Part shown: positions 1 through 64,000 of the stretch, piece by piece
Layout of the letters: each line of letters starts with the position of its first letter
Numbering within the stretch: position 1 is the stretch's first letter
The notes under the pieces: model-generated
Seen by the model: only the letters and a program-made list of their open reading frames with translations
What the model was told of the DNA's origin: nothing
Database searches by the model: none
Source: Streptomyces roseoverticillatus
GTDB taxonomy: Bacteria; Actinomycetota; Actinomycetes; Streptomycetales; Streptomycetaceae
DNA length: 64,000 nt
Reading direction: 5' to 3'
NCBI RefSeq assembly: GCF_000719265.1
Contig: NZ_JOFL01000020.1
Span: 1-64,000, forward strand
Made by a program: the position numbers and the translations under genes

Positions 1-1065
1 GGGCTCGAAGACAGCCCAGGTCGAGGACTGACGGATGGAATCCGACAGGAACGACACCAGACGACGCACATTGAGATAACGCCAGTCACGACTACTGGAC
101 CGCGTACGAGCACCCCACACCAGCAGACCCCGGCCGGGGAAGACCCGCAGGCAGTTGACGCCCCTGTCGTTCAGTTCGCCGTTCTGGTCGTCGCTCAGCA
201 GGACGGGGAGGTCGAGCACGCCACGCAGGTTCTGGTTGGCCGGGGCCTTGAAGACGCCGCGCTCGGCATCCGTACGGGCCCACACACCGGCCAGATGGCC
301 GGACGGCGGCACCGTGCGCGGAACACCGTCCACACCGGGCACCTTCACCCAGGGGTAGTACAGGGCCGTGAACGCGGCGTCGTCCGAGTCCGACGAGTCG
401 CCGACGAACGCCTTGAGTGGCTCCACGAGCAGCTTGGGCGGCGCGTCGACCACCGCCAGACGGTTGCGCTGGGCGGTGCAGTGGGCGACGACCTTGCCGA
501 TGAGCGACTTTCCGTTCGGCAGATTCGGGTCCGGCGGCTCCTTGGTGTCGGTGGCCGCGACGGTCATGTCCCAGAGACTGGGCACGGCGACCATGGTCAC
601 TTCCGGCACCGTCTCCAGGCCGCCGAGTCCCGTGCGGGCCTCCGCGTCTCCGCCGAGGCCGGACTCCGCCACGGGCGCGTCCGGATTCAGGAAACCGACG
701 ACATAACAGGACGTGCCGCCATTGGCGAAGAACCCGTAGACCGCCTCCGCGAGGATGAAGCATCGCTGGAGTACCTGGATCCTCTTGAGGTCCCCGGCCG
801 CCTGCGTTTCCTTCTTCAGGAGAGCCGCCAGCTCCTTCCCCAGCGCTGCAATGCTGTAGCGGTCGGCGAACTCCTGCCAGCCGCGGATCGGCTGGGGGAT
901 CTTGCGTTCGTCCGGTGTGAACGGAGGGGTCCCCGTCTCAGTGGGCGTGTCGGTCGGTGTGGTGGTGTATCCGAGGAAGGCCGGGGTGGAGGTGCCCACT
1001 CCGACGATCATGCGTACGCCGCTGGACTTCTCCGTGACGTAGACACCCGGAGGCTTCGTCGTCAT
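1..1065 (-). CDS. Contractile injection system / phage tail sheath protein (C-terminus beyond window)
   Basis: The open frame runs to the left edge and gives 355 residues with no stop, so the C-terminal part is missing. The N-terminus reads MTTKPPGVYVTEKSSGVRMI, the typical start of tail sheath proteins. TSTPAFLGY follows, then AVYGFFANGGTSCYV, TALYYPWV near residue 240, and at the edge SSTWAVFEP, which precedes the conserved sheath C-domain. Sheath subunits form the contractile outer tube that drives the inner tube into a target. The ATG at 1063-1065 is preceded by GAGAGGGGA. It lies downstream of the tube gene and the broken second sheath gene on the same strand, so this is the edge of a tail-like locus (extracellular contractile injection system, known in Streptomyces) that continues to the left. 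A prophage tail cannot be excluded from this fragment. Confidence 0.88.
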   Translation of the reverse strand, partial: MTTKPPGVYVTEKSSGVRMIVGVGTSTPAFLGYTTTPTDTPTETGTPPFTPDERKIPQPIRGWQEFADRYSIAALGKELAALLKKETQAAGDLKRIQVLQRCFILAEAVYGFFANGGTSCYVVGFLNPDAPVAESGLGGDAEARTGLGGLETVPEVTMVAVPSLWDMTVAATDTKEPPDPNLPNGKSLIGKVVAHCTAQRNRLAVVDAPPKLLVEPLKAFVGDSSDSDDAAFTALYYPWVKVPGVDGVPRTVPPSGHLAGVWARTDAERGVFKAPANQNLRGVLDLPVLLSDDQNGELNDRGVNCLRVFPGRGLLVWGARTRSSSRDWRYLNVRRLVSFLSDSIRQSSTWAVFEP

Positions 1066-1101
1066 CGCTGTCGATCCCCTCTCGGCTGTTTCGGATCCGG
1101 G

Positions 1102-1542
1102 CTATTCGACGGTGATGTCCTCGTAGGTGATCGTCACTTGTTCCGTCGCGTGCCCGGAGTTGGCCGCACCGAGCTGGGGGCCTTCCCAGCGGGATGCCCA
1201 GGCGTTGGAGAGGTGGATGCGGCGGACGGTCTGCTTCTGTGCGTCCTTCAGGGCGATGGTGATGTTCTGCCGGGCGCTGTCGAGGTCGGCGTTGACCAAG
1301 GTGGCCTTGATCCAGTCGGTGAACGCGGTGCTCTTGTCCATGCCCCGGGTGATCGTGATCTCACCGGTCTTGCGCGCACCCGGCTGTTTGCGCACGATCA
1401 ACTCGCCTGTCGCGGACACCTGCCGGACTTCGACGACGTCCTGTTCCAGGGTCAGTCCGGACACGTCCTGGACCGTCTCGACCTGGAACTTGCCCAGTTC
1501 GATGGCGAAGGTGCTGCTGCTGAAGGTGTCACCGGTCAACAC
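1102..1542 (-). CDS. Tail tube protein (T4 gp19 / Hcp-like)
   Basis: 146 residues, the usual size for tail tube proteins of contractile systems. The start (MLTGDTFSSSTFAIELGKF), central KTGEITITRGMDKSTAFTDW and the end (ATEQVTITYEDITVE) match the gp19-type tube family found in extracellular injection systems. The protein should polymerise as stacked hexameric rings inside the sheath. It sits 36 bp upstream of the intact sheath gene and 26 bp downstream of the broken sheath copy, all on the minus strand, consistent with one operon. No defect is visible. Confidence 0.88.
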   Translation of the reverse strand: MLTGDTFSSSTFAIELGKFQVETVQDVSGLTLEQDVVEVRQVSATGELIVRKQPGARKTGEITITRGMDKSTAFTDWIKATLVNADLDSARQNITIALKDAQKQTVRRIHLSNAWASRWEGPQLGAANSGHATEQVTITYEDITVE

Positions 1543-1568
1543 GTGCGTTGCCTCCTGGATTCCGGGCG

Positions 1569-2721
1569 TCAGCTGTCGGCGCCGGGCTGGCCGGCGATCT
1601 GGGTGATGGTGAAGTGGACGAACTCGGCGGGACGCACCGGCGCGACACCGATGTCGCAGATCACCTGACCGGCGTCGATCGTCGACGAGGTGTTGTTCGT
1701 ACGGTCACAGATCACATAGAAAGCCTCGTCGGGCGTACGACCGAGCAGCGCACCCGCGCGGGATGCCGTCCACGCCGGGCACGTTGACCCAGGGGTAGTA
1801 CAGCGCTGTGAACGCCGCGTCGTCTCCGTCCGGGCCCGCCAGTTTCTCGAGGAATTGCGGCACACCGGCTGGTGCGGTGCCGGGCGGTGGTTCGAGGAGG
1901 GCGAGCCGGTTGCGCATGGTCACGCAGTGGCCGACCACCTTGCCCATGATGGCGGCGGCGGTCTCCGGCGTCATGTCCTCGCGCCATACGTCCGGGACGG
2001 CGACCATGGTCACGTCCGGTACCGTCTTGAGTCCGGCCAGGCCGGTGCGTTGGTCGGCGTTGCCGTCGACTTCGCCTGCGAGGGGCTTGTCGGGGTCGAG
2101 CCGGAGGACGTAGCAGGATGTTCCTCCGTTGGCGAAGAAACCGTAGACCGCTTCGGGCAGCTGGATCTTTCCGGACTGCTCGAAGTATCCGGCGAGGACA
2201 GTCAGCTCGCCCTCACGCCGCTTGAGGCTCGCCAGTTCGTTCCCGGCCGCGATCCAGAGCCCGTACGGCCCGGCAAGCTCTTCTGCTTCCGTGACCTTCT
2301 CCGCCGCGGCTTCGGCCGCTTGCCTCTCCTCCCCGCTGACGGCATCGCCGGCCCAGTCGGCGGCCTGTACCCGGGCGAGGACGGTGATTTCTTCCTGGGT
2401 GAGGACGGGGGTATCACCCGTGGTGGCCTTCTCCTCGAGGTCCGCTTCCAGGCGCTCGAGCTCCGCAGTGCCCTCGGCGACGGCCCCGGACAGCCTGTCC
2501 AGCTCCCGCCCCAACTCCTCCGCCCCCATCGGGGAGCGGAAGTGGAACGTGTCCACGAACTCGGACCAGCTGTTGATCCGTACCGGCGGCGTGGGCGTCT
2601 GTGGGCCGCGCACGGTGTAGCCGAGGAATGCGGGGGTGGACGTCCCCACCCCGACGATGGTCCGAACTCCGCTTGAACGCTCCTTGATGAACACTCCGGG
2701 TGCCAACGGACCTGAAACCAT
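1569..2721 (-). pseudogene. Second tail sheath gene, internally deleted and frameshifted
   Basis: From ATG 2719-2721 (preceded by GAGAGGGGC) the frame encodes a good sheath N-terminus: PGVFIKERSSGVRTIVGVG, TSTPAFLGY, AVYGFFANGGTSCYVLRLD and TALYYPWVNVPGVDGIPR. At about 1755-1765 the next sequence that makes sense is in another frame: GALLGRTPDEAFYVICD and PVRPAEFVHFTITQI, the far C-terminus of sheath proteins. About 150-180 residues present in the neighbouring intact sheath (the block from the GVPRT region past SSTWAVFEP) are absent and the reading frame changes at the junction. The gene therefore cannot make a full sheath. A collapsed assembly across two similar sheath genes is the main alternative. 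Confidence 0.78.
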
Positions 2722-3071
2722 GCCCGGTTTGCCCCTCTCATCGGGAATGCGACCCTTCAGCCAACCACTCCCGCGGGGTACGCGCATGCAAACGGAGGAA
2801 GCTACGACAGATGACGTAGCGGAATCACCCTCGCACCCCGCCGAGGAAGACCTCCGCTTCCGGCCGCCACCTGCCTCGATATCGTTCCCGGACCCGAGAG
2901 CCGACAGAAACTTATGCCTCGTCAGTACAGTCAGCATTTGATCAGTATCAGTACCGCCGGAGTCCGTCCGAGGCCGCTGGAGACCGCCAAGACCGATTGC
3001 TTGTCCACCACCGACGACCTGCGAAAACCGCAGTCATCGGCCCCGTTCTCGCAACTTCCGAGGAGACCCGC
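2722..3071. other. Intergenic region between the sheath operon and dhaK
   Basis: About 350 bp separate the divergent sheath and dhaK starts. I see no credible coding frame. The region must hold the promoters for both directions, but I cannot point to a clear -35/-10 pair. The dhaK ribosome-binding site (GAGGAG, near 3059) is at its right end. Confidence 0.5.
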
Positions 3072-4064
3072 ATGAAAATGTTGATCAACGTTCCCGAGTC
3101 CGTCGTCCCCGATGCCCTGCGCGGGATGGCCGCGGCGCATCCGGAGCTCAATGTCGATGTGGAGCACCGCGTCGTCGTGCGGCGGGACGCGCCGGTGGCC
3201 GGGAAGGTGGGGCTCGTGTCCGGGGGCGGGTCGGGGCACGAGCCGTTGCACGGGGGGTTCGTGGGGTACGGGATGCTCGACGCCGCGTGTCCCGGCGAGG
3301 TGTTCACCTCTCCCGTGCCGGATCAGATGGTGCGAGCCGCGGCCGCCGTGGACAGCGGCAAGGGCGTGCTGTTCGTCGTGAAGAACTACACGGGTGACGT
3401 CCTCAACTTCAACATGGCCGCGGAGCTCGCCGAGGACGAGGGCGTCCAGGTGGCCAGCGTGCTGGTCAACGACGACGTCGCGGTGACCGACAGCACCTTC
3501 ACGGCGGGCCGGCGCGGCACCGGTGCCACGCTGTTCGTGGAGAAGATCGCGGGTGCGGCGGCCGAGGAGGGGGCGCCGCTGGAGCGGGTGGAGGCGCTCG
3601 CGCGCCGGGTGAACGAGGCGTCGCGGAGCTTCGGCGTGGCGCTCGCCGCGTGCACCACGCCCGCCAAGGGCAGCCCGACGTTCGACCTGCCCGCCGGGGA
3701 GCTGGAGCTGGGCGTGGGCATCCACGGGGAGCCGGGCCGGGAGCGGCGGGCGATGATGACGTCCGGCGAGATCGCGGACTTCGCCGTGGACGCGGTCCTG
3801 GCGGACCTGCGGCCGGGCGGGCCGGTGCTGCTGCTGGTCAACGGCGCGGGCGGGACGCCGTTGCTGGAGCTGTACGGGTTCACGGCCGAGGTGCACCGGG
3901 TGCTGCGCGAGCGGGGCGTGCCGGTCGCGCGGACGCTCGTGGGCAATTACGTGACCTCCCTCGACATGGCGGGCGCCTCGGTGACCCTGTGCGGGGCGGA
4001 CGAGGAGATCCTGCGGCTGTGGGACGCTCCGGTGCAGACGCCGGGCCTGCGCTGGGGCCGTTGA
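3072..4064 (+). CDS. dhaK: Dihydroxyacetone kinase subunit DhaK (orphan)
   Basis: 330 residues, the normal DhaK length, starting at ATG 3072 with GAGGAG about 8 bp upstream; the open frame upstream of it is not coding. DhaK binds dihydroxyacetone covalently as a hemiaminal through a histidine, here in LGVGIHGEPG. SGGGSGHEPLHGGFVGYGML near the N-terminus and VKNYTGDVLNF are family signatures. Usually dhaK is followed by dhaL (ADP-binding) and a phosphotransferase subunit dhaM. Here the next gene is convergent and unrelated, so the partners must be encoded elsewhere or the gene has another role. It is complete and shows no sign of decay. Confidence 0.93.
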   Translation: MKMLINVPESVVPDALRGMAAAHPELNVDVEHRVVVRRDAPVAGKVGLVSGGGSGHEPLHGGFVGYGMLDAACPGEVFTSPVPDQMVRAAAAVDSGKGVLFVVKNYTGDVLNFNMAAELAEDEGVQVASVLVNDDVAVTDSTFTAGRRGTGATLFVEKIAGAAAEEGAPLERVEALARRVNEASRSFGVALAACTTPAKGSPTFDLPAGELELGVGIHGEPGRERRAMMTSGEIADFAVDAVLADLRPGGPVLLLVNGAGGTPLLELYGFTAEVHRVLRERGVPVARTLVGNYVTSLDMAGASVTLCGADEEILRLWDAPVQTPGLRWGR

Positions 4065-4083
4065 CCGCCTCGGGCCAGCCCCC

Positions 4084-6162
4084 TTACGGGCGGCTCACCG
4101 TCCCCAGCCACAGCGTGTCGCGCGCCCGGGTCATGGCGACGAAGAGCTGACTGCGGTGGAGTTCGCGGCGCTCGCGGGCGACGCCGTCGTCGGTGCCGTC
4201 GCCCTGTCCGGCCGCGGCCGGGGCGTCGTGGTCGGGCAGGTGTACGTGCTTGAACTCCAGCCCCTTGGCCCGGTGGTAGCTGCCGAGCTTCACGCCGGGC
4301 ACCGGGCGGCCGTCGTACTGCTCCAGGGTGATCGCGGGTATGCCGGCACGGGTGAGCAGTCTCCGGTAGCGTTCCCGCTCCGTGCCGGTGCGGCAAAGCA
4401 CCGCCGTGTCGGGCCACGCGCCGGGGCCCAGGGCGTGCAGGGCGGCGAGGAGGGCCGCGTCGTGCTCGGCGAGGGTCGCCGCGGCGACCTTGGTGACGCG
4501 GCCGTCGCCGCAGGTGAGGTCGACGTCGCGGCGCCCTGCCGTGGGGGTGCCGTCGATGTCGTCGAAGGAGTCCTGGGCGACCACGGCGAGGGCGGCCTCC
4601 AGGACGGCCTTGGCGTTGCGGTAGTTCGTGCGCAGCACCTGCCCGCGGTCGCCGCGCACGTCGACGCCCGCGTCGGAGAGCCGGAAGCCGCCCGGGTAGA
4701 CGGTCTGCTGGCCGTCCCCGACGAGCAGCAGGCCGTTGTCCGCGTCGCCGACGAGGGCGTGCAGCAGGCGGACGCCGACGAGGGTGAGGTCCTGCACCTC
4801 GTCGACGACGACCGAGGTGTACGGGCTGCTGCCGGGGTGGGCGAGGGCCTCGTCGAGCGCGAGGGCGAGGATGTCGTTGAAGTCGTGCACGCCCTTCGCG
4901 GCGAGGTTGCGCTCATACTCCTCGTACAGCGCCCACACCGCTTGCCGGTGCGGGCGGCGCAGGTGGGTGCGGCGGCGCACGCGGCGCAGCGTCGCGTACT
5001 CCTCGAAGTCCGTGATGCCCCGGCCCTTGACGACGTAGTCGATCTCCTCGCGCCAGTAGCCGGGGGCCGGGTCGAGGGCGGCGAGCACCGTGTCGCGGCC
5101 GTGGTGGGTCCAGGCCCGGCTGAAGGCGTCCTCCGCTTTGCCGCCGTCGAGCCGGCTCGCGATGCCCCGGCCGCGGAGGAACTGCCCGGCCCACGCGTGC
5201 AGGCTGCTGAACTCGACCCGGTCGGCGACGGCCGGGGCCATGGTCTTCAGGAACGTGCCCTGCACGCGGGGCAGGTTGTTGGCGAAGGTGACGTAGAGGA
5301 TCCGCCCCGAGGTGCGCTGGGCGAGGTGGGCGGCGCGGTGCAGGGCCACGACCGTCTTGCCGGTGCCCGCGGGGCCGCTGACGCGGGCCGGGCCGGACCA
5401 GTTGCGGCGGACGAGGGCGAGCTGGCCGGGGTGGAGGAACGTCATCCACTGCTCGATCGGGGCGCTGCGGGCGGCTTCCAGGGCCGCGTTCCGGATGCCC
5501 TCGGCGTCGAAGAGCGCGTCGTCGGGCGCGGCCGGGGCCGGGGGCTGTGCGGGTGCGGGCCGGGCGGGCGCGGCGGTGCTCTCGTAGGCGGGGAAGGCGC
5601 GTTCCAGGTGGTCGGCGACGGCCCGCACGTCGGCCGGGCGGAGGCGGGTCCGCTCGGCGACGAGGGCCGGGGTCACCTCGCGCTCCCCCAGCAGCCGTAC
5701 GGTGCCGAGCGCGGCGTTCACGGACCGGCCGGCGAAGACCATCAGCGGCTGGACGGCCACGGGTGACAGGTTCAGGGCGGTGACGGCGTTCTCGGCGGTG
5801 CGCGTCATCCGGAGCAGTTTGCCGATCTCGCCGTCGTGGGTGCGCCCGCCGGCCGTGAGGTGACCGCCGGCCGTCCCGGGGGCGTGCCGCCAGTTCTTGA
5901 CGTCGATGACGAAGACGCCGCCGGGGCCGACGAGCAGCATGTCGACGTTGGCCGCGCGGGTGCCGGGCCAGCGGCGGTCGAGGAGCAGCCGCCAGCCGCG
6001 CCGGGTGAGCACCTGGAGCTTTGCGGCGACCTGGCGTTCGCCTTCGCTCGCGGCTTCCCAGTTGCGGACTTCCCACTGGGCCGCCCTGAGCTGTTCGCGC
6101 AGTTCACGCTCGTACTGCCGGGCCTCCTGCGCCCGCTTCCACGCCGATCCCCCCGCGCCCAT
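4084..6162 (-). CDS. NERD-domain superfamily 1 DNA helicase (UvrD/Rep-like)
   Basis: 692 residues. Residues about 40-160 form a nuclease-related NERD domain (NVDMLLVGPGGVFVIDVKNW, with Asp74 and the Asp87-x-Lys89 pair). A proline/alanine-rich linker near 195-215 follows. A UvrD-type ATPase then begins, with Walker A GPAGTGKT at 263-270, a DEAD-box-like motif in VVVDEVQDLT, and the C-terminal helicase motif VAMTRARDTLWL. Such proteins are thought to act in DNA repair or defence, but no specific substrate is known to me. It is a single gene convergent with dhaK (19 bp between stops). A helicase with an active nuclease domain is an inference from the motif only. Confidence 0.85.
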   Translation of the reverse strand: MGAGGSAWKRAQEARQYERELREQLRAAQWEVRNWEAASEGERQVAAKLQVLTRRGWRLLLDRRWPGTRAANVDMLLVGPGGVFVIDVKNWRHAPGTAGGHLTAGGRTHDGEIGKLLRMTRTAENAVTALNLSPVAVQPLMVFAGRSVNAALGTVRLLGEREVTPALVAERTRLRPADVRAVADHLERAFPAYESTAAPARPAPAQPPAPAAPDDALFDAEGIRNAALEAARSAPIEQWMTFLHPGQLALVRRNWSGPARVSGPAGTGKTVVALHRAAHLAQRTSGRILYVTFANNLPRVQGTFLKTMAPAVADRVEFSSLHAWAGQFLRGRGIASRLDGGKAEDAFSRAWTHHGRDTVLAALDPAPGYWREEIDYVVKGRGITDFEEYATLRRVRRRTHLRRPHRQAVWALYEEYERNLAAKGVHDFNDILALALDEALAHPGSSPYTSVVVDEVQDLTLVGVRLLHALVGDADNGLLLVGDGQQTVYPGGFRLSDAGVDVRGDRGQVLRTNYRNAKAVLEAALAVVAQDSFDDIDGTPTAGRRDVDLTCGDGRVTKVAAATLAEHDAALLAALHALGPGAWPDTAVLCRTGTERERYRRLLTRAGIPAITLEQYDGRPVPGVKLGSYHRAKGLEFKHVHLPDHDAPAAAGQGDGTDDGVARERRELHRSQLFVAMTRARDTLWLGTVSRP

Positions 6163-6275
6163 GCGCGCCCCCCTCCGCCACCCCCGGACGTAGAGTGATG
6201 ATCATATAACTCAAAGGGATGGCGAGGGGTCGGGACGGCCCGTCTCCCCCGTCTTTCTTCCTCAACCCTCACCCT

Positions 6276-7364
6276 TTACTTGACGTTGACAGCCGCCCAC
6301 GCGGCCGCGACCGCCGCGTACTGGCCGCTGCCGGCCCCGTACAGGTCCCCCGCCGCGCGCAGGGTCGCTGCGCGCGCCGCCGCGTAGTTCGTGCGCGCGG
6401 TCATGTGGACCGTCAGGGCGCGGTACCAGATCTTCTCGGCGGCGGACAGGCCGATGCCCTTGACGGGCGTGCCGTCGTAGGTGGGGCTGTCGTAGCGGAC
6501 GCCGTTGATGTCCTTGGCGCCGCTGCCCTCGGCGAGCAGGTAGAAGAAGTGGTTTGCGGGGCCGCTGGAGTAGTGGACGTCGACGTTGCCGATGCCCGGG
6601 TACCAGTAGTCCTTGGAGGCGCCGTCCTTGGAGGGCTTGTCCATCCAGCCGCGGGCGGTGGTGCCGTTGATGTCGGTCCGCTCGCCGGTGAGATAGTCGC
6701 CGGGGTCGAGCGGGTTGCGGGCGGAGAACTCGGCGGCCGCGGCGAAGATCGTGCTGGTCGCCTCGTTGAGGCCGCCCGCCTCGCCGCTGTACTCCAGGCC
6801 CGCGGTGGCCGAGGTGACGCCGTGGGTCATCTCGTGCGCGCCGGTCTCGATGGTGACGACCGGCCGCCCGCCGCCCGCTCCGTCGCCGTACGTCATGCAG
6901 CCGCTGACGGCGTCCCAGAAGGCGTTGGCGTAGTGGTTGCCGTAGTGGACGCGGCTGCAGGACCCGCGGCCGTCGCCGTAGATGCCCTTGCGGCCGTGGG
7001 TGTTCAGGTAGTAGTCCCGGACGACGGCGGCGATGTAGTGGGCCGCGACGCCGTCGGTCTGTCTGCCGCCGTCGCACCAGTCGTTGTCGGCGTCGGTGAA
7101 GAGGCTGCCGTTGCCGGTGGTCGAGCCGTTCGCGTCGTACGTCCGGTGATGGCCGCGCTCGGCGTCGTCGAGCTCGTACCGGCCGGTGGTGGTGTTGTGC
7201 GTGGTGTCGAGGGTGACCTCGCCGACGGTGCTGCCGCCGCAGCCCTTGCCGGTGGCGGGCTCGCCGGCGGGGCGGGCGTGCGCGGGGCCGGCCTGCAGCC
7301 CGGCGAGGACGAGGACGGCGGCGGACACGGCGAGGGCGAACGGCTTCCGGGGTGTGCGAGGCAT
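6276..7364 (-). CDS. Secreted M4-family metallopeptidase lacking the propeptide
   Basis: 362 residues from ATG 7362-7364, preceded by GAAGAAGGTG; the longer frame to 7448 lacks a better site. Residues 1-30 are a signal peptide ending in AHA. The catalytic domain has the zinc site HEMTH (177-181), the third ligand Glu201 in GGLNEATS and the thermolysin-type catalytic His264 in DVHYSSGPANHFFY. The N-terminal FTP/PepSY propeptide of about 180 residues, present in the paralogue at 18942, is missing, so the enzyme either folds without it or relies on another chaperone. Four cysteines (42, 97, 136, 156) could form disulfides. It stands alone between the helicase and the response regulator. Confidence 0.9.
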   Translation of the reverse strand: MPRTPRKPFALAVSAAVLVLAGLQAGPAHARPAGEPATGKGCGGSTVGEVTLDTTHNTTTGRYELDDAERGHHRTYDANGSTTGNGSLFTDADNDWCDGGRQTDGVAAHYIAAVVRDYYLNTHGRKGIYGDGRGSCSRVHYGNHYANAFWDAVSGCMTYGDGAGGGRPVVTIETGAHEMTHGVTSATAGLEYSGEAGGLNEATSTIFAAAAEFSARNPLDPGDYLTGERTDINGTTARGWMDKPSKDGASKDYWYPGIGNVDVHYSSGPANHFFYLLAEGSGAKDINGVRYDSPTYDGTPVKGIGLSAAEKIWYRALTVHMTARTNYAAARAATLRAAGDLYGAGSGQYAAVAAAWAAVNVK

Positions 7365-7480
7365 GGCGGCGGCACCTTCTTCGGCTGCGGCGGCGGGCAG
7401 TCCTTGCCGTACGGACGCGGAACCGTGGGGCAGGAACGAGGGTGCCACCGGAATGGCCCGCTTGTCAGGATCCCGACAAC

Positions 7481-7520
7481 CTGCCCGTCAGGTCCCGTCA
7501 GGTCCCGTCAGGTCCCGTCC
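7481..7520. repeat. Four-copy 10-bp tandem repeat over a stop codon
   Basis: The unit GGTCCCGTCA occurs twice exactly and twice with one or two changes (CTGCCCGTCA at 7481 and GGTCCCGTCC at 7511). The last units overlap the final codons and stop of the response regulator gene (stop 7508-7510). Because 10 is not a multiple of 3, a change in copy number would shift the regulator's C-terminus. Confidence 0.8.
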
Positions 7521-8188
7521 GGCGCGTGCCGCAGGTACGCCAGCACGGCGCTCACCCGCCGGTGCAGTTGCGGTATCTCGGCGAGCCCGAGCTTGGCGAA
7601 GGTGGAGTTGACGTGCTTCTCGATGGTCGACTCGGACAGCCGCAGCGACTCCGCGATCGCGCGGTTGGTCTTGCCCTCCGCCATGTGCCGCAGGACGTCG
7701 AGCTCCCTGCGGGTGAGCCGGGACAGCGGGGCGTCGGCGGCGCGGGCGTGGCTGCCCATCAGCACCTCCACGATGCGCGGGTCGACGACGGAGCGGCCGG
7801 CGGCCACCTCGCGCAGGGCGCGCAGCAGTTCGTCGACCTCGCCGATGCGCTCCTTGAGGAGGTAGGCGAGGCCGTCGGTGCCGCGCCGGAAGAGGTCGAA
7901 GGCGTAGTTCTCGTTGGCGTGCTGCGAGAGCACGACGACGCCGATGCCGGGGTGGCCGGCGCGGATGGCGTGGGCGGCCGCGATGCCCTCGGTGTGGTGG
8001 CCGGGCGGCATGCGGATGTCGGCGATGACGACGTCGGGGCGGAGCCGGCCGACGGCGTCGAGGAGCTCGCCGGCCGTCCCGACCGCCGCGACGACGTCGG
8101 CCTGGCCGGTGTCCTCCAGCAGCCGGCGGGTGCCCTCGCGGACCAGGTAGTGGTCCTCGGCGATGACGACGCGCAGGGGGTCAGGCAC
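7508..8188 (-). CDS. NarL/FixJ-family response regulator
   Basis: 226 residues. The receiver domain (1-120) has the acidic pair Glu11-Asp12, the phosphoacceptor Asp57 in VVIADIRMP and a switch lysine in the LLKERIGE region. The LuxR helix-turn-helix is at about 155-215 (LSRLTRRELDVLRHMAEGKT, then NRAIAESLRLSESTIEKHV). It overlaps the upstream histidine kinase gene by 8 bp (ATG at 8186-8188, kinase stop at 8181), so the pair is translationally coupled and should work as one two-component system. The target genes are not evident; the nearest are the M4 protease and, divergently, the lanthipeptide locus. Confidence 0.93.
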   Translation of the reverse strand: MPDPLRVVIAEDHYLVREGTRRLLEDTGQADVVAAVGTAGELLDAVGRLRPDVVIADIRMPPGHHTEGIAAAHAIRAGHPGIGVVVLSQHANENYAFDLFRRGTDGLAYLLKERIGEVDELLRALREVAAGRSVVDPRIVEVLMGSHARAADAPLSRLTRRELDVLRHMAEGKTNRAIAESLRLSESTIEKHVNSTFAKLGLAEIPQLHRRVSAVLAYLRHAPDGT

Positions 8189-10262
8189 GGGTCTCCTCCC
8201 TCACTCGCTCCAGGAGCCGGGCGCGGATGACGGTGCCGGTGCCGGGGCCGCTGACGATGGCGAGCTCGCCGCCCACCGCCTCGATGCGGTCGCGCATGCC
8301 GGTGAGGCCGGAGCCGCGGGTGGTCTCGGTGGGGAATCCGGCGCCGTCGTCGCGGACCTCCACCAGGAGCCGGCCGCCGCCGCGGGCCATGCGGATGGTG
8401 ACGTGCGTGGCCGCGGCGTGCTTGAGCACGTTGGTGAGGGCCTCGGAGACCAGGTAGAAGGCGGACTCTTCGACGTCGAGGGCGAACCGCACCCCGCCGA
8501 GGGTCTCCTCGCTGTGGACGGTGACGGGGATGGGCATGCGGCGGGCGCAGGAGGTCACGGCGGCCACGAGGCCCTGGTCGGTGAGGATCGGCGGGTGGAT
8601 GCCGTGGGCGAGCTCGCGCAGCTCGTCGATGACGCGGTAGGCGTCGTCCTGCATCTCGGTCAGGGCGGCGTCGATGTCGCCGCCGCGGCGCAGGCAGCTG
8701 CGGGCGAGGGCCAGTTTGGCGACGAGGGCGACGAGCTCCTGCTGGATGCCGTCGTGGAGGCGGCGTTCGATGCGGCGGCGCTCGGTGTCCTGGGCGTGGA
8801 CGATGCGGGCGCGGGAGGCGTCGAGCTCGGCCGCCTGGCGCTGGACCTCCTCGACGCGGGCGCAGAGCTCGGCGGCGAGACGGACATTGTGCACGGCGAG
8901 GGCGGCCGAGCGGGCCAGGGTCTCGCCGATGTCGTGGTCCTCGGGGGTGCAGCGGCCCTCGGCCTTCGGGCCGTACTCGATGATGCCCAGCACGTCCTCG
9001 CCGTAGAGGAGGGGGAATTCCCCGAGGGGCGGGCCGGGCCGCCCGCCGGCGCCGGGGGGCCGTGCCCCGGCCTCCCCCAGGGAGACGGGCAGGCCGTCGC
9101 CGCCGAGCCGGACGCGTACCCACTGCAGGTTCAGGCCCTCGTGCAGGCCGGTCGCGAGCCGGGGCGCGAGCCGGTCGAGGTCGTAGGCGTGCTCCAGGGT
9201 GGTGCCGAACTGGACGAGGAGCTCGAACCGGCTGAGGCGCTTGCCGAAGACGCGGCGCTCGGCGAGGGCGTTGAGCCGGGCGCGCAGTGGCTGGAAGAGG
9301 GCCGTGGCGACGACGGCGACGAGCAGGGACAGGCCCACCGGGAGGTACTGCCCGGCGGTGAGCCCGAGCGTCAGCGCCATCCCGAGGTACCAGCTGTTGA
9401 TGATGAGCCACAGGGAGCCGTAGACGGCCGAGCGGCGGATGACGAGGTCGACGCCGAGGAGCCGGTGACGGAAGGCGGCGTAGACGATGGCCAGGGAGAT
9501 CACCACGTAGGGCAGGGCACCCAGGACGGCGCCGGCGAAGTAGAGCACGCCCTGCTCGCCCTGCCAGGTGCGGAAGAGCCGGGAGGCGGCCCGGGCCAGG
9601 AGGAGGAGCGCGCCGGGGACGGCGAAGGGCAGGAGGGCGGCGATGTCGCGGCGGCCGGCCGCGGGGGCGCGCAGGCAGCGCAGCACGAGGAGGACGGCGC
9701 CGAGACCGGGCAGCCACGCCTCGGGGTAGTAGAAGACAACGTAGTGGACGGTGAGCTGGGTCATCCCGGTCAGCGGCAGCAGGGCGGGCAGGGCCAGCAG
9801 GCCCCAGAGGGCGCCGAGGACGCGGCGCTCCCACGGGAAGGCGTACCTGCCGTCGGGCAGCAGGGCGAGCAGCCGGACGACCAGGATGCCGACCGTCAGG
9901 TCGCAGATCTGGCTGAGGACCTGGAGGCCGTACTCCGCGGGCAGCTGCAGGGCGTGGGGCGTGGGGCGGAGGTTCCAGTCGAAGGCCCGGATCAGCAAAG
10001 TGGTGCTGTAGCGGATCGCAATGGACACCGAGAGCCAGGTGCCGATCAGCAGAAGTCGTTTTGCGACCGGACTTGTCGGCGCGTGCCACCATGTGAACAA
10101 ACCCGCGAAATAGCACGGGAGAACGGAACCCAGGATCCACGGCAGCGTATACCTGTTCTGCAACTGGGTGGTGCCGATGAGTGTCGCCCAGAGCATGCAC
10201 ACTCCGCCGCACACCGCGACGATGTGCATCCCCCGGTTTCTGGCCGCTGCCATAGGGGACAT
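8181..10262 (-). CDS. Membrane sensor histidine kinase (HisKA_3 / NarX-type)
   Basis: About 693 residues from ATG 10260-10262 (a second ATG three codons in, 10251-10253, is equally possible; neither has a clear Shine-Dalgarno). The N-terminal half holds about nine or ten hydrophobic segments to residue 300, followed by a GAF-like region around 330-450. The dimerisation segment has the phosphoacceptor His503 in RRIERRLHDGIQQELV, and an HATPase_c domain closes the protein (SEALTNVLKHA, DDGAGF, GSGLTGMRDR). It is coupled to the NarL-type regulator downstream. The ligand is unknown. It is divergent from the lanthipeptide radical SAM gene with about 200 bp between, so it could sense conditions for that locus, but nothing in the sequence proves this. 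Confidence 0.9.
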   Translation of the reverse strand: MSPMAAARNRGMHIVAVCGGVCMLWATLIGTTQLQNRYTLPWILGSVLPCYFAGLFTWWHAPTSPVAKRLLLIGTWLSVSIAIRYSTTLLIRAFDWNLRPTPHALQLPAEYGLQVLSQICDLTVGILVVRLLALLPDGRYAFPWERRVLGALWGLLALPALLPLTGMTQLTVHYVVFYYPEAWLPGLGAVLLVLRCLRAPAAGRRDIAALLPFAVPGALLLLARAASRLFRTWQGEQGVLYFAGAVLGALPYVVISLAIVYAAFRHRLLGVDLVIRRSAVYGSLWLIINSWYLGMALTLGLTAGQYLPVGLSLLVAVVATALFQPLRARLNALAERRVFGKRLSRFELLVQFGTTLEHAYDLDRLAPRLATGLHEGLNLQWVRVRLGGDGLPVSLGEAGARPPGAGGRPGPPLGEFPLLYGEDVLGIIEYGPKAEGRCTPEDHDIGETLARSAALAVHNVRLAAELCARVEEVQRQAAELDASRARIVHAQDTERRRIERRLHDGIQQELVALVAKLALARSCLRRGGDIDAALTEMQDDAYRVIDELRELAHGIHPPILTDQGLVAAVTSCARRMPIPVTVHSEETLGGVRFALDVEESAFYLVSEALTNVLKHAAATHVTIRMARGGGRLLVEVRDDGAGFPTETTRGSGLTGMRDRIEAVGGELAIVSGPGTGTVIRARLLERVREETRA

Positions 10263-10469
10263 TGTCCCGGGCCGCCGCCGGAGACGTCCAGAGAGGAAAT
10301 CCACCGTCGTGCATGGCGGAGAACCTCCATGCGGATTGGGGGGCGGCCGGGTGCCCCGGAAAGCCGCCGGGCAGCAGACTCGTGACATCGCATCAGGGAA
10401 TTCGAACGGGCCCGTCCGGGAATCGGCGGGTTCCTCCGCGGGATCTCCGAGAACGGGACGGTGGCTGCC

Positions 10470-11543
10470 ATGAGTCCTTCCTCCGGTCCAGAAGTGATCG
10501 TCTGGGACACCACCTACGCCTGTCCCCTGCGCTGCTCGCACTGCTACTCGGAGTCGGGGCGGCGCCCGTCCCGGCAGCTCGGCCCGCCGGACCTGCTCCG
10601 CGTGGCCGACGCCCTGATCTCCCTGGGACCGCGGGTCGTCGCCCTGTCCGGCGGCGAACCGCTCGTCGTCCGGGGACTCTTCGAGGTCGCGGCGCGGCTC
10701 CGTGACGCCGGCGTGAGGACGTCCGTCAACACCAGCGGCTGGGTGATGAACCGGCCCCTCGCCGAACGGCTCGCGGGCCACTTCGACGAGGTGATCGTCA
10801 GCCTCGACGGCGCGACGCCCGAGGTGCACGACCGCATCCGGGGCCGGGCCGGCTCCTTCCGCCGGGTGATGGCCGCGCTGGCCCTGCTGGACGAGGTGGC
10901 CGGGGAGCGCGCGGCCGCCGGCCGGGGGCGGCTGCGCTTCGGCATCGACTGCGTGGTGATCCGCAGTAATTTCGGGCAGCTGGAGGACTTCGCCGCCGGC
11001 ATCGCGCACCGCTTTCCTCATCTGAACACCCTCGCCTTCAATTCCGCCGTTCCCGAAGGGCTCGCCAGCCGCCCGGAATTCTGCCGCCGCGAACTCCTCG
11101 GCGACGCCCAGGTGGAGCAACTGACCAGCGACGGGCTGCGGGCCCGGCTGCGCGAGCTCGCTCCCCCGTCCGTCTCCGTCTTCACCACGGACAACTTCAA
11201 CCTCGTCATGCACCCCGAGCGGGTGGCGCGCCGCGCCGACACCCTGGTGATGCAGGTGGAGCCGGACGGCAGGGTGCGCGGGATCCCCGTCTACGAGGGA
11301 ACGGTCGGCAGCCTGCTGGAGGAGCCCGCGGCGCTGCTGTGGGAGCGCACCCTGGAACGGCTCCGCGACCCGTTCGTCGTGGAGACCCTGTCCTCGGTGC
11401 GCTCCATGCGGACCTGGGCGGAGGCGGTCCGGCGCATGGACCTCCGCTTCGCCTCCCCGGAAGACCTGCTGAGGATCGGCCGGCGCTCGGTCCGTACGAA
11501 TCCCCCGGAATTCGCCGAAGCGACCGATTCCGTGGCCGGCTGA
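10470..11543 (+). CDS. Radical SAM protein of the lanthipeptide locus
   Basis: 357 residues from ATG 10470, with GGGACGG seven bases upstream; a GTG three codons earlier (10461) is the alternative. The 4Fe-4S/SAM site is Cys18-x3-Cys22-x2-Cys25 in YACPLRCSHC, followed by the SGGEPL SAM-binding motif and the VNTSGW and VIVSLDGATPEVHD strands. Only isolated cysteines occur later, so there is no SPASM or twitch cluster. It stands 105 bp upstream of LanKC1 on the same strand, so it is probably a tailoring enzyme for the two precursor peptides. Reaction type (crosslink, epimerisation or other) cannot be told from sequence. Radical SAM enzymes are not part of standard class III lanthipeptide pathways. 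Confidence 0.87.
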   Translation: MSPSSGPEVIVWDTTYACPLRCSHCYSESGRRPSRQLGPPDLLRVADALISLGPRVVALSGGEPLVVRGLFEVAARLRDAGVRTSVNTSGWVMNRPLAERLAGHFDEVIVSLDGATPEVHDRIRGRAGSFRRVMAALALLDEVAGERAAAGRGRLRFGIDCVVIRSNFGQLEDFAAGIAHRFPHLNTLAFNSAVPEGLASRPEFCRRELLGDAQVEQLTSDGLRARLRELAPPSVSVFTTDNFNLVMHPERVARRADTLVMQVEPDGRVRGIPVYEGTVGSLLEEPAALLWERTLERLRDPFVVETLSSVRSMRTWAEAVRRMDLRFASPEDLLRIGRRSVRTNPPEFAEATDSVAG

Positions 11544-11584
11544 ATTCCGGGCCGCATTCCGCAGACCCCGGAGAGACCTAAGAC

Positions 11585-11632
11585 TTCCGAAGCCCCGACA
11601 TCCCGAAGTCCCGAAGCCTCGAAGTCCCGAAA
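11585..11632 (+). repeat. Six-copy 8-bp imperfect tandem repeat in the LanKC1 leader
   Basis: Six consecutive octamers close to TCCCGAAG fill the interval just before the GGAGG of LanKC1 (units start at 11585, 11593, 11601, 11609, 11617 and 11625). Two central units are identical. They lie in the untranslated leader between the radical SAM stop and the LanKC1 start. Confidence 0.75.
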
Positions 11633-11648
11633 GGAGGGGCCCGTCTTG

Positions 11649-14270
11649 ATGACGCTCAAGGACTACGACCGTTTCTACCGGGCCGACCCGGACTTCTTCG
11701 AATTCCCCGAGCGGCTCGCCGACACGGCCGGAAGGCTTTCCGCGGCCCTCGGCGAACCGCCGGCGGGCTGGGACCGTACGGACCGCGGCTGGTGGGTCGC
11801 GCTGCGGCCGCGAACGGTGCGCGTGCCCGCGCAGGGCTGGCGGATCCACGTCTCCGTGGCACTCCCGTACGTGGCACGCGCCGCGGAGATCGTCCGGGGC
11901 TTCTGCGTCCCGCGGGGCGTCCCCTTCGACGTCGTCCGCAGCCTCGACGCGGCCCGTGCGCTGGCCGGCGAGCACGCCGACCGGCTCACGTGCGGCGACC
12001 TGATGACGCTCCACCCCGCCGGCGAGACGCAGCTCGCGCAGACGCTCAACGAACTCGGCGCGCTGCTGGACGGGCTCCCGGGCCCGTACGTCCCGGGCGG
12101 TCTGCGCCACCGGGCCGGGCCGCTGTACGTGCGGTACGGCTCCTCCGGCGCGCTGCGGTGTCCCGAGCGGCCCGCCGCGTACGGGGCCGGGGACGAGCCG
12201 CGCCTGGTGCCCGCGCTGGAGCGCCCCGACGGCACGCTCGTCCCCGAGAACCGCCGCCCGGTCTTCCGCTGCCCGGACTGGGTCGCCCTGCCGGAGTTCC
12301 TGCGCCCGGACCTGGAGGCGCTGCACGCCGTTCCGGACGAGCCGCTCCCCTGCCGCGTGCGGCGGGCGCTGAAGGCCACCACCGGCGGCGGCACCTACCT
12401 GGCCGAGGACCGCGCCACCGGCACCCGCGTCGTCCTGCGCGAGGCCCGCCCCCACACCGGCCTCGACCAACGCGGCGACGACGCCGTCACCCGCCTGGAC
12501 CGGGAGCGCGCGGTCCTCGGCCGGCTGGCCGGGCTGGACTGCGTGCCGCGCGTCCTCGGCCACCACGTGCGGGCCGGGCACCACTTCCTCGTCCTGGAGC
12601 ACTTCGAGGGCCGCAGCCTGGCCGAAGCCGCGGCCGCCGCCTTCCCGCTGACCTCCGAGGCGCGGGCGGCCGAGGAGGCCGCCTCGTACGCGGACCGGTC
12701 CCTGGCCGTCGTGGCCCGGATCGCCGGCGCGCTCCGCGAACTCCACGCCCGGGGCGTGCGCCTCGGCGAGCTCAACCCGGACGACGTGCTCCTGCGCCCC
12801 GACGGGCGCGTCGCCCTGACCGCTCTTGCGACGGCCACGGACCTGGAGGACGACCGGGCCCCGGCCCTGGGCGAGGAGGGCTTCACGGCACCGCCCGGCC
12901 TCCGGGGCGCGGACGCCACCGCGTACCTGCTCGACGCCCTGCGCCTGTGGCTGCTCCTGCCCGTCCCGCACCGCAGCCCGGCGACCCTGCGCGTCCTCAC
13001 CGCGACCGCCGAGGAGCTGTACCCGCTGCCCGCGGGCTTCGGCGGCAGGCGGCTCGCGGGCCTGCTGCCCAAGCCCGCGGCGTACGGGGCGGCCCGGGAG
13101 GAGGACCACGCCGCGATGCTCGCCGCGGAGGACCTCGACTGGCCCGCCGTCCGGGACTCCCTGGTCGCCGGCATCCACGCCATGGCCACCCCGGAGCGCG
13201 AGGACCGGCTCTTCCCCGCCACGCCGGCCGGCCCGGACTCCCTCGGCGGCCACGCGTTCGGCCACGGCGCGGCCGGGGTCCTCTACGCCCTGCACCGCGT
13301 GGGGGCCGGCGTGCCGGACGCCTACGTCGCGTGGCTGGTGGCAGCCGCGGCACGCGACACCGATGCGCGGCCGGGCCTGTACGACGGGCTGCACGGCGTC
13401 GCGCTGGTCCTCGACCTGCTCGGCCGCCGGGACGAGGCCCTCGCCGTCCTCGCCCGCTGCCGCCCCGCCGAGGCCCGCGTGATCCGCCCGGACCTCGCCG
13501 GCGGCAAGGCGGGCATCGCCCTGAACCTGCTGCGGTTCGCGCGGATCACCGGGGACGCCGCGCTCCACGAGGACGCGCTGCGCACCGCCGGCGAACTCGC
13601 CGCGCTCGTCACGACCGGGCCGCTCACCGCCCGGCCCGGCGTGCCCCCGCCCTGCGGGCTGCTGCACGGGGCCGCCGGCATCGCCCTGCTCTTCCTGCAC
13701 CTGTACGAGGAGACGGGCGAGGCCCGCTGGCTCGATCTCGCCGACCGCGCGGTGGGGCACGACATCGACCGGTGCACCGTCGGGAAGGACGGCGCCCTCA
13801 CCCTGTTCGACGGCACGCACCACCTGCCGTACCTGCACGGCGGGAGCAGCGGGCTCGCGTTCCCGCTGCAAGGCCTGCTGCGGCACCGGCCCGGGGGCGC
13901 CGGGGCGGCGACGCTCGCCGCCGTCCGGGACACGTGCCGGGCACTGTACGTGCGCAACGCCGGGCTGCTGCGGGGGCGGGCGGGTGCGATCGCCACGCTG
14001 GCCGCACTGGACGGTCACGGGGGCCGGCCCGGTGCGGCCGTCCGCACCCAGGTCCGCCGCCTGGCCTGGTACGCGCACTCCTACCGCGGGCACCTCGCGT
14101 TCCCGGGCTTCCGGATGCTGCGCCTGTCGGCGGACCTGGCCACCGGGTCGGCGGGCGTGCTCCTGGCCCTGGGCTCCGCGTTCGAGGGGGACGCCGCGGC
14201 GGGGCGGGGTCCCGTCCTGCCGTACCTCGACCCGCGGCCGTTGCCCCGACGAGCCGAAGAGCGGAGGTGA
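11649..14270 (+). CDS. LanKC-like class III lanthipeptide synthetase with degenerate lyase and kinase sites (LanKC1)
   Basis: 873 residues, ATG 11649 after AGGAGGGGC. The fold order matches class III synthetases: lyase-like (1-200), kinase-like (235-490) and cyclase-like (520-860, with GLLHGAAGIALLFLHLYE and RLSADLATGSAGVLLAL). Aligned by eye to LanKC2, key residues are changed. In the lyase, Lys62 becomes Arg65, Lys91 becomes Asp94 and Lys114 becomes Asp117, while the His67 equivalent stays. In the kinase, the catalytic Asp of GDLQPGN becomes Glu374 in GELNPDD, its Asn becomes Asp379, and the metal-binding DFE becomes Ala-Leu-Ala (392-394). It is probably unable to phosphorylate or eliminate. 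Its stop lies in the GGAGGTGA site of the first precursor gene, so expression is coupled. Possible roles are leader binding, cyclisation or a scaffold for LanKC2. Confidence 0.88.
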   Translation: MTLKDYDRFYRADPDFFEFPERLADTAGRLSAALGEPPAGWDRTDRGWWVALRPRTVRVPAQGWRIHVSVALPYVARAAEIVRGFCVPRGVPFDVVRSLDAARALAGEHADRLTCGDLMTLHPAGETQLAQTLNELGALLDGLPGPYVPGGLRHRAGPLYVRYGSSGALRCPERPAAYGAGDEPRLVPALERPDGTLVPENRRPVFRCPDWVALPEFLRPDLEALHAVPDEPLPCRVRRALKATTGGGTYLAEDRATGTRVVLREARPHTGLDQRGDDAVTRLDRERAVLGRLAGLDCVPRVLGHHVRAGHHFLVLEHFEGRSLAEAAAAAFPLTSEARAAEEAASYADRSLAVVARIAGALRELHARGVRLGELNPDDVLLRPDGRVALTALATATDLEDDRAPALGEEGFTAPPGLRGADATAYLLDALRLWLLLPVPHRSPATLRVLTATAEELYPLPAGFGGRRLAGLLPKPAAYGAAREEDHAAMLAAEDLDWPAVRDSLVAGIHAMATPEREDRLFPATPAGPDSLGGHAFGHGAAGVLYALHRVGAGVPDAYVAWLVAAAARDTDARPGLYDGLHGVALVLDLLGRRDEALAVLARCRPAEARVIRPDLAGGKAGIALNLLRFARITGDAALHEDALRTAGELAALVTTGPLTARPGVPPPCGLLHGAAGIALLFLHLYEETGEARWLDLADRAVGHDIDRCTVGKDGALTLFDGTHHLPYLHGGSSGLAFPLQGLLRHRPGGAGAATLAAVRDTCRALYVRNAGLLRGRAGAIATLAALDGHGGRPGAAVRTQVRRLAWYAHSYRGHLAFPGFRMLRLSADLATGSAGVLLALGSAFEGDAAAGRGPVLPYLDPRPLPRRAEERR

Positions 14271-14276
14271 TTTCAG

Positions 14277-14372
14277 ATGGCGGAGATCCTGGACCTGCAG
14301 GAGCTGGAGGAGGAGAGCCCTGCCCTGTGGCCCTGCGCCAACAGCTCGCACAGCACGCTCGGCATGGCCTGA
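14277..14372 (+). CDS. Class III-type lanthipeptide precursor 1 (31 residues)
   Basis: Too short for normal gene finding. It follows the LanKC1 stop by 6 bp with GGAGGTGA as ribosome site. The peptide starts MAEILDLQELEEE, matching the ILxLQxLE leader motif recognised by LanKC enzymes. The likely core is SPALWPCANSSHSTLGMA (residues 14-31), with one cysteine (20) and Ser/Thr at 14, 23, 24, 26 and 27. The standard labionin pattern Ser-x2-Ser-x(2-5)-Cys is absent; instead Cys20-x2-Ser23-x2-Ser26 gives the reverse order. A Ser14-Cys20 lanthionine is the other simple option. No protease site or processing gene is evident. Confidence 0.85.
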   Translation: MAEILDLQELEEESPALWPCANSSHSTLGMA

Positions 14373-14429
14373 CGGGCCGTGCGGACGCCCGGCCGTGGCC
14401 GGAAACCCCGCCGGGAGGAGGTGAAGAAC

Positions 14430-14525
14430 ATGTCGGAGATCCTGGAGCTGCAGGAGCTGGAGGAGGAGACCCCTTCCGTGTGGCCCTGCGCCAACAGCTA
14501 CGAGAGCGCCCGCGGCGCCGCCTGA
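14430..14525 (+). CDS. Class III-type lanthipeptide precursor 2 (31 residues)
   Basis: A paralogue of precursor 1 of identical length, starting 57 bp after its stop, with GGGAGGAGGTGA upstream. The leader is MSEILELQELEEE and the core TPSVWPCANSYESARGAA. Conserved between the two cores are Ser/Thr14, Pro15, Trp18-Pro19-Cys20-Ala21-Asn22-Ser23, Ser26 and Gly29. The tail positions vary, as expected for products that share one scaffold. Only one cysteine is present, so at most one thioether or labionin-type ring can form per peptide unless two peptides join. Both cores could be substrates of the radical SAM enzyme, perhaps at the invariant Trp or Cys. Confidence 0.87.
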   Translation: MSEILELQELEEETPSVWPCANSYESARGAA

Positions 14526-14558
14526 CGCACCGCTGACAGCAGCGCTCGCCCGTAAGGA

Positions 14559-14589
14559 CTGCCGGCCGCGGGCTGCCCGCGGCCGGCAG
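14559..14589 (+). terminator. Perfect hairpin between the precursor genes and LanKC2
   Basis: Two 15-base arms beginning CTGCCGGCCGCGGGC pair perfectly around a single T; in practice 13 pairs with a 5-base loop. No T-run follows. It lies 34 bp after the second precursor stop and 58 bp before LanKC2. Such a site would cap and stabilise the short precursor transcript while letting some polymerase through, a common way to make more precursor than enzyme. Confidence 0.7.
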
Positions 14590-14647
14590 GCGGGAGAAGG
14601 CACCGGCACACCACACGAACCAGGGCCCACCGGGAGGAGAAGGTCGC

Positions 14648-17203
14648 ATGCTCGCTCAGGGTCATCTCGCCGCGGATCCCTGCTTCGCGGACACGCTCGA
14701 CCGCATCGACGACGCCGGGGAGCGCTTCGCGCGTGCGGACGGGCCGCCGCCCCCGGGGTGGCTGCGGTCCGAGCGCGGCGGCTGGGTCGGCTTCCACCGC
14801 CCGGACGCCGTCCTGCCGCGGCAGGGCTGGAAGATCCACGCCTCCGCGACGCCCGCCCGCGCGGAGCACGTGATCGACACCGTCTGGGACCACTGCACCG
14901 AACGCGGCATCTGCTTCAAGTTCCTGCGCAGCCCCGCCGTCCACAAGCAGGTCGACAGCAAGCAGGGGCCGCGCTCCGCCGGCGGGAAGCTGGTCACCGT
15001 CTATCCCGCGGACGAGCGGGAGCTGGAGCGGACCCTGACGGATCTGTCGGCGCTGCTGCGCGGCGTGGAGGGCCCGTACATCCTGAGCGACCTGCGCTGG
15101 GACGACGGCCCGCTGTACGTGCGGCACGGCGGCTTCAGCCTGGCGTACTGCTTCTCGCCCGAGGGCGAGTACGTGCCGGCGGTCGAGGGGCCCGGCGGCG
15201 GGCTCGTGCCCGATGTGCGGGGCACCTCCTTCCGGGTGCCGCCGTGGGTGGAGGTGCCCGCCTTCATCGCCGCCCGCATCCGGGCGGCCAAGGCCGGCAC
15301 GCCCGGCGGCTTCCCCTACCGGGTGGAGAAGGCCCTGCACTTCTCCAACGGCGGCGGGGTGTACCGCGCCACGGACAAGAGCTCCGGGCGGCGCGTCGTG
15401 CTCCGCGAGGCCCGGCCGCACGCCGGCCTGGACGACAGCGGCGCGGACGCCGTCGCCCGCCTGGACCGCGAGCACGCGGTGCTGCAGCGGCTGGCCGGCC
15501 TCGGCTGCGTGCCCCGGGTGTACGCGCGGACGCGCCACTGGGAGCACCACTTCCTCGTCGAGGAGCTGGTCGAGGGCGAGCCCCTGCAGGAGGCGGTCGG
15601 GCGGCGCCACCCGCTCTTCCGGCACGGGCCGGGCGAGGACGAGGTCGCCGCCTACGCGCGCTGGGCCTGCGAGATCCTCGGGCGGATCGAGAAGGCCGTG
15701 GCCGAACTGCACCTGCGGGGCGTCGTCTTCGGGGACCTGCAGCCGGGCAACGTCATCGTGCGCCCCGACGGCAGCGTCTGCCTGGTCGACTTCGAGACGG
15801 CGTTCCCCGAGGGCGACGGGGAGTCCCGGCCCGCCCTGGGGACGCCGGGCTTCACCGCCGCGTGGGCCCGGTCGGGTACCGCGGTCGACACGTACGCCCT
15901 CGCCGCCGTGGCCCTCGCGCTGTTCTGCCCGCTGACGCCGCTCCTGCGCTTCGACCGGGAGAAGCACGTCCAGCTGGCCGGGTGGGCGGAGCGGCGGTTC
16001 CCCCTCCCGCCCGGCTACGCCGCGCGCCTGCGCGCCGGACTCGCGCCGCCCGCGGGCGGATCCGCCGCGGACGACCCGCCGGACGGCTCCCGCTGGCCGG
16101 AGGAGTGCACGGCCGACGGACGGGCCGCGCTGGACTCCCTCTGCGAGGGGATCCTGCTCAGCGCGACGCCGGAGCGGCCGGACCGGCTGTTCCCGGGGGA
16201 CGTGCGGCAATTCGACGGGCAGGGCGCGTCCCTGGCGTTCGGCGCGGCCGGCGTGCTGCACGCCCTGTACGTCACCGGGCGCGCGGGCTACGAGGAGTTC
16301 GGCGACCACGTCGAGTGGCTGGTGCGGGCCGCCGGGCGGACGCCCTGGCCGCGCCCCGGGCTGTACGACGGGCTCGCCGGCATCGCGTACGTCCTGGACG
16401 AACTGGGCCGGCCCGAAGAGGCGCGCGAGGCGCTCGCCCGCCTCGACGGCATCGACCTGCGGGGCTGCGGCGCCGGGCTGTTCGGCGGGCTGGCCGGAAT
16501 CGGCCTGGCCCGGCTGCACTTCGGGGACGCAGCCACAGCCGAGCGGCTCGCCGGCCGGCTGGCGGACGCGCTCGCCGGTACGGAGCGGCTCGCCGGCAAG
16601 GCGGACGCCGTCGGGCTCACGCACGGCTGGTCGGGGCCCGCGCTGCTCTTCACGCGGCTGTACGCGGCGACGGGCGAGGCCTCCTGGCTGCGGCACGCGG
16701 AGACCGCGCTGGCCAGGGACCTCGGCCGGTGCGGAGCGCCCGGGGAGGGGCGGCTCCACGTCAAGGACGGGCAGCGGTGGCTGTCGACGCTCGACCGCGG
16801 CAGCGCCGGGATCGCCCTCGCCCTCGACGCGTACGTGCGGCACCGCGAGGACGCCCACTTCGCGCTGCTGCGCGACCGGATGCGCGACAGCCTCGGCACC
16901 GAACTCCTGCTCTCCCCCGGACTCCTGGACGGACAGGCGGGGCTGCTGTACGGCCTCGCCCACCTGGCCGGCCCAGGTCCCGCACCGGCTGCACACCTGC
17001 GGGGCCTGGGCCTCCACTGCGTACGGTTCAAGGGCCGGCGGGCCTTCGCGACGGACGGGCTGCTGCGGCTCTCCATGGACCTCGCGACCGGCGGTGCGGG
17101 GGTGCTGCTGGCGGTGCACACCGCGCTCCGCGGCGGCCCGGCCGGGATGCCGCACGCGCCGCTGCCCTTCCTGTCACCGTCCTCGCCGCCGGCTTCGCCG
17201 TGA
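14648..17203 (+). CDS. Class III lanthipeptide synthetase LanKC (LanKC2)
   Basis: 851 residues from ATG 14648, preceded by GGAGGAGAAGG. The enzyme should bind the ILxLQ leaders, phosphorylate core Ser/Thr, eliminate phosphate and cyclise. The lyase domain (1-200) keeps Lys62, His64, Lys91 and Lys114 (GWKIHASATP, ICFKFLRS, GGKLVTVYP). The kinase domain (225-480) keeps Asp363 and Asn368 in GVVFGDLQPGNVIV and Asp381 in LVDFE; the beta-3 position is Arg253 in VVLREARPHAG where I would expect Lys. The C-terminal cyclase (about 500-830) has GLTHGWSGPALLF and LSMDLATGGAGVLLAV but no zinc Cys/Cys/His set, which argues for class III rather than class IV. It overlaps the MFS gene by GTGA. Confidence 0.93.
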   Translation: MLAQGHLAADPCFADTLDRIDDAGERFARADGPPPPGWLRSERGGWVGFHRPDAVLPRQGWKIHASATPARAEHVIDTVWDHCTERGICFKFLRSPAVHKQVDSKQGPRSAGGKLVTVYPADERELERTLTDLSALLRGVEGPYILSDLRWDDGPLYVRHGGFSLAYCFSPEGEYVPAVEGPGGGLVPDVRGTSFRVPPWVEVPAFIAARIRAAKAGTPGGFPYRVEKALHFSNGGGVYRATDKSSGRRVVLREARPHAGLDDSGADAVARLDREHAVLQRLAGLGCVPRVYARTRHWEHHFLVEELVEGEPLQEAVGRRHPLFRHGPGEDEVAAYARWACEILGRIEKAVAELHLRGVVFGDLQPGNVIVRPDGSVCLVDFETAFPEGDGESRPALGTPGFTAAWARSGTAVDTYALAAVALALFCPLTPLLRFDREKHVQLAGWAERRFPLPPGYAARLRAGLAPPAGGSAADDPPDGSRWPEECTADGRAALDSLCEGILLSATPERPDRLFPGDVRQFDGQGASLAFGAAGVLHALYVTGRAGYEEFGDHVEWLVRAAGRTPWPRPGLYDGLAGIAYVLDELGRPEEAREALARLDGIDLRGCGAGLFGGLAGIGLARLHFGDAATAERLAGRLADALAGTERLAGKADAVGLTHGWSGPALLFTRLYAATGEASWLRHAETALARDLGRCGAPGEGRLHVKDGQRWLSTLDRGSAGIALALDAYVRHREDAHFALLRDRMRDSLGTELLLSPGLLDGQAGLLYGLAHLAGPGPAPAAHLRGLGLHCVRFKGRRAFATDGLLRLSMDLATGGAGVLLAVHTALRGGPAGMPHAPLPFLSPSSPPASP

Positions 17204-18495
17204 GCGCTGCCGTGAAGCACGGGTCCCGCAGGCGCGCGGCCCCGCCCGGCAGCCTCCGCCGGAACCGGGACTTCCAGCTCCTGTGCGCCGGCCAGGGCCT
17301 CTCCCTGCTGGGCTCGGGCGCCTCGGCCGTCGCGCTCCCCCTGCTCGTCCTGCAGATCACGCACTCGCCGCTGCGCGTAGGGCTGGTGGAGGCGGTCTGG
17401 ACGGGGGCGCTGGCGCTCGCGTGCCTTCCGGCGGGCCCGGTCGCCGACCGCTTCGACCGCCGCAGGGTCCTGCTGGTGTGCGAGACCGGCAGGGCGGCGG
17501 CGAGCGCGGCCCTGGCCGCCGCGGTCCTCGCCGGCTTCGCGGCGCTGCCGGTGCTCCTGGCCGCGGGCGTCGTGCTGGGCTTCCTCGCGGCGCCGTTCAA
17601 CGCGGCGGTGCTGCCGGCGGTCCGGGAGGTCGTGCCGGAGAGCAGGCTGGCCACCGCGCTGGCCGTCAACCAGGTGCGGGGCCAGCTCGCGTTCCTGCTC
17701 GGGCCGGTCGTCGGGGGCGTGCTGTTCGAGGCGTCGCCGAGCTGGCCGTTCTGGCTGGACAGCGCGTCCTACGCGGTCTCCGCCGCGTGCGTCCGAGCGC
17801 TCCGTACCCGGACGCGCACGCACCTGCCGGACGGGGCGGGAGGCGAGGGCTGGTGGCGGTCGTTCACCACGGGGATCGCCTTCCTGTGGGGCGAGCGCGT
17901 GCTGCGCAGGCTGACGTTGATCGCCTCGGCGCAGAACTTCGTCTTCGACGGGGTGTACCTGGCGATCGTGGTGACCGCCGCGCGCGAGGGGGCGTCGGGC
18001 GGCTCGGTCGGGATGCTCACCGCGATGTCGGCGGTGGGGGCGATGGCCGGGGTGGTCCTCGCGCCGCGCGCGGGCAGGCTGCTCTCCCCGTCCGGGGTGC
18101 TGCTCGTGACCGGCGTGCTGTGCGCGCTGCTCGTCGGTGCGATGGCGCTGACGGCGAGCGCGCTGGTGCTGGCCGTCCTGCTGGCGGGGTGCGCGCTGGC
18201 CGTGGCCGTCGCCGGTTCCGTGCTGACGGTCGCGCGGCTGCTGCGCACGCCGGCCCGGCTGCAGGGCAGGACGAACAGCGCGATCGGGCTGCTGTTCATG
18301 GCCACTCCCCCGCTGGGCTCGTCGCTGACCGGGCTGTTCCTGGACGAACTGCCGGGCTGGATCCTCTTCTTGTGCTTCGGGTCGGCCCTCGCGCTGCTGG
18401 CCGCCGCGTCGCCCCGGGAGGCCGCGTTCGCCTCCGCCGACGCTCTGGACCGTTCGAACGGTGTAGGACACACTCGGGCCCATGCGATGGACTGA
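17200..18495 (+). CDS. MFS transporter, probable lanthipeptide exporter
   Basis: 431 residues from GTG 17200, which overlaps the LanKC2 stop by 4 bp. About twelve hydrophobic segments are visible. The MFS loop 2-3 motif appears as GPVADRFDRRRVLL, and the N-terminus (RNRDFQLLCAGQGLSLLGSG) is typical of MFS 3/enterobactin exporter-like transporters. Class III loci of the SapB type use ABC transporters, so an MFS carrier is a less usual exporter. Tight coupling to LanKC2 suggests that it exports the modified peptide or gives self-protection. Its 3' end overlaps the iscX start by 14 bp. Confidence 0.88.
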   Translation: MSAAVKHGSRRRAAPPGSLRRNRDFQLLCAGQGLSLLGSGASAVALPLLVLQITHSPLRVGLVEAVWTGALALACLPAGPVADRFDRRRVLLVCETGRAAASAALAAAVLAGFAALPVLLAAGVVLGFLAAPFNAAVLPAVREVVPESRLATALAVNQVRGQLAFLLGPVVGGVLFEASPSWPFWLDSASYAVSAACVRALRTRTRTHLPDGAGGEGWWRSFTTGIAFLWGERVLRRLTLIASAQNFVFDGVYLAIVVTAAREGASGGSVGMLTAMSAVGAMAGVVLAPRAGRLLSPSGVLLVTGVLCALLVGAMALTASALVLAVLLAGCALAVAVAGSVLTVARLLRTPARLQGRTNSAIGLLFMATPPLGSSLTGLFLDELPGWILFLCFGSALALLAAASPREAAFASADALDRSNGVGHTRAHAMD

Positions 18496-18712
18496 CATCC
18501 AGCAGATAGCGGCGCAACTCGCCGCGAAGCACCCGCACCGCAAGCCGCTCTCCGTCGAGTTCCCGGAGGTCCGGGACCTGGTGATCGGGCTGGAGGGCTT
18601 CAGCGACGACCCGGCCCGCTACAACGTACGCATCCTGGAGTCCATACAACTCGCCTGGAGCGACAGATGCGACGGAGGCGACACGAGCAACGGGAGCGGC
18701 AGAAAGGGCTGA
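18482..18712 (+). CDS. iscX: IscX-like Fe-S cluster assembly protein
   Basis: 76 residues; the first 62 align along their length with IscX: MRWTDIQQIA, a P-x-V-x-F step, LEGFSDDP, and RILESIQLAWSD. The last 14 residues are a Ser/Gly-rich tail. IscX is a small acidic partner of IscS and IscU that binds iron in proteobacterial Fe-S assembly; actinobacteria rely mainly on Suf. The start overlaps the MFS stop region, which makes it the last gene of the lanthipeptide operon. A role in loading the radical SAM enzyme is an attractive inference but unproven. Confidence 0.8.
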   Translation: MRWTDIQQIAAQLAAKHPHRKPLSVEFPEVRDLVIGLEGFSDDPARYNVRILESIQLAWSDRCDGGDTSNGSGRKG

Positions 18713-18816
18713 CCCTTCCCGGAGCGGGTGCCTCCGGCCTACCTCCGGCACCGGAGGCACCGACAGCTCCGAACCGGACATCGTCGGAAAACTCCGCGCC
18801 AGATTCTTGTTGCGCA

Positions 18817-18831
18817 CCTGTCAACTTTTGG
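18817..18831 (+). promoter_or_regulatory. Motif shared with the secreted serine protease upstream region
   Basis: The 15-mer CCTGTCAACTTTTGG lies 111 bp before the TTG start of the M4 protease. A close copy, CCTGTCAATAGTTGG (12 of 15 identical), lies 129 bp before the start of the trypsin-like protease at 37559. A common regulator or promoter element for secreted proteases is possible. Confidence 0.35.
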
Positions 18832-18941
18832 CGGGAGCTGGCACCATCCTCTCGATTCACTCCTGCATCAACGGGCAGTCCGCCCTGGGATGTCCGATCC
18901 CTCGCCGGGCCGCGGCCCGGCGTCCCTGCTAGGAGACAGAG

Positions 18942-20555
18942 TTGAGACGCTTCACCACCCCCCGCAGCCACACCGTACGCACCACCGCCCTCCTCGCCTC
19001 CGCCGCCCTGTGCGCCGTCGCCGTGCAGACCGGCGTGGCCGGTGCCCAGGCCGAGCGCGGCCCGGACGCCACGGCGGTCCAGCTCAGCCCCGACCAGCGG
19101 GCCTCCGAGATACGCGCCGCTCAGGACCAGGCGGGCGCCACTGCCGGGCGCATCGGCCTCGGCGCCAAGGAGAAGCTGGTCGTCCGTGACGTGATCAAGG
19201 ACGCGGACGGCACCGTCCACACCCGCTACGAACGCACCTACGACGGCCTCCCGGTCCTCGGCGGCGACCTCGTCGTCCACCGGGACCAGGCCGGCCGCAC
19301 CACCGTCACCAAGGCCACCGAGGCGACCGTCGCCGTCGCCTCGACCGACGCGCGGCAGCCCGCGGCGGCCGCGGCGAAGACCGCGCTGTCGGCCGCCTCC
19401 TCGGCGCACACCGCGCAGCCCTCCGCCGGCACCCCGCGCAAGGTCGTCTGGGCCGCCTCCGGCACACCCGTCCTCGCCTACGAGACCGTGGTCGAGGGCT
19501 TCCAGCCCGACGGCACGCCGAGCGAGCTGCACGTCGTCACCGACGCCGCCACCGGCGCCGAGCTCTACCGCTACGAGGCGATCGAGACGGGCACCGGCAC
19601 CAGCCAGTACAGCGGCACCGTGCCGCTCACCACGACCAAGAGCGGCAGCAGCTACCAGCTCAACGACGGCGCGCGCGGCGGCCACAAGACGTACGACCTC
19701 AACCAGGGCACGTCCGGCACGGGCACGCTCTTCACCAACGCGACCGACAAGTGGGGCGGCGGCCGCCAGACCGCCGGCGTCGACGCGCACTACGGCGCGG
19801 CCGTCACCTGGGACTTCTACAAGAACTTCCTCGGCCGCAACGGCATCCGCAACGACGGCAAGGGCGCCTACTCCCGCGCCCACTACGGCAACAGCTACGT
19901 CAACGCGTTCTGGAACGACTCGTGCTTCTGCATGACCTACGGCGACGGGCAGGGCAACCGCAAGCCGCTCACGGCCATCGACGTCGCGGGCCACGAGATG
20001 AGCCACGGCGTCACCGCCGCGACCGCGAAGCTGGTCTACAGCGGCGAGTCGGGCGGCCTCAACGAGGCCACGTCGGACATCTTCGGCACCGCGGTGGAGT
20101 TCTACGCCAATAACTCCTCCGACGTCGGCGACTACCTCATCGGCGAGAAGATCGACATCTTCGGCACCGGCAAGCCGCTGCGCTACATGGACAAGCCGTC
20201 GAAGGACGGCAACTCCGCCGACAACTGGTCCAGCGGCGTGGGCGGCAAGGACGTCCACTACTCCTCGGGCGTCGCCAACCACTTCTTCTACCTGCTGTCC
20301 GAGGGCAGCGGCAAGAAGACGATCAACGGCGTGCAGTACGACAGCCCGACGGCCGACGGCTCCAAGGTCACCGGAATCGGCCGGGACAAGGCCGTCAAGA
20401 TCTGGTACAAGGCCCTCTCCACGTACATGACGTCCAACACCAACTACAAGGCCGCGCGCACCGCGACGCTGTCGGCCGCGGGCGCCCTGTACGGCACCAC
20501 GAGCACCGAGTACAAGGCGGTCGGAGCGGCCTGGAGCGCCGTGAACGTCAAGTAG
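18942..20555 (+). CDS. Secreted M4-family metallopeptidase (thermolysin-like), full length
   Basis: 537 residues from TTG 18942, with AGGAG six bases upstream; no ATG or GTG fits better. The order is signal peptide (about 1-36, ending AGAQA), an FTP/PepSY propeptide (about 45-215, with VRDVIKDADGTVHTRYERTY and YDGLPVLGGDLVVH), then the M4 catalytic domain. The zinc site is HEMSH 351-355 with Glu375 (GGLNEATS) and the catalytic His439 (KDVHYSSGVANHFFY). The propeptide should act as an intramolecular chaperone and be cleaved off outside the cell. It is monocistronic, with a strong hairpin after the stop. Its catalytic domain is clearly related to the short M4 gene at 6276. Confidence 0.95.
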   Translation: MRRFTTPRSHTVRTTALLASAALCAVAVQTGVAGAQAERGPDATAVQLSPDQRASEIRAAQDQAGATAGRIGLGAKEKLVVRDVIKDADGTVHTRYERTYDGLPVLGGDLVVHRDQAGRTTVTKATEATVAVASTDARQPAAAAAKTALSAASSAHTAQPSAGTPRKVVWAASGTPVLAYETVVEGFQPDGTPSELHVVTDAATGAELYRYEAIETGTGTSQYSGTVPLTTTKSGSSYQLNDGARGGHKTYDLNQGTSGTGTLFTNATDKWGGGRQTAGVDAHYGAAVTWDFYKNFLGRNGIRNDGKGAYSRAHYGNSYVNAFWNDSCFCMTYGDGQGNRKPLTAIDVAGHEMSHGVTAATAKLVYSGESGGLNEATSDIFGTAVEFYANNSSDVGDYLIGEKIDIFGTGKPLRYMDKPSKDGNSADNWSSGVGGKDVHYSSGVANHFFYLLSEGSGKKTINGVQYDSPTADGSKVTGIGRDKAVKIWYKALSTYMTSNTNYKAARTATLSAAGALYGTTSTEYKAVGAAWSAVNVK

Positions 20556-20579
20556 ACCGGCATCCCCGGATGCCCTCCC

Positions 20580-20612
20580 GGGCCCGCCCCCACCTCCACA
20601 GGGGGCGGGCCC
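20580..20612 (+). terminator. Terminator hairpin after the M4 protease gene
   Basis: A perfect 12-bp stem (GGGCCCGCCCCC with its complement) around a 9-base loop starts 25 bp after the M4 stop codon. No T-tract follows, as is common in Streptomyces. It separates the protease from the roadblock operon. Confidence 0.8.
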
Positions 20613-20784
20613 CCCGGCGTCCCCGGACCGCCCCCGCGCACCGTCCGGATCCCGCCATACACCGGCCCTCACATGTGCCGAGAGAAAATGCCAAAACTCT
20701 CCCCCCACAGCTCTGTCTTCGATTACCTTCCGTCGCAGCGGACACGCCGCTGGTAATCGGGCACGGGGGGCTGGAGAGGATCGT

Positions 20785-21168
20785 GTGACCGGTATCGACG
20801 GGTGCCTGGCCGAGGCCATGACCATCCCGGGGGCGCGGGGCGCGAGCCTCGTGGACTGGACGAGCGGGCTCGCGCTGGGCGAGGCGGGCGAGGGCCCCGG
20901 GCGCGACCACGAGAGCGCGGCCGCCGACACCGCGGAGCTGGCCCGGCTCGCCTTCGAGAACAGCGCGTTCACCGGGGCCACGGCGCGGACCGGCCCCGTC
21001 GAGGACCTGATCGTCACCGCGCGCGGCAGCTACCACCTCGTCCGTTTCGTGGAGACGGACTTCGACAGCAGCGTCTTCCTCTATCTGTGGCTGGACCGCG
21101 CCGAGGCGAATCTGGCCGTCGCCCTGTTCCGGCTCAAGGGCCTCACGGAGAGGCTGGTCCTGGCATGA
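20785..21168 (+). CDS. Roadblock/LC7-like protein 1
   Basis: 127 residues, GTG 20785 with GAGAGGA upstream. The pattern of a short alpha/beta protein with RGASLVDWTSGLALG near the start and a long C-terminal helix (LDRAEANLAVALFRLKGL) resembles the third roadblock protein of this operon (GVALVDYGSGMALG, LDSRRANLAMARHQLKRI). Roadblock proteins usually dimerise and regulate small GTPases such as MglA or CvnD. The gene overlaps the DUF4388 gene by ATGA. No GTPase is encoded nearby, so the partner is elsewhere or the proteins act among themselves. Confidence 0.75.
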   Translation: MTGIDGCLAEAMTIPGARGASLVDWTSGLALGEAGEGPGRDHESAAADTAELARLAFENSAFTGATARTGPVEDLIVTARGSYHLVRFVETDFDSSVFLYLWLDRAEANLAVALFRLKGLTERLVLA

Positions 21169-21980
21169 CGGCCCCCGGCCCGGCCGGCCCGATATCCCCC
21201 GCCGCGTCCCCCGCCGCCCCGGCGGAGACGGCCGGACGCACTCTGGACCGGCTCGCCTCCGAGCGGGCCACCGGCGCCCTGCACGGCTGCGCCGGCGCGC
21301 TCTACCTCGCCGACGGCGCCGTGGTGCACGCCGAGAGCCCCGCCGTGCCCGACCTGGGCCGGCGGCTGACCGCCCGGGGGCGGCTGTCGCCGCAGGCGTG
21401 GGAGGAGGCGGTCGCCGAGGGCGGGCCCGGCTACCGGGCGGGCAGCCTCCTCGTCGAGCGCGGCCGGCTGAGCCGCGGCGAGCTGGAACTGTGCCACCTG
21501 AGCGCCCTGTTCGACGCGGCCTACTTCGTCCTCTCCCCACTCGACCCGGCCCAGCGCGCCCCCGACCGCTTCCTCGGCGAGGCCCGGCACTGGCTGGGCC
21601 CCATCCGCCCCGTCCCCGTACCGCTGCTGCGGCGGGAGGTCGTCCGCAGGCGGCGGCTGCTGGAGCGGGCCTGGCCGCGGCCGGAGGTGGACGCCGCGCC
21701 CGTGGTGCGCACCTGCGGCGGTGAGCGGGCCGGCCCGGCCGGGGCGGGCGGGCGGCGGGCGGTGCTGGCGGCCGCCGACGGCGTCCGCACCCCCGTGCAG
21801 ATCGCGCGGGCCCTCGGGCGTTCGGCCTTCGCGACCCTCTTCGACGTGCGGCGGCTGGCCGCCGCCGGCCTCGTCCGCACGCCCTGTGCGGACGCCCCGG
21901 CCGCTCCCGGGCCGCCGCCTCCCGCGGCTTTGGAGCTCTCCCTGCTCTACCGGATCCGCGACGCCCTGGAGGCCCTGTGA
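21165..21980 (+). CDS. DUF4388 (PATAN)-domain protein
   Basis: 271 residues starting at ATG 21165 inside the previous stop (ATGA). Residues about 20-140 resemble the DUF4388/PATAN fold: TLDRLASERATGALHG, GALYLADGAVVHAESP, and later GSLLVERGRLSRGELELC. The C-terminal region (about 190-250) reads like a small winged-helix unit (AAADGVRTPVQIARALGRSA then LFDVRRLAAAGLVRT). Such proteins often accompany roadblock and two-component signalling genes. Function here is unknown; linkage to three roadblock genes suggests a scaffold or transcription-linked role. Confidence 0.75.
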   Translation: MTAPGPAGPISPAASPAAPAETAGRTLDRLASERATGALHGCAGALYLADGAVVHAESPAVPDLGRRLTARGRLSPQAWEEAVAEGGPGYRAGSLLVERGRLSRGELELCHLSALFDAAYFVLSPLDPAQRAPDRFLGEARHWLGPIRPVPVPLLRREVVRRRRLLERAWPRPEVDAAPVVRTCGGERAGPAGAGGRRAVLAAADGVRTPVQIARALGRSAFATLFDVRRLAAAGLVRTPCADAPAAPGPPPPAALELSLLYRIRDALEAL

Positions 21981-22024
21981 CGGTGAGGCGCGCTTTCAGA
22001 CCGTTCGCCGGAAGGAGACAGCCG

Positions 22025-22510
22025 ATGACCGCCGCACCCGAGGTGCTCGCCGAGCTCCAGGGGTTACGGGCCCGGGTTCCGCACCTGACCGGGGCGATGG
22101 TGGCCAGCACGGACGGGCTGGTGATCGCGCACCTGGTCGCCGGCATGGAGCCGGACGGCGTGGCCGCGCTGACCGCGGCGGCGCTCGGGGTCGGCGCGCG
22201 GCTGACGGACGCCGTGGGCCACGGCGGCTTCCGCGAACTGCTCGTCAGCGGCGAGCACGGCTACGTCGCGACGTACGCGGCCGGGCCCTCGTGCGTGCTC
22301 ACGCTCCTGGCCACGGCCGACGCCAACGTCGGCCGGCTGAACCTGGAGGCCCGCCGGGCCGGGGCGCGGATCGCCCCGCTGACCGGCGGGCCCGCCGACC
22401 GCCGGGAACGGGCCCCCGTCCCGCCCCCGCCTCCGCCCTCCCGGGCGCCCCTGCCCTCACGTCCCGGTCACCGACCCGGCAACAACAACGACAACGGAGC
22501 CTCTTCATGA
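22025..22510 (+). CDS. Roadblock/LC7-domain protein 2
   Basis: About 161 residues from ATG 22025 with GGAAGGAG at the right distance; an in-frame GTG at 21977 overlaps the previous stop but lacks a site. The domain reads VPHLTGAMVASTDGLVIAHL, then GVAALTAAALGVGARLTDAVGHGGF and a terminal strand VLTLLATADANVGRLNLEAR. This is the closest of the three to the classical roadblock/CvnB-like family. A proline-rich tail (about 120-161, PVPPPPPPSRAPLPSRP) is not part of the domain. It is coupled to the next gene by ATGA. Confidence 0.82.
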   Translation: MTAAPEVLAELQGLRARVPHLTGAMVASTDGLVIAHLVAGMEPDGVAALTAAALGVGARLTDAVGHGGFRELLVSGEHGYVATYAAGPSCVLTLLATADANVGRLNLEARRAGARIAPLTGGPADRRERAPVPPPPPPSRAPLPSRPGHRPGNNNDNGASS

Positions 22511-22881
22511 CGAACACCGAAACCGCCCTCAAGGACGCGATGGGCTCGATCGAGGGTGCCCTCGGCGTGGCGCTCGTCGACTACGGCAGCGGCATGGCGC
22601 TGGGCACGCTCGGCGGGTCCCAGACGCTCGACCTCAACGTGGCCGCGGCGGGCAACACGGACGTGGTCCGGGCGAAGCTGCGGACGATGGAGATGCTGAA
22701 CATCCAGGACGCCATCGAGGACATCCTCATCACCCTGGGCGGGCAGTACCACCTGATCCGGCTGCTGACCGGCCGCGGCGGCAGCGGCCTCTTCCTCTAC
22801 CTGGTGCTGGACTCGCGGCGCGCCAACCTTGCGATGGCGCGCCACCAGCTGAAGCGGATAGAGACGGAACTGGAGGTCTGA
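22507..22881 (+). CDS. Roadblock/LC7-like protein 3
   Basis: 124 residues starting at ATG 22507 within the stop of the previous gene. It contains MGSIEGALGVALVDYGSGMA, a central VVRAKLRTMEMLNIQDAIED and ILITLGGQYHLIRLLTGRGG, then the C-terminal helix. It parallels roadblock protein 1 closely in layout, so the operon may have grown by duplication. It is convergent with the rodlin gene with only 7 bp between stops and no clear terminator. Confidence 0.75.
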   Translation: MTNTETALKDAMGSIEGALGVALVDYGSGMALGTLGGSQTLDLNVAAAGNTDVVRAKLRTMEMLNIQDAIEDILITLGGQYHLIRLLTGRGGSGLFLYLVLDSRRANLAMARHQLKRIETELEV

Positions 22882-22888
22882 CCTCCGG

Positions 22889-23284
22889 CTAACGGTGGTT
22901 GCCGCTCCCGTTGTGGTCCAGCAGGGAGATGCGCTCCGCGAGGTGCGACAGCGGGTTGTTGCCGTTGCCGGTGACCGATCCTCTGGTGCACTGCTGCTGT
23001 TCCTGCGACGTGAGCACCGGAAGGTCCTGGACGCCGACGTTGATGAGCAGCAGGAGCGACTGCACGCCGAGCTTGCCGACGCCGATGCACAGGTCGTTGA
23101 GCGTGTCCTGGACCGCGGTCATCTGCGGGCTCATGCGGCCGCCGGTGAGCGTCGCGCCGGAGTTGGTCACCGCACCGTTGGCGTTGGCCACGCCGCGGCC
23201 GTCGCCGGCGGCCGCGGCGGGACCGGCGATCACGCCGGCGGCGGAGGCCGTCAAGGCCGTTGCGGCCATCACCTTCTTGAGCAC
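22889..23284 (-). CDS. Rodlin-family spore surface protein
   Basis: 131 residues, the normal rodlin size, from GTG 23282-23284 (GGAAAGG upstream). A signal peptide ends near AGPAAAA (about residue 26). Signatures are the start LKKVMAATAL, MSPQMTAVQDTLNDLC, and the two cysteines in NDLCIGV and QQQCTRG, plus the end NPLSHLAERISLLDHNGSG. Rodlins organise chaplin fibrils into rodlets on aerial hyphae and spores. The classical locus has two rodlin genes (rdlA and rdlB) with chaplins; here only one is seen and no chaplin gene is in the window. It supports a sporulating Streptomyces host. Confidence 0.88.
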   Translation of the reverse strand: MLKKVMAATALTASAAGVIAGPAAAAGDGRGVANANGAVTNSGATLTGGRMSPQMTAVQDTLNDLCIGVGKLGVQSLLLLINVGVQDLPVLTSQEQQQCTRGSVTGNGNNPLSHLAERISLLDHNGSGNHR

Positions 23285-23489
23285 TCCAGTACCTTTCCAT
23301 GGGTCCGCGGTTCCCTGGGGAACGCGCAGTGACTAACTCCCCGATGCCGTAAATGTTCCGGCTTGTCACCCATTCGACCTCGGCCCGGCGGGCCGCTTGC
23401 ACGCACCATGCGTCACCGACAAGATGCGGTGCGTCACCAACCGTGCGGGTTCGCCCCAGGAACCCGGTCCGCCAGGAAAGGTCGTACGC

Positions 23490-26400
23490 GTGCATCCGGA
23501 GGGCTCAGAGGACTCGGCGGAGAACGACCGGGCCGTGGCCGTCGTCGGGGCGGCCTGCCGGCTGCCCGGCGGCATCGGCGACCTGGCGGCGCTGTGGGAG
23601 GCCCTGGAGCAGGGCCGGGACCTGATCACGCGGGTGCCGGAGGACCGGTTCGAGACGGCCCGCTTCGTGGACCCGTCGGCGCCGCGCCCCGGCAAGAGCC
23701 GTACGGCGGCGGGCGGGTTCCTGGACGACATCGCGGGCTTCGACGCCGGCTACTTCGGCATCTCGCCCAGGGAAGCGGCGCAGATGGACCCCCAGCAGCG
23801 GCTGTTGCTGGAGCTGACGGCCGAGGCCCTCGACGACGCCGCGATCGACCCGGCGGCGCTGGCCGGTTCGGACACCGCCGTGTTCGTGGGGATCTCCGAC
23901 ACCTCCTACGGCGCGCAGCAGATGCTGCGGATCGAGGGCGTCGACGCCTACACCATGGCGGGCGGCGCGGCGTCGATCGCGGCGAACCGGGTCTCGTACG
24001 CCTTCGACCTGCGCGGCCCGAGCATGGCCGTCGACACCGCGTGCTCCTCGGCGCTGGTGGCGCTGGACCGGGCCTGCCGCACGCTGCGCGAGGGCACCAG
24101 CCGCACGGCCGTGTCGGCGGGCGTCAACGTCCTGCTCAGCCCTTACCCGTTCGTCGGGTTCTCCCAGGCGTCGATGCTGTCGCCGCGCGGGAGGTGCGCG
24201 GCGTTCTCGGCGGCGGCCGACGGCTACGTGCGGGCGGAGGGCGGCGGGGTCGTGGTCCTGAAGCTGCTGCGGGACGCCCTGGCCGACGGGGACCGGATCC
24301 ACGGGGTGATCCTGGCGACGGCGGTGGGCAGCGACGGCCGGACGGCGGGGCTTTCGCTGCCGAACCCGCAGGCCCAGGAAGCCCTGTTGACGTCGGTGTA
24401 CGCGCAGGCGGGCGTGGACCCCGACGAGGTGGTCTACCTGGAGGCGCACGGGACCGGGACCTCCGCCGGGGACCCGGCCGAGTGCGAGGCCGTCGGCCGG
24501 GCGCTGGGGACGCGGCGCCGGCGGGGGGCGCTGCCGGTGGGGTCGGTCAAGTCCAACCTGGGTCACCTGGAGCCGGCTTCGGGGATGGCCGGGCTGTTCA
24601 AGGCGCTCCTGGTGCTGCGGCACCGCAGGATCCCGGCCACGCTGCACGCCCTGCCGCTCAGTCCTGCCATCGACTTCGCGGGCCTGGGGCTGGCTCCGGC
24701 CACGGAGGCGCGGCCGGTCGACGGCGACGCGGGGCGGCCGGTGGTGGGCGTCAACTCGTTCGGGTTCGGGGGCACGAACGCCCACGCGGTGGTCGCGGCC
24801 GCGCCGCCGCCCCCGCCGCGCGCCCGGCGGGCGGGGACCCGTGCGCGGACGCTGCCGTTCCTGGTCTCCGCGCGGACGCCCGAGGCGCTGGCGCAGGCGG
24901 CGGCGCGGGCCGCGGAGCAGCTGGCGCGGGCGAGGCCGGACGACTTCTACGATCTCGCGCACACCAGTTGCGCGCGCCGCGGGATGCACCCGTTGCGCGC
25001 GGCGGTGCTGGCGGGCGGCCCGCGGGAGGCCGCGCAGGCGCTGGCGCGGCTCGCCCCGCGCGCCGCGCTGCCCCCTCAGTCACCGGCGGCGGTGCCGGCC
25101 GTGGAAGCCGTCACCGGGGAGGCGGTCCGGCACGGCCGGATCGCGTTCGCTTTCTGCGGCAACGGGGCCCAGTGGGCGGGCATGGGGGCCGACCTGCTGG
25201 CGGATCCCGTCTTCCGGTCGGCGGTCGAGGCCGTGGACGAGGAGCTCGCGCCGCACGTGGGGTGGTCGGTGGTCAAGGAGCTCGCCGAGGCGTCGCCCGA
25301 GCGCCTGCGGGCCACGGAAGTGGCCCAGCCGCTGCTGTTCGCGCTGCAGACCGGTCTGGTGGCCGTGCTCCGCGCCCACGGCATCACGCCGTCGGCCGTG
25401 CTGGGCCACAGCGTCGGCGAGGTGGCGGCCGCGCACGCGGCCGGGGCGCTCGGGCTCGCCGAGGCGGCCTGGGTGATCGCCGAGCGCAGCCGTGCGCAGG
25501 CGCCGCTGGCGGGCTGTGGGCGGATGGCGGCCGTGGGCATGTCCCGCGAGCAGGCCGGGGAGTTGCTGGCCGGGTATCCGGGGCTGGAGGTGGCGGGGGT
25601 CAACTCCCGCCGGGACGTGACGGTCGCGGGGCCGCAGAAGCAGTTGTACCGGCTGCTGGGCGACCTGGCGGGGCGGGGCGTGGTGTGCGCGGAGCTCGAC
25701 CTGGACCACGCGTTCCACAGCGCGGCCATGGACCCGCTGCGCGCTCCTCTGCACGCCGCCCTCGACGGGCTGAGCCCCTCCCCCGTGCTGGTGCCGCTGC
25801 TGTCCACCGTCACGGGCAAGCCGCTGGAGGGGCCCGAGCTGGACGCGGACTACTGGTGGCGCAACGTCCGCGAGCCGGTGCTGTTCTCCGACGCCGTCGA
25901 GGGGGCCCTGGAGCAGGGCGCCGACATCTTCCTGGAGATCGGCCCGCAGCCGGTCCTGCAAAGCTACCTGCGCCGCATCACCGCCGGTCATCCGGCACCC
26001 GGGCCGCGGGCGGTGGCACGTACGCTGCGCAAGGGCGACGACGGCGTGCGGGCGATGCGCACCGCGGTGGCCGGACTGCTCGCGGCCGGGGCCCGGGCCG
26101 ACTGGGACGCGCTCTTCCCGCGTCCGGGCAGGGTGGCGTCCCTGCCGGCCTACCCCTGGCAGCGCGAACGGCACTGGAGCGGCGGGCCGGAGTCGTGGGT
26201 GCGCAGCAGCGGGGACGGCCGCACGGAGCACCCGCTGCTGGGTGAGCGCATGCCGGCCCCGCTGCCCGTGTGGCACGGCGCGGTCGAGCCGGCCCGGCTG
26301 CCGTGGGCCGCCGACCACCGGCTCGGCGGGTCCGTGGTGATGCCCGCTACGGCGTACGTGGAGATGGCGCTGGCGGCGGGCCGCCGGGTGCTGGACACCG

Positions 26401-29400
26401 CGGTGGAGGCCGACCACCTGGAGTTCGTGCGCCCGCTGTTCGTACCGTGGGGGGAGCCGGGCACGGTGCACACGCAGGTGTCGTTCGACCCCGAGGACGG
26501 GGTGGTGCTGATCAGCAGCACGGACGACCAGACCACGGGGCAGAGCCGGCACGCGCGCGGGCGTGTGCGGGCCCGGTGGGGCCGGCCCCCGGCGCCGGCG
26601 GACCTGGCCGGTGCGCGGGCCCGCTGCGGCCGCCGGGTGAGCGGTGAGGAGCACTACCAGCGGGTCGGTGAGGCCGGGCTCGGCTACGGGCCGTCGTTCC
26701 GGGTGCTGACGGAGCTGTGGGTGGGCGAGGGCGAGGTCGTCGCGGCCTACGGCGACCACGGCCCCCTGGAGGGGCTGGAGCTCAGCCCGGCCCTGCTCGA
26801 CGGGGCGGTGCAGGCCGGAGCGCCGCTGCTGGACGACGAGATCCTCGCGGGGCACACGTACCTGCCGGCGGCGATGGACGCGGTCCGCGTCTGGCGCGCT
26901 CCGGCGGCCGAGGGCGCGGTCCATGTGCGCGAGCGCGGCCGGACGGCGACGGAGGTGTGCTGGGACATCGCCCTCACCGACACGGACGGCACGGTCGCCG
27001 TGGAGCTCCGGGGGTGCCGCATGCGGCGCCTGGCCGGGGTGCGGCGCACGCCGGTGACCCGCCAGGAGACGGTGCTGCGCGCCGCCCCGCGGCCCGGCGG
27101 CCCGCAGGAGCCCCTTCCCGGGCCGGCGCCGCGGCAGCTCGCCGAGCGGGCGGCGGGCCGGATCCTGGCCCTGCGCCGCGACTGGCGCTCGGCCGGCTAC
27201 CCGCGCTTCGCCGCCGGGGTGCAGGAGGCGGCGGCCCACGCCTACGCCGCCGCGCTCGGCGGTCTCCTGCCGGAGGGGTCCGGCTCGTTCACGGTGGGCG
27301 ACCTGGTCGCGGGCGGGATGCTGCCGAGGCACCGGCAGGCGATGGAGCTGATGCTGGCCGCGATGACGGAGTACGGGCTGGCGCGGCAGGAGCCGGACGG
27401 CCGCTGGCTGCGGCAGGAAGAGCCCCGGTGCGCGATCGGCATGCTGCGCGAGGCGCTGCGGGAGCAGCCCGCGTACTCCACCGAACTGAGCCTGCTCGTA
27501 CGCCAGTTCCTGCACCTCGGCGAGGTCCTGAGAGGGGCGCGCGACCCGCTGGACCTGCTGGGGGCCGAGGGCGCCGCCTCGCCCCTGGAACGGTTCTACG
27601 ACGTGGCGCCGGTGCTGCGCTTCCACAACCGCGTCGCGCAGGCGCTGGTGCAGGAGATCGTGGCCGCGCTGCCGGCCGACAGGCCGCTGCGGGTGCTGGA
27701 GGTCGGCGCGGGAACCGGCGGTTTCACCGCGGCCCTGCTGCCGCTGCTGCCGGCCGACCGCACCCGCTACGTCTTCACGGACGTGTCGCCGTCGTTCTTC
27801 GCGCGGGCCCGGCAGCGCTTCGCCCCGTACGACTTCGTGGACTACCGCACCTTCGACGCCGACGCCGACCCGGCGGGACAGGACCTGCCCGCCGGCGGTT
27901 TCGACCTGGTGGTCGCGGCGAACTCCCTGCACGCGAGCCGGGATCTGGAGGCGGCCGTGCACCGGGTGGCGTCGCTGACCGCCCCGGGCGGCCGGCTGCT
28001 GGTGCTGGAGAGCCACGACCCGCTGCTCCTGCTGCCGTTCTTCGGCACGCTGGAGAGCTTCTGGAACCGCACGGACACCGGGCTGCGGCCCCGCTCCCCG
28101 CTGCTCGGCCGCGAGGAGTGGACCGCGCTGCTGGAACGGTGCGGCTTCACGGGCGCCGTGCGGACCGGTGACGACGCCGAGCCGGCCCGGGAGGACTTCT
28201 CGGTGCTCCTGGCCGCCCGCGCCGACCTGCCGGTGCGGGCCCCGGCGCTGCCCGCGGCGGGCATCGGCACCGACTGGGTCCTGGCGGCCGAGACCCCGGA
28301 GGAGAACGGGCTGGTGGGGGCTACGGCGGGCCTGCTGCACGCGGCCGACGCCGCGGAGGTGCACACCACCGTCGCCGGTGAGGAACCCGCCGCGTGGGCC
28401 GCGCTGCTGTCCCGGGAGACGGTGATCGTGCTGGTACTCGCCCCTGCCGGCACCGGCGACGTGGTGGAACGGACGACACGCCGCAGCGCCGTGCTGCGCG
28501 CCCTGGCCGTGGCGTGCGGGCGGCTGACGGGCGGCGGGAGCGTCTCGCTGTGGCTCGTGACGCGGCCCTGCGGGGCCCTGCCGGAGCCCGTATCCCCCGG
28601 GGCCGATCTCCTTAGTCCTGCCGATGCCGCCGCGTGGGGCGTGGCGCAGTGCCTGGGCAACGAGCAGGCGGCGCTGACGACGCGCCGGGTGTCCCTGGAG
28701 CGCAGCGGTGACAACGCGGCCGACGCCGACCGCCTCGCCCGGGAGCTCCTCGCCCCGTCGGAGGAGACCGAGGTCGTCCTGACGCGCTGCGGCGGCCGGT
28801 TCGTCCCGCGCGACCGGGACTTCCCCCGGCCCCTCGTGCCCTCCTCCGCGGTCGGCGCGTTCGCCCTGGAGGTCCGCGAACCGGGGCTGTCCTTCCGGCC
28901 GGCCTGGGTGGAGGCGCAGCGGCCGGCACCGGGCCCCGGGCAGGTCCTGGTCGCCGTGCGGGCGGCGGGGCTGAACTACCGCGACGTGGTCCTGGCCACC
29001 GGGGCCATGGCCGGCGAGGACTCCGCCGACGGGCGCTTCGAGGCGGTGTACGGGCTGGAGTGCGCGGGGACGGTCGCGGCCGTCGGACCGGGCGTCAGGG
29101 GATTCGCCGTGGGCGAGCGGGTGTTCGCCAGCGGCTCGGGCTGCCTGGCCTCGCACGTGGTCACCGCCGCGGACGCCGTGGCCCGGATGCCCGGCACGAT
29201 GGGCTTCGCCGAGGCGGCCACCCTGCCCGCGGTGTTCCTGACCGTCCACTACGGCCTGGGGTGGCAGGCCGGGCTGTCGGCCGGGGAGACCGTGCTCGTG
29301 CACGGCGGAGCGGGGGGCGTGGGCCTCGCGGCGCTGCAGTACGCGCGCCTGCGGGGGGCACAGGTCATCGCCACCGCCGGCAGCCCCGCCAAACGCGACC

Positions 29401-31073
29401 TGCTGCGCGCCCTGGGCGTCGAGCACGTCCTGGACTCGCGCAGCCTCGCCTTCGCGTCCCGGGTGCGAGAGCTCACCGGCGGGCGCGGCGTCGACGTCGT
29501 CCTCAACTCCCTCGCGGGCGAGGCCGTCTCCCGCAGCCTGGAGCTGCTCCGGCCGGGCGGCCGCTTCGTCGAGCTCGGCAAGCGCGACATCCTGGAGAAC
29601 AACCGGCTGCTGCTGCGCCCCTTCGAGCGCGACCTCGCGTTCTTCGGCGTCAATCTCCTCGCCCTGCTGGCCGACCCGCAGCGGGCGGCCCGGCTGTTCG
29701 CCGAGGTCGGGGAGCGCATCCGGGCGGGGGACTACCGGCCGCTGCCGCACACGGCCTTCCCCGCCGCCCGCGCCGAGGACGCCTTCCGGCTCCTCCAGCA
29801 CTCCCGGCACACCGGCAAGGTCGTCGTCTCCTTCGACCCGCTCGACGAGCCCGTCCTGGTCGAACCCCGGCCCCGTGCCCCGCGCTTCGACCCCGACGCC
29901 ACGTACCTCGTCACCGGAGGCCTCGGCGGCTACGGCGCGGCCACCGCGCACTGGCTCGCCGACCACGGCGCGCGCCGGCTGGCCCTCGTCGGGCGCAGGG
30001 GGGCGCGGACCCCGGGCTGCGAGGCGCTGCTCGCGGAGCTGGAACAGCGCGGCGTGCACGCCGCGCCCCACGCGGCGGACGTCGCCGACCTGCCGTCCAT
30101 GCGGCGGGTCGTGGAAGAGATCGACGCGGGCGGGCACCGGCTGCGCGGCGTGGTGCACTGCGCGATGCACCTCGACGACGCCCCGCTGGACGAGCTCACC
30201 GACGACCGCTTCCGTGCCGTCCTGGCCCCCAAGGCCGCCGGCGGTGCCGTGCTCGACGCGCTCACGCGCGGCCGGGAGGACCTGGAGCTGTTCCTGGTGT
30301 TCTCCTCCGTCGCCGCACGCGTCGGGCAGGTCACCCAGGCCCCCTACGCCGCGGGCAACCTGTTCCTCGAAGCGCTGGTCCGCCGGCGCCGGCGGGACGG
30401 CGAGCCGGGCCTGGCCGTGGGCTGGGGGGCCCTCGGCGGCACCGGCTACGTGGCCCGCCACGGCCTCGCCCCCGCCATGGAGAGCGGCGGCCTGGAGGCG
30501 CTCTCCCCGCGCGAGGTGTTCGACGCGGCCGGCGTGCTGCTGAGCGACGGCACGGAGGTCGCGGGCGTGGGCCGGTACAACTGGGCGCGGCTGCGCGCCT
30601 GTCTGCCGGCGCTCGCCACGCCCCGGTACGAGCAGCTCGTGCCCGAGCCCGACGAGGAGACGGGCCGCACTCATGCGGAGATCGTCCAGGCCCTGGCGGC
30701 GATGCCGCCCGCGGACGCGCTGCGCACGATCACCGGCCAGCTGGTGCGGATCCTCGCCGACGTCCTCCACCTCGACCCGGCGCGGATCGACCCGGGCCGG
30801 CGCATCGAGGAGTACGGCGTGGACTCCCTCATGGCCGCCGAGTTCCTCGCCACGCTGCACCGGCGCTTCGACGTCCGGGTGCCGCCCATGGAGCTGATGC
30901 GCGGCGGCGGCACGGCCGCCGACATCGCGCGCGTCGTCCACCTGCGGCTGGGCCCCGGCGCGGGCGCCGCCGGCCCGCAGCCCCCGGCGGCCGGTCCTGC
31001 CACGTCCCTCCCGGAGGTCCCCGCGCAGCCCGGTCCCGCCGCGGACCCGGCGGAACAGGCACCGCCGTGCTGA
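23490..31073 (+). CDS. Iterative-type highly reducing type I polyketide synthase (KS-AT-DH-cMT-ER-KR-ACP)
   Basis: 2527 residues from GTG 23490 (AGGAAAGG nine bases upstream; earlier starts lack a site). Domains by motif: KS about 12-430 (active Cys near 184 in VDTACSSAL, EAHGTGT, GHLEPASG); AT about 550-850 (GHSVGEVAAAH; HAFHS suggests malonyl-CoA); DH about 910-1180 (HRLGGSVVMP, DGAVQ); C-methyltransferase near 1405 (LEVGAGTGGFTAALLP); ER near 1940 (VLVHGGAGGVGL); KR near 2140 (TYLVTGGLGGYG, Tyr in APYAAGN); ACP Ser near 2445 (YGVDSLMAAEF). There is no thioesterase and no second module. The order is that of fungal reducing synthases and some mycobacterial lipid synthases, so chain growth is probably iterative. 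It overlaps the MMPL gene by 7 bp. Confidence 0.93.
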   Translation: MHPEGSEDSAENDRAVAVVGAACRLPGGIGDLAALWEALEQGRDLITRVPEDRFETARFVDPSAPRPGKSRTAAGGFLDDIAGFDAGYFGISPREAAQMDPQQRLLLELTAEALDDAAIDPAALAGSDTAVFVGISDTSYGAQQMLRIEGVDAYTMAGGAASIAANRVSYAFDLRGPSMAVDTACSSALVALDRACRTLREGTSRTAVSAGVNVLLSPYPFVGFSQASMLSPRGRCAAFSAAADGYVRAEGGGVVVLKLLRDALADGDRIHGVILATAVGSDGRTAGLSLPNPQAQEALLTSVYAQAGVDPDEVVYLEAHGTGTSAGDPAECEAVGRALGTRRRRGALPVGSVKSNLGHLEPASGMAGLFKALLVLRHRRIPATLHALPLSPAIDFAGLGLAPATEARPVDGDAGRPVVGVNSFGFGGTNAHAVVAAAPPPPPRARRAGTRARTLPFLVSARTPEALAQAAARAAEQLARARPDDFYDLAHTSCARRGMHPLRAAVLAGGPREAAQALARLAPRAALPPQSPAAVPAVEAVTGEAVRHGRIAFAFCGNGAQWAGMGADLLADPVFRSAVEAVDEELAPHVGWSVVKELAEASPERLRATEVAQPLLFALQTGLVAVLRAHGITPSAVLGHSVGEVAAAHAAGALGLAEAAWVIAERSRAQAPLAGCGRMAAVGMSREQAGELLAGYPGLEVAGVNSRRDVTVAGPQKQLYRLLGDLAGRGVVCAELDLDHAFHSAAMDPLRAPLHAALDGLSPSPVLVPLLSTVTGKPLEGPELDADYWWRNVREPVLFSDAVEGALEQGADIFLEIGPQPVLQSYLRRITAGHPAPGPRAVARTLRKGDDGVRAMRTAVAGLLAAGARADWDALFPRPGRVASLPAYPWQRERHWSGGPESWVRSSGDGRTEHPLLGERMPAPLPVWHGAVEPARLPWAADHRLGGSVVMPATAYVEMALAAGRRVLDTAVEADHLEFVRPLFVPWGEPGTVHTQVSFDPEDGVVLISSTDDQTTGQSRHARGRVRARWGRPPAPADLAGARARCGRRVSGEEHYQRVGEAGLGYGPSFRVLTELWVGEGEVVAAYGDHGPLEGLELSPALLDGAVQAGAPLLDDEILAGHTYLPAAMDAVRVWRAPAAEGAVHVRERGRTATEVCWDIALTDTDGTVAVELRGCRMRRLAGVRRTPVTRQETVLRAAPRPGGPQEPLPGPAPRQLAERAAGRILALRRDWRSAGYPRFAAGVQEAAAHAYAAALGGLLPEGSGSFTVGDLVAGGMLPRHRQAMELMLAAMTEYGLARQEPDGRWLRQEEPRCAIGMLREALREQPAYSTELSLLVRQFLHLGEVLRGARDPLDLLGAEGAASPLERFYDVAPVLRFHNRVAQALVQEIVAALPADRPLRVLEVGAGTGGFTAALLPLLPADRTRYVFTDVSPSFFARARQRFAPYDFVDYRTFDADADPAGQDLPAGGFDLVVAANSLHASRDLEAAVHRVASLTAPGGRLLVLESHDPLLLLPFFGTLESFWNRTDTGLRPRSPLLGREEWTALLERCGFTGAVRTGDDAEPAREDFSVLLAARADLPVRAPALPAAGIGTDWVLAAETPEENGLVGATAGLLHAADAAEVHTTVAGEEPAAWAALLSRETVIVLVLAPAGTGDVVERTTRRSAVLRALAVACGRLTGGGSVSLWLVTRPCGALPEPVSPGADLLSPADAAAWGVAQCLGNEQAALTTRRVSLERSGDNAADADRLARELLAPSEETEVVLTRCGGRFVPRDRDFPRPLVPSSAVGAFALEVREPGLSFRPAWVEAQRPAPGPGQVLVAVRAAGLNYRDVVLATGAMAGEDSADGRFEAVYGLECAGTVAAVGPGVRGFAVGERVFASGSGCLASHVVTAADAVARMPGTMGFAEAATLPAVFLTVHYGLGWQAGLSAGETVLVHGGAGGVGLAALQYARLRGAQVIATAGSPAKRDLLRALGVEHVLDSRSLAFASRVRELTGGRGVDVVLNSLAGEAVSRSLELLRPGGRFVELGKRDILENNRLLLRPFERDLAFFGVNLLALLADPQRAARLFAEVGERIRAGDYRPLPHTAFPAARAEDAFRLLQHSRHTGKVVVSFDPLDEPVLVEPRPRAPRFDPDATYLVTGGLGGYGAATAHWLADHGARRLALVGRRGARTPGCEALLAELEQRGVHAAPHAADVADLPSMRRVVEEIDAGGHRLRGVVHCAMHLDDAPLDELTDDRFRAVLAPKAAGGAVLDALTRGREDLELFLVFSSVAARVGQVTQAPYAAGNLFLEALVRRRRRDGEPGLAVGWGALGGTGYVARHGLAPAMESGGLEALSPREVFDAAGVLLSDGTEVAGVGRYNWARLRACLPALATPRYEQLVPEPDEETGRTHAEIVQALAAMPPADALRTITGQLVRILADVLHLDPARIDPGRRIEEYGVDSLMAAEFLATLHRRFDVRVPPMELMRGGGTAADIARVVHLRLGPGAGAAGPQPPAAGPATSLPEVPAQPGPAADPAEQAPPC

Positions 31074-33388
31074 CGTCCCTGGCCCGCTTCGCCGCGCGCC
31101 GGTGCCGCACGGTCCTCGTCCTGGCCGCGCTGGCCGCCGTGGCCTGCGGGCTGCTCGGCCAAGGAGTCGCGGCCCGGCTGGCGGGCGGCGGCTGGACGGC
31201 GCCCGGCTCGCCCTCGGCCCGCGCCGAGGCCCTGCTGACCGGCCGGTTCCACGCGGGCGCGCCCGACGTCGTCCTGCTGGCCCGCGCCCCGGACTCGGTC
31301 GACGCGCCCGGCGCCCGCGCGGCGGGCCTCGCCCTCGTCGGCCGCCTGTGCCGCGAGCCCGGGGTCACCGGCGTGGACTCCTACTGGACCGGGCCCGTCA
31401 CGCGCGGCGCGTGCCGTACGCCAGGAGCCGGCGGCAGCAGTGTGGACGACGTCGCGCTGCGCTCGGCCGACGCCCGCACCGCGCTCGTGTCGGTGCGCCT
31501 GGAGGGCGGCGGGCGGAGCACACGGGCGGCCGTCGAGCACCTGCTGCCGGCCGCCACCGCACCCCGCCCTCCCCTGCGGGTGCAGGTCACCGGGCACGCC
31601 GTCCTCGACCGGGCGCTGGAGCACTACAGCGAACGCGACCTGCTGCGGACCGAACTCCTCGCCGTCCCCGCCACCTTGCTGCTCCTGCTGTTCGTCTTCG
31701 GGAGCGCCGCCGCGGCCTGCCTGCCGCTCGCCGTGGGCGCGGTCGCGGTGGCCGGCACGCTGGCCGTGCTGCGCGTCCTGACCGCCGTGACGGAGGTGTC
31801 GACGTTCGCGCTGAACATCACGGCCGCGGTGGGTCTCGCGCTCGCCATCGACTACAGCCTCTATCTGGTGGCGCGCTACCGCGAGGAGATCGCCGCGGGG
31901 CGGCCCCCGGAGGAGGCCGTGCGGGCCGCGGTCCGCACGGCCGGGCGGATCGTGGTCGTCTCGGCCGCGGCCGTGGCGCTCTGCCTGCTCGGCCTCCTGC
32001 TGTTCCCGCTGTACATCCTGCGCTCGATGGCCTGCGCCGGGGCCAGTGTGGTGCTGCTCGCGGCCGCCGCGGCCCTGCTGCTCGTCCCGGCCGCGCTGTC
32101 CTGCTTCCCCCGGGCGATCGGCCGGGGCGACCTGTTCGCGCGGTGGCGCCGCCCGCCCGGCCGGGCACGGAACGGCTGGCGGCGGCTGGCCCTGCGGGTG
32201 ATGCGCCGTCCGCTCCTGGTCACGGCCGTCACCACCGGGGCCCTGCTCGTCCTCGCGCTCCCCTTCCGCCAGGTCGCCTTCGGCTTCAGCGACGACCGGG
32301 TGCTGCCCCGCGGCGCCCCCGAGGTCCTGGCCACCCAGGAGCTGCGCGACGGCTTCCCGCAACTGCGCAACCCCGTCGAGGTGGTCCTGCCGGGATGGCG
32401 GCCCGACGGCCGCGGCCGGGTCACGGAGCTCGACGCGTACGCCCGGCGGCTGTCGGACCTCCCGGGCGTCCTGGCCGTGCGGACCGCGACCGGCTCGTAC
32501 GTCCGGGGACAGGACATCCCGCTCGCCTGCGCGGCCGAGGCGGCCCCCGCGCCCGGCGCCCTGCCGGGCTGCCCGGCCTTGCGCACCTTCACCTCGCCCG
32601 CCGGCACCTGGCTCGCGGTCAGCGGCTCGACCGGCCCCTACGCCCCGGAGTCCGCCGCGCTCGTCGACCGGCTGAAGGCGGCCCGGGCACCCGCCCCGGT
32701 GCTCGCCGGGGGGCCGACGGCACAGTTCCAGGACGCCCGCGACGTGCTCGCGCAGCGGCTGCCGTGGGCCCTCGGAGCGATGGCCGCCGCCACGTTCCTG
32801 CTGCTCCTCGCGTTCACCCGGAGCGTGTTCCTGCCACTGAAGGCGCTCGTGGTCAACCTCCTCAGCCTGACGGCGACGTTCGGCGCCATGGTGTTCGTCT
32901 TCCAGCAGGGCCACCTGAAGTGGCTGGTCGGCGACTTCACCACCACGGGCACGATCAGCGTCGTCGTACCCGTGATCACGTTCTGCCTCGCCTTCGGGCT
33001 GTCCCTGGACTACGAGATCCTGCTGCTGGCCCGGATCAGCGAGGCCCACGCCCGCACCGGCGACACCGTACGGGCCACGGCCGCGGGTCTCCAGGCGGCG
33101 GGCCCGCTGTTCACCGCCTCCGCCGCCCTCGTCCTGGTCGTCCTGCTCGCCCTGGCCACGGCCGAGGTCGCCCTCGTGAAGCTCCTCGCCGTCACGACCG
33201 CCCTGTCGGTCGTCCTGGACACGGTGGCGATCCGCCCGCTCCTCGTGCCCGCCGTGATGCGGCTGGCCGGCCGCGCCAACTGGTGGCTGCCGGCCCTGCC
33301 CCGGCGCGGCGCGCGCGCCGTACGGCCGGAGCCGTCGCCTTCCGGCGTCCGCGCCGTCGGCGCCTCCCCCGACGGCGAACTCCCCTGA
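31067..33388 (+). CDS. MMPL/RND-family transporter coupled to the PKS
   Basis: 773 residues from GTG 31067, overlapping the PKS stop by 7 bp. An N-terminal helix is followed by an extracytoplasmic loop, a block of about five membrane segments (about 200-345, with AAVGLALAIDYSLYLVARYR), a second loop with cysteines and a second membrane block (about 565-745, with LAFGLSLDYEILLLARI). The two IDYSL/LDYEI segments carry the Asp-Tyr pairs of MMPL proton relays. MmpL proteins in mycobacteria export PKS-made lipids, and the direct coupling suggests the same for the product of this PKS. Confidence 0.92.
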   Translation: MLTSLARFAARRCRTVLVLAALAAVACGLLGQGVAARLAGGGWTAPGSPSARAEALLTGRFHAGAPDVVLLARAPDSVDAPGARAAGLALVGRLCREPGVTGVDSYWTGPVTRGACRTPGAGGSSVDDVALRSADARTALVSVRLEGGGRSTRAAVEHLLPAATAPRPPLRVQVTGHAVLDRALEHYSERDLLRTELLAVPATLLLLLFVFGSAAAACLPLAVGAVAVAGTLAVLRVLTAVTEVSTFALNITAAVGLALAIDYSLYLVARYREEIAAGRPPEEAVRAAVRTAGRIVVVSAAAVALCLLGLLLFPLYILRSMACAGASVVLLAAAAALLLVPAALSCFPRAIGRGDLFARWRRPPGRARNGWRRLALRVMRRPLLVTAVTTGALLVLALPFRQVAFGFSDDRVLPRGAPEVLATQELRDGFPQLRNPVEVVLPGWRPDGRGRVTELDAYARRLSDLPGVLAVRTATGSYVRGQDIPLACAAEAAPAPGALPGCPALRTFTSPAGTWLAVSGSTGPYAPESAALVDRLKAARAPAPVLAGGPTAQFQDARDVLAQRLPWALGAMAAATFLLLLAFTRSVFLPLKALVVNLLSLTATFGAMVFVFQQGHLKWLVGDFTTTGTISVVVPVITFCLAFGLSLDYEILLLARISEAHARTGDTVRATAAGLQAAGPLFTASAALVLVVLLALATAEVALVKLLAVTTALSVVLDTVAIRPLLVPAVMRLAGRANWWLPALPRRGARAVRPEPSPSGVRAVGASPDGELP

Positions 33389-33480
33389 CCGCGGCGCCTC
33401 CTCACCCGGGGTAGCGGCACGGACCGTTCCGGCGGCAAGGTGGAGGGGCACGAGGACGAAGGAACGGGAGGGGACGTCCG

Positions 33481-34032
33481 GTGAGCGGACTCAACAAGGA
33501 GACGAGCGGCAGCCTCAGCAAGGGGCTGGGCAAGGTGCAGGTGTCGCTGAAGTGGGATCCGAGCCCACGGGGCATGCCCGACAACGACCTCGACATCATC
33601 GCCGGGACCTACAGCGCGGAGGATCCGCGCGGAAAGGCCGCCTATCTCGTGCACTTCGACCGCCGGCTGTCGCCCGACGGCACCATCAACCTCAACCGCG
33701 ACAGCCGCACCGGCGAGGGCTTCGGCGCCGACGAGGTGATGACGCTGGAGCTCGACCGGCTCTCGTCCTCGTACGTCCGCGTCGTCGTGGGGGTGGCCAT
33801 CCAGCAGAACGGCGGGCACAAGACCTTCGGGGACGTGCCGAACACCGGGGTGCGGGTCGTGGAGGGGTACACCGAGCTGGTCGTGGACGACTTCGCCGGT
33901 GTCGCCGGGGCCACGGCGGCGACGGTGGTGGAGTTCGTGCGCGACAGCAGGGGCGTGTGGGAGTGCCACCGCGCCGTCCGGGGGTTCGACGCGGATCCGG
34001 GGACGTTCGCCGCGGTGATGGGCGGCGCGTGA
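33481..34032 (+). CDS. terD: TerD-family protein (divergent)
   Basis: 183 residues, GTG 33481 with GGGAGGGG upstream. The N-terminus has SLSKGLGKVQVSLKWD and DLDIIAGTY where TerD has its Ca-binding D-x-D segment, then the typical AAYLVHFDRRLSPDG region, followed by VRVVVGVAIQQNGGHKTFGD. TerD/CABP proteins bind calcium and are linked to tellurite resistance and stress, with several paralogues in Streptomyces. It stands alone 92 bp after the MMPL gene and convergent with the serine hydrolase, so a link to the PKS is not established. Confidence 0.8.
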   Translation: MSGLNKETSGSLSKGLGKVQVSLKWDPSPRGMPDNDLDIIAGTYSAEDPRGKAAYLVHFDRRLSPDGTINLNRDSRTGEGFGADEVMTLELDRLSSSYVRVVVGVAIQQNGGHKTFGDVPNTGVRVVEGYTELVVDDFAGVAGATAATVVEFVRDSRGVWECHRAVRGFDADPGTFAAVMGGA

Positions 34033-34068
34033 CCCTGGGTTCTGCCCGGATCCAGGAGTCCTGCCCGG

Positions 34069-35280
34069 CTACTTCGCGGCCGGGCAGAACTCCGCCTTGA
34101 TCACGTCACCGGCTGCGCTGGTGTCGCCCAGGGTGTCGGTGTTGAAGTTGTAGACGAGGCTACGCCGGGTGTCCGCTGTGACGTAAGCGACGCTCTGGGT
34201 GCCGGTGAAGAAGCCGGTGTGGCCCCACAGTTCCGTGCCGCAGAGCGTGAAGTGGAACAGCCCGAGCCCGTATGCCACGCCCGGCTCCTCGCCGTCGGGG
34301 ACGGTCGTCTTGAGCTCTCGCTGCTGGGCCGGCGGCAGCAGCCTGCCCCGCAGCAGGGCGGTGAGGAAGCGGTCGAGGTCGGCGGGGGTGGTGATCAGGT
34401 CGCCGGTGCCCCGGATCAGCGACGGGTCGAGGTCGGTGACGTCGTGCATCCTGCGGTCCGGGTCGTCGGAGAACCAGCTGTAGCTGCGTCCGGCGGGGGC
34501 CGGGAGCGTGCGCTCGTGGCGCGGCAGGCGGGTGGAGCGCAGGCCGAGCGGCGCGATGATGCGGCGCTCCACCTCCTCCTCGTAGGACCGGCCGGTCGCC
34601 TTCTCCATCACGAGGGCGGCGAGGACGTAGCCGGTGGGACTGTAGGAGTAGCGGGTGCCGGGCGGGAAGTCCGGGGCGTGGGCCGTCGCGGTCCGCACGA
34701 TCTGCTCGGGCGTCCAGCTGTCGTAGCGATGCTGCAGGAACGCGGTGGTGGTGAGGTTCCGCAGGACTTCGGGGTCTCCGGTGTAGTCGTGGAGCCCGCT
34801 GGTGTGGTTGAGGAGCTGGCGCAGGGTGATCCTGCGGCCGTCGTTGCCGTGCCCGCGGACCAGGCCCGGCAGCCACTTCTCGACGGTGTCGTCGAGCGTG
34901 AGCCGGTGCTCGGCCTCCAGTTGGAGGAGGACGGTCGAGACGAAGGGCTTGACGATGCTGCCGGCGCGGAAGTGCTCCCCGGGCAGCCTGGGGCGCTTGG
35001 TGTGCAGGTCGGCGACGCCGGCGGTGCCGTGCCAGGTGCCGTGCGGGCCGCGGGCGAGGGCGATGACGCCGGGAACGCCCGCCTTGACGGCGGCGTCCAT
35101 GGCGGCCCGGGTGCGCTCGTGCCCGCCGCCGGGCGCGGCAGGCCCGGAGGGGAGGGCATGGATGGCGGCGCCTGCCGGAGCGGGAGTCGCCAGCGCGGCC
35201 CCTGCCATCGCGGCGGCGGTCAGCAGCGCGGCCAGTGCGGCTCTCGCCGCACGGACCCTCCTCGGCGGACGCTTCGTCAT
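34069..35280 (-). CDS. Secreted serine hydrolase (beta-lactamase / D-Ala-D-Ala carboxypeptidase family, S12)
   Basis: 403 residues from ATG 35278-35280, with AGGGAGGG upstream. A signal peptide covers about 1-39 (ending PAGAA). The S12/class C triad motifs are Ser108-x-x-Lys111 in AGSIVKPF, a Tyr motif in YSYSPTGYVLAAL, and HTG in WGHTGFFTGTQS near the C-terminus. This family includes R61-type DD-peptidases and esterases. The 62-bp gap and shared strand with the upstream ABC transporter gene suggest an operon. Substrate is not predictable. Confidence 0.9.
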   Translation of the reverse strand: MTKRPPRRVRAARAALAALLTAAAMAGAALATPAPAGAAIHALPSGPAAPGGGHERTRAAMDAAVKAGVPGVIALARGPHGTWHGTAGVADLHTKRPRLPGEHFRAGSIVKPFVSTVLLQLEAEHRLTLDDTVEKWLPGLVRGHGNDGRRITLRQLLNHTSGLHDYTGDPEVLRNLTTTAFLQHRYDSWTPEQIVRTATAHAPDFPPGTRYSYSPTGYVLAALVMEKATGRSYEEEVERRIIAPLGLRSTRLPRHERTLPAPAGRSYSWFSDDPDRRMHDVTDLDPSLIRGTGDLITTPADLDRFLTALLRGRLLPPAQQRELKTTVPDGEEPGVAYGLGLFHFTLCGTELWGHTGFFTGTQSVAYVTADTRRSLVYNFNTDTLGDTSAAGDVIKAEFCPAAK

Positions 35281-35342
35281 GACAGCCCTCCCTGTACGGG
35301 GTCGGCAGATTCCGGTGCGGGTACGGAAGCGGTGCGGGGCGG

Positions 35343-37250
35343 TCAGCACACGGCGGGGCCCGCCTTCTCGTGGGCCGCGGGGACGCCGCGGTCGGACTGC
35401 AGGGACCACAGCTCCCGGAAGAGGCCGGGGGCCTCGACCAGCTCGGCGAAGGTGCCCTGCTGGATGACCCGTCCGCGGTCGAGGACCACGATGCGGTCGG
35501 CGACGGCCACGTTGGCCAGGCGGTGGGTGACGAGGACGACGGCCCGCTCCTGGGCGACCTTGCGCAGCCCCGCGAAGATGCGGTGCTCGGCCCGGGCGTC
35601 CAGGGCGCTGGTGGGCTCGTCCATGACGAGCAGGCCGGCGGGGCGGTAGAAGGCGCGGGCGATGGCGATGCGCTGCCACTGGCCGCCGGAGAGCTCCACC
35701 CCGCCGAACCACTCGCGGGCGAGGAGGGTGTCGAGCCCGCTGCGGAGCTCCTTGACGACTTCGTCGGCACCGGCGTGCGCGGCCGCTTCGAGGACGACGC
35801 CGTCCCCTTCGTGCGCCTGCCCGAGGGTGATGTTGTCGCGGGCGGACAGGGGCCAGTGGGCGAAGTCCTGCGGGACGACGGCGGTCTGCCGCCACAGGGC
35901 CTGCGGGTCGAACTCGCCCGTGCCGGTGCCGTCCCAGGTGACTTTGCCGCCGGTGGGCAGGTAGAGCCCGGTCAGGAGCTTGCTGAGGGTGGTCTTGCCC
36001 GAGCCGTTCTCCCCCACCAGGGCCAGGACCTCGCCGCGCCGCACTTCCAGGCTGACGTCCTGCAGCGCCGGGCGGTCCGAGCCGGGGTAGCAGAAGGTGA
36101 GGGACTCGGCCCGGACGGCCCGGGGCGCCGCGGGGGCGAGGGCGCCGCGCTGCATCCGGTGGCCGCCGGCCTCGTCGATGAACTCGGCCCAGTCGTCGAG
36201 GTAGAGGCCGGTGCGGAAGAGGCGCGCGCCGTAGCCGACCATGCCCCGCAGGGACGAGCCGACCGAGCGCAGGGCGAAGACCGCGGTGCCGGCCGAGGCG
36301 AGCGACATGCGGCCCGTGCCGAGCAGGAGGGCGAGCGCCGCCCACACCAGGCCGGAGGCGATCCCGCCGGCCACGGCGCCGGCGAGGGCGTACCGGGCGC
36401 CCTGGTGGACGGCCCGGTCGGTGGCGGTGTGGATGCGGTCGCCGATCGAGCGGTAGCGGCCGAGGAGGAATCCGGCCATGGTGCCCGAGCGCAGCTGGTC
36501 GGCGAAGACCTTGTCGGTGACGTGCCAGCGCAGGTGGCTGAGCACCCGGCGGTCCGCGCTGAGGGCGCGGGAGGTCTGGTAGTGGACCCGGGCGGCCTTC
36601 ACGCTCGCGATGCCTTGCGGGAGGGTGGCCAGCAGCAGGAGCGGCAGCAGGAGCGGGTGCAGGAGCGTGACCACGCCGGCCGCGGCGACGAGCGAGGCGA
36701 GGCAGGCCATGAGGTCCTGGGACTCGGTCAGCAGGTCCTGGGCGACGTCGGCGCCGCGGTCCGCGGCCTCGCGCTTGTCGTTGAAGCCGGGGTGGTCGTA
36801 GGCCGCGAGCTCGGCGTTGATCGCCGCGTCCAGCATCTGCAGCTCGGCCTCGCGGGAGATCCGGGGGGCGAGCCGGCTGGAGATGTTGCTGACGGCGATG
36901 GCGAGCAGGGCCCGGGTTCCGGCGGCGCCGGCGAGGAGGCCGATGGAGGGCAGGGCGTCCACGAGCCGGTCCTGCATGTGGCCCGAGGTGATGAGGGCGG
37001 TGATGGTGCTGCTGGTGGCGAGGAGGCCGAAGGCCTCGAAGGCGCCGGAGAGCAGCTGGCAGGCGAGGAGGGTGAGGACGGCGCGTCTGTCCACGCGCCA
37101 GGCGAGGCCCAGCGCCTTGCGGACGAGCCGGGGCAGGCGCCGGCCCATCGCGCGGGCGGTGAGCGGGCTCTTCTGGAAGGCGGTCAGGGTCGGGGAGCGG
37201 AAGCGTAATTCCTCGTGTACCTCGGTGGTCTCGGTGGTCTCGGCGGACAA
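35343..37250 (-). CDS. ABC transporter, fused membrane and ATPase domains
   Basis: 635 residues from TTG 37248-37250 after AGGGGG; no in-frame ATG or GTG with a better site is near. The N-terminal half (about 50-345) has around six membrane segments. The ATPase has Walker A at 412-420 (GENGSGKTT), signature LSGGQ at 520-524 and Walker B with catalytic Glu in LLVMDEPTSALD (540-551). It is a half-transporter of exporter type, expected to work as a homodimer. The sequence ends in Cys. The gene downstream is the S12 hydrolase, so both may serve a cell-envelope or peptide function. I do not know its substrate. Confidence 0.9.
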   Translation of the reverse strand: MSAETTETTEVHEELRFRSPTLTAFQKSPLTARAMGRRLPRLVRKALGLAWRVDRRAVLTLLACQLLSGAFEAFGLLATSSTITALITSGHMQDRLVDALPSIGLLAGAAGTRALLAIAVSNISSRLAPRISREAELQMLDAAINAELAAYDHPGFNDKREAADRGADVAQDLLTESQDLMACLASLVAAAGVVTLLHPLLLPLLLLATLPQGIASVKAARVHYQTSRALSADRRVLSHLRWHVTDKVFADQLRSGTMAGFLLGRYRSIGDRIHTATDRAVHQGARYALAGAVAGGIASGLVWAALALLLGTGRMSLASAGTAVFALRSVGSSLRGMVGYGARLFRTGLYLDDWAEFIDEAGGHRMQRGALAPAAPRAVRAESLTFCYPGSDRPALQDVSLEVRRGEVLALVGENGSGKTTLSKLLTGLYLPTGGKVTWDGTGTGEFDPQALWRQTAVVPQDFAHWPLSARDNITLGQAHEGDGVVLEAAAHAGADEVVKELRSGLDTLLAREWFGGVELSGGQWQRIAIARAFYRPAGLLVMDEPTSALDARAEHRIFAGLRKVAQERAVVLVTHRLANVAVADRIVVLDRGRVIQQGTFAELVEAPGLFRELWSLQSDRGVPAAHEKAGPAVC

Positions 37251-37558
37251 CGTGAATCCCCCTGGTTGCGGGTAGTGACGGCTGGTTCCGGACGGTGATC
37301 GTCTGCACGATGACGCATGGCGTGGACGCGATACGGGTGAACACCCTTATTCCACTCGAACGTGGCCCTTCTGACTGGCCGTCACGTCAAGCGAACACCC
37401 CACCCTTGACGCGCCCCTGTCAATAGTTGGGCTCTCGTGGCACCCTGCCCCACGCACCCCCGCTCAGCCCGCTCGCCACCGACTCGCCGTGTCCGCACCA
37501 CAGAAGGACGTGCGTGCAGGAGTGCGCACAGAAGGAAGGACGCGTGGAAGGAGTACGC
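37251..37558. promoter_or_regulatory. Divergent promoter region of the ABC exporter and secreted protease
   Basis: 308 bp with no convincing gene. At 37406-37423 an inverted pair TTGAC...GTCAA overlaps CCTGTCAATAGTTGG (37416-37430), a near copy of the motif before the M4 protease at 18817. A -35-like TTGACG starts at 37406 but I see no matching -10 at normal spacing. Confidence 0.4.
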
Positions 37559-38545
37559 GTGAGACGATCCCGACGCACGACCGCAGGTGTGCTGCTGGCC
37601 GCCTGCGCCCTGGTCACCGCGGGCACGCAGGCCGCGGCGGCCGGAACCGCCCCGGGCCGGGCCGCGGCGCCCGCCGTGCACACCGCGGCCGCCGCGCCGG
37701 CCGACCGGCAGGCCGTCAGCGACTACTGGACCCCCGAGCGGATGCGCGCGGCCGCGCCGCTCGACCTGCCCGCCGTGACCCCCGGCGCGCTCTCCGCTCC
37801 GGCCGCCCGGGGCGAGGTCCGCACGGTCGCCGCCACCGCCCCGGCAGCCGGCGCCCTCGCGTCCTTCCCCCAGCAGGGCGGGCCGTGGACCGGCGGAGGC
37901 GCCGTCACGAAGACCTCGGGCCGGGTGTTCTTCACGATGCAGGGCCGCAACGCCTCCTGCTCGGGCGACGCCGTCACCAGCAGCAACGGCAGCACCGTGA
38001 TCACGGCCGGGCACTGCGTCAAGTACCAGGGGAACTGGCACACCAACTGGACCTTCGTCCCCGGCTACCACGACGGGCAGACGCCCTACGGCACCTGGAC
38101 GGCCGCCAAGACGCTCGCCACGCCCCAGTGGACGGCCAGTGAGGACATGAACTACGACATCGGCGCCGCGGTCGTCGCCCCGCTCGGCGGCAAGCGGCTC
38201 GGCGAGGCCGTGGGCGGTCAGGGCCTGCAGTTCAACGGCGACTACAACAAGCCCATGTACGCCTTCGGGTTCCCCGCGGCGTCCCCGTACGACGGCACGA
38301 AGCTCATCCACTGCAGCGGGAACTCCACCAAGGACTTCCTGCTCACCAAGGACCACGGGCTGAGCTGCAACATGACCGGCGGCTCCAGCGGCGGGCCCTG
38401 GTTCGCGTCGTTCGACGAGGCCACCGGCACCGGCCTGCAGGCGTCGGTGAACAGCTTCGGGTACACGTTCCTGCCGAACACGATGTTCGGTCCGTACTTC
38501 GGCGACGAGGCCAAGGCCCTCTACGAGCAGGCGCAGACGAGCTGA
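37559..38545 (+). CDS. Secreted trypsin-like serine protease (S1 fold)
   Basis: 328 residues from GTG 37559, chosen because AAGGAG lies at good spacing and a signal peptide begins directly (RRSRRTTAGVLLAACALVT, cleavage near 28). A pro-region of about 75 residues follows. The chymotrypsin-type triad is His152 (ITAGHC), Asp200 (MNYDIGAAVV) and Ser277 (GGSSGGPWF), with disulfide cysteines at 134/153 and 252/270. It resembles the V8/Streptomyces extracellular peptidase group. The gene is followed by a strong terminator. It shares an upstream motif with the M4 protease. Confidence 0.92.
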   Translation: MRRSRRTTAGVLLAACALVTAGTQAAAAGTAPGRAAAPAVHTAAAAPADRQAVSDYWTPERMRAAAPLDLPAVTPGALSAPAARGEVRTVAATAPAAGALASFPQQGGPWTGGGAVTKTSGRVFFTMQGRNASCSGDAVTSSNGSTVITAGHCVKYQGNWHTNWTFVPGYHDGQTPYGTWTAAKTLATPQWTASEDMNYDIGAAVVAPLGGKRLGEAVGGQGLQFNGDYNKPMYAFGFPAASPYDGTKLIHCSGNSTKDFLLTKDHGLSCNMTGGSSGGPWFASFDEATGTGLQASVNSFGYTFLPNTMFGPYFGDEAKALYEQAQTS

Positions 38546-38563
38546 CCGGTGCGCCCGGACAGC

Positions 38564-38599
38564 GGAAGAGGCCCCCGCCGGACGGCGGGGGCCTCTTCC
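38564..38599. terminator. Bidirectional terminator between protease and tRNA-Lys
   Basis: Perfect 16-bp stem (GGAAGAGGCCCCCGCC and complement) with a GGAC loop. It is placed just after the plus-strand protease stop and just beyond the 3' end of the minus-strand tRNA gene, so it can serve both. Confidence 0.88.
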
Positions 38600-38604
38600 T
38601 CCAG

Positions 38605-38678
38605 TGCGCCACCAGGGACTCGAACCCCGGACCTGCTGATTAAGAGTCAGCCGCTCTAACCAACTGAGCTAGCGGCGC
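38605..38678 (-). tRNA. tRNA-Lys (anticodon CTT)
   Basis: 74 nt. The minus strand starts GCGCCGCTAGCTCAGTTGGT and has the D-arm AGCTCAGTTGGTTAGAGC, anticodon loop GACTCTTAATC with anticodon CTT, T-arm GGGGTTCGAGTCCC and a 7-bp acceptor stem with one G-U pair and discriminator A. CCA is not encoded, which is normal here. No integrase or attachment duplication is seen beside it. Confidence 0.96.
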
Positions 38679-38688
38679 AAAAGAAATA

Positions 38689-39096
38689 CTACCGTACGAG
38701 TGACGGAGTCAGATTCACCCGTACGAGTCCCGCGTCGAGGGCGGCGATCTCACCGAACGCGCCCCGGGTCAGATCGATGCAGCGGCGCGCGTCACGCGGC
38801 CCCCTGTCGTTGATCCGCACCATGACCGAATCGCCCGTCCCGGCGTTCGTGACGCGCACGCGGGTGCCGAACGGCAGGTCGCGGCTCGCGGCCGTCATCG
38901 CCTCCGGGTCGAACGGCTCGCCGCTGGCCGTGGGCCAGCCGTCGAGCTGCTCCTCCGGTGCGCCGTACCACGACGCGAGGCAGCTGCGCGGGAGGCCGTC
39001 GCCGCCGGCACGGGCCGGCAGGGCCGCGGCAGGGGTCAGGGCCGCGGCCAGCGCGACGACGGCCGTGGTGCGGCCGGGCGTCCGGGGACGCGTCAC
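38689..39096 (-). CDS. RlpA-like double-psi beta-barrel protein, secreted
   Basis: 135 residues from GTG 39094-39096, which overlaps the upstream stop (GTGA). A signal peptide reaches about residue 30. The RlpA motif is visible: CLASWYGAPEEQLDGWPTASG, LPFGTRVRVTN, VMVRINDRGP and IDLTRGAFGEIA. The family binds or cleaves peptidoglycan, with the Asp in NDRGP conserved. This copy has only the barrel and no SPOR domain. Coupling to the condensation-domain gene upstream is unusual, and I cannot explain it. Confidence 0.87.
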   Translation of the reverse strand: MTRPRTPGRTTAVVALAAALTPAAALPARAGGDGLPRSCLASWYGAPEEQLDGWPTASGEPFDPEAMTAASRDLPFGTRVRVTNAGTGDSVMVRINDRGPRDARRCIDLTRGAFGEIAALDAGLVRVNLTPSLVR

Positions 39097-40520
39097 GGGG
39101 CCTGCGCTCCGGTGGCCGGGGCACAGGTGACCAGTTCCTGCCGTGCCACGGCGACGATGAACTCCCGCAACCGCTCGACGCACAGCCGCATGTTCTTGTA
39201 GGCGACCTCGGTGTCCGGATAGCGGGCGGCGAACTGCAGGCCCTCGTGGAGCCTGGTGATCCACGCGCAGACCTGGTCACCGTAAGACACCCGGATCAGC
39301 CCGTACGCCTTGAGGTCCTGCCACCGCTCCGACCCCGGGATGCCGCGCGCGTCGACGAACGACACGATCGAGTACAGGTCCGGGGACGTGGGCCGGAAGT
39401 CGGAGCCCAGCAGGTGCAGGACGCGGGCGATGGGCATCCGCGCCAGCAGCCTGTTCTCCCGCAGCGCGGCACGGACCATCTCCAGCGCGCCGTCGAAGTC
39501 CGCCGCCCGCGCCACGGGAACCTCGATCGGCGCGCCGCCCACGTACCAGCCCACCGAGTCCGACCACTGGGACTTCACCCTGGTGTGGAACGGCACGACC
39601 GTGCGGTACACCTGCACTCCCCCGATCTCGCGCACGATGAGGCCGACGGCCGCGAGGACGCCCACCAGGCTTCCGCCGTACGGACGGCAGTACGCCTCGA
39701 AGGCGGCCGCGTCCGCGTCGTCCACGAGCATCTCGCGCAGGAACTTCTGGGTCGGCAGCGGCCCTTCGGGGTCGAGGCCGAGGTCGACGGGGAAGTTCGG
39801 CAGCTTCCCGTCGCACCGGGCGATGAACTCCCGCCAGCGGGCCACGACCGCGTGCGTGTCGTCGATCCGGTCGGCGTCCGTGCGCTCGGTCGCGCAGAAG
39901 TCGACGTAGCTGGCGGCCGGCGCCGCGTCCACGGCCCGCCCCGCGAGGGCGGCGGCGTAGAGCTCGTGGATCTCGGCGGTGATGCGCTGGATCGAGTACG
40001 AGTCGACGTTGCTGTGGTCGAAGGCCATGTAGACGCTGGTGCCGTCGTCCCGGACGACGGCCGCGAAGATGAAGTTCGGCCAGCTGAGCGCGTCGGCCGC
40101 GGTGTCGAAGCGATCCTGCAGGTACCGCGTCAGCGTCTCCGCGTCGGAGAAGTGGCCGACGTCCTCGCGGTGCAGCACGACGGCGCCGGCGTCCAGCGTG
40201 AAGCGCCGCATCTCGTCGCCGGCCCAGCGGAAGCCGCTGCGCAGCGTCTCGTGGCGAAGTGTCCAGGCCCGCAGCGCGACTTGGAGGACGTCGAGATCGA
40301 CGTCGCCCGGGATGTCGAAGGCCGTGCCGAGCCAGGTCGGCACGAACAGGCCGTCCTGGCGTACCGATCGCGCCGTCCGCACGTGGGACTCCTGCACGTA
40401 CGCGGGCGGACGGCTGTCGTCCGGCAGCTCCAGCGCGGCCTCGACGGCCGTCCGGTGCAGCGTCCACTCCACGAGCCGGCCGGGCCGGACCTCGCATCGC
40501 TGGATGTCGGTCATTCGCAC
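39093..40520 (-). CDS. Stand-alone condensation-domain protein
   Basis: 475 residues if GTG 40518-40520 is used, with GGAG six bases further upstream; ATG 40512-40514 and ATG 40536-40538 are alternatives. The start TDIQRCEVRPGRLVEW is typical of free-standing condensation-fold proteins. The HHxxxDG site appears as Asp168-His169-x3-Asp173-Ser174 (MAFDHSNVDSYS), so the catalytic His is kept and the first His and Gly are replaced. TLRHETLRSGF and SVGWYVGGAPIEV are other conserved stretches. Such proteins join acyl groups to alcohol or amine acceptors (as PapA types do). A role with the acyl-ACP operon 6 kb away is only an inference. Confidence 0.82.
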   Translation of the reverse strand: MRMTDIQRCEVRPGRLVEWTLHRTAVEAALELPDDSRPPAYVQESHVRTARSVRQDGLFVPTWLGTAFDIPGDVDLDVLQVALRAWTLRHETLRSGFRWAGDEMRRFTLDAGAVVLHREDVGHFSDAETLTRYLQDRFDTAADALSWPNFIFAAVVRDDGTSVYMAFDHSNVDSYSIQRITAEIHELYAAALAGRAVDAAPAASYVDFCATERTDADRIDDTHAVVARWREFIARCDGKLPNFPVDLGLDPEGPLPTQKFLREMLVDDADAAAFEAYCRPYGGSLVGVLAAVGLIVREIGGVQVYRTVVPFHTRVKSQWSDSVGWYVGGAPIEVPVARAADFDGALEMVRAALRENRLLARMPIARVLHLLGSDFRPTSPDLYSIVSFVDARGIPGSERWQDLKAYGLIRVSYGDQVCAWITRLHEGLQFAARYPDTEVAYKNMRLCVERLREFIVAVARQELVTCAPATGAQAP

Positions 40521-40682
40521 GGTGCTCTCCGTTCGCATGCCCCCGGGATGGCTCAATGTGGGATCAACGAGCGGGCGCAGCCGAGGAAACGCGGGCGAAC
40601 CGGGAATGCGCTGGAGCCGGACGTGATCGGGCGGAGCGTCACGGCGCTCGCGGTCGCCGCACCCTGATCGTCACCGCGAGGG

Positions 40683-42416
40683 TCATCCGCCCTTCGCGCC
40701 TGCGGGCCGCAGGAAGCGCCGGAGCTTCTGCAGGGGCCAGGTGTTGATGACGTCGTCCTTGGTCAGCCAGCCGCGCTGGGCCGTGCCCACGCCGTAGCGC
40801 ATGTACGGCAGGTGGGTCACCGAGTGGGCGTCCGTGCTGACCGCGAACTTCACGCCGTACCGCTTGGCCCGCAGGACGTCCTCGTCGCACAGGTCCAGCC
40901 GCTGCGGGTGGGAGTTGATCTCCAGGGCCGTGCCGGTGCGGGCGCAGGCCCCGAAGACCGCGTCGAAGTCGGCGTCGATGCCGGGGCGCTTGCCGATCTG
41001 ACGGGTCGTGGGGTGGCCGATGATCGCCACGTGCGGGTTCTCGCAGGCGCGGATCAGCCGGCGGGTCAGCTCGTCGCGGCTCTGGTTGAAGTGCGAGTGC
41101 ACCGACGCCACGCACAGGTCGAAGCCGGCCAGGAACTCGTCCGGCCAGTCCAGGTCGCCGCCGGGGCCGATGTTCAGCTCCGTGCCGTGCAGCAGCCGCA
41201 TCCGCCGGTGCTTGCCGTCCAGGGCCCTGACCTGCTCCCGCTGGGCGAGGACCTTGGCGTCCGTCATGCGCTGCATGTACAGGTTCGGGGCGTGGTCCGT
41301 GACGGCGTAGTAGGAGTACCCGCGCCCGGCGGCCGCGGCCACCATGGCCTCCAGCGGTGCGACGCCGTCGGTGAGGTCGGTATGGGTGTGCAGGTCGCCG
41401 CGGATGTCGTCCTCGGTCACCAGCTCGGGCAGCTCGTCGCGCAGCCCGGCCGCGATCTCGCCGCGGTCCTCCCGCAGGGTGGGCGGGATCCAGGGCAGGC
41501 CCAGACGGGCGTAGACCTCCTCCTCGGTCGCCGAGACGATCTTCTTGCCGCTCTTGACGTGGAAGAGGCCGTACTCGGAGAGCTTGTACTTGTGGCGGAC
41601 GGCGAGCTCCCGGACGCGGATGTTGTGGGCCTTGGAGCCGGTGAAGTACAGCAGGCCCGCCCCCCAGGCGTCCGGCGGCAGGACGCGCAGGTCGACCTGC
41701 AGGCCCTTGGTCGTGCGGATGGAGGTCTTCTTCTCGCCGTGGGCGATGACCTCGGCGGTGACCGGCAGCTCGGTGAAGGCCTCCATCAGCGGGGCGGAGC
41801 GACCGGCGGCGACGAGGATGTCGACGTCGCCGATCGTCTCGCGCATCCGGCGCAGCGAGCCCGCGTACGCGCACCGCTCGCACCCGGCCACGCCGGAGAG
41901 CTCGCCGGTGATCTGTTCGGCGACGTCCATGGCGGCGTCGATCAGGATGCGGCCGCCGGCCTGCTGCAGCAGGGCGATGCCGTGCAGGATGTTCTCCTCG
42001 GTGCGGGCGCCGAAGCCCTTGAGGTCGCGGAGCCTGTGGTCGTGGACGGCGTCGAGGAGCTGGTCGACGGAGGAGATGTGCAGTTCCTCGTGGAGGAGCA
42101 TGGCCTTCTTGGGGCCGAGCATGGGGATGGCGATCAGTTCGCGCACGCCGGCGGGGATGACCGCCCGGGCCTCCTCGACCATGGCGAGGTGGCCGGTCCG
42201 CAGGTATTCGAGGACCTTCTCGGCGATCGACTTGCCGACGCCCGGGATGGCGAGGAGGCCCTTGAGGTCGAGGCGGGAGACGTCGGCGTGGTGGCCGCCG
42301 ATCGCGCGGGCGGCCTTCTCGTAGGCGCGCGCCTTGTAGGCGTCGCCGCCGCTGATGGTGACGAGGTCGGCGTACTCCTGCAGCAGCGCCTCGACCTCTT
42401 CGTTGGGCCGGGCCAT
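40683..42416 (-). CDS. polX: DNA polymerase/3'-5' exonuclease PolX
   Basis: 577 residues from ATG 42414-42416, with GGGGAA upstream; the longer open frame to 42794 is not supported. The N-terminal helix-hairpin-helix part has LLAIPGVGKSIAEKV, the family X nucleotidyltransferase has YAGSLRRMRETIGDVDILVA with the metal-binding Asp pair, and the C-terminal PHP domain (about 335-570) has GDLHTHTDLTDG and later HSHFNQSRDE, IGHPTTR and STDAHSV. Gap-filling repair with 3'-5' exonuclease activity is the family role. Confidence 0.94.
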   Translation of the reverse strand: MARPNEEVEALLQEYADLVTISGGDAYKARAYEKAARAIGGHHADVSRLDLKGLLAIPGVGKSIAEKVLEYLRTGHLAMVEEARAVIPAGVRELIAIPMLGPKKAMLLHEELHISSVDQLLDAVHDHRLRDLKGFGARTEENILHGIALLQQAGGRILIDAAMDVAEQITGELSGVAGCERCAYAGSLRRMRETIGDVDILVAAGRSAPLMEAFTELPVTAEVIAHGEKKTSIRTTKGLQVDLRVLPPDAWGAGLLYFTGSKAHNIRVRELAVRHKYKLSEYGLFHVKSGKKIVSATEEEVYARLGLPWIPPTLREDRGEIAAGLRDELPELVTEDDIRGDLHTHTDLTDGVAPLEAMVAAAAGRGYSYYAVTDHAPNLYMQRMTDAKVLAQREQVRALDGKHRRMRLLHGTELNIGPGGDLDWPDEFLAGFDLCVASVHSHFNQSRDELTRRLIRACENPHVAIIGHPTTRQIGKRPGIDADFDAVFGACARTGTALEINSHPQRLDLCDEDVLRAKRYGVKFAVSTDAHSVTHLPYMRYGVGTAQRGWLTKDDVINTWPLQKLRRFLRPAGAKGG

Positions 42417-42528
42417 GGGACTGCTGTTCCCCGTGGGACCACACTCCACACATTCCTCAGGAAATCCCACCATTCCTACAATGAGAGATGGAGCAGGACA
42501 GAACCCGCGCGGGGGAGGTGGTTGAACC

Positions 42529-43497
42529 ATGAAACTCGCACTCGCGGGAGACACCATGCTGGGCCGGGAGGTCGCCGGGAGGCTGGCCACCGACCCGCCC
42601 GAGAGCCTGTTCGCCGACGGCGTGGTGGCCGTCGCGCACGAGGCCGACGCCTTCGTCCTCAACCTGGAGTGCGCGGTCTCCGCGCGCGGCGAGCGCCGGC
42701 GGGACCCGTTCAAGCCGTTCTTCTTCCGGGCGCCGCCCGTGGCCGTGCGCGCCCTGCAGCACCTCGGCGTGACCTGTGTGAACCTGGCCAACAACCACGC
42801 CCTGGACTACGGCCCCGAGGCCCTGCTCGACACCGTCCGCCATCTGGCCGACGCCGGGATCGCCTGGACGGGGGCCGGCCGGGACGAGGAGGCCGCGCGG
42901 CAGCCGGCGGTCGTCGAGCGCGGCGGCCTGCGGCTGGGCGTCATCGGGGTCACCGACCACCCGCGCGACTTCGCCGCGGGCCCGGACCGGCCGGGCGTCG
43001 CCCACGCGGACCTGGAGGCCGGCGCCCCGGTCTGGCTGCTGCGGACCGTCACGGGCCTCGCCACGGACGTCACGCTCGTCACCCCGCACTGGGGCCCGAA
43101 CATGACCCGCGGGCCCGCCGCGTACATCCGCCGGGCCGCGCAGGAGTTCCTGGCCGCGGGCGCCACGCTCGTCGCGGGGCACTCCGCGCACGTCTTCCAC
43201 GGCGTCGCGGACCGGGTGCTCTACGACCTCGGTGACTTCGTCGACGACTACGCGACGGACGACGACCTCCGCAACGACCTGGGCCTGCTCTTCCTCGTCA
43301 CTTTCGACGGCACCCGCCCCGCCCGCGTGGAGGCCGTGCCGCTGGCGCTCGACTTCTGCCGCACACGGCTCGCGGACGCGGCGGAGGCCGCGTGGATCGC
43401 CCACAGGTTCCGCCGGGCCTGCGCCGCCTTCGGCACGGAGGTGACGGAGGCGGACGGCCGCCTCGTGGTGGAGTGGAGCCGGCCGCCGGAGGCATAG
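42529..43497 (+). CDS. CapA-family metallophosphatase-like protein
   Basis: 322 residues from ATG 42529 after GGGGGAGGTGG. Motifs of the CapA/PgsA calcineurin-like fold are present: LALAGDTMLGR, LNLECAVS, VNLANNHALDYG, TPHWGPNMT and GHSAHVFHGV. CapA proteins take part in poly-gamma-glutamate capsule formation in Bacillus, but in Streptomyces they occur alone and their role is unclear. No signal peptide is visible, so a cytosolic enzyme is likely. It is divergent from polX with 112 bp between. Confidence 0.9.
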   Translation: MKLALAGDTMLGREVAGRLATDPPESLFADGVVAVAHEADAFVLNLECAVSARGERRRDPFKPFFFRAPPVAVRALQHLGVTCVNLANNHALDYGPEALLDTVRHLADAGIAWTGAGRDEEAARQPAVVERGGLRLGVIGVTDHPRDFAAGPDRPGVAHADLEAGAPVWLLRTVTGLATDVTLVTPHWGPNMTRGPAAYIRRAAQEFLAAGATLVAGHSAHVFHGVADRVLYDLGDFVDDYATDDDLRNDLGLLFLVTFDGTRPARVEAVPLALDFCRTRLADAAEAAWIAHRFRRACAAFGTEVTEADGRLVVEWSRPPEA

Positions 43498-43800
43498 CGG
43501 CGAGCCGCCCCCGGACCGGCCCCGTACGGGCCCGGCAGAGCGGCTGCTTCCGCCGCCGGCAGCGCCCTCCTACGTCACCGCCGTGGCGCCAGTCCGACCA
43601 GGTCGGACGGTAGCCGACGGGCAACCGCCGGCTCTGAGGCCGCCCGGCACACGACAACGCCGGTCCGGGTGCCGGTGCGTGTACCGGCCGTCCGCGGATT
43701 CCGCCGGACCTTCACCGTCGTGGTGACGAGCCGTCACGGCGGCCAGTCGTCACCCCGGTGCGCAGGTCCGGCCGGGCCGGACGGCAGCCGACGGACGCGA
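43498..43800. other. Non-coding stretch before the repeat array
   Basis: About 300 bp after the CapA stop without a credible gene. Both strands carry open frames caused by base composition only. It runs directly into the tandem repeats. Confidence 0.5.
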
Positions 43801-44112
43801 CCGGGCCGATACGCCCCGAGGGCCGACCCTTCTCCAGGCCCGGGCCGGCACACCCCGAGAGGCGCACCCCTTCTCCGCGCCCGAGCCGTACGTCCCAAGG
43901 GCTCCCCGTCTCCGGACCCGGGCCGGCACACCCCGAGAGGCGCACCCCTTCTCCGCGCCCGAGCCGTACATCCCGAGGGCTCCCCCTCTCCGGACCCGGG
44001 CCGGCACACCCCGAGAGGCGCACCCCTTCTCCGCGCCCGAGCCGTACGTCCCAAGGGCTCCCCCTCTCCGGACCCGGGCCGGTAGGCCCCGGGGCTCCCC
44101 TTCTCACGGCCC
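43801..44112. repeat. 78-bp higher-order tandem repeat array of about 39-bp half units
   Basis: A 78-bp unit recurs in exact register at 43841, 43919 and 43997, with a partial fourth at 44075. Each unit has a 41-bp half A (CGGGCCGGCACACCCCGAGA then GGCGCACCCCTTCTCC...) and a related 37-bp half B (CGAGCCGTACGTCCCAAGGG...). A further diverged half sits at 43801. A halves are identical; B halves differ at a few bases. As 78 is divisible by three, all frames stay open on both strands, which creates false open frames. There are no unique spacers, so it is not a CRISPR. It lies 120-430 bp upstream of the phospholipase C start. Confidence 0.9.
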
Positions 44113-44234
44113 GTCCGCTACGTTCGCCTCGCGTACCGCCCTCCGTCACACCGACGACACGGCCCCGTCCCCGGCACTCGCTGCTCTTGGAGCACCCGGC
44201 TCCAGTCCCCGACTCCCAAGAGGTCCTCACACCC

Positions 44235-46292
44235 ATGCCTGAACTCAACCGGCGGCGGTTCCTCCAGATCGCCGGCGCGACCGCGGGCTACGCGGCCCTG
44301 TCGAGCAGCATCGACCGCGCCGCGGCCATCCCCGCCCGCCGCCGTGCGGGCACGATCCAGGACGTCGAGCACATCGTCGTCCTGATGCAGGAGAACCGTT
44401 CCTTCGACCACTACTTCGGCACGCTGAAGGGCGTGCGCGGCTTCGGCGACCCGCGCCCGGTGTCCCTGCCCAGCGGCAAGCCGGTGTGGCACCAGTCGGA
44501 CGGGTCCAAGGAGGTGCTCCCCTACCACCCGGACGCCGAGAACCTCGGCATGCAGTTCATCGCGGGCCTCAACCACGACTGGCAGGGCGGCCACAAGGCC
44601 TGGAACCAGGGCCGGTACGACCAGTGGCTGCCCGCCAAGGGCACCGGGACGATGGCCTACCTGACGCGCAAGGACATCCCGTTCCACTACGCGCTCGCCG
44701 ACGCGTTCACCGTGTGCGACGCCTACCACTGCTCGTTCATCGGCGCCACCGACCCCAACCGCTACTACCTGTGGACGGGGCACACCGGCAACGACGGCAA
44801 GGGCGGCGGCCCCGTCCTCGGCAACGAGGAGGCGGGCTACGACTGGGCCACGTACCCGGAGCGGCTGGAGAAGGCCGGCGTCTCGTGGAAGATCTACCAG
44901 GACGAGGGCGACGGCCTGGACAAGGCGGGCTCCTGGGGCTGGATCGAGGACGCGTACCGCGGCAACTACGGCGACAACTCGCTCCTCTACTTCAACAACT
45001 TCCGCAACGCCAAGCCCGGTGAGCCCCTCTACGAGAAGGCGCGCACCGGCACGAACGTGAAGAAGGGCGGCGGCTACTTCGACCTCCTCAAGGCGGACGT
45101 CAAGGCCGGCAAGCTGCCGCAGGTCTCCTGGATCGCCGCCCCGGAGGCCTTCTCCGAGCACCCGAACTGGCCGGTCAACTACGGAGCCTGGTACATCGCG
45201 CAGGTCCTGGACGCCCTCACCTCGAACCCCGAGGTGTGGAGCAGGACCGCCCTGTTCATCACGTACGACGAGAACGACGGCTACTTCGACCACGTCCTGC
45301 CGCCGTTCCCGCCCGCCGACGCCGGCCGGGGCCTCTCCACCGCCGACGCCTCGCTCGACGTCTTCGGCGGCAACGCCCGCTACGGCGCGGGCCCCTACGG
45401 GCTGGGGCAGCGCGTGCCCATGCTCGTGGTCTCCCCGTGGAGCACCGGCGGCTTCGTGTGCTCGGAGGTCTTCGACCACACCTCGGTCATCCGCTTCATG
45501 GAGCGGCGCTTCGGGGTGAGCGAGCCCAACATCTCGCCGTGGCGCCGTGCGATCTGCGGCGACCTCACCTCGGCCTTCGACTTCGGGCTCCGCGACACGC
45601 ACCCGGCCTCCCTGCCGGACACCGCGGCCTACGAGCCGCCGGACCGCAAGCGGCACCCCGACTACGTGCCGAAGCCGCCCGCGGGCCCCTCCCTGCCCGC
45701 GCAGGAGAAGGGCTCGCGGCCCACCCGCCCGCTGCCGTACGCGCCGCTGGTGGACGGCTCCGCGACCCCCTCCACCGGGCGCTTCACGCTCACCTTCGGC
45801 GGCGGTGACCGGGCGGGCGTGTGCTTCACCGTCACCTCCGGCAACCGGACGGACGGCCCGTGGACGTACACGACCGGGGCCGGCAAGCAGCTCTCGGACA
45901 CGTGGAACACCGCCTACTCCAAGGGCACGTACGACCTGTCCGTGTTCGGCCCGAACGGCTTCCTGCGCACCTTCCGCGGGCCGGGCAAGGCGGCGGGTCC
46001 GGAGGTGACCGCCCGTCACGACGCCCGCACCGGCGGGATCACGCTGACGATGACGAACGCGGGCGGCAGCACCTGCAACCTGACCGTCACCGACGCCTAC
46101 GGCGGGAAGAAGGAGACGTTCCGGGTGCCCGCGGGCGGGCGGCTGGTCCATGCTGTGGACCTGCGCCGCAGCAAGCGCTGGTACGACCTGACCGTCGTGT
46201 CCGACACGGACGGCACGTTCCTGCGCCGCTTCGCCGGGCACGTCGAGACCGGCGGGACCGGGGTGAGCGACCCCGCGATCCGCGTGGCGTAG
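44235..46292 (+). CDS. Phosphocholine-specific phospholipase C, Tat-secreted
   Basis: 685 residues from ATG 44235 (AAGAGG upstream). The frame remains open through the repeat array, but the Tat signal (NRRRFLQIAGATAG) marks the true N-terminus. The acid phosphatase-like catalytic domain has VEHIVVLMQENRSFDHYFGT, GATDPNRYYLWTG, DENDGYFDHVLPP and VSPWSTGGFV, and two C-terminal beta domains (about 500-685) follow, as in the two-domain bacterial phospholipase C family. It should release phosphate headgroups from phospholipids outside the cell. The final gene part ends 20 bp before the PPTase. Confidence 0.94.
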   Translation: MPELNRRRFLQIAGATAGYAALSSSIDRAAAIPARRRAGTIQDVEHIVVLMQENRSFDHYFGTLKGVRGFGDPRPVSLPSGKPVWHQSDGSKEVLPYHPDAENLGMQFIAGLNHDWQGGHKAWNQGRYDQWLPAKGTGTMAYLTRKDIPFHYALADAFTVCDAYHCSFIGATDPNRYYLWTGHTGNDGKGGGPVLGNEEAGYDWATYPERLEKAGVSWKIYQDEGDGLDKAGSWGWIEDAYRGNYGDNSLLYFNNFRNAKPGEPLYEKARTGTNVKKGGGYFDLLKADVKAGKLPQVSWIAAPEAFSEHPNWPVNYGAWYIAQVLDALTSNPEVWSRTALFITYDENDGYFDHVLPPFPPADAGRGLSTADASLDVFGGNARYGAGPYGLGQRVPMLVVSPWSTGGFVCSEVFDHTSVIRFMERRFGVSEPNISPWRRAICGDLTSAFDFGLRDTHPASLPDTAAYEPPDRKRHPDYVPKPPAGPSLPAQEKGSRPTRPLPYAPLVDGSATPSTGRFTLTFGGGDRAGVCFTVTSGNRTDGPWTYTTGAGKQLSDTWNTAYSKGTYDLSVFGPNGFLRTFRGPGKAAGPEVTARHDARTGGITLTMTNAGGSTCNLTVTDAYGGKKETFRVPAGGRLVHAVDLRRSKRWYDLTVVSDTDGTFLRRFAGHVETGGTGVSDPAIRVA

Positions 46293-46312
46293 GAGGACAA
46301 GGAAGGGGCGGG

Positions 46313-46972
46313 GTGGAGTCGCGCGGTGTGCTCGTCACGGTGTGGGCCGTGGGCCTACGCGCCGGCGCGGACGTCCCCCGGGACACGGCCGGCAAGCGGC
46401 AGCTGCGCGCCGAGGCCCGGGCGTGGGTCCGCGGCCGGCTCGCCGAGCGGCTCCAGGCCCCTCCCGCGCGGGTGCGGTGGGAGCGGAGCCGGGCCGGGAA
46501 GCCGCGGCTCGCCCACGACCCCGGCCTGTACGTGAGTTACAGCCACTCGGGCGGCGTGGTGGTGCTGGCCGTGTGCGCGGGCGGCCCGGTGGGCGTCGAC
46601 GTGGAGCGCGTCGTCCCCCGGCCGCATCTGCGGGAGCTCGCCGAGGAGTGCCTGGCGCCCTCGGAGTCCGCCTCCTGGAGCGGCACGGAGCCGGGGCGGG
46701 AGGCGGATGAGTTCGCCCGGCTGTGGACCCGTAAGGAGGCCGTGCTGAAGGCCTGGGGGCGTGGTTTCCCGGGCTCTCTCGCCGAGGTCGTGACCGGCCC
46801 GGGAGCACGGCCCGGCGAGCCGGCGGTCCTGGCGCTGCCCGCCGCGCTGGGCCCGGTGGGGCTGTGGACGGTGCGCGATCTGGAGGCGCCGGACGGCTAC
46901 CGGGCGGCGGTGGCCTGCAGGGCGCCCGCCGCCCGCGTGGACATCAGGCCGGGGGCCGCGGGAGGGGCATGA
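46313..46972 (+). CDS. Sfp-type 4'-phosphopantetheinyl transferase
   Basis: 219 residues from GTG 46313 after GGAAGGGGCGGG. The two key motifs are GVDVERV (Mg/CoA binding) and FARLWTRKEAVLKAWGRG. It transfers phosphopantetheine from CoA to carrier protein serines. The nearest clients are the ACP at 54964 of the opposite-strand operon and the type I PKS at 23490. Its 3' end overlaps the flavoprotein gene convergently by 29 bp. Confidence 0.92.
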   Translation: MESRGVLVTVWAVGLRAGADVPRDTAGKRQLRAEARAWVRGRLAERLQAPPARVRWERSRAGKPRLAHDPGLYVSYSHSGGVVVLAVCAGGPVGVDVERVVPRPHLRELAEECLAPSESASWSGTEPGREADEFARLWTRKEAVLKAWGRGFPGSLAEVVTGPGARPGEPAVLALPAALGPVGLWTVRDLEAPDGYRAAVACRAPAARVDIRPGAAGGA

Positions 46973-48275
46973 GCGTGCGGACGAGGTCGTCCGTGCACGC
47001 GTACGCGCCCCGGAAGCACGCTTCGACGGACGCGCCCCGTACGTAGTCGCCGGTCAGGGCCAGTCCCCGCAGGTCCTTCGCGAGTTCGGCGACGGCCGTG
47101 AGCGTCGTTGCGTGGAACGCGGAGTAGGCGCACAGGCCGTGCTCCCAGCGGGCGGAGACGGCGGCCGTGCGGCGTGGCGCGGAGAGGTCGACGTGGGCGC
47201 CGAGCTCCTTCTCTGCGCGGTCGGTCAGACCGTCCTCGTCGTGAGGCAGGGCGCGGGCCGCCCGGCCGCTGAAGGTGTACCGGACGAGGTGCCGGTCCCC
47301 CACCCCGTACGCGCCCGCGTTGCTCAGGGGGCTGCCGGGCGGGAAGGTCAGGGCGCGGACGCGCTCGTCGAAGACCGGCCGGTCGTACGCGGCGACGACG
47401 ACGGTGACGGGGAAGTACCGTACGCGGCCCAGCAGCCGGGCGAGCTGCCGGTGGTGCGGGTGCAGCAGCGCCGCGGCCGCGGGGGCGGGCAGCGCGAGGA
47501 CGACCGCGTCGGCGGCGAGTTCCGGGGGCTCGCCGCCGGTGGCGGTGCGGACGCCGGTGACGCGGCCGTCCTCGACGGCGAGTGCGGTGACGCGGGTGCG
47601 GGTGCGGGTCTCCACGGTGTCGGCGAAGCGGCCGAGGATGCCGTCGAAGCCGCCGGTGAGCTGGTCGAAGCTGTCGAGGAGCATGCCGAGGTTGGTGCCG
47701 AAGGTGCCCAGATGGGTCTCGTCGGGCTCGGCGCCGTTCATGCGGACGACGGCGGGGCGCAGCAGCCTCTCCTGCAGGACGGGTCCGAAGTACGCCGAGA
47801 GGGCGGGGTCGCCGGTGCGGGCGGCCAGGCGTTCGAACTCGGGGCCGGCGAGGAAGGCGTTGGCGCGGTCGCTGCGGACGTAGCGGGCGAGGCGCAGGAT
47901 CCTGGCCAGGTCGCGGAGGGGGACGCCGGACAGCAGCCCGGCCAGGCTCGCGGCCCGGCTGGTGCTGTCGACGGTGCGGACGCGGCCGTTCTCGATCCGG
48001 GAGGAGTTGATGCCGAAGTGCTCCCAGTCGGCGTCGCGGGCGCCCATCGCGGCGGCGAACGCGCGGAAGGAGGCGTACTTGCGGCCGATGTTCTTGCCGC
48101 CGAGGGTCACGCTGCGGGAGCCGAGCGGGGCCGCTGCGGAGCGGCCGCCCAGGACGGGCTGTTCGTCGAGGAGGAGGGGGCGGGCGCCGGCGCGGTGCAG
48201 GTTCCAGGCGGCGGCGATGCCCGACCAGCCGCCGCCCACGACGATCACGCGGGGGGAGCCGGGCTCTGCGGGCAT
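46944..48275 (-). CDS. FAD-dependent amine-oxidase/desaturase-like oxidoreductase
   Basis: 443 residues from ATG 48273-48275 with AAAGGAG upstream; ATG 48297-48299 is possible but lacks a site. The N-terminal Rossmann motif is VIVVGGGWSGIAAAWNLHRAG with GGRSAAAPLGSRSVTLGG after it. A C-terminal ALTGDYVRGASVEACFRGAYA resembles the FAD-binding end of flavin amine oxidases and phytoene desaturase-like proteins. It is the last gene of the acyl operon. It may oxidise or desaturate the acyl product; substrate unknown. Confidence 0.87.
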   Translation of the reverse strand: MPAEPGSPRVIVVGGGWSGIAAAWNLHRAGARPLLLDEQPVLGGRSAAAPLGSRSVTLGGKNIGRKYASFRAFAAAMGARDADWEHFGINSSRIENGRVRTVDSTSRAASLAGLLSGVPLRDLARILRLARYVRSDRANAFLAGPEFERLAARTGDPALSAYFGPVLQERLLRPAVVRMNGAEPDETHLGTFGTNLGMLLDSFDQLTGGFDGILGRFADTVETRTRTRVTALAVEDGRVTGVRTATGGEPPELAADAVVLALPAPAAAALLHPHHRQLARLLGRVRYFPVTVVVAAYDRPVFDERVRALTFPPGSPLSNAGAYGVGDRHLVRYTFSGRAARALPHDEDGLTDRAEKELGAHVDLSAPRRTAAVSARWEHGLCAYSAFHATTLTAVAELAKDLRGLALTGDYVRGASVEACFRGAYACTDDLVRTLMPLPRPPA

Positions 48276-48291
48276 GGGGGCGCTCCTTTCG

Positions 48292-49200
48292 TCAGGCATC
48301 GTGCGGCCCGTCCTTTTCCGGTGGTGCGGCGGTGGCCTTCAGCACCCACTGGGCGAGGTGTGCGCACAGTGCCGCGTTGTGGCGGACCCAGCGGAAGTGG
48401 TCGATGTGCTTCCCGCCGGCGGCGTCCGTCGTGTACTGCCAGCGGTCGAGTGCGGCGCGCGGGGCCTTGGACAGCAGGTGTTCGCGCGAGCCGGGCGGGG
48501 CGAGGGTGTCGTTGTCCACGCCGATGGCGAGCAGCGGCAGCCCGAGCCGGCCGAGCGCCTGTTCGTAGTCGGTGGTGCTGCCGGTGATGCGGTAGCGGCC
48601 GGTGCGGCCCTGCCGGGCCCAGTCGCGCATGACGCCGGTGGCTTGTGTGCCGCCGAAGCCGAACCGCTCGCCGGGCCAGTAGCCGAGGGCGGTGGCCAGG
48701 GCGGCGAACAGCTGGCCGGCGGCGAGGTTGCGCAGCCCGCGCAGGCCGCCGAAGCTGCGGTACCAGACGGATCCGGCGGCGACCAGGACGACCGCGTCGA
48801 CGGGTTCGCGTCCGGCCGCCGCGTACAGCAGGGCCAGCTGCCCGCCGAGGCTGTGGCCGACGAGGACGAGGGGGCGGCCCGGGAGGGCTGCGCGGACGGC
48901 CGCGACGAGGGCCGGCAGGTCCTCCTCGGCCAGCTCGCGGTAGCCGAACCGCGCGCCCCGGGCCACCGCCGGGGTCGCCTCGCCCTGCCCGCGCAGGTCG
49001 GTCGTGACCACCGTGAGGCCCTCCTTGTGCAGGGCGCGGGCGAACGGCAGGTAGAAGCGGGCGGCGGCGCCCATGGCGGGCAGGACCACGGCCACCGGCC
49101 GGCCCGGTTCCGGGCGTCGCAGGACGCGGGCGACGAGGGTGACGCCCTCCGCGGGCTCGATCCGGGCGAGGACCGGCGGTGGCTCGGGGGGCTGTGTCAT
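48292..49200 (-). CDS. Alpha/beta hydrolase
   Basis: 302 residues from ATG 49198-49200; a GTG two codons earlier overlaps the previous stop by one base and is an alternative. The nucleophile elbow is GHSLGG (VLVGHSLGGQLALLY), the oxyanion side VVLPAMGAAARFY, and a late His in KHIDHFRW. The family includes thioesterases and lipases. In an operon with its own ACP and condensing enzymes, release of an acyl chain or esterase tailoring is likely. It overlaps or abuts both neighbours. Confidence 0.87.
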   Translation of the reverse strand: MTQPPEPPPVLARIEPAEGVTLVARVLRRPEPGRPVAVVLPAMGAAARFYLPFARALHKEGLTVVTTDLRGQGEATPAVARGARFGYRELAEEDLPALVAAVRAALPGRPLVLVGHSLGGQLALLYAAAGREPVDAVVLVAAGSVWYRSFGGLRGLRNLAAGQLFAALATALGYWPGERFGFGGTQATGVMRDWARQGRTGRYRITGSTTDYEQALGRLGLPLLAIGVDNDTLAPPGSREHLLSKAPRAALDRWQYTTDAAGGKHIDHFRWVRHNAALCAHLAQWVLKATAAPPEKDGPHDA

Positions 49201-49205
49201 GGGCA

Positions 49206-50711
49206 CTACTTCATCAGCCTCGGGTACTCGGCGTCGTGTTCCTTGATGTAGACGGTCTCGGGCGTCGCCTCGAAGCGGTCCTCGTTGTCGAAGTCCGCGC
49301 GGGCCTCGGTGAGGTGGTTCATCAGCACCTCGCCCTTGGTGTTCAGGGTGTGGCGCAGATAGTCGGTCTGGAGGTTGCCGTGCCAGATGACGCCGAGCTT
49401 GTTGACGGTGTACCGGTCATCGTGCTCGTCGATGACGCCGGCCGCCAGGTGTCCGTCGATGACGTTCCGCACGCGGGCGAAGGCGGCTTCGCCGACCCGT
49501 TCGGCGTGGCTGCTGAGCAGTGCCTTGTCGAGGGACTTGTAGCGGGGGAACATCACCATGATCCGGTCGAGGACGCCGTCGTGGCCGATGGACTGCAGGG
49601 TCTCGGTGGAGGCGCCCTGTTCGTCGACGTTGGCCTGCCACTGGTCGACCTTCTCGGGGTTGATCGACACCATGTCCCGGAGGTTGCCGCGGGCGGCGCA
49701 GCCGACGCCGATGATGTCCTGCCGGGCGCAGTGCGCGGTCTGGTACTGGGAGCGTTCGGGGCTCTTGGACCAGGTCTCGGCGATGGTGTTGTGGTAGCCG
49801 GCGGCGCTGAGCGTGTCGTAGAGGTGCTCGCGCATGGCGAGCAGCTGCCAGGGGCTGCCGGGCTGTTCGACCCTGCCGTCCATGATGAGCTTGTGCAGGG
49901 GGCGGTAGGGCAGGTAGATGGTGGTGAACAGGTCGATCTCGGCGGGGTCGTAGCAGTCGAGGAGCTCGGCGAGCTCGCTCTGGAAGCCCTCCAGGCTCTG
50001 GCCGGGCAGGTCGTACATCATGTCGACGCAGGTGTCGGCCCGGTAGCCGAGGTCGCGCATGCGGTTGAAGACGGCGTCGACGTCGTCGCGGGTGTCCAGG
50101 CGGCCGATCTTGCGGTGGATCTTGGCGTCGAGGGTCTCGATGCCGAAGGTGATGCGGTCCCAGCCGTGGTCCTTGAGGACGTCGAGGAGCCCGGGGCGGC
50201 GCAGGGTGCGGGGCTCGCCGGTGAAGGACTTCTCGATGGTGTCGAAGTTCGGGACGACCTTGCGGAGGTGGGCGCTCAGCCGCTCGACGGCGGAGACCGG
50301 GAGGGTAGAGGGGCTGCCGCCGCCTATGTAGATCGCGGTGAACTCGCGCGCCTGCACGTACGGCCGGCGCATGTACCAGTCGATCTCCTTGATGAGGTAG
50401 TCGGTGTAGCGCTCCAGCCGCTCGGAGTCCTGCTTCGGGTAGTGGTAGCGGTTGAAGTTGCAGTAGTGGCAGAACGACTTGCAGTAGGGCACGTGGATGT
50501 ACATCATGATCCGGTCGTTCAGGTTGCCGCCCGGGTCGTTCAGGCTGCGGATGTTCTCGACGACCTTCTCGCGGGGGACCTGGTGCCAGTCCATCGTGGC
50601 GAAGTTCGGCATGATGTAGTGCGAGACGGTCATGACGCCGTCGAAGGGGACGGGCCGCGAGGGGCGCTCCCCCAGGTAGTACGGCTCCGGGTGCGCGGTC
50701 ACCGGTGACAT
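49206..50711 (-). CDS. HemN-like radical SAM enzyme (class C methyltransferase/cyclopropanase candidate)
   Basis: 501 residues from ATG 50709-50711 with AGGAGGAA ideally placed. The iron-sulfur site is Cys77-x3-Cys81-x2-Cys84 in HVPYCKSFCHYCNF, followed by IYIGGGSPSTLP and GIETLD. This is the HemN/HemW layout, including a C-terminal HemN-type domain (GVIDEHDDRYTVNKLGVIWH). As a true coproporphyrinogen oxidase the gene would be odd here; class C radical SAM methyltransferases of natural product pathways, including cyclopropane formers, have this layout. It overlaps the KAS III gene by 13 bp, so it belongs to the acyl operon. Confidence 0.87.
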   Translation of the reverse strand: MSPVTAHPEPYYLGERPSRPVPFDGVMTVSHYIMPNFATMDWHQVPREKVVENIRSLNDPGGNLNDRIMMYIHVPYCKSFCHYCNFNRYHYPKQDSERLERYTDYLIKEIDWYMRRPYVQAREFTAIYIGGGSPSTLPVSAVERLSAHLRKVVPNFDTIEKSFTGEPRTLRRPGLLDVLKDHGWDRITFGIETLDAKIHRKIGRLDTRDDVDAVFNRMRDLGYRADTCVDMMYDLPGQSLEGFQSELAELLDCYDPAEIDLFTTIYLPYRPLHKLIMDGRVEQPGSPWQLLAMREHLYDTLSAAGYHNTIAETWSKSPERSQYQTAHCARQDIIGVGCAARGNLRDMVSINPEKVDQWQANVDEQGASTETLQSIGHDGVLDRIMVMFPRYKSLDKALLSSHAERVGEAAFARVRNVIDGHLAAGVIDEHDDRYTVNKLGVIWHGNLQTDYLRHTLNTKGEVLMNHLTEARADFDNEDRFEATPETVYIKEHDAEYPRLMK

Positions 50712-51700
50712 GGTTCCTCCTGCTCGTGGAGTGCGTGCTCGGGGTGTGCTCGGGTCGCCGCCTGCCAGCGGATGACGCCCGCTCCCCAGACGAAGCCGGC
50801 GCCGAACGCCGCCATCACGATCCGGTCGCCGGGGCGCAGCCGGCCGCGGTTCCTGGCCTGCCGCAGGGCGAAGGGGATGGACGCCGACGAGGTGTTGCCC
50901 ACGTTCTCGATGCTGATCTCGGTGCGGGACGGGGGGACGCCGAGTTCCGCGGCGACGGCCCGCAGGATCCGTGCGTTCGCCTGGTGGCCGATGAAGAGCC
51001 CGACGTCGGCGAGGGAGAGGCCGCAGCCGGTGAGTACGGCGCGGGTCTGCTCGACCATGGTGGCGACGGCGAACTCGTAGACCTCGCGGCCGCTCATGCG
51101 CAGCAGGCGGTCGGTCAGGTCGGCGTACAGCAGGTCCTCGTGGCGGCCGTCCGAGCCGAGCCGGAAGCTGGGCCGCTCGCCGTCGCCCGGCCCGGCGGGG
51201 GTGACGACGACGGCGCCCGCGGCGTCGCCGAAGAGGACGGCGGTGGAGCGGTCGGTGGTGTCGGTGATGCGGGAGAGCGCCTCGGCCGCGCACACCAGGA
51301 CGCAGCGGGCCCGGCCGGACTCGATCTGCGCGCAGGCGTGGTCGAGGGCGTAGAGGAAGCCGGCGCAGGCGGCGTTGAGGTCCATCGCGGGCGGGTGGGG
51401 GGCGCCGAGCCGGGTGGCGAGTCCGGGGGCGATGCCCGGGGTGATGCGGTCGGGGGTGACGGTGGAGACCACCACGTGGTCGACCTCGCGGGCGTCGCGT
51501 CCGGCGTCGGCGAGCGCCTCCCGGCAGGCCTGCTCGGCGAGGCCGGCCAGCGATTCGCCCGGGCCCAGCCAGTGGCGGGTGTGGATGCCGGTGCGTTTGA
51601 CGATCCACTCGTGCGAGGTGCCGAGGGGGGTGAAGTGGTCGTTGCCGAGGACGGTGGCGGGAAGGGCCGCGCCGACGCCGGCGATCGTGGCGGTGGTCAT
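50699..51700 (-). CDS. Beta-ketoacyl-ACP synthase III (FabH-like)
   Basis: 333 residues from ATG 51698-51700. The triad is Cys112 in DLNAACAGFLYAL, His239 in FIGHQANARI and Asn269 in ENVGNTSSASIP, so it should be an active initiating ketosynthase. It would join an acyl-CoA starter to malonyl-ACP. The start overlaps the stop of the AfsA-like gene by ATGA. The starter cannot be told from sequence. Confidence 0.93.
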   Translation of the reverse strand: MTTATIAGVGAALPATVLGNDHFTPLGTSHEWIVKRTGIHTRHWLGPGESLAGLAEQACREALADAGRDAREVDHVVVSTVTPDRITPGIAPGLATRLGAPHPPAMDLNAACAGFLYALDHACAQIESGRARCVLVCAAEALSRITDTTDRSTAVLFGDAAGAVVVTPAGPGDGERPSFRLGSDGRHEDLLYADLTDRLLRMSGREVYEFAVATMVEQTRAVLTGCGLSLADVGLFIGHQANARILRAVAAELGVPPSRTEISIENVGNTSSASIPFALRQARNRGRLRPGDRIVMAAFGAGFVWGAGVIRWQAATRAHPEHALHEQEEPCHR

Positions 51701-52905
51701 CGTGCACCCCCGGGCGGCGCGGTGGGCGTGGGCGCGCGGGCCTCGCGGCCGGGACGGTCCGCCTCCGGTACGGACTCGACCGTGATCTCCAGTTCGGCTA
51801 CGGGTTCTCCGCGCTGTTCCACCGTGACGGCGACCGTTCCCGTGACGGCGGTCCCGGTGGGGCGGGCCCGGCAGCGGACGGATGCGGACTGCTCGGCGAA
51901 GGCCAGGAAGCGTGCGCGGCAGGCGGTCGCGAGGAGGGCGCCGGCCGGTACGGCACGGGTGCGCGCCCAGGCGGCCAGGGCGGTCTGCCGGGCCGCCTCC
52001 ATCAGCAGCATGCCGGGCAAGTGGTCGAGTGCGTGGTCGTAGAAGACGGGGTCCTGCGGGTCGGCCACGATGTCGGCGACGGTTTCGCTCTCTCCGGGCT
52101 TCTCGCCGCCTTCGAGCCGTTCGGTGCGCAGGCCGCCGATGACGACGTTGCGGGGGTCGGTGCGGCCCACGGCGGAGGGGTGGCAGCGCGGCGGCGCGGT
52201 CCGGGCGTCCGCGGGCGGCGAGGTGGCGCTGCCCGCGCGCAAGTCCTCGTAGGACTCCCCCGCGAGGAAGAGCAGCGTGCCGGTGAAGCGGGCCGCCTCC
52301 CGGCTGCCGATGCGGCAGGCCGCGCTGCCGCGCAGGCTGCGTACGGAGCCGTCGCGGCGGCGGCGCAACCGGCCGGGCTCCAGCTCCACGTGCAGGTCGG
52401 CAGGGGCAGGTCCGGTGCGCACCGCGTCCAGGCCGGTGAGGGCGATCCCCAGATCACTGATCACGAACCGGGCGTCGAGGGGCACGCCGAGGAGTTCGTG
52501 GACGATGGCCTCGACCGTCTGGCGTGCCGCCTCACCGATGAGGAGGAGGTCGTAGTACGGGGCACAGGTGTCGTTGTAGTGGCGGTGCAGCCGGGGCAAC
52601 TGGGCCGTGCCGAGGAGCCGCCCGCCGGTCTTTGCGACGGCCGTGGTCAGGACCTGTTCGACGGCGCGCTTGTGGACGAGGCGGCGGTGGACGGTCCGGT
52701 CGGCGGTCAGGGCGGGGGCGGTGTCGTACGGGGCGCCGGTGCGGGCGCTCGCGGCGTCGGCGGTACGGGGACCGGCCGCATCGGCGTCGAAGGCGCCGGC
52801 CGTGCCGGGGTCCGCCGCGCCGGAGTCCGCCATGCCGGCTCCCACCGTGCTGGAGACCGCCGGGCCGGCGCCCGCCGCGCCGGAGTTCACCGTCCTGGAG
52901 TTCAC
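51697..52905 (-). CDS. AfsA-family double-hotdog protein
   Basis: 402 residues from GTG 52903-52905, overlapping the enoyl reductase stop (GTGA). The first about 65 residues are Ala/Gly/Ser-rich and come from short degenerate DNA repeats. Two AfsA repeats follow: VHRRLVHKRAVEQVLTTAVA starts the first, and FYDHALDHLPGMLLMEAARQ in the second is the AfsA signature. AfsA itself condenses a beta-ketoacyl-ACP with DHAP in gamma-butyrolactone synthesis; related hotdog folds are dehydratases. The operon otherwise lacks a dehydratase, so this gene may fill that step. No butyrolactone receptor gene is near. Confidence 0.85.
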   Translation of the reverse strand: MNSRTVNSGAAGAGPAVSSTVGAGMADSGAADPGTAGAFDADAAGPRTADAASARTGAPYDTAPALTADRTVHRRLVHKRAVEQVLTTAVAKTGGRLLGTAQLPRLHRHYNDTCAPYYDLLLIGEAARQTVEAIVHELLGVPLDARFVISDLGIALTGLDAVRTGPAPADLHVELEPGRLRRRRDGSVRSLRGSAACRIGSREAARFTGTLLFLAGESYEDLRAGSATSPPADARTAPPRCHPSAVGRTDPRNVVIGGLRTERLEGGEKPGESETVADIVADPQDPVFYDHALDHLPGMLLMEAARQTALAAWARTRAVPAGALLATACRARFLAFAEQSASVRCRARPTGTAVTGTVAVTVEQRGEPVAELEITVESVPEADRPGREARAPTPTAPPGGAR

Positions 52906-53744
52906 CTTTTCTCGCCTCCCCTCAGCCCGTCGGCGACCGCCCCGCCCGCCGTGGCCGGCAGGCCCGTCCCGGCGGCCCGCATCCCGCCGTCGGCGTGGAG
53001 CACTTCGCCGGTGATGCCGCGGGCCAGCCCGGAGAGCAGGAAGAGCACCGGGCCCGGCACCACTTCGGCCGCGGCCGTGGCGCTGTCCCAGCCCAGGGGC
53101 GCGTTGCGGGACCAGTGGGCGTCGAGTGCGTCGAAGGTGGCGACGCCGCGCCCGGAGACGGTGTCGGCGGGCCCGGTCGCCACGAGGTTGACGCGGGTTC
53201 CCTGCTCGCCGAGGTAGAGGGCGAGGTAGCGGCACACGGACTCCAGGGCGGCCTTGGCCACGCCCATCCAGTCGTAGCCGGGCCAGGCGCGGGAGCCGTC
53301 GAAGTCGAGGCCGACGACGCTGCCGCCCCCGGCCCCGCGCCGCAGGAGCGGGGCCAGTGCGGTGACCAGGGCGTGGAGGGAGACCGCGCTGGTGCGGAAG
53401 GCCAGTTCGGCGCTCTCGGGCGGGGTGGTGAGGAAGGCGCCGCCGAGCGCGCCGGGCGGGGCGGCCGCGATGGCGTGGACGGCGCCGTCGAGCGCGGGCC
53501 AGCGCTCCTCCACCGCCGCGGCGAGGGCGGTGAAGTCGCCGGGCCGTGTCGCGTCGAGCTCCAGGACCTCGGCCGGCTCGGGCAGGTCGGCGGCGGCGAG
53601 TTCGGTGATCCGGCGGCTGCGTCCGTGGCCCGTCAGCAGCACGTCGGCGCCGGCCAGCTGGAGTTCCCTGGCGATGTGCCAGGCGATGGAGTCGCCGGTG
53701 AGGACGCCCGTGACCACGTAGCGCCGGCCGGAGAGCTGTATCAC
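52902..53744 (-). CDS. InhA/FabI-like enoyl-ACP reductase
   Basis: 280 residues from GTG 53742-53744 (GTGA overlap with the KAS II stop). The NAD-binding start YVVTGVLTGDSIAWHIAREL and the site YDWMGVAKAALESVCRYLA mirror the InhA pattern with Tyr and Lys in register. The end has ITGEVLHADGGM. It should reduce trans-2-enoyl-ACP in the acyl operon. A dedicated enoyl reductase in a secondary operon means that the chain is at least partly saturated. Confidence 0.9.
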   Translation of the reverse strand: MIQLSGRRYVVTGVLTGDSIAWHIARELQLAGADVLLTGHGRSRRITELAAADLPEPAEVLELDATRPGDFTALAAAVEERWPALDGAVHAIAAAPPGALGGAFLTTPPESAELAFRTSAVSLHALVTALAPLLRRGAGGGSVVGLDFDGSRAWPGYDWMGVAKAALESVCRYLALYLGEQGTRVNLVATGPADTVSGRGVATFDALDAHWSRNAPLGWDSATAAAEVVPGPVLFLLSGLARGITGEVLHADGGMRAAGTGLPATAGGAVADGLRGGEKR

Positions 53745-54964
53745 GCGGCCCTCCCGTCGGGGGCCGCCCGCAGGACGAGGACGGCGTTGTGGCCGCCGAA
53801 GCCGAAGGAGGTGGACAGCGCGGTGAGCGGGCCCCGCCCGTTCGCCGTGAGGGGGCGGGCGGTGGTGACGTGGTCGAGTGCGCCGAGCTCCGGGTCGGGG
53901 TCGCGCAGGCCGACGGTCGGTGGTGCGGTCCGGTGGTGCAGGGCCATGACGGTGGCGACCGCCTCCACGGCGCCGGCCGCGCCCAGCAGGTGGCCGACGG
54001 ACGACTTGGTGGAGGAGAGCGGAATGCTCGCGAGGGCGTCGCCGAGGCTCCGTCGGAGGGCCACCGCCTCCGCGCGGTCGTTGAGGACGGTGCCGGTGCC
54101 GTGCGCGTTGATGTAGTGCAGGTCCGCGGGGGTGATGCCGGCGTCGGCGAGGGCGCGGCGGACGGCCCGTGCGGCGCTCTCGCCGGCCGGGTCGGGTGCC
54201 GTGAGGTGGTGGGCGTCGGTGCCGGCCGCGTAGCCGGCGAGTTCGGCGAGGACCGGTGCGCCGCGCTCGCGGGCCGCCTCGGCGTCCTCCAGGACGAGGA
54301 TGCCGGCGCCTTCGCCCAGCCGGAAGCCGTCGCGGTCGCGGTCGAAGGGCACGGAGGTGCCGGTCGGCGAGAGGGCGCCGGCGTTGAGGAACGCGGCGCG
54401 GACGATGGGCGAAGTGGCGGCCTCGGCGCCGCCCACCACGGCCGCGTCCGCCTCGCCGGACCGGATCAGGCGCAGCCCCGCGCCGATGGCCTGGGCGCCG
54501 GCGGAGCAGGCGGAGATCACGCAGTGGCTCTCGCCGCGCAGGCCGTGGCGCAGGGCGATCTGGGCGGCCGCCGCGTTGGCCATCATCATCGGGACCATGA
54601 GCGGGGAGACGGCCTCGGGGCCGTCGGCGGCCAGGACGGTCGCTTGCGTCTCGAAGGTGGCGAGGCCGCCGACGCCCGAGCCGACGAGGCAGGCCACGCG
54701 CTCGGGCTCGTACGGGAGACGGCCGTCCCAGCCGGCCCCGGCCAGCGCTTCCGCGGCGGCGACCAGGGCGAACTGGCAGAACCGGTCGGTCCGGCGCGCC
54801 TCGCGCCGGGAGAGCGCGGGCGCCGGGTCGAAGTCCGTGCAGCGGCCCTCGCCTCGGGTGAACGCGCTCTCGCCGGCCACGGCCCGCCGGTGGAGCGGGC
54901 CGGTGCCGGTGCCGAGGGAGGTGACCGCGCCCGCACCGGTGACGGCCACAGCGCGAGCGGCCAT
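53741..54964 (-). CDS. Beta-ketoacyl-ACP synthase II (FabF-like)
   Basis: 407 residues from ATG 54962-54964, overlapping the ACP stop (ATGA). The catalytic triad is Cys153 (VISACSAGAQA), the His in YINAHGTGT and the His in SVGHLLGAAGAVE. Unlike type II PKS clusters there is no chain-length-factor partner, so the enzyme should act as a homodimer as in fatty acid synthesis. It extends the chain on the neighbouring ACP. Confidence 0.92.
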   Translation of the reverse strand: MAARAVAVTGAGAVTSLGTGTGPLHRRAVAGESAFTRGEGRCTDFDPAPALSRREARRTDRFCQFALVAAAEALAGAGWDGRLPYEPERVACLVGSGVGGLATFETQATVLAADGPEAVSPLMVPMMMANAAAAQIALRHGLRGESHCVISACSAGAQAIGAGLRLIRSGEADAAVVGGAEAATSPIVRAAFLNAGALSPTGTSVPFDRDRDGFRLGEGAGILVLEDAEAARERGAPVLAELAGYAAGTDAHHLTAPDPAGESAARAVRRALADAGITPADLHYINAHGTGTVLNDRAEAVALRRSLGDALASIPLSSTKSSVGHLLGAAGAVEAVATVMALHHRTAPPTVGLRDPDPELGALDHVTTARPLTANGRGPLTALSTSFGFGGHNAVLVLRAAPDGRAA

Positions 54965-55215
54965 CAGATCCCCGCGGTGCGGCAGATGACGTCGAGGGCT
55001 TCTCCGACGGTCTTGACGCCGTCCATGTCCTTGGGGCGCACCTGTATGCCGAAACGCCGTTTCACGGCCTGGCCGAGTTCCACGAGGTCGAGGGAGTCGA
55101 TCTCCAGATCCTCGAAAGTGGCGTCCGGTGTGATGAGGTCCGCTTCCGCGCCGAAATCGGCCAGTGACTCGGTGACGAATGCCGTCAGGGAAGCGCGGTC
55201 GGGCACAGTGGTCAT
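54964..55215 (-). CDS. Acyl carrier protein
   Basis: 83 residues from ATG 55213-55215. The phosphopantetheine site is Ser41 in LEIDSLDLVELG, with the usual helical ACP layout. The pairing with coupled KAS II, KAS III, reductases and AfsA-like protein indicates a dedicated carrier. Activation could come from the PPTase at 46313. A purine-rich gap of 122 bp to the ketoreductase gene holds the translation start signals. Confidence 0.94.
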   Translation of the reverse strand: MTTVPDRASLTAFVTESLADFGAEADLITPDATFEDLEIDSLDLVELGQAVKRRFGIQVRPKDMDGVKTVGEALDVICRTAGI

Positions 55216-55337
55216 GCGGAACTCTCCGATTCGCTGTCGCGCGGGCAAGTAGGCCGGTCGGGTAAAGGAAAAGGGGTGGGGAGAAAGGGTGGCGGGAAAG
55301 GAGAACGGAACGGAACGCGGGGAACGGAACGCTGGAA

Positions 55338-56159
55338 TCAGCCGTGGGGCGGTTGCGGGACGAACGCCGCCGCAGAGAGCCCGCCGTCGGCCGTCAGGGT
55401 GGTGCCGGTGACGTATCCGGCCTCGGGTGAGGCCAGGAAGCGGACGCAGGCCGCGATTTCGGCGGGGCGGGCGGCCCTGCGCAGGGGGATCGCGGTGCGC
55501 GCGGAGCGTCTGAGGTACTCGACGTCGCGGACGAGCCCGGTGTCGACGAGGCCCGGTGCGACGGCGTTGACGGTGATGCCGCGCCGTGCGGTCTCGATCG
55601 CGACGGACCGGGTGAGCCCTTCGAGCCCCGCCTTGGCGGCGGCGTAGTTGGCCACGCCGGGCAGGGACTGCCGGCCGAGCACGGAGCCGATGTTGACGAT
55701 GCGCCCGAAGCGCGCCCTCGTCATGCCGGGCAGGGCCCGGCGCGTGGTGCGGTAGACGGCGCCGAGGTTGGTGTCCAGCACCGGCTGCCAGTCGGCCTCC
55801 TCCATGGCCGCGAAGACCTGGTCGGCGCGGATGCCGGCGTTGTTGACGAGGACGAGGACCGGGCCGTGGCGGGCCTCGGCCGCCGTGAACAGCGCTTCGA
55901 CGGCGTCGGGGTCGGTGACGTCGGCGCGGACGGCGAGGGCCGTGCCGCCCGCCTGCTCGATCGCCGCCACGACCTCCTCGGCCGCCGCCCGGTCCTGCCG
56001 GTAGCAGAGGGTGACCGGCCAGCCGTCGGCGGCCAGGGTGCGGGCGATCGCGGCGCCGATGCCGCGGGAGGCCCCCGTCACCAAGGCCGAGCCGGCGGGG
56101 CGGGAGGCGGGGTGGTGCTCGGTCGGTGTTTCCGGACAGGGCTGAGCGTTGCGCGACAT
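55338..56159 (-). CDS. 3-oxoacyl-ACP reductase (FabG-like SDR)
   Basis: 273 residues from ATG 56157-56159 after GGGGGAAA. The SDR motifs are SALVTGASRGIGAAIA, VLVNNAGIRADQ, the Ser in IVNIGSVLG, and Tyr/Lys in ANYAAAKAGLEG. It reduces beta-ketoacyl-ACP with NADPH. As first gene of the operon it faces the divergent crotonase gene across a short promoter region. The N-terminal 25 residues before the domain are unconserved. Confidence 0.92.
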   Translation of the reverse strand: MSRNAQPCPETPTEHHPASRPAGSALVTGASRGIGAAIARTLAADGWPVTLCYRQDRAAAEEVVAAIEQAGGTALAVRADVTDPDAVEALFTAAEARHGPVLVLVNNAGIRADQVFAAMEEADWQPVLDTNLGAVYRTTRRALPGMTRARFGRIVNIGSVLGRQSLPGVANYAAAKAGLEGLTRSVAIETARRGITVNAVAPGLVDTGLVRDVEYLRRSARTAIPLRRAARPAEIAACVRFLASPEAGYVTGTTLTADGGLSAAAFVPQPPHG

Positions 56160-56246
56160 GCATTTCCCCCGTAGCGGGCAGCGCTGTTCGCCGGGACCTC
56201 GCGGTCGCTGCTTGTCCGGACCTTAGAACGGTGATCTTGGAAAGTC

Positions 56247-56266
56247 ACTAGTCGTTCTTGACTGGT
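56247..56266. promoter_or_regulatory. Inverted repeat in the ketoreductase/crotonase divergent region
   Basis: ACTAGTC and GACTGGT (one mismatch to a perfect inverted repeat) lie six bases apart, and a -35-like TTGACT (56258-56263) falls within them. The region between the two starts is about 140 bp. It could be an operator that controls both directions; no regulator gene is close. Confidence 0.3.
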
Positions 56267-56301
56267 TGTCGGTTACAGGTGTCGTGTCTAACCTCGCCTC
56301 C

Positions 56302-57153
56302 ATGAAGGAGAATTCGGCCGCCGAGCCGGTGGATTCGACATGTACCGGACGAGTGGAACCGCCCTGCGTGCAAGTGCAAACGCAGGACGGGATCGCCCTG
56401 CTGACCCTGAACCGCCCCGCGACGGGTAATTCCATGAATGCCGAGCTGCTCACGGACCTGCGTTCCGCATTGCGCGAGTTGGCGGCGCAAACCGCACTGC
56501 GCGGGGTGCTGATCACCGGAGCCGGTAAGGCGTTCTCGCTCGGCGGGGACGTCCGCGCGTACCACCGGGCCCTGTCGGGCGACTCCTTCGACGCCGCCGC
56601 CTACGGCGATCGTCTGACGTCGCTGCTCTCGGAGGTCGTGCTCACCGTACGGTCCATCGGCTGCCCCGTGCTGGCCGCCGTGAACGGCCAGGCGGCGGGG
56701 GCCGGTTTCTCGCTCGCCCTCGCCTGCGACCTCCGGCTGGCCTCGCGGCGCGCGTCGTTCCACTTCGCGTACGGGGCGATCGGCGCGTCCACCGACGCGG
56801 GAATGGCGTGGTTCCTGCCCCGGGTGGTCGGCTATCCGCGCGCACTGGAGCTCCTGCTGGAGCAGCCGGTGCTACGGGCCGCCCGGGCGCAGCGCGAGGG
56901 CGTCGTGAGTGCGGTGGTGGAGCCGGAGGAGCTTCTCGGGGCGGGGCTGGCGCGCCTGCGGCAGCTGGCGGACGCCGCGCCGCACGCCGTCCGCAGCGCC
57001 AAACGGCTGCTCGACCGGAGCCTGTCGACGGGGCTGGCCGAGCATCTGGAGCTGGAGCGGAGGGACTTCGCGGAGGGCGTCGCCTCGCAGGACATGCGGC
57101 ACGGGATCACGGCTCTGCTCGACGGAGAGTGGCCGCGCTTCCAGGGGCGCTGA
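56302..57153 (+). CDS. Enoyl-CoA hydratase/isomerase (crotonase) family protein
   Basis: 283 residues from ATG 56302; an in-frame ATG-like start at 56266 is possible but neither has a clear ribosome site. Crotonase oxyanion loops are visible in GKAFSLGGDVRAY and AAVNGQAAGAGFSLALACDL, then GAIGASTDAGMAWFLPRVVG. It is divergent from the acyl operon and could hydrate, isomerise or cleave its acyl intermediates. Its 3' end overlaps the convergent MFS gene by 47 bp. Confidence 0.87.
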   Translation: MKENSAAEPVDSTCTGRVEPPCVQVQTQDGIALLTLNRPATGNSMNAELLTDLRSALRELAAQTALRGVLITGAGKAFSLGGDVRAYHRALSGDSFDAAAYGDRLTSLLSEVVLTVRSIGCPVLAAVNGQAAGAGFSLALACDLRLASRRASFHFAYGAIGASTDAGMAWFLPRVVGYPRALELLLEQPVLRAARAQREGVVSAVVEPEELLGAGLARLRQLADAAPHAVRSAKRLLDRSLSTGLAEHLELERRDFAEGVASQDMRHGITALLDGEWPRFQGR

Positions 57154-58561
57154 CCTCCTCCCCCGCGGCGGCGGGAGCGCGGCCGGCCCGGCCGGTGCCG
57201 CCCGGGAGGCAGAGGGTCAGGAGGATCGCCGGCACCGTGCACGCGGCGGCGAGGAGCCAGCCCCGCTGCAGGGCGTGGCCCAGGGCGTCCGGTGCGGGCG
57301 TGCCGACGGCCGCGACCAGCAGCGCGACCCCGAGCACGGCGCCGGTCTGGCGGGCCGCCGAGTTGGCGGCGGTGCCCACGGCGAACCGGGCCGGAGGGAC
57401 GTCGGCGAGCGCCGCCGCGCCCAGGCCGGGCAGGCTCGCCCCGGCCCCGATCCCGGTGAGCGCGCTGACGGGCAGCCACGCGCCGGCGAAGTCGGGGTGC
57501 GGCCCGATCCATGTCCCGTACAGGCAGGCGCCGGCCGCGAACACCAGCATCCCGGCGACGCACACGGCACGGGCCCCGAAGCGGCGGGCCAGCCGCTCGG
57601 CGGGCAGGGCCACCAGGGACGCGGCGATCGGCGCGGGCGTGACGGCGAGGCCTGCCCGCAGCGTGGAGTAGTCCCACACCGCCGTCAGGTAGAGGACGTT
57701 GCACAGCAGCGTCGCGAAGAACGCGATAGCGAAGATCAGGGACGCCGCGTTGGCCACGGAGAAGGACCGCAGCCGCAGCAGTGCCGGGTCGACGACCGGG
57801 GCGGCGTGGCGCGCGGAGCGCAGGGCCACCGCGAGCAGCGCCGCGGCGGCCAGCGCCAGGGTGCCGAGTGTGGCGCGCGTCCCCCAGCCCCAGTCCTGGC
57901 CCTTGACCGCGGCGAGGGCCAGGGCCCCGACGGCGACGCCGAGGAGGCCGGCCCCGGGCAGGTCGGGCAGCGGCAGGCCGCGGGGCTCGCGGCTCTCGGT
58001 CAGCACCCGCCATCCGGCCACGGCCGTCACGACGCCCAGCGGCAGGTTGACCAGGAACACCAGCTCCCAGCCCCGGAGGGCGACGAGCACCCCGCCCACG
58101 GACGGGCCGATCCCGGCGGCGACCGCCGAGGCCGCCCCGTACGCGGCGACGGCGGCGGCCCGGCGGGCCGCGGGGAAGACCTCCAGGAGCAGCGCCAGCG
58201 ACGTCGGGACGAGCAGGGCGCCGCCCGTCGCCTGCAGGACCCGCGCCGCCACGAGCAGCGGCACGTTCCCGGCGAGGGCGCACAGCCCCGAGGCCGCGGT
58301 GAACAGGACGAGGCCGAGCAGGAAGGAGCGCTTGCGGCCCCAGCGGTCGGCGAGCCGCCCGAAGGGGACGAGGAAGGCGGCGAAGGCGATGTTGTAGCCG
58401 TTGAGGACCCAGGAGAGGTCGCCCAGGGAGTTGCGCGGGAAGGAGGTCTCCATGTCGGGGACCGCGATGTTGACGATCGTCGCGTCGAGGAACGCCATGA
58501 ACGCCCCGACCAGGGTGACGGCGGTGACGGACCTGCGGCGTAAGGGCGGTCGGCTGCTCAC
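57107..58561 (-). CDS. MFS drug-resistance type transporter (EmrB/QacA-like)
   Basis: 484 residues from GTG 58559-58561 (GGTGAGG upstream); the longer frame to 58810 has no transporter features. The start TLVGAFMAFLDATIVNIAVP is the DHA2 family signature, FGRLADRWGRKRSFLLGLVL the loop motif, and about fourteen membrane segments can be seen. It may export the product of the acyl operon or give resistance. Its last 15 codons lie opposite the end of the crotonase gene. Confidence 0.9.
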   Translation of the reverse strand: MSSRPPLRRRSVTAVTLVGAFMAFLDATIVNIAVPDMETSFPRNSLGDLSWVLNGYNIAFAAFLVPFGRLADRWGRKRSFLLGLVLFTAASGLCALAGNVPLLVAARVLQATGGALLVPTSLALLLEVFPAARRAAAVAAYGAASAVAAGIGPSVGGVLVALRGWELVFLVNLPLGVVTAVAGWRVLTESREPRGLPLPDLPGAGLLGVAVGALALAAVKGQDWGWGTRATLGTLALAAAALLAVALRSARHAAPVVDPALLRLRSFSVANAASLIFAIAFFATLLCNVLYLTAVWDYSTLRAGLAVTPAPIAASLVALPAERLARRFGARAVCVAGMLVFAAGACLYGTWIGPHPDFAGAWLPVSALTGIGAGASLPGLGAAALADVPPARFAVGTAANSAARQTGAVLGVALLVAAVGTPAPDALGHALQRGWLLAAACTVPAILLTLCLPGGTGRAGRAPAAAGEEVSAPGSAATLRRAEP

Positions 58562-58892
58562 GAGGACCTCACCAACGGGACGTCGGGCACAGGCCTGGGA
58601 CTCGGACCCCTGGTGGAGCCCGGACACTGTATGCCGCTCCGGGCGGGCCGGACAAGGACACGTGTGCGGCCCGCGGATCACCGGGCGCAGCGCCGCTACC
58701 GAGCGTGACGGCGGGTGCTTCCCGTTCGCGCCGCGGAAGAGGGCGGGGTAGACATGGGATATGGCCCGAATCCGGGACCGCTCCTCGGGGCCCTCGGGCC
58801 GCAGGTTCACCGGTCGGCGCCGAGACAGCAGGCGTGAGCCGGAGCAGTCGCACCACGGCTCACGGGTGCCGTCGGCCGGAGGTCTCCGGTCG
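58562..58892. other. Divergent region before the SpoIIE-type gene
   Basis: 331 bp. An open frame from ATG 58761 could extend the next protein by 44 Arg-rich residues; otherwise I see no gene. No clear promoter elements stand out. Confidence 0.45.
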
Positions 58893-61523
58893 ATGGCGCG
58901 CAGCCGCAGTGTCGCCGGTCAGATGTTCCTGCTGCAGCTGCTGATCGTCCTGCTGCTCGTCGTCGCCGCGGTGGTCACGCTGGTGCTCCAGGCGCGGAGT
59001 GACAGGTTCCAGGCGGCGCGCGACCGATCGCTCGCCGCCGCACAGACGTTCGCCCACAGCCCCGGCCTGGTCGACACGCTGCGCGGCCCGGACCCCAGCA
59101 AGGTGCTCCAGCCGCTGACGGAGGCCGCCCGCAAGGAGGCGGGCGTCGACTTCATCGTCGTGACCGACCGGAACGGGGTGCGGTACACCCACCCCCGGCC
59201 CGAGCTCATCGGCAAGCAGTTCATCGGCACCATCGCGCCCTCGCAGGCCGGGCACGTCACCATCGAGAGCGTCCACGGCCCCCTCGGCGAGGAGGTGCAG
59301 GCCGTGGTCCCCGTGGAGGACGACCACGGCAACGTCGTCGGCCTCGTCTCGTCCGGGCTGAAGGTCAGCTCGGTGAGCAGCGCCGTCGACCGGCAGCTGC
59401 CGCTCGTCCTCGCCGCCGGCGGTGCCGCGCTCGCCCTGGCCACGGGCGGCGCGGCCCTCGTCAGCAGGCGGCTGCGCCGCCAGACGCACGGCCTCGGCCC
59501 GTCCGAGATGACCCGGATGTACGAACACCACGACGCGGTCCTGCACGCGGTGCGGGAGGGCGTCGTCATCGTCGGCGGCGACGGCCGGGTCCTGCTCGCC
59601 AACGACGAGGCGCGCCGGCTCCTGGACCTGCCGCCGGACGTGGAGGGGCGGCCGGTCACCGGGCTCGGCATCGACCCCCGGATGGCGGAGCTGCTGGCGT
59701 CCCGGCGCGTCGCCAACGACGAGGTGCTGCCCGTCGGGGACCGGCTGCTCGCGGTGAACAACCGGCCCACGGACCGCCGGGGCGGCCCGCCCGGCAGCGT
59801 GGCCACCCTGCGCGACTCCACCGAACTGCGCGCGCTCGCGGGACGGGCCGAGGCGGCCCGCGAACGGCTCAAGCTGCTGTACGACGCGAGCGTGGCCATC
59901 GGCACGACGCTCGACGTCCAGCGCACCGCCGAGGAGCTCACCCAGGTGTCCTCCCCCCGGTTCGCCGACTACGCCACCGTCGACCTCGCCGAGCCCGTCC
60001 TGCGCGGCGACGAGCCCCGCATGCTGGGGGCGGGCAGCGAGGCGCCCGAGCTGCGCCGCGTGGCACTCAGCGGCACCCCCGACGACCACCCGCTGTACCG
60101 GGCGGGCGAGGTGCACCGGTTCGCCGCGCCCACGCCCCAGGCCACCGGCTTCGTCAGCGGGAAGGCCATCCTCGTGCCGGACCTCGCGGCGTCCGCGGGC
60201 TGGCGCACCCAGGACGTCGAGCGGACGCAGGAAATACTGGACTACGGCTTCCACTCCCTGATCACCGTGCCGCTCAAGGCGCGCGGCGTGCTGATGGGCA
60301 TCGCCAACTTCTGGCGGGCGCAGAGCAGCGACACCTTCGAGGAGGACGACCTGTCCCTGGCCGAGGAGCTGGCGGCGCGGGCCGCGGTGTGCATCGACAA
60401 CGCCCGGCGCTTCACGCGCGAGCACGCCATGGCGGTCACGCTGCAGCACAGCCTGCTGCCGCGCGGCCTGCCCGAGCAGAACGCCCTCGACATCGCCTAC
60501 CGCTACCTGCCGGCCCAGGCGGGGGTGGGCGGCGACTGGTTCGACGTCATCCCGCTGCCCGGGGCGCGCGTCGCCATGGTCGTCGGCGACGTCGTCGGCC
60601 ACGGCCTGCACGCCGCCGCCACGATGGGCCGGCTCCGTACGGCCGTGCAGAACTTCTCCTCCCTGGACCTGCCGCCGGACGAGCTCCTCGGGCACCTCGA
60701 CGAGCTCGTCGGCCGCATCGACCAGGAATCCGCGGGCCTGGACGAGGAGGCCCCGATCGCCGGCGCCACCTGCCTGTACGCGATCTACGACCCGGCCACG
60801 GGCGTGTGCGCCATGGCCCGGGCCGGGCACCCCCTGCCGGCGCTCGTGCACCCCGACGGCTCGGTCGAGTTCCCCGAGCTCCCCGCCGGGCCGCCGCTCG
60901 GCCTCGGCGGGCTGCCCTTCGAGGCCGGGGAACTGCAGCTGGCCGAGGGCAGCAGCCTCGCGCTCTACACCGACGGCCTCGTCGAGGACCGCAAGCGGGA
61001 CATCGACGCCGGCCTCGCGATCCTCCGCGACACGCTGGCCCGTCCCGGCCGGACGCCCGAGGAGACCTGCGACGCGGTGATCAGCGCGCTGCTGCCGGCC
61101 CGGCAGCGGGACGACATCGCCCTCCTCGTCGCCCGCACCTGCCGCCTCCCGGCCGACCGGTCGGCCGAGTGGGAGCTGCCCTCCGACCCCGCGGTCGTCT
61201 CGCGCGCCCGCGCCGACGTCACGCAGCAGCTGTCCGACTGGGGCATGGACGAGGCCGCGTTCACCACCGAGCTGATCCTCAGCGAGCTCATCACCAACGC
61301 CATCCGCCACGCCTCGGGGCCGGTCCGCGTCCGCCTGCTGCGCGACCGCGCCCTGATCTGCGAGGTCGCCGACGGCAGCAGCACGTCGCCGCACCTGCGC
61401 TACGCCGCGGCGGAGGACGAGGGCGGCCGGGGCCTGTTCCTCGTCGCTCAGCTGGCGGAGCGGTGGGGCACGCGGTACACCCCGGAGGGCAAGGTCATCT
61501 GGGCGGAACAGCCGTTGCCGTGA
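58893..61523 (+). CDS. Multidomain SpoIIE-type PP2C phosphatase with PAS, GAF and ATPase domains
   Basis: 876 residues from ATG 58893 (GGAGG ten bases upstream); ATG 58761 is an alternative. Order: membrane helix (about 10-30), extracellular sensor domain of Cache type (GVDFIVVTDRNGVRYTHPRP), second helix near 175-190, PAS (VVIVGGDGRVLLANDEARRL), GAF (about 335-515), SpoIIE phosphatase (GVGGDWFDVIPLPG, ALYTDGLVEDRKRD), and a C-terminal RsbW-like ATPase (TELILSELITNAIRHA). It can in principle both dephosphorylate an anti-anti-sigma factor and bind it or a sigma factor. Such proteins are abundant in Streptomyces. Its sigma targets are not in the window. Confidence 0.93.
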   Translation: MARSRSVAGQMFLLQLLIVLLLVVAAVVTLVLQARSDRFQAARDRSLAAAQTFAHSPGLVDTLRGPDPSKVLQPLTEAARKEAGVDFIVVTDRNGVRYTHPRPELIGKQFIGTIAPSQAGHVTIESVHGPLGEEVQAVVPVEDDHGNVVGLVSSGLKVSSVSSAVDRQLPLVLAAGGAALALATGGAALVSRRLRRQTHGLGPSEMTRMYEHHDAVLHAVREGVVIVGGDGRVLLANDEARRLLDLPPDVEGRPVTGLGIDPRMAELLASRRVANDEVLPVGDRLLAVNNRPTDRRGGPPGSVATLRDSTELRALAGRAEAARERLKLLYDASVAIGTTLDVQRTAEELTQVSSPRFADYATVDLAEPVLRGDEPRMLGAGSEAPELRRVALSGTPDDHPLYRAGEVHRFAAPTPQATGFVSGKAILVPDLAASAGWRTQDVERTQEILDYGFHSLITVPLKARGVLMGIANFWRAQSSDTFEEDDLSLAEELAARAAVCIDNARRFTREHAMAVTLQHSLLPRGLPEQNALDIAYRYLPAQAGVGGDWFDVIPLPGARVAMVVGDVVGHGLHAAATMGRLRTAVQNFSSLDLPPDELLGHLDELVGRIDQESAGLDEEAPIAGATCLYAIYDPATGVCAMARAGHPLPALVHPDGSVEFPELPAGPPLGLGGLPFEAGELQLAEGSSLALYTDGLVEDRKRDIDAGLAILRDTLARPGRTPEETCDAVISALLPARQRDDIALLVARTCRLPADRSAEWELPSDPAVVSRARADVTQQLSDWGMDEAAFTTELILSELITNAIRHASGPVRVRLLRDRALICEVADGSSTSPHLRYAAAEDEGGRGLFLVAQLAERWGTRYTPEGKVIWAEQPLP

Positions 61524-61842
61524 TGCGGCGGGAACAGGCCGGCCCGGGCGGGTTCGACCGGGTGGGCCGTCCCCGCGGGGAAGAAGGCGAGGAACACTCC
61601 GGCCACGACGCCGGACACACGGACACAGAATCGCTTCCACATGGCGTCGTGACTACCCCCGGCGGGCGGGGCATGCGCGGCGGGGGGCCGGGTTCAGCCG
61701 ATCGGGGAATGCGGTGAACCCAAGTTCCGTAGGCCTGGGGCGAGTTGGATGTTGCGCGCGCCGAGGGCTGCGCCCGCGGACGCAGCGAGGCCGGCGCCGG
61801 GCCCCTGCACGGGGCCCGGCGCCGGCCTGGCGCGAGGGGGGG
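61524..61842. other. Intergenic region with the CsbD terminator
   Basis: No gene I can support. A minus-strand frame of 64 codons (61448-61642) begins with a signal-peptide-like stretch but overlaps the phosphatase C-terminus and lacks a ribosome site. The csbD terminator fills its right side. Confidence 0.5.
61789..61827 (-). terminator. Terminator of the CsbD gene
   Basis: Perfect 17-bp stem (GGCCGGCGCCGGGCCCC and complement) with loop TGCAC, 16 bp beyond the csbD stop. Confidence 0.85.
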
Positions 61843-62010
61843 CTATCGCCCGCCCAGCGACTTCTTGGCCTTCTCGGCGGACTCCTGCACCTTGCCCGTC
61901 AGCTTCTCGGCCCGGCCCTCCGCCTCCAACCGCTTGTCGTCGGCCGCCCTGCCGGCGGTCTCCTTGAGCTTGCCCTTGACCTGCTTCGCCTTCGCTTTGC
62001 CCTTGCCCAT
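61843..62010 (-). CDS. CsbD-family stress protein
   Basis: 55 residues from ATG 62008-62010 with AAGGGAG upstream. The sequence is very rich in Lys, Glu and Ala: MGKGKAKAKQVKGKLKETAG, then LEAEGRAEKLTGKVQESAEK. This is the CsbD pattern (general stress, sigma-B dependent in Bacillus); biochemical role is unknown. Stress control could link it to the neighbouring SpoIIE-type phosphatase, but this is only proximity. Confidence 0.87.
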   Translation of the reverse strand: MGKGKAKAKQVKGKLKETAGRAADDKRLEAEGRAEKLTGKVQESAEKAKKSLGGR

Positions 62011-62154
62011 GTCGGGGACTCCCTTGCGTGTGCGATAAAGGGGGTTCTGCCGGAATCCACCCTCCGGCCGGTGCCCCGGGCCCGCAACCGCAGAGCCGGA
62101 CCCGCGCGCAGTACAGGCGGTGCCGCCGTCCGGCCCCCGCCCGTACGGAGCCCC

Positions 62155-62961
62155 TCACTTCAGCCAGAACCCCGAGCGCTCCAGCCACAGGTCGAGCAGG
62201 GGCTCGTCGCCGAGGATCTCGACGCCGCCGGTGCCGCTGGGCGTGGGGCGCCGGTAGACGAACAGCACGAGGTCGGTCGGCGAGCCGCACACGGCGACGG
62301 AGGCCTTGGCGTGGGCGCGGCTCCAGCGAGCGGTGTCGCCGGTGAGGTCGACCAGCCACTCCCCCGCGGTCGTGCCCGCGGGGCCGGTGGCGTGGAAGTG
62401 GAGCGTGCGGCCGGGCCCGAGCAGGGCGGGGCCGCCCGGCGGGGTCTCGGCGGCCTCGGCGTACGAGGCGAACGTCATCCATTCGTCGAGCGCGTCGAGG
62501 GCGACCTCCTCGTCCAGCCGGTAGTCCGCGCGGGCGGTCAGCGCGGCGTCGGCCCGGTGGACGGCCGTCTCGTGCGTCATGCGGCGGGCCCAGAAGGCCG
62601 CTGAGCGCTCCTCGGAGGGCGACCAGACCTCCGCACCGGGGCCGGCCGCGCGCAGCGTCCCGGACAGCCGGGCGGCACCCTCGGCGAGCCACGCGTCGAG
62701 GAAGGCGCCGTCCTCGTCGGTGTAACGGGCGAGGGCGGCGTCGCTGACGGGGTCGTCGGCGACGGGCCCGGTGGCCCTGGTGCGGACGGTCTCCTCGGCC
62801 CAGCGGTGGGTGCCGCCGATGTGGCGCAGCAGCTGGCCGAGGTTCCAGCCGGGGCAGGAGGGCACGCGGGCCCGCATGTCGGCGCCCTTGACGTGCGACC
62901 TCAACAGATCGGTCTGCGCGGTGATTTCGGCGCAGCAGCGGTCGAAGCTCAGGGTACTCAT
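62155..62961 (-). CDS. Mycothiol-dependent maleylpyruvate isomerase-like (MDMPI/DinB) protein
   Basis: 268 residues from ATG 62959-62961, overlapping the DUF2127 stop (ATGA). The N-terminal MDMPI fold has VPSCPGWNLGQLLRHIGGTHRWAEETV, and later MTHETAVHRADAAL, with His residues placed as metal ligands. The C-terminal about 100 residues form the MDMPI_C domain (VDLTGDTARWSRAHAKASVAVCGSPTDLVLF). The family in actinobacteria uses mycothiol in isomerisation or detoxification. Substrate unknown. Confidence 0.87.
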   Translation of the reverse strand: MSTLSFDRCCAEITAQTDLLRSHVKGADMRARVPSCPGWNLGQLLRHIGGTHRWAEETVRTRATGPVADDPVSDAALARYTDEDGAFLDAWLAEGAARLSGTLRAAGPGAEVWSPSEERSAAFWARRMTHETAVHRADAALTARADYRLDEEVALDALDEWMTFASYAEAAETPPGGPALLGPGRTLHFHATGPAGTTAGEWLVDLTGDTARWSRAHAKASVAVCGSPTDLVLFVYRRPTPSGTGGVEILGDEPLLDLWLERSGFWLK

Positions 62962-63842
62962 GGGGCCACGGTACGGTCCGGCGCCGGAGCGCTGCCGCCG
63001 CCGGGGCCGGGGTGGACCCGTTCCAGGGCCTCCCAGCCGCTGTCGTGCGCGCGGACGTCGGCCTCGGCCCGGCCGCCCCCGCGCAGCCCGAACAGGCGCT
63101 TGGCGACGAGCAGGTACACCACGACGGCGAGGTTGATGACGAGGGTGAGGACCTTCAAGGCGCTGACGTGGCCGGTGAGTTCGTAGACCTCGGGGACGAG
63201 GAGCACGGACGTCGCGACGAAGGTGAGGTACTCGGCCCACCGGCGCGCCCGCCACAGGCCGACGGCCTCCACGCCTTCGAGGACCGCGTACGCGGCGACG
63301 ACGGCGCCGATGACCCACAGGGTGCGGCCGTGGGCGGCGAAGGCCCGTTCGGCTTCGCCGAGCAGGCCGCGGCCGTGGGCGCCGGTGGGGCCGCCGACGC
63401 CGTTCTGCAGGGCGTCGGCGAAGCGGTAGAAGGGGCCCCTGAGCCGCTCCCGCTCGCGGGCGAAGACGAAGACGGCGACGGCGAGCACGGCCAGGACCAC
63501 GCAGTGCAGCATGCGGTCGAGGGCGATCAGGCGCAGGACGTAGCGGTCGCGCAACGGGCGGCCGCGCAGGGGCAGCTCGACGGCCGCACGCTCCGGGGGC
63601 GTGTCCCGCGCGGGCCGGGCGGGCGGCGGCAGAGCCAGCCAGGCGTCGCAGCGCAGGCACCGGTGCCAGCGCAGGCCGCCGGCGTCCTCGCGCACGAGCA
63701 GGGCGTCGGCGGGGCGTACGGCCGCGGCGTCCGTGCCGACCAGGCGGTGGCCGTGCAGGGCGCATTCGAGGAGTTCGTACCGGATGCGGCGGCGTTCGGG
63801 GCGCGCGCCCGGAGCGGCCGTCAGTCCCGGCCCGTCGCTCAC
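62958..63842 (-). CDS. DUF2127-family membrane protein
   Basis: 294 residues from GTG 63840-63842; a TTG at 63861-63863 is the other choice. The cytosolic N-terminus has a CxxC pair (LRWHRCLRCDAWLAL), then four hydrophobic segments near 115-135, 175-195, 205-225 and 235-255, with VLEGVEAVGLWRARRWAEYL between. This is the DUF2127 pattern; function is unknown. It is coupled to the MDMPI-like gene. Right of its start (63843-64000) I see no gene. Confidence 0.83.
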   Translation of the reverse strand: MSDGPGLTAAPGARPERRRIRYELLECALHGHRLVGTDAAAVRPADALLVREDAGGLRWHRCLRCDAWLALPPPARPARDTPPERAAVELPLRGRPLRDRYVLRLIALDRMLHCVVLAVLAVAVFVFARERERLRGPFYRFADALQNGVGGPTGAHGRGLLGEAERAFAAHGRTLWVIGAVVAAYAVLEGVEAVGLWRARRWAEYLTFVATSVLLVPEVYELTGHVSALKVLTLVINLAVVVYLLVAKRLFGLRGGGRAEADVRAHDSGWEALERVHPGPGGGSAPAPDRTVAP

Positions 63843-64000
63843 GCGCCCACCGTCCCTCCGCAACCGGCTCGGCCGCCGCGGCCGTGCGGGCCGCTCCAGG
63901 GCACGAGTATGGCCGGTCGGGCCGCACGGGGCCGGGATTCAGGGGGTGTATTCAGTATCCCTGTACCCGGGCGGGCCTGTCACCATCCGCCGGGATGATC

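Follow-up and report, generated by a model that had tools for sequence, protein, structure and literature searches.

Described class III enzymes carry, in the literature covered, three activities on one LanKC. For ThurKC, the available portions of PMC10604976 report that the K94A variant gives unmodified peptide only, that K65A and R163A show no turnover and that D152A leaves the peptide mostly unmodified. The class V lyase CaoY is functional with Arg at the site equivalent to K65, according to the available part of PMC9486802. The PneKC PDB entries, as far as the records describe them, contain two chains, of which chain A carries the substrate.

The locus described here encodes a class III LanKC with altered lyase and kinase sites (LanKC1) close to an intact one (LanKC2). 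It lies in what we call the window, the whole 64,000-nucleotide stretch of Streptomyces roseoverticillatus DNA that was analysed, where positions 10461-18495 (+) read as a single gene run: a radical-SAM gene, LanKC1, two precursor genes, LanKC2 and an MFS exporter gene. Both precursor genes sit between the two synthetase genes. The features are as follows, with the LanKC1 domain borders transferred from ThurKC.

7508..8188, minus strand: LuxR-type response regulator, the sensor kinase's partner
8181..10310 (start tentative), minus strand: HisKA_3 sensor kinase, divergent, a possible regulator; frame taken from codon-position GC
10461..11543, plus strand: radical-SAM protein with CX3CX2C (PF04055, E 5.6e-22); start at GTG 10461 or ATG 10470
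11649..14270, plus strand: LanKC1, pseudo-LanKC, 873 aa (NCBIfam NF038151, 746.5 bits, cut-off 575)
11733..12332, plus strand: LanKC1 lyase domain, residues 29-228, with R65, D94, E108, D117 and G151 (RamC_N, PF25816)
12348..13112, plus strand: LanKC1 kinase domain, residues 234-488, with E374, D379 and A392-L393-A394
13137..14231, plus strand: LanKC1 cyclase domain, residues 497-861 (PF05147); H673 and R775 are invariant across the clade (among the matches listed)
14277..14372, plus strand: precursor A1, 31 aa, MAEILDLQELEEESPALWPCANSSHSTLGMA; class III leader motif LxLQ; under every NCBIfam cut-off
14430..14525, plus strand: precursor A2, 31 aa, MSEILELQELEEETPSVWPCANSYESARGAA; class III leader motif LxLQ; under every NCBIfam cut-off
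14648..17203, plus strand: LanKC2, 851 aa, lyase and kinase residues intact (NF038151, 930.2 bits, cut-off 575; Pkinase 1.7e-9)
17200..18495, plus strand: MFS exporter (PF07690, E 1.2e-30); its start overlaps the LanKC2 stop codon

The plus-strand ORFs at 6219-7865 and 8163-10385 were rejected as wrong frames: they had no Pfam match, and codon-position GC pointed to minus-strand genes. Thermolysin-like M4 proteases are encoded on either side of the cassette, at 6276-7448 (-) and 18942-20555 (+); of the 12 loci compared below, they were matched in the window and L039 only.

Both synthetases are class III LanKCs, scoring above 575 bits with NF038151 and having the lyase-kinase-cyclase architecture. 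Class IV identity was ruled out by sub-cut-off scores with the LanL model NF038150 (259.5 bits for LanKC1 and 371 bits for LanKC2; cut-off 650). The Pfam Pkinase model matched LanKC2 and gave no match to LanKC1 at E 0.01. Since the genome mining of PMC7268733, as its available text describes it, demands that the LanC-like protein also match Pkinase, it would not class LanKC1 itself as class III. The domain order and fold of LanKC1 agree with those of class III synthetases (Foldseek, VIA-align); these comparisons, like the Foldseek search with the radical-SAM model, matched folds and revealed no function. LanKC1 shares 95% identity with proteins named from Streptomyces sp. XH2 and S. roseoverticillatus, and a plasmid search with it gave 48 records, every one below 60% identity. 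The window's genome holds a further full LanKC on contig C2 (1127 bits).

In its own numbering, LanKC1 has R65, D94, D117, E374, D379 and A392-L393-A394 at its lyase and kinase sites. On ThurKC numbering these become K65R, K94D, K117D, D364E, N369D and the replacement of D382-F383-E384 by A-L-A. The preliminary description of this DNA had named these losses from an alignment by eye; alignment with ThurKC bore out every one at its position and added two more, K108E and D152G. The lyase losses cover the presumed acid/base residues Lys94 and Asp152 as well as Lys108, Lys117 and Lys65, and the kinase losses cover the catalytic Asp364, Asn369 and the DFE motif. LanKC2 was said to keep its lyase and kinase residues, and it retains every one of them (8/8 catalytic columns). 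In the ThurKC mapping, 19 of the 20 positions taken from PMC10604976 share one constant offset; the twentieth, 'Asp770', appears as Phe770 elsewhere in the available text of that paper, and Asp364 and Asn369 were assigned from the GDLQPAN motif, not from that text. K65R alone is weak proof of lyase loss because an Arg at the equivalent site leaves CaoY functional (PMC9486802, in the part available), and R at K65 was therefore scored as intact. Judged from its sequence, LanKC1 is a LanKC by descent that, by residue loss, is no longer trifunctional.

These losses extend across a clade. Relatives were taken from the best 120 matches listed for LanKC1 and the best 120 for LanKC2, and eight lyase and kinase columns were checked in each, with K65 scored as kept if K or R. 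LanKC1 and 38 proteins among the best 120 matches listed make up a dead clade of 39, all mutually distinct and full length (798-913 aa); a branch with support 100 separates this clade from the other sequences in a tree built on a thinned selection of 108 rows. Among the matches listed, 39/39 dead-clade proteins have lost between five and eight of the eight columns (five, six, seven and eight in 10, 5, 18 and 6 proteins), counts that omit P0044 (a 685 aa piece, dead too) and in which P0020 is gapped at K65 and H67. Zero columns are lost in 54/54 of the LanKC2 clade among the matches listed, with P0144, P0155 and P0162 (part length) and P0182 (fusion) omitted. The other LanKCs in the matches listed, in which P0181 and P0183 are tallied though placed inside the LanKC2 branch, have none lost in 137/144, one in 4/144 and three or more in 3/144. 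P0072, P0108 and P0113, outside the dead clade and with at least three columns lost, are perhaps independent pseudo-lyases. P0182, named from S. alboflavus, has LanKC2-like kinase and cyclase domains joined to an MFS exporter, by fusion or by reading error. The next-best score after the dead clade belongs to P0043, an intact protein with 50% identity; a cut-off on identity therefore cannot by itself separate the dead from the intact sets.

Lyase K94 and D152 and kinase D364 are absent from 39/39 dead-clade proteins among the matches listed. At D364, 33 of the 39 carry Glu, and three proteins (P0010-P0012) retain N369 and DFE, as might be expected if LanKC1 were still an active kinase in which Glu replaced the catalytic Asp and which handed phosphopeptide to LanKC2. 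However, among the same matches the metal-binding D382 is lost in 25/39 (kept in 14) and N369 in 26/39 (kept in 13), and the window's LanKC1 has lost both, which makes such an activity very improbable.

In the tree, LanKC1 falls within a 37-row group (support 91) of unsettled internal order, which contains two intact LanKC sets: P0043, P0045 and P0065, and 12 single LanKCs including L047 and L049. The LanKC2 clade is placed on a different branch. The two synthetases have separate origins, and tandem duplication was rejected as the source of the pair because their clades sit on different branches. From two loci we infer that the radical-SAM-associated LanKC probably lost dehydration after the arrival of a second LanKC.

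The cassette was compared across 12 distinct loci: the window, L039-L045, L133 and L134 (both in genome G739), L137 (G586) and L141 (G476). Gene order is fixed in 12/12: a radical-SAM gene is followed by a dead LanKC, then by one precursor or two, each with WPC in its core, and finally by an intact LanKC. The MFS gene was found in 7/12 loci and the sensor kinase and regulator in 10/12. The LanKC2 clade occurs in 8 of 392 genomes of the genus, at 9 loci, and dead LanKC1 accompanies it in 9/9; three weaker LanKC2 matches (47-48%) in these genomes are single LanKCs without a dead LanKC1. Two further samples contained the dead clade in 3/120 relatives and, under a strict limit and with the window's own genome excluded, in 1/394 genomes of the class. 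The LanKC1 of L137, 46% identical to the window's, is dead and lies outside the 39. For 17 of the 38 LanKC1 relatives (matches listed), a contig of the same length as that of a LanKC2-clade entry suggests co-location, so that pairs may also exist in Actinomadura, Spirillospora and further Streptomyces. G739 holds two cassettes with different precursors, whose LanKC1 proteins are 69% and 51% identical to the window's. In G083, L143 is a neighbouring LanKC pair with both members intact, so adjacent pairs also occur without a dead LanKC.

These comparisons bear on several earlier claims. LanKC1 had been taken for a retained pseudoenzyme, which agrees with its 39-member clade (among the matches listed; branch support 100) and with the intact LanKC alongside in 12/12 loci; the database search that had been proposed for adjacent LanKC pairs with the same losses returned a dead and an intact LanKC in each of those loci. 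The phrase 'two synthetases for one pair of precursors' is true of 4/12 loci and fails for the 8/12 that carry a single precursor. As 8/12 loci have one precursor, an arrangement of one synthetase per precursor was rejected. The radical-SAM gene, present in 12/12 loci, had been overlooked. As for the suggestion of a new class III arrangement, no dead/intact LanKC pair was found among the matches listed in the open-access literature.

LanKC1 is under selection. Between the window and S. klenkii, dN/dS is 0.37 for LanKC1 and 0.35 for LanKC2, and more distant pairs give 0.55-0.71 for LanKC1 vs 0.34-0.53 for LanKC2, with the S. lasiicapitis pair as an exception (0.35 vs 0.37); all these figures are rough, dS being uncertain at 98% GC3. 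The faster change of LanKC1 than LanKC2 in some locus pairs is what a decaying pseudogene would display, but the proteins are full length (798-913 aa) with an intact codon-position GC signature, dN/dS is well under 1 and the gene is present in 12/12 loci. Decay is hardly credible, and clade-wide retention refutes it.

Conservation in the LanKC1 clade has shifted to the cyclase domain. Among the matches listed, columns conserved at 95% or more number 23/176 in the lyase, 35/244 in the kinase and 112/360 in the cyclase of the LanKC1 clade, and 52/168, 81/256 and 82/349 in those of the LanKC2 clade. With mostly-gap columns omitted, the ratio of cyclase to lyase-plus-kinase conservation is 2.25 for LanKC1 (Fisher P 6.7e-9 within LanKC1) and 0.78, 0.81, 0.85 and 0.86 for LanKC2 and three intact LanKC sets hand-picked from the tree and the match list. 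Mean pairwise identities for lyase, kinase and cyclase are 0.57, 0.59 and 0.67 in LanKC1, 0.63, 0.65 and 0.62 in LanKC2, and 0.51, 0.50 and 0.48 in the others. The cyclase bias is absent from the pairs L042-L043 and L041-L042 because the three LanKC1 domains evolve alike there (dN/dS 0.53-0.60, identity 63-65%); in both pairs LanKC1 evolves faster than LanKC2 (dN/dS 0.55-0.58 vs 0.34-0.38). LanKC1 might serve as a non-catalytic subunit that stands in for one of the two protomers in the usual LanKC dimer and, like allosteric pseudokinases, modulates LanKC2, scaffolds it or brings it substrate, its cyclase being kept for shape and not for chemistry. The conserved columns cluster in the LanKC1 cyclase and not in the kinase, which argues against that role, and we hold it to be a doubtful though serious possibility.

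At the cyclase site (ThurKC numbering), the dead-clade proteins among the matches listed have His at D667 and Arg at D771 in 39/39, His at S726 in 35/39 and Asp at S608 in 31/39. Columns 667, 726 and 771 are variable in the LanKC2 clade, whose window member has a cyclase domain without visible damage, and intact LanKCs, too, differ widely from one another in their class III cyclase residues. Five cyclase-site columns showed no significant extra conservation over random cyclase columns (P 0.117 for LanKC1 and 0.758 for LanKC2). Ten leader-contact positions were taken from the available text on ThurKC (PMC10604976). In the 39 dead-clade proteins among the matches listed, Y243 is kept in 39, E258, R112 and F306 in 38 each and Y148 in 35; in the leader groove, W302 is lost in 39/39 and F236 is kept in 2. 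The remaining positions vary in intact LanKCs too. By these residues, LanKC1 may still be able to hold the leader, in altered form.

All 16 precursors have a single Cys, within WPC and downstream of the LxLQ leader. The labionin pattern S/T-x2-S/T-x3-C was found in 0/16, and noursin-type identity was rejected since the window's precursors scored 15.5 and 17.4 bits with model NF050143, under its cut-off of 40. Ser/Thr occurs after the Cys in all 16 and before it in 14/16, mostly at -6; the L133 A1 and L043 precursors lack any Ser/Thr between the leader motif and the Cys, so any ring with the Cys must run C-terminally there, unless the Cys is used otherwise, for example by the radical-SAM enzyme. 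The missing labionin pattern and these two precursors would fit a LanKC1 cyclase with a new reaction (another nucleophile, a reverse ring direction or closure on a radical-SAM product), with LanKC2 dehydrating normally and perhaps cyclising too. The His found at S726 in 35/39 and the Arg at D771 in 39/39, both specific to the clade (among the matches listed), point the same way, and the noursin enzymes show, in the available part of PMC10206099, that class III cyclase chemistry can change. However, ordinary rings are possible in 14/16 precursors because Ser/Thr precedes the Cys, and we consider a new reaction quite unlikely.

The radical-SAM protein has C21, C25 and C28 as its only invariant Cys (42 rows). 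Its C-terminal end is SPASM-like without conserved Cys: no further Cys that could belong to an auxiliary cluster was invariant or 90% conserved there in the 42 rows. Its model (pLDDT 87.7) has SkfB as nearest solved structure (TM 0.63, Foldseek). Proteins about 55% identical to it are widespread among actinobacteria.

Our preferred reading, on which we are evenly divided, takes the pair for a split class III synthetase: LanKC2 would dehydrate and LanKC1 would be a leader-guided cyclase or subunit. LanKC2, proposed as the dehydrating enzyme because of its intact catalytic residues, would phosphorylate precursor Ser/Thr and then eliminate phosphate. LanKC1, presumably unable to do either, would be retained as a second subunit, binding the same leader with the remnant groove of its lyase and kinase N-lobe and contributing the cyclase step either by itself or as LanKC2's heterodimer partner. 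The radical-SAM enzyme would add a further change, likely at the constant Trp-Pro-Cys. We infer the pairing and the order of these steps, and co-occurrence in an operon is no proof that LanKC1 and LanKC2 bind. A cyclase-only or partner role had been suggested at the outset; the move of conservation to the cyclase and the keeping of five leader contacts (Y243, E258, R112, F306 and Y148) lend it indirect support, and the loss of W302 and F236 counts against it. The preferred reading is also favoured by the clade-wide loss of K94, D152 and D364 (39/39 among the matches listed), the clade's own cyclase-site residues, the presence of both synthetases in 12/12 loci, the dN/dS values and the two-chain PneKC entries. 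It is disfavoured by the unexceptional conservation of the five cyclase-site columns, the two locus pairs without cyclase bias in which LanKC1 evolves faster, the visibly undamaged cyclase of LanKC2, the wide variation of cyclase residues in intact LanKCs and the D382 and N369 kept in 14 and 13 of the 39. Going further, an unlikely version is a two-subunit synthetase whose pseudo-dehydratase LanKC would use its clade-specific His/Arg cyclase site, together with the radical-SAM enzyme, to form a non-labionin ring in the WPC core, giving both a division of labour between LanKCs and a new cross-link, possibly with the Cys as the N-terminal member of the ring.

In ThurKC, most cyclase mutations also perturb dehydration (PMC10604976, in the part available), which makes the cyclase hard to study alone there. 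A clade with silenced lyase and kinase beside an intact LanKC would let the cyclase be studied apart from dehydration, and would also show that LanKC subunits are able to specialise.

Among known systems, the class III enzymes ThurKC, CurKC, PneKC and SalKC share the lyase-kinase-cyclase order, the fold and the LxLQ leader with this locus, and LanKC2 has their catalytic residues. Unlike them, the cassette has two LanKCs per precursor set, of which LanKC1 is without the lyase and kinase residues, an added radical-SAM gene and a WPC core without the labionin pattern. The noursin synthetases (LanKC-Hbt) are also class III and act on a similar leader (the NF050143 scores of 15.5 and 17.4 bits given above, cut-off 40), but a single NorKC performs all steps there, according to the available text of PMC10206099. 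Class V CaoK-CaoY and LxmK-LxmY resemble the arrangement in that two proteins, a kinase and a lyase, dehydrate as a heterodimer (PMC9486802 and PMC12141560, in the parts available); they are different proteins, and the split there is between kinase and lyase, whereas here it would be between dehydration and cyclisation. Class I LanB and LanC are separate dehydratase and cyclase proteins, as LanKC2 and LanKC1 would be, but the scans gave no relation of LanKC2 to LanB, and LanKC1 is without zinc ligands. The loci L047 (Streptosporangium minutum) and L049 (Nonomuraea rhizosphaerae) have a radical-SAM protein 52-54% identical to the window's, a short core with a Pro-Cys pair (HPC instead of WPC) and a LanKC in the 37-row group of LanKC1; L049 also carries a cytochrome P450-like gene, identified by eye. 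They differ from the cassette in having a single intact LanKC, with no second LanKC in the stretch examined.
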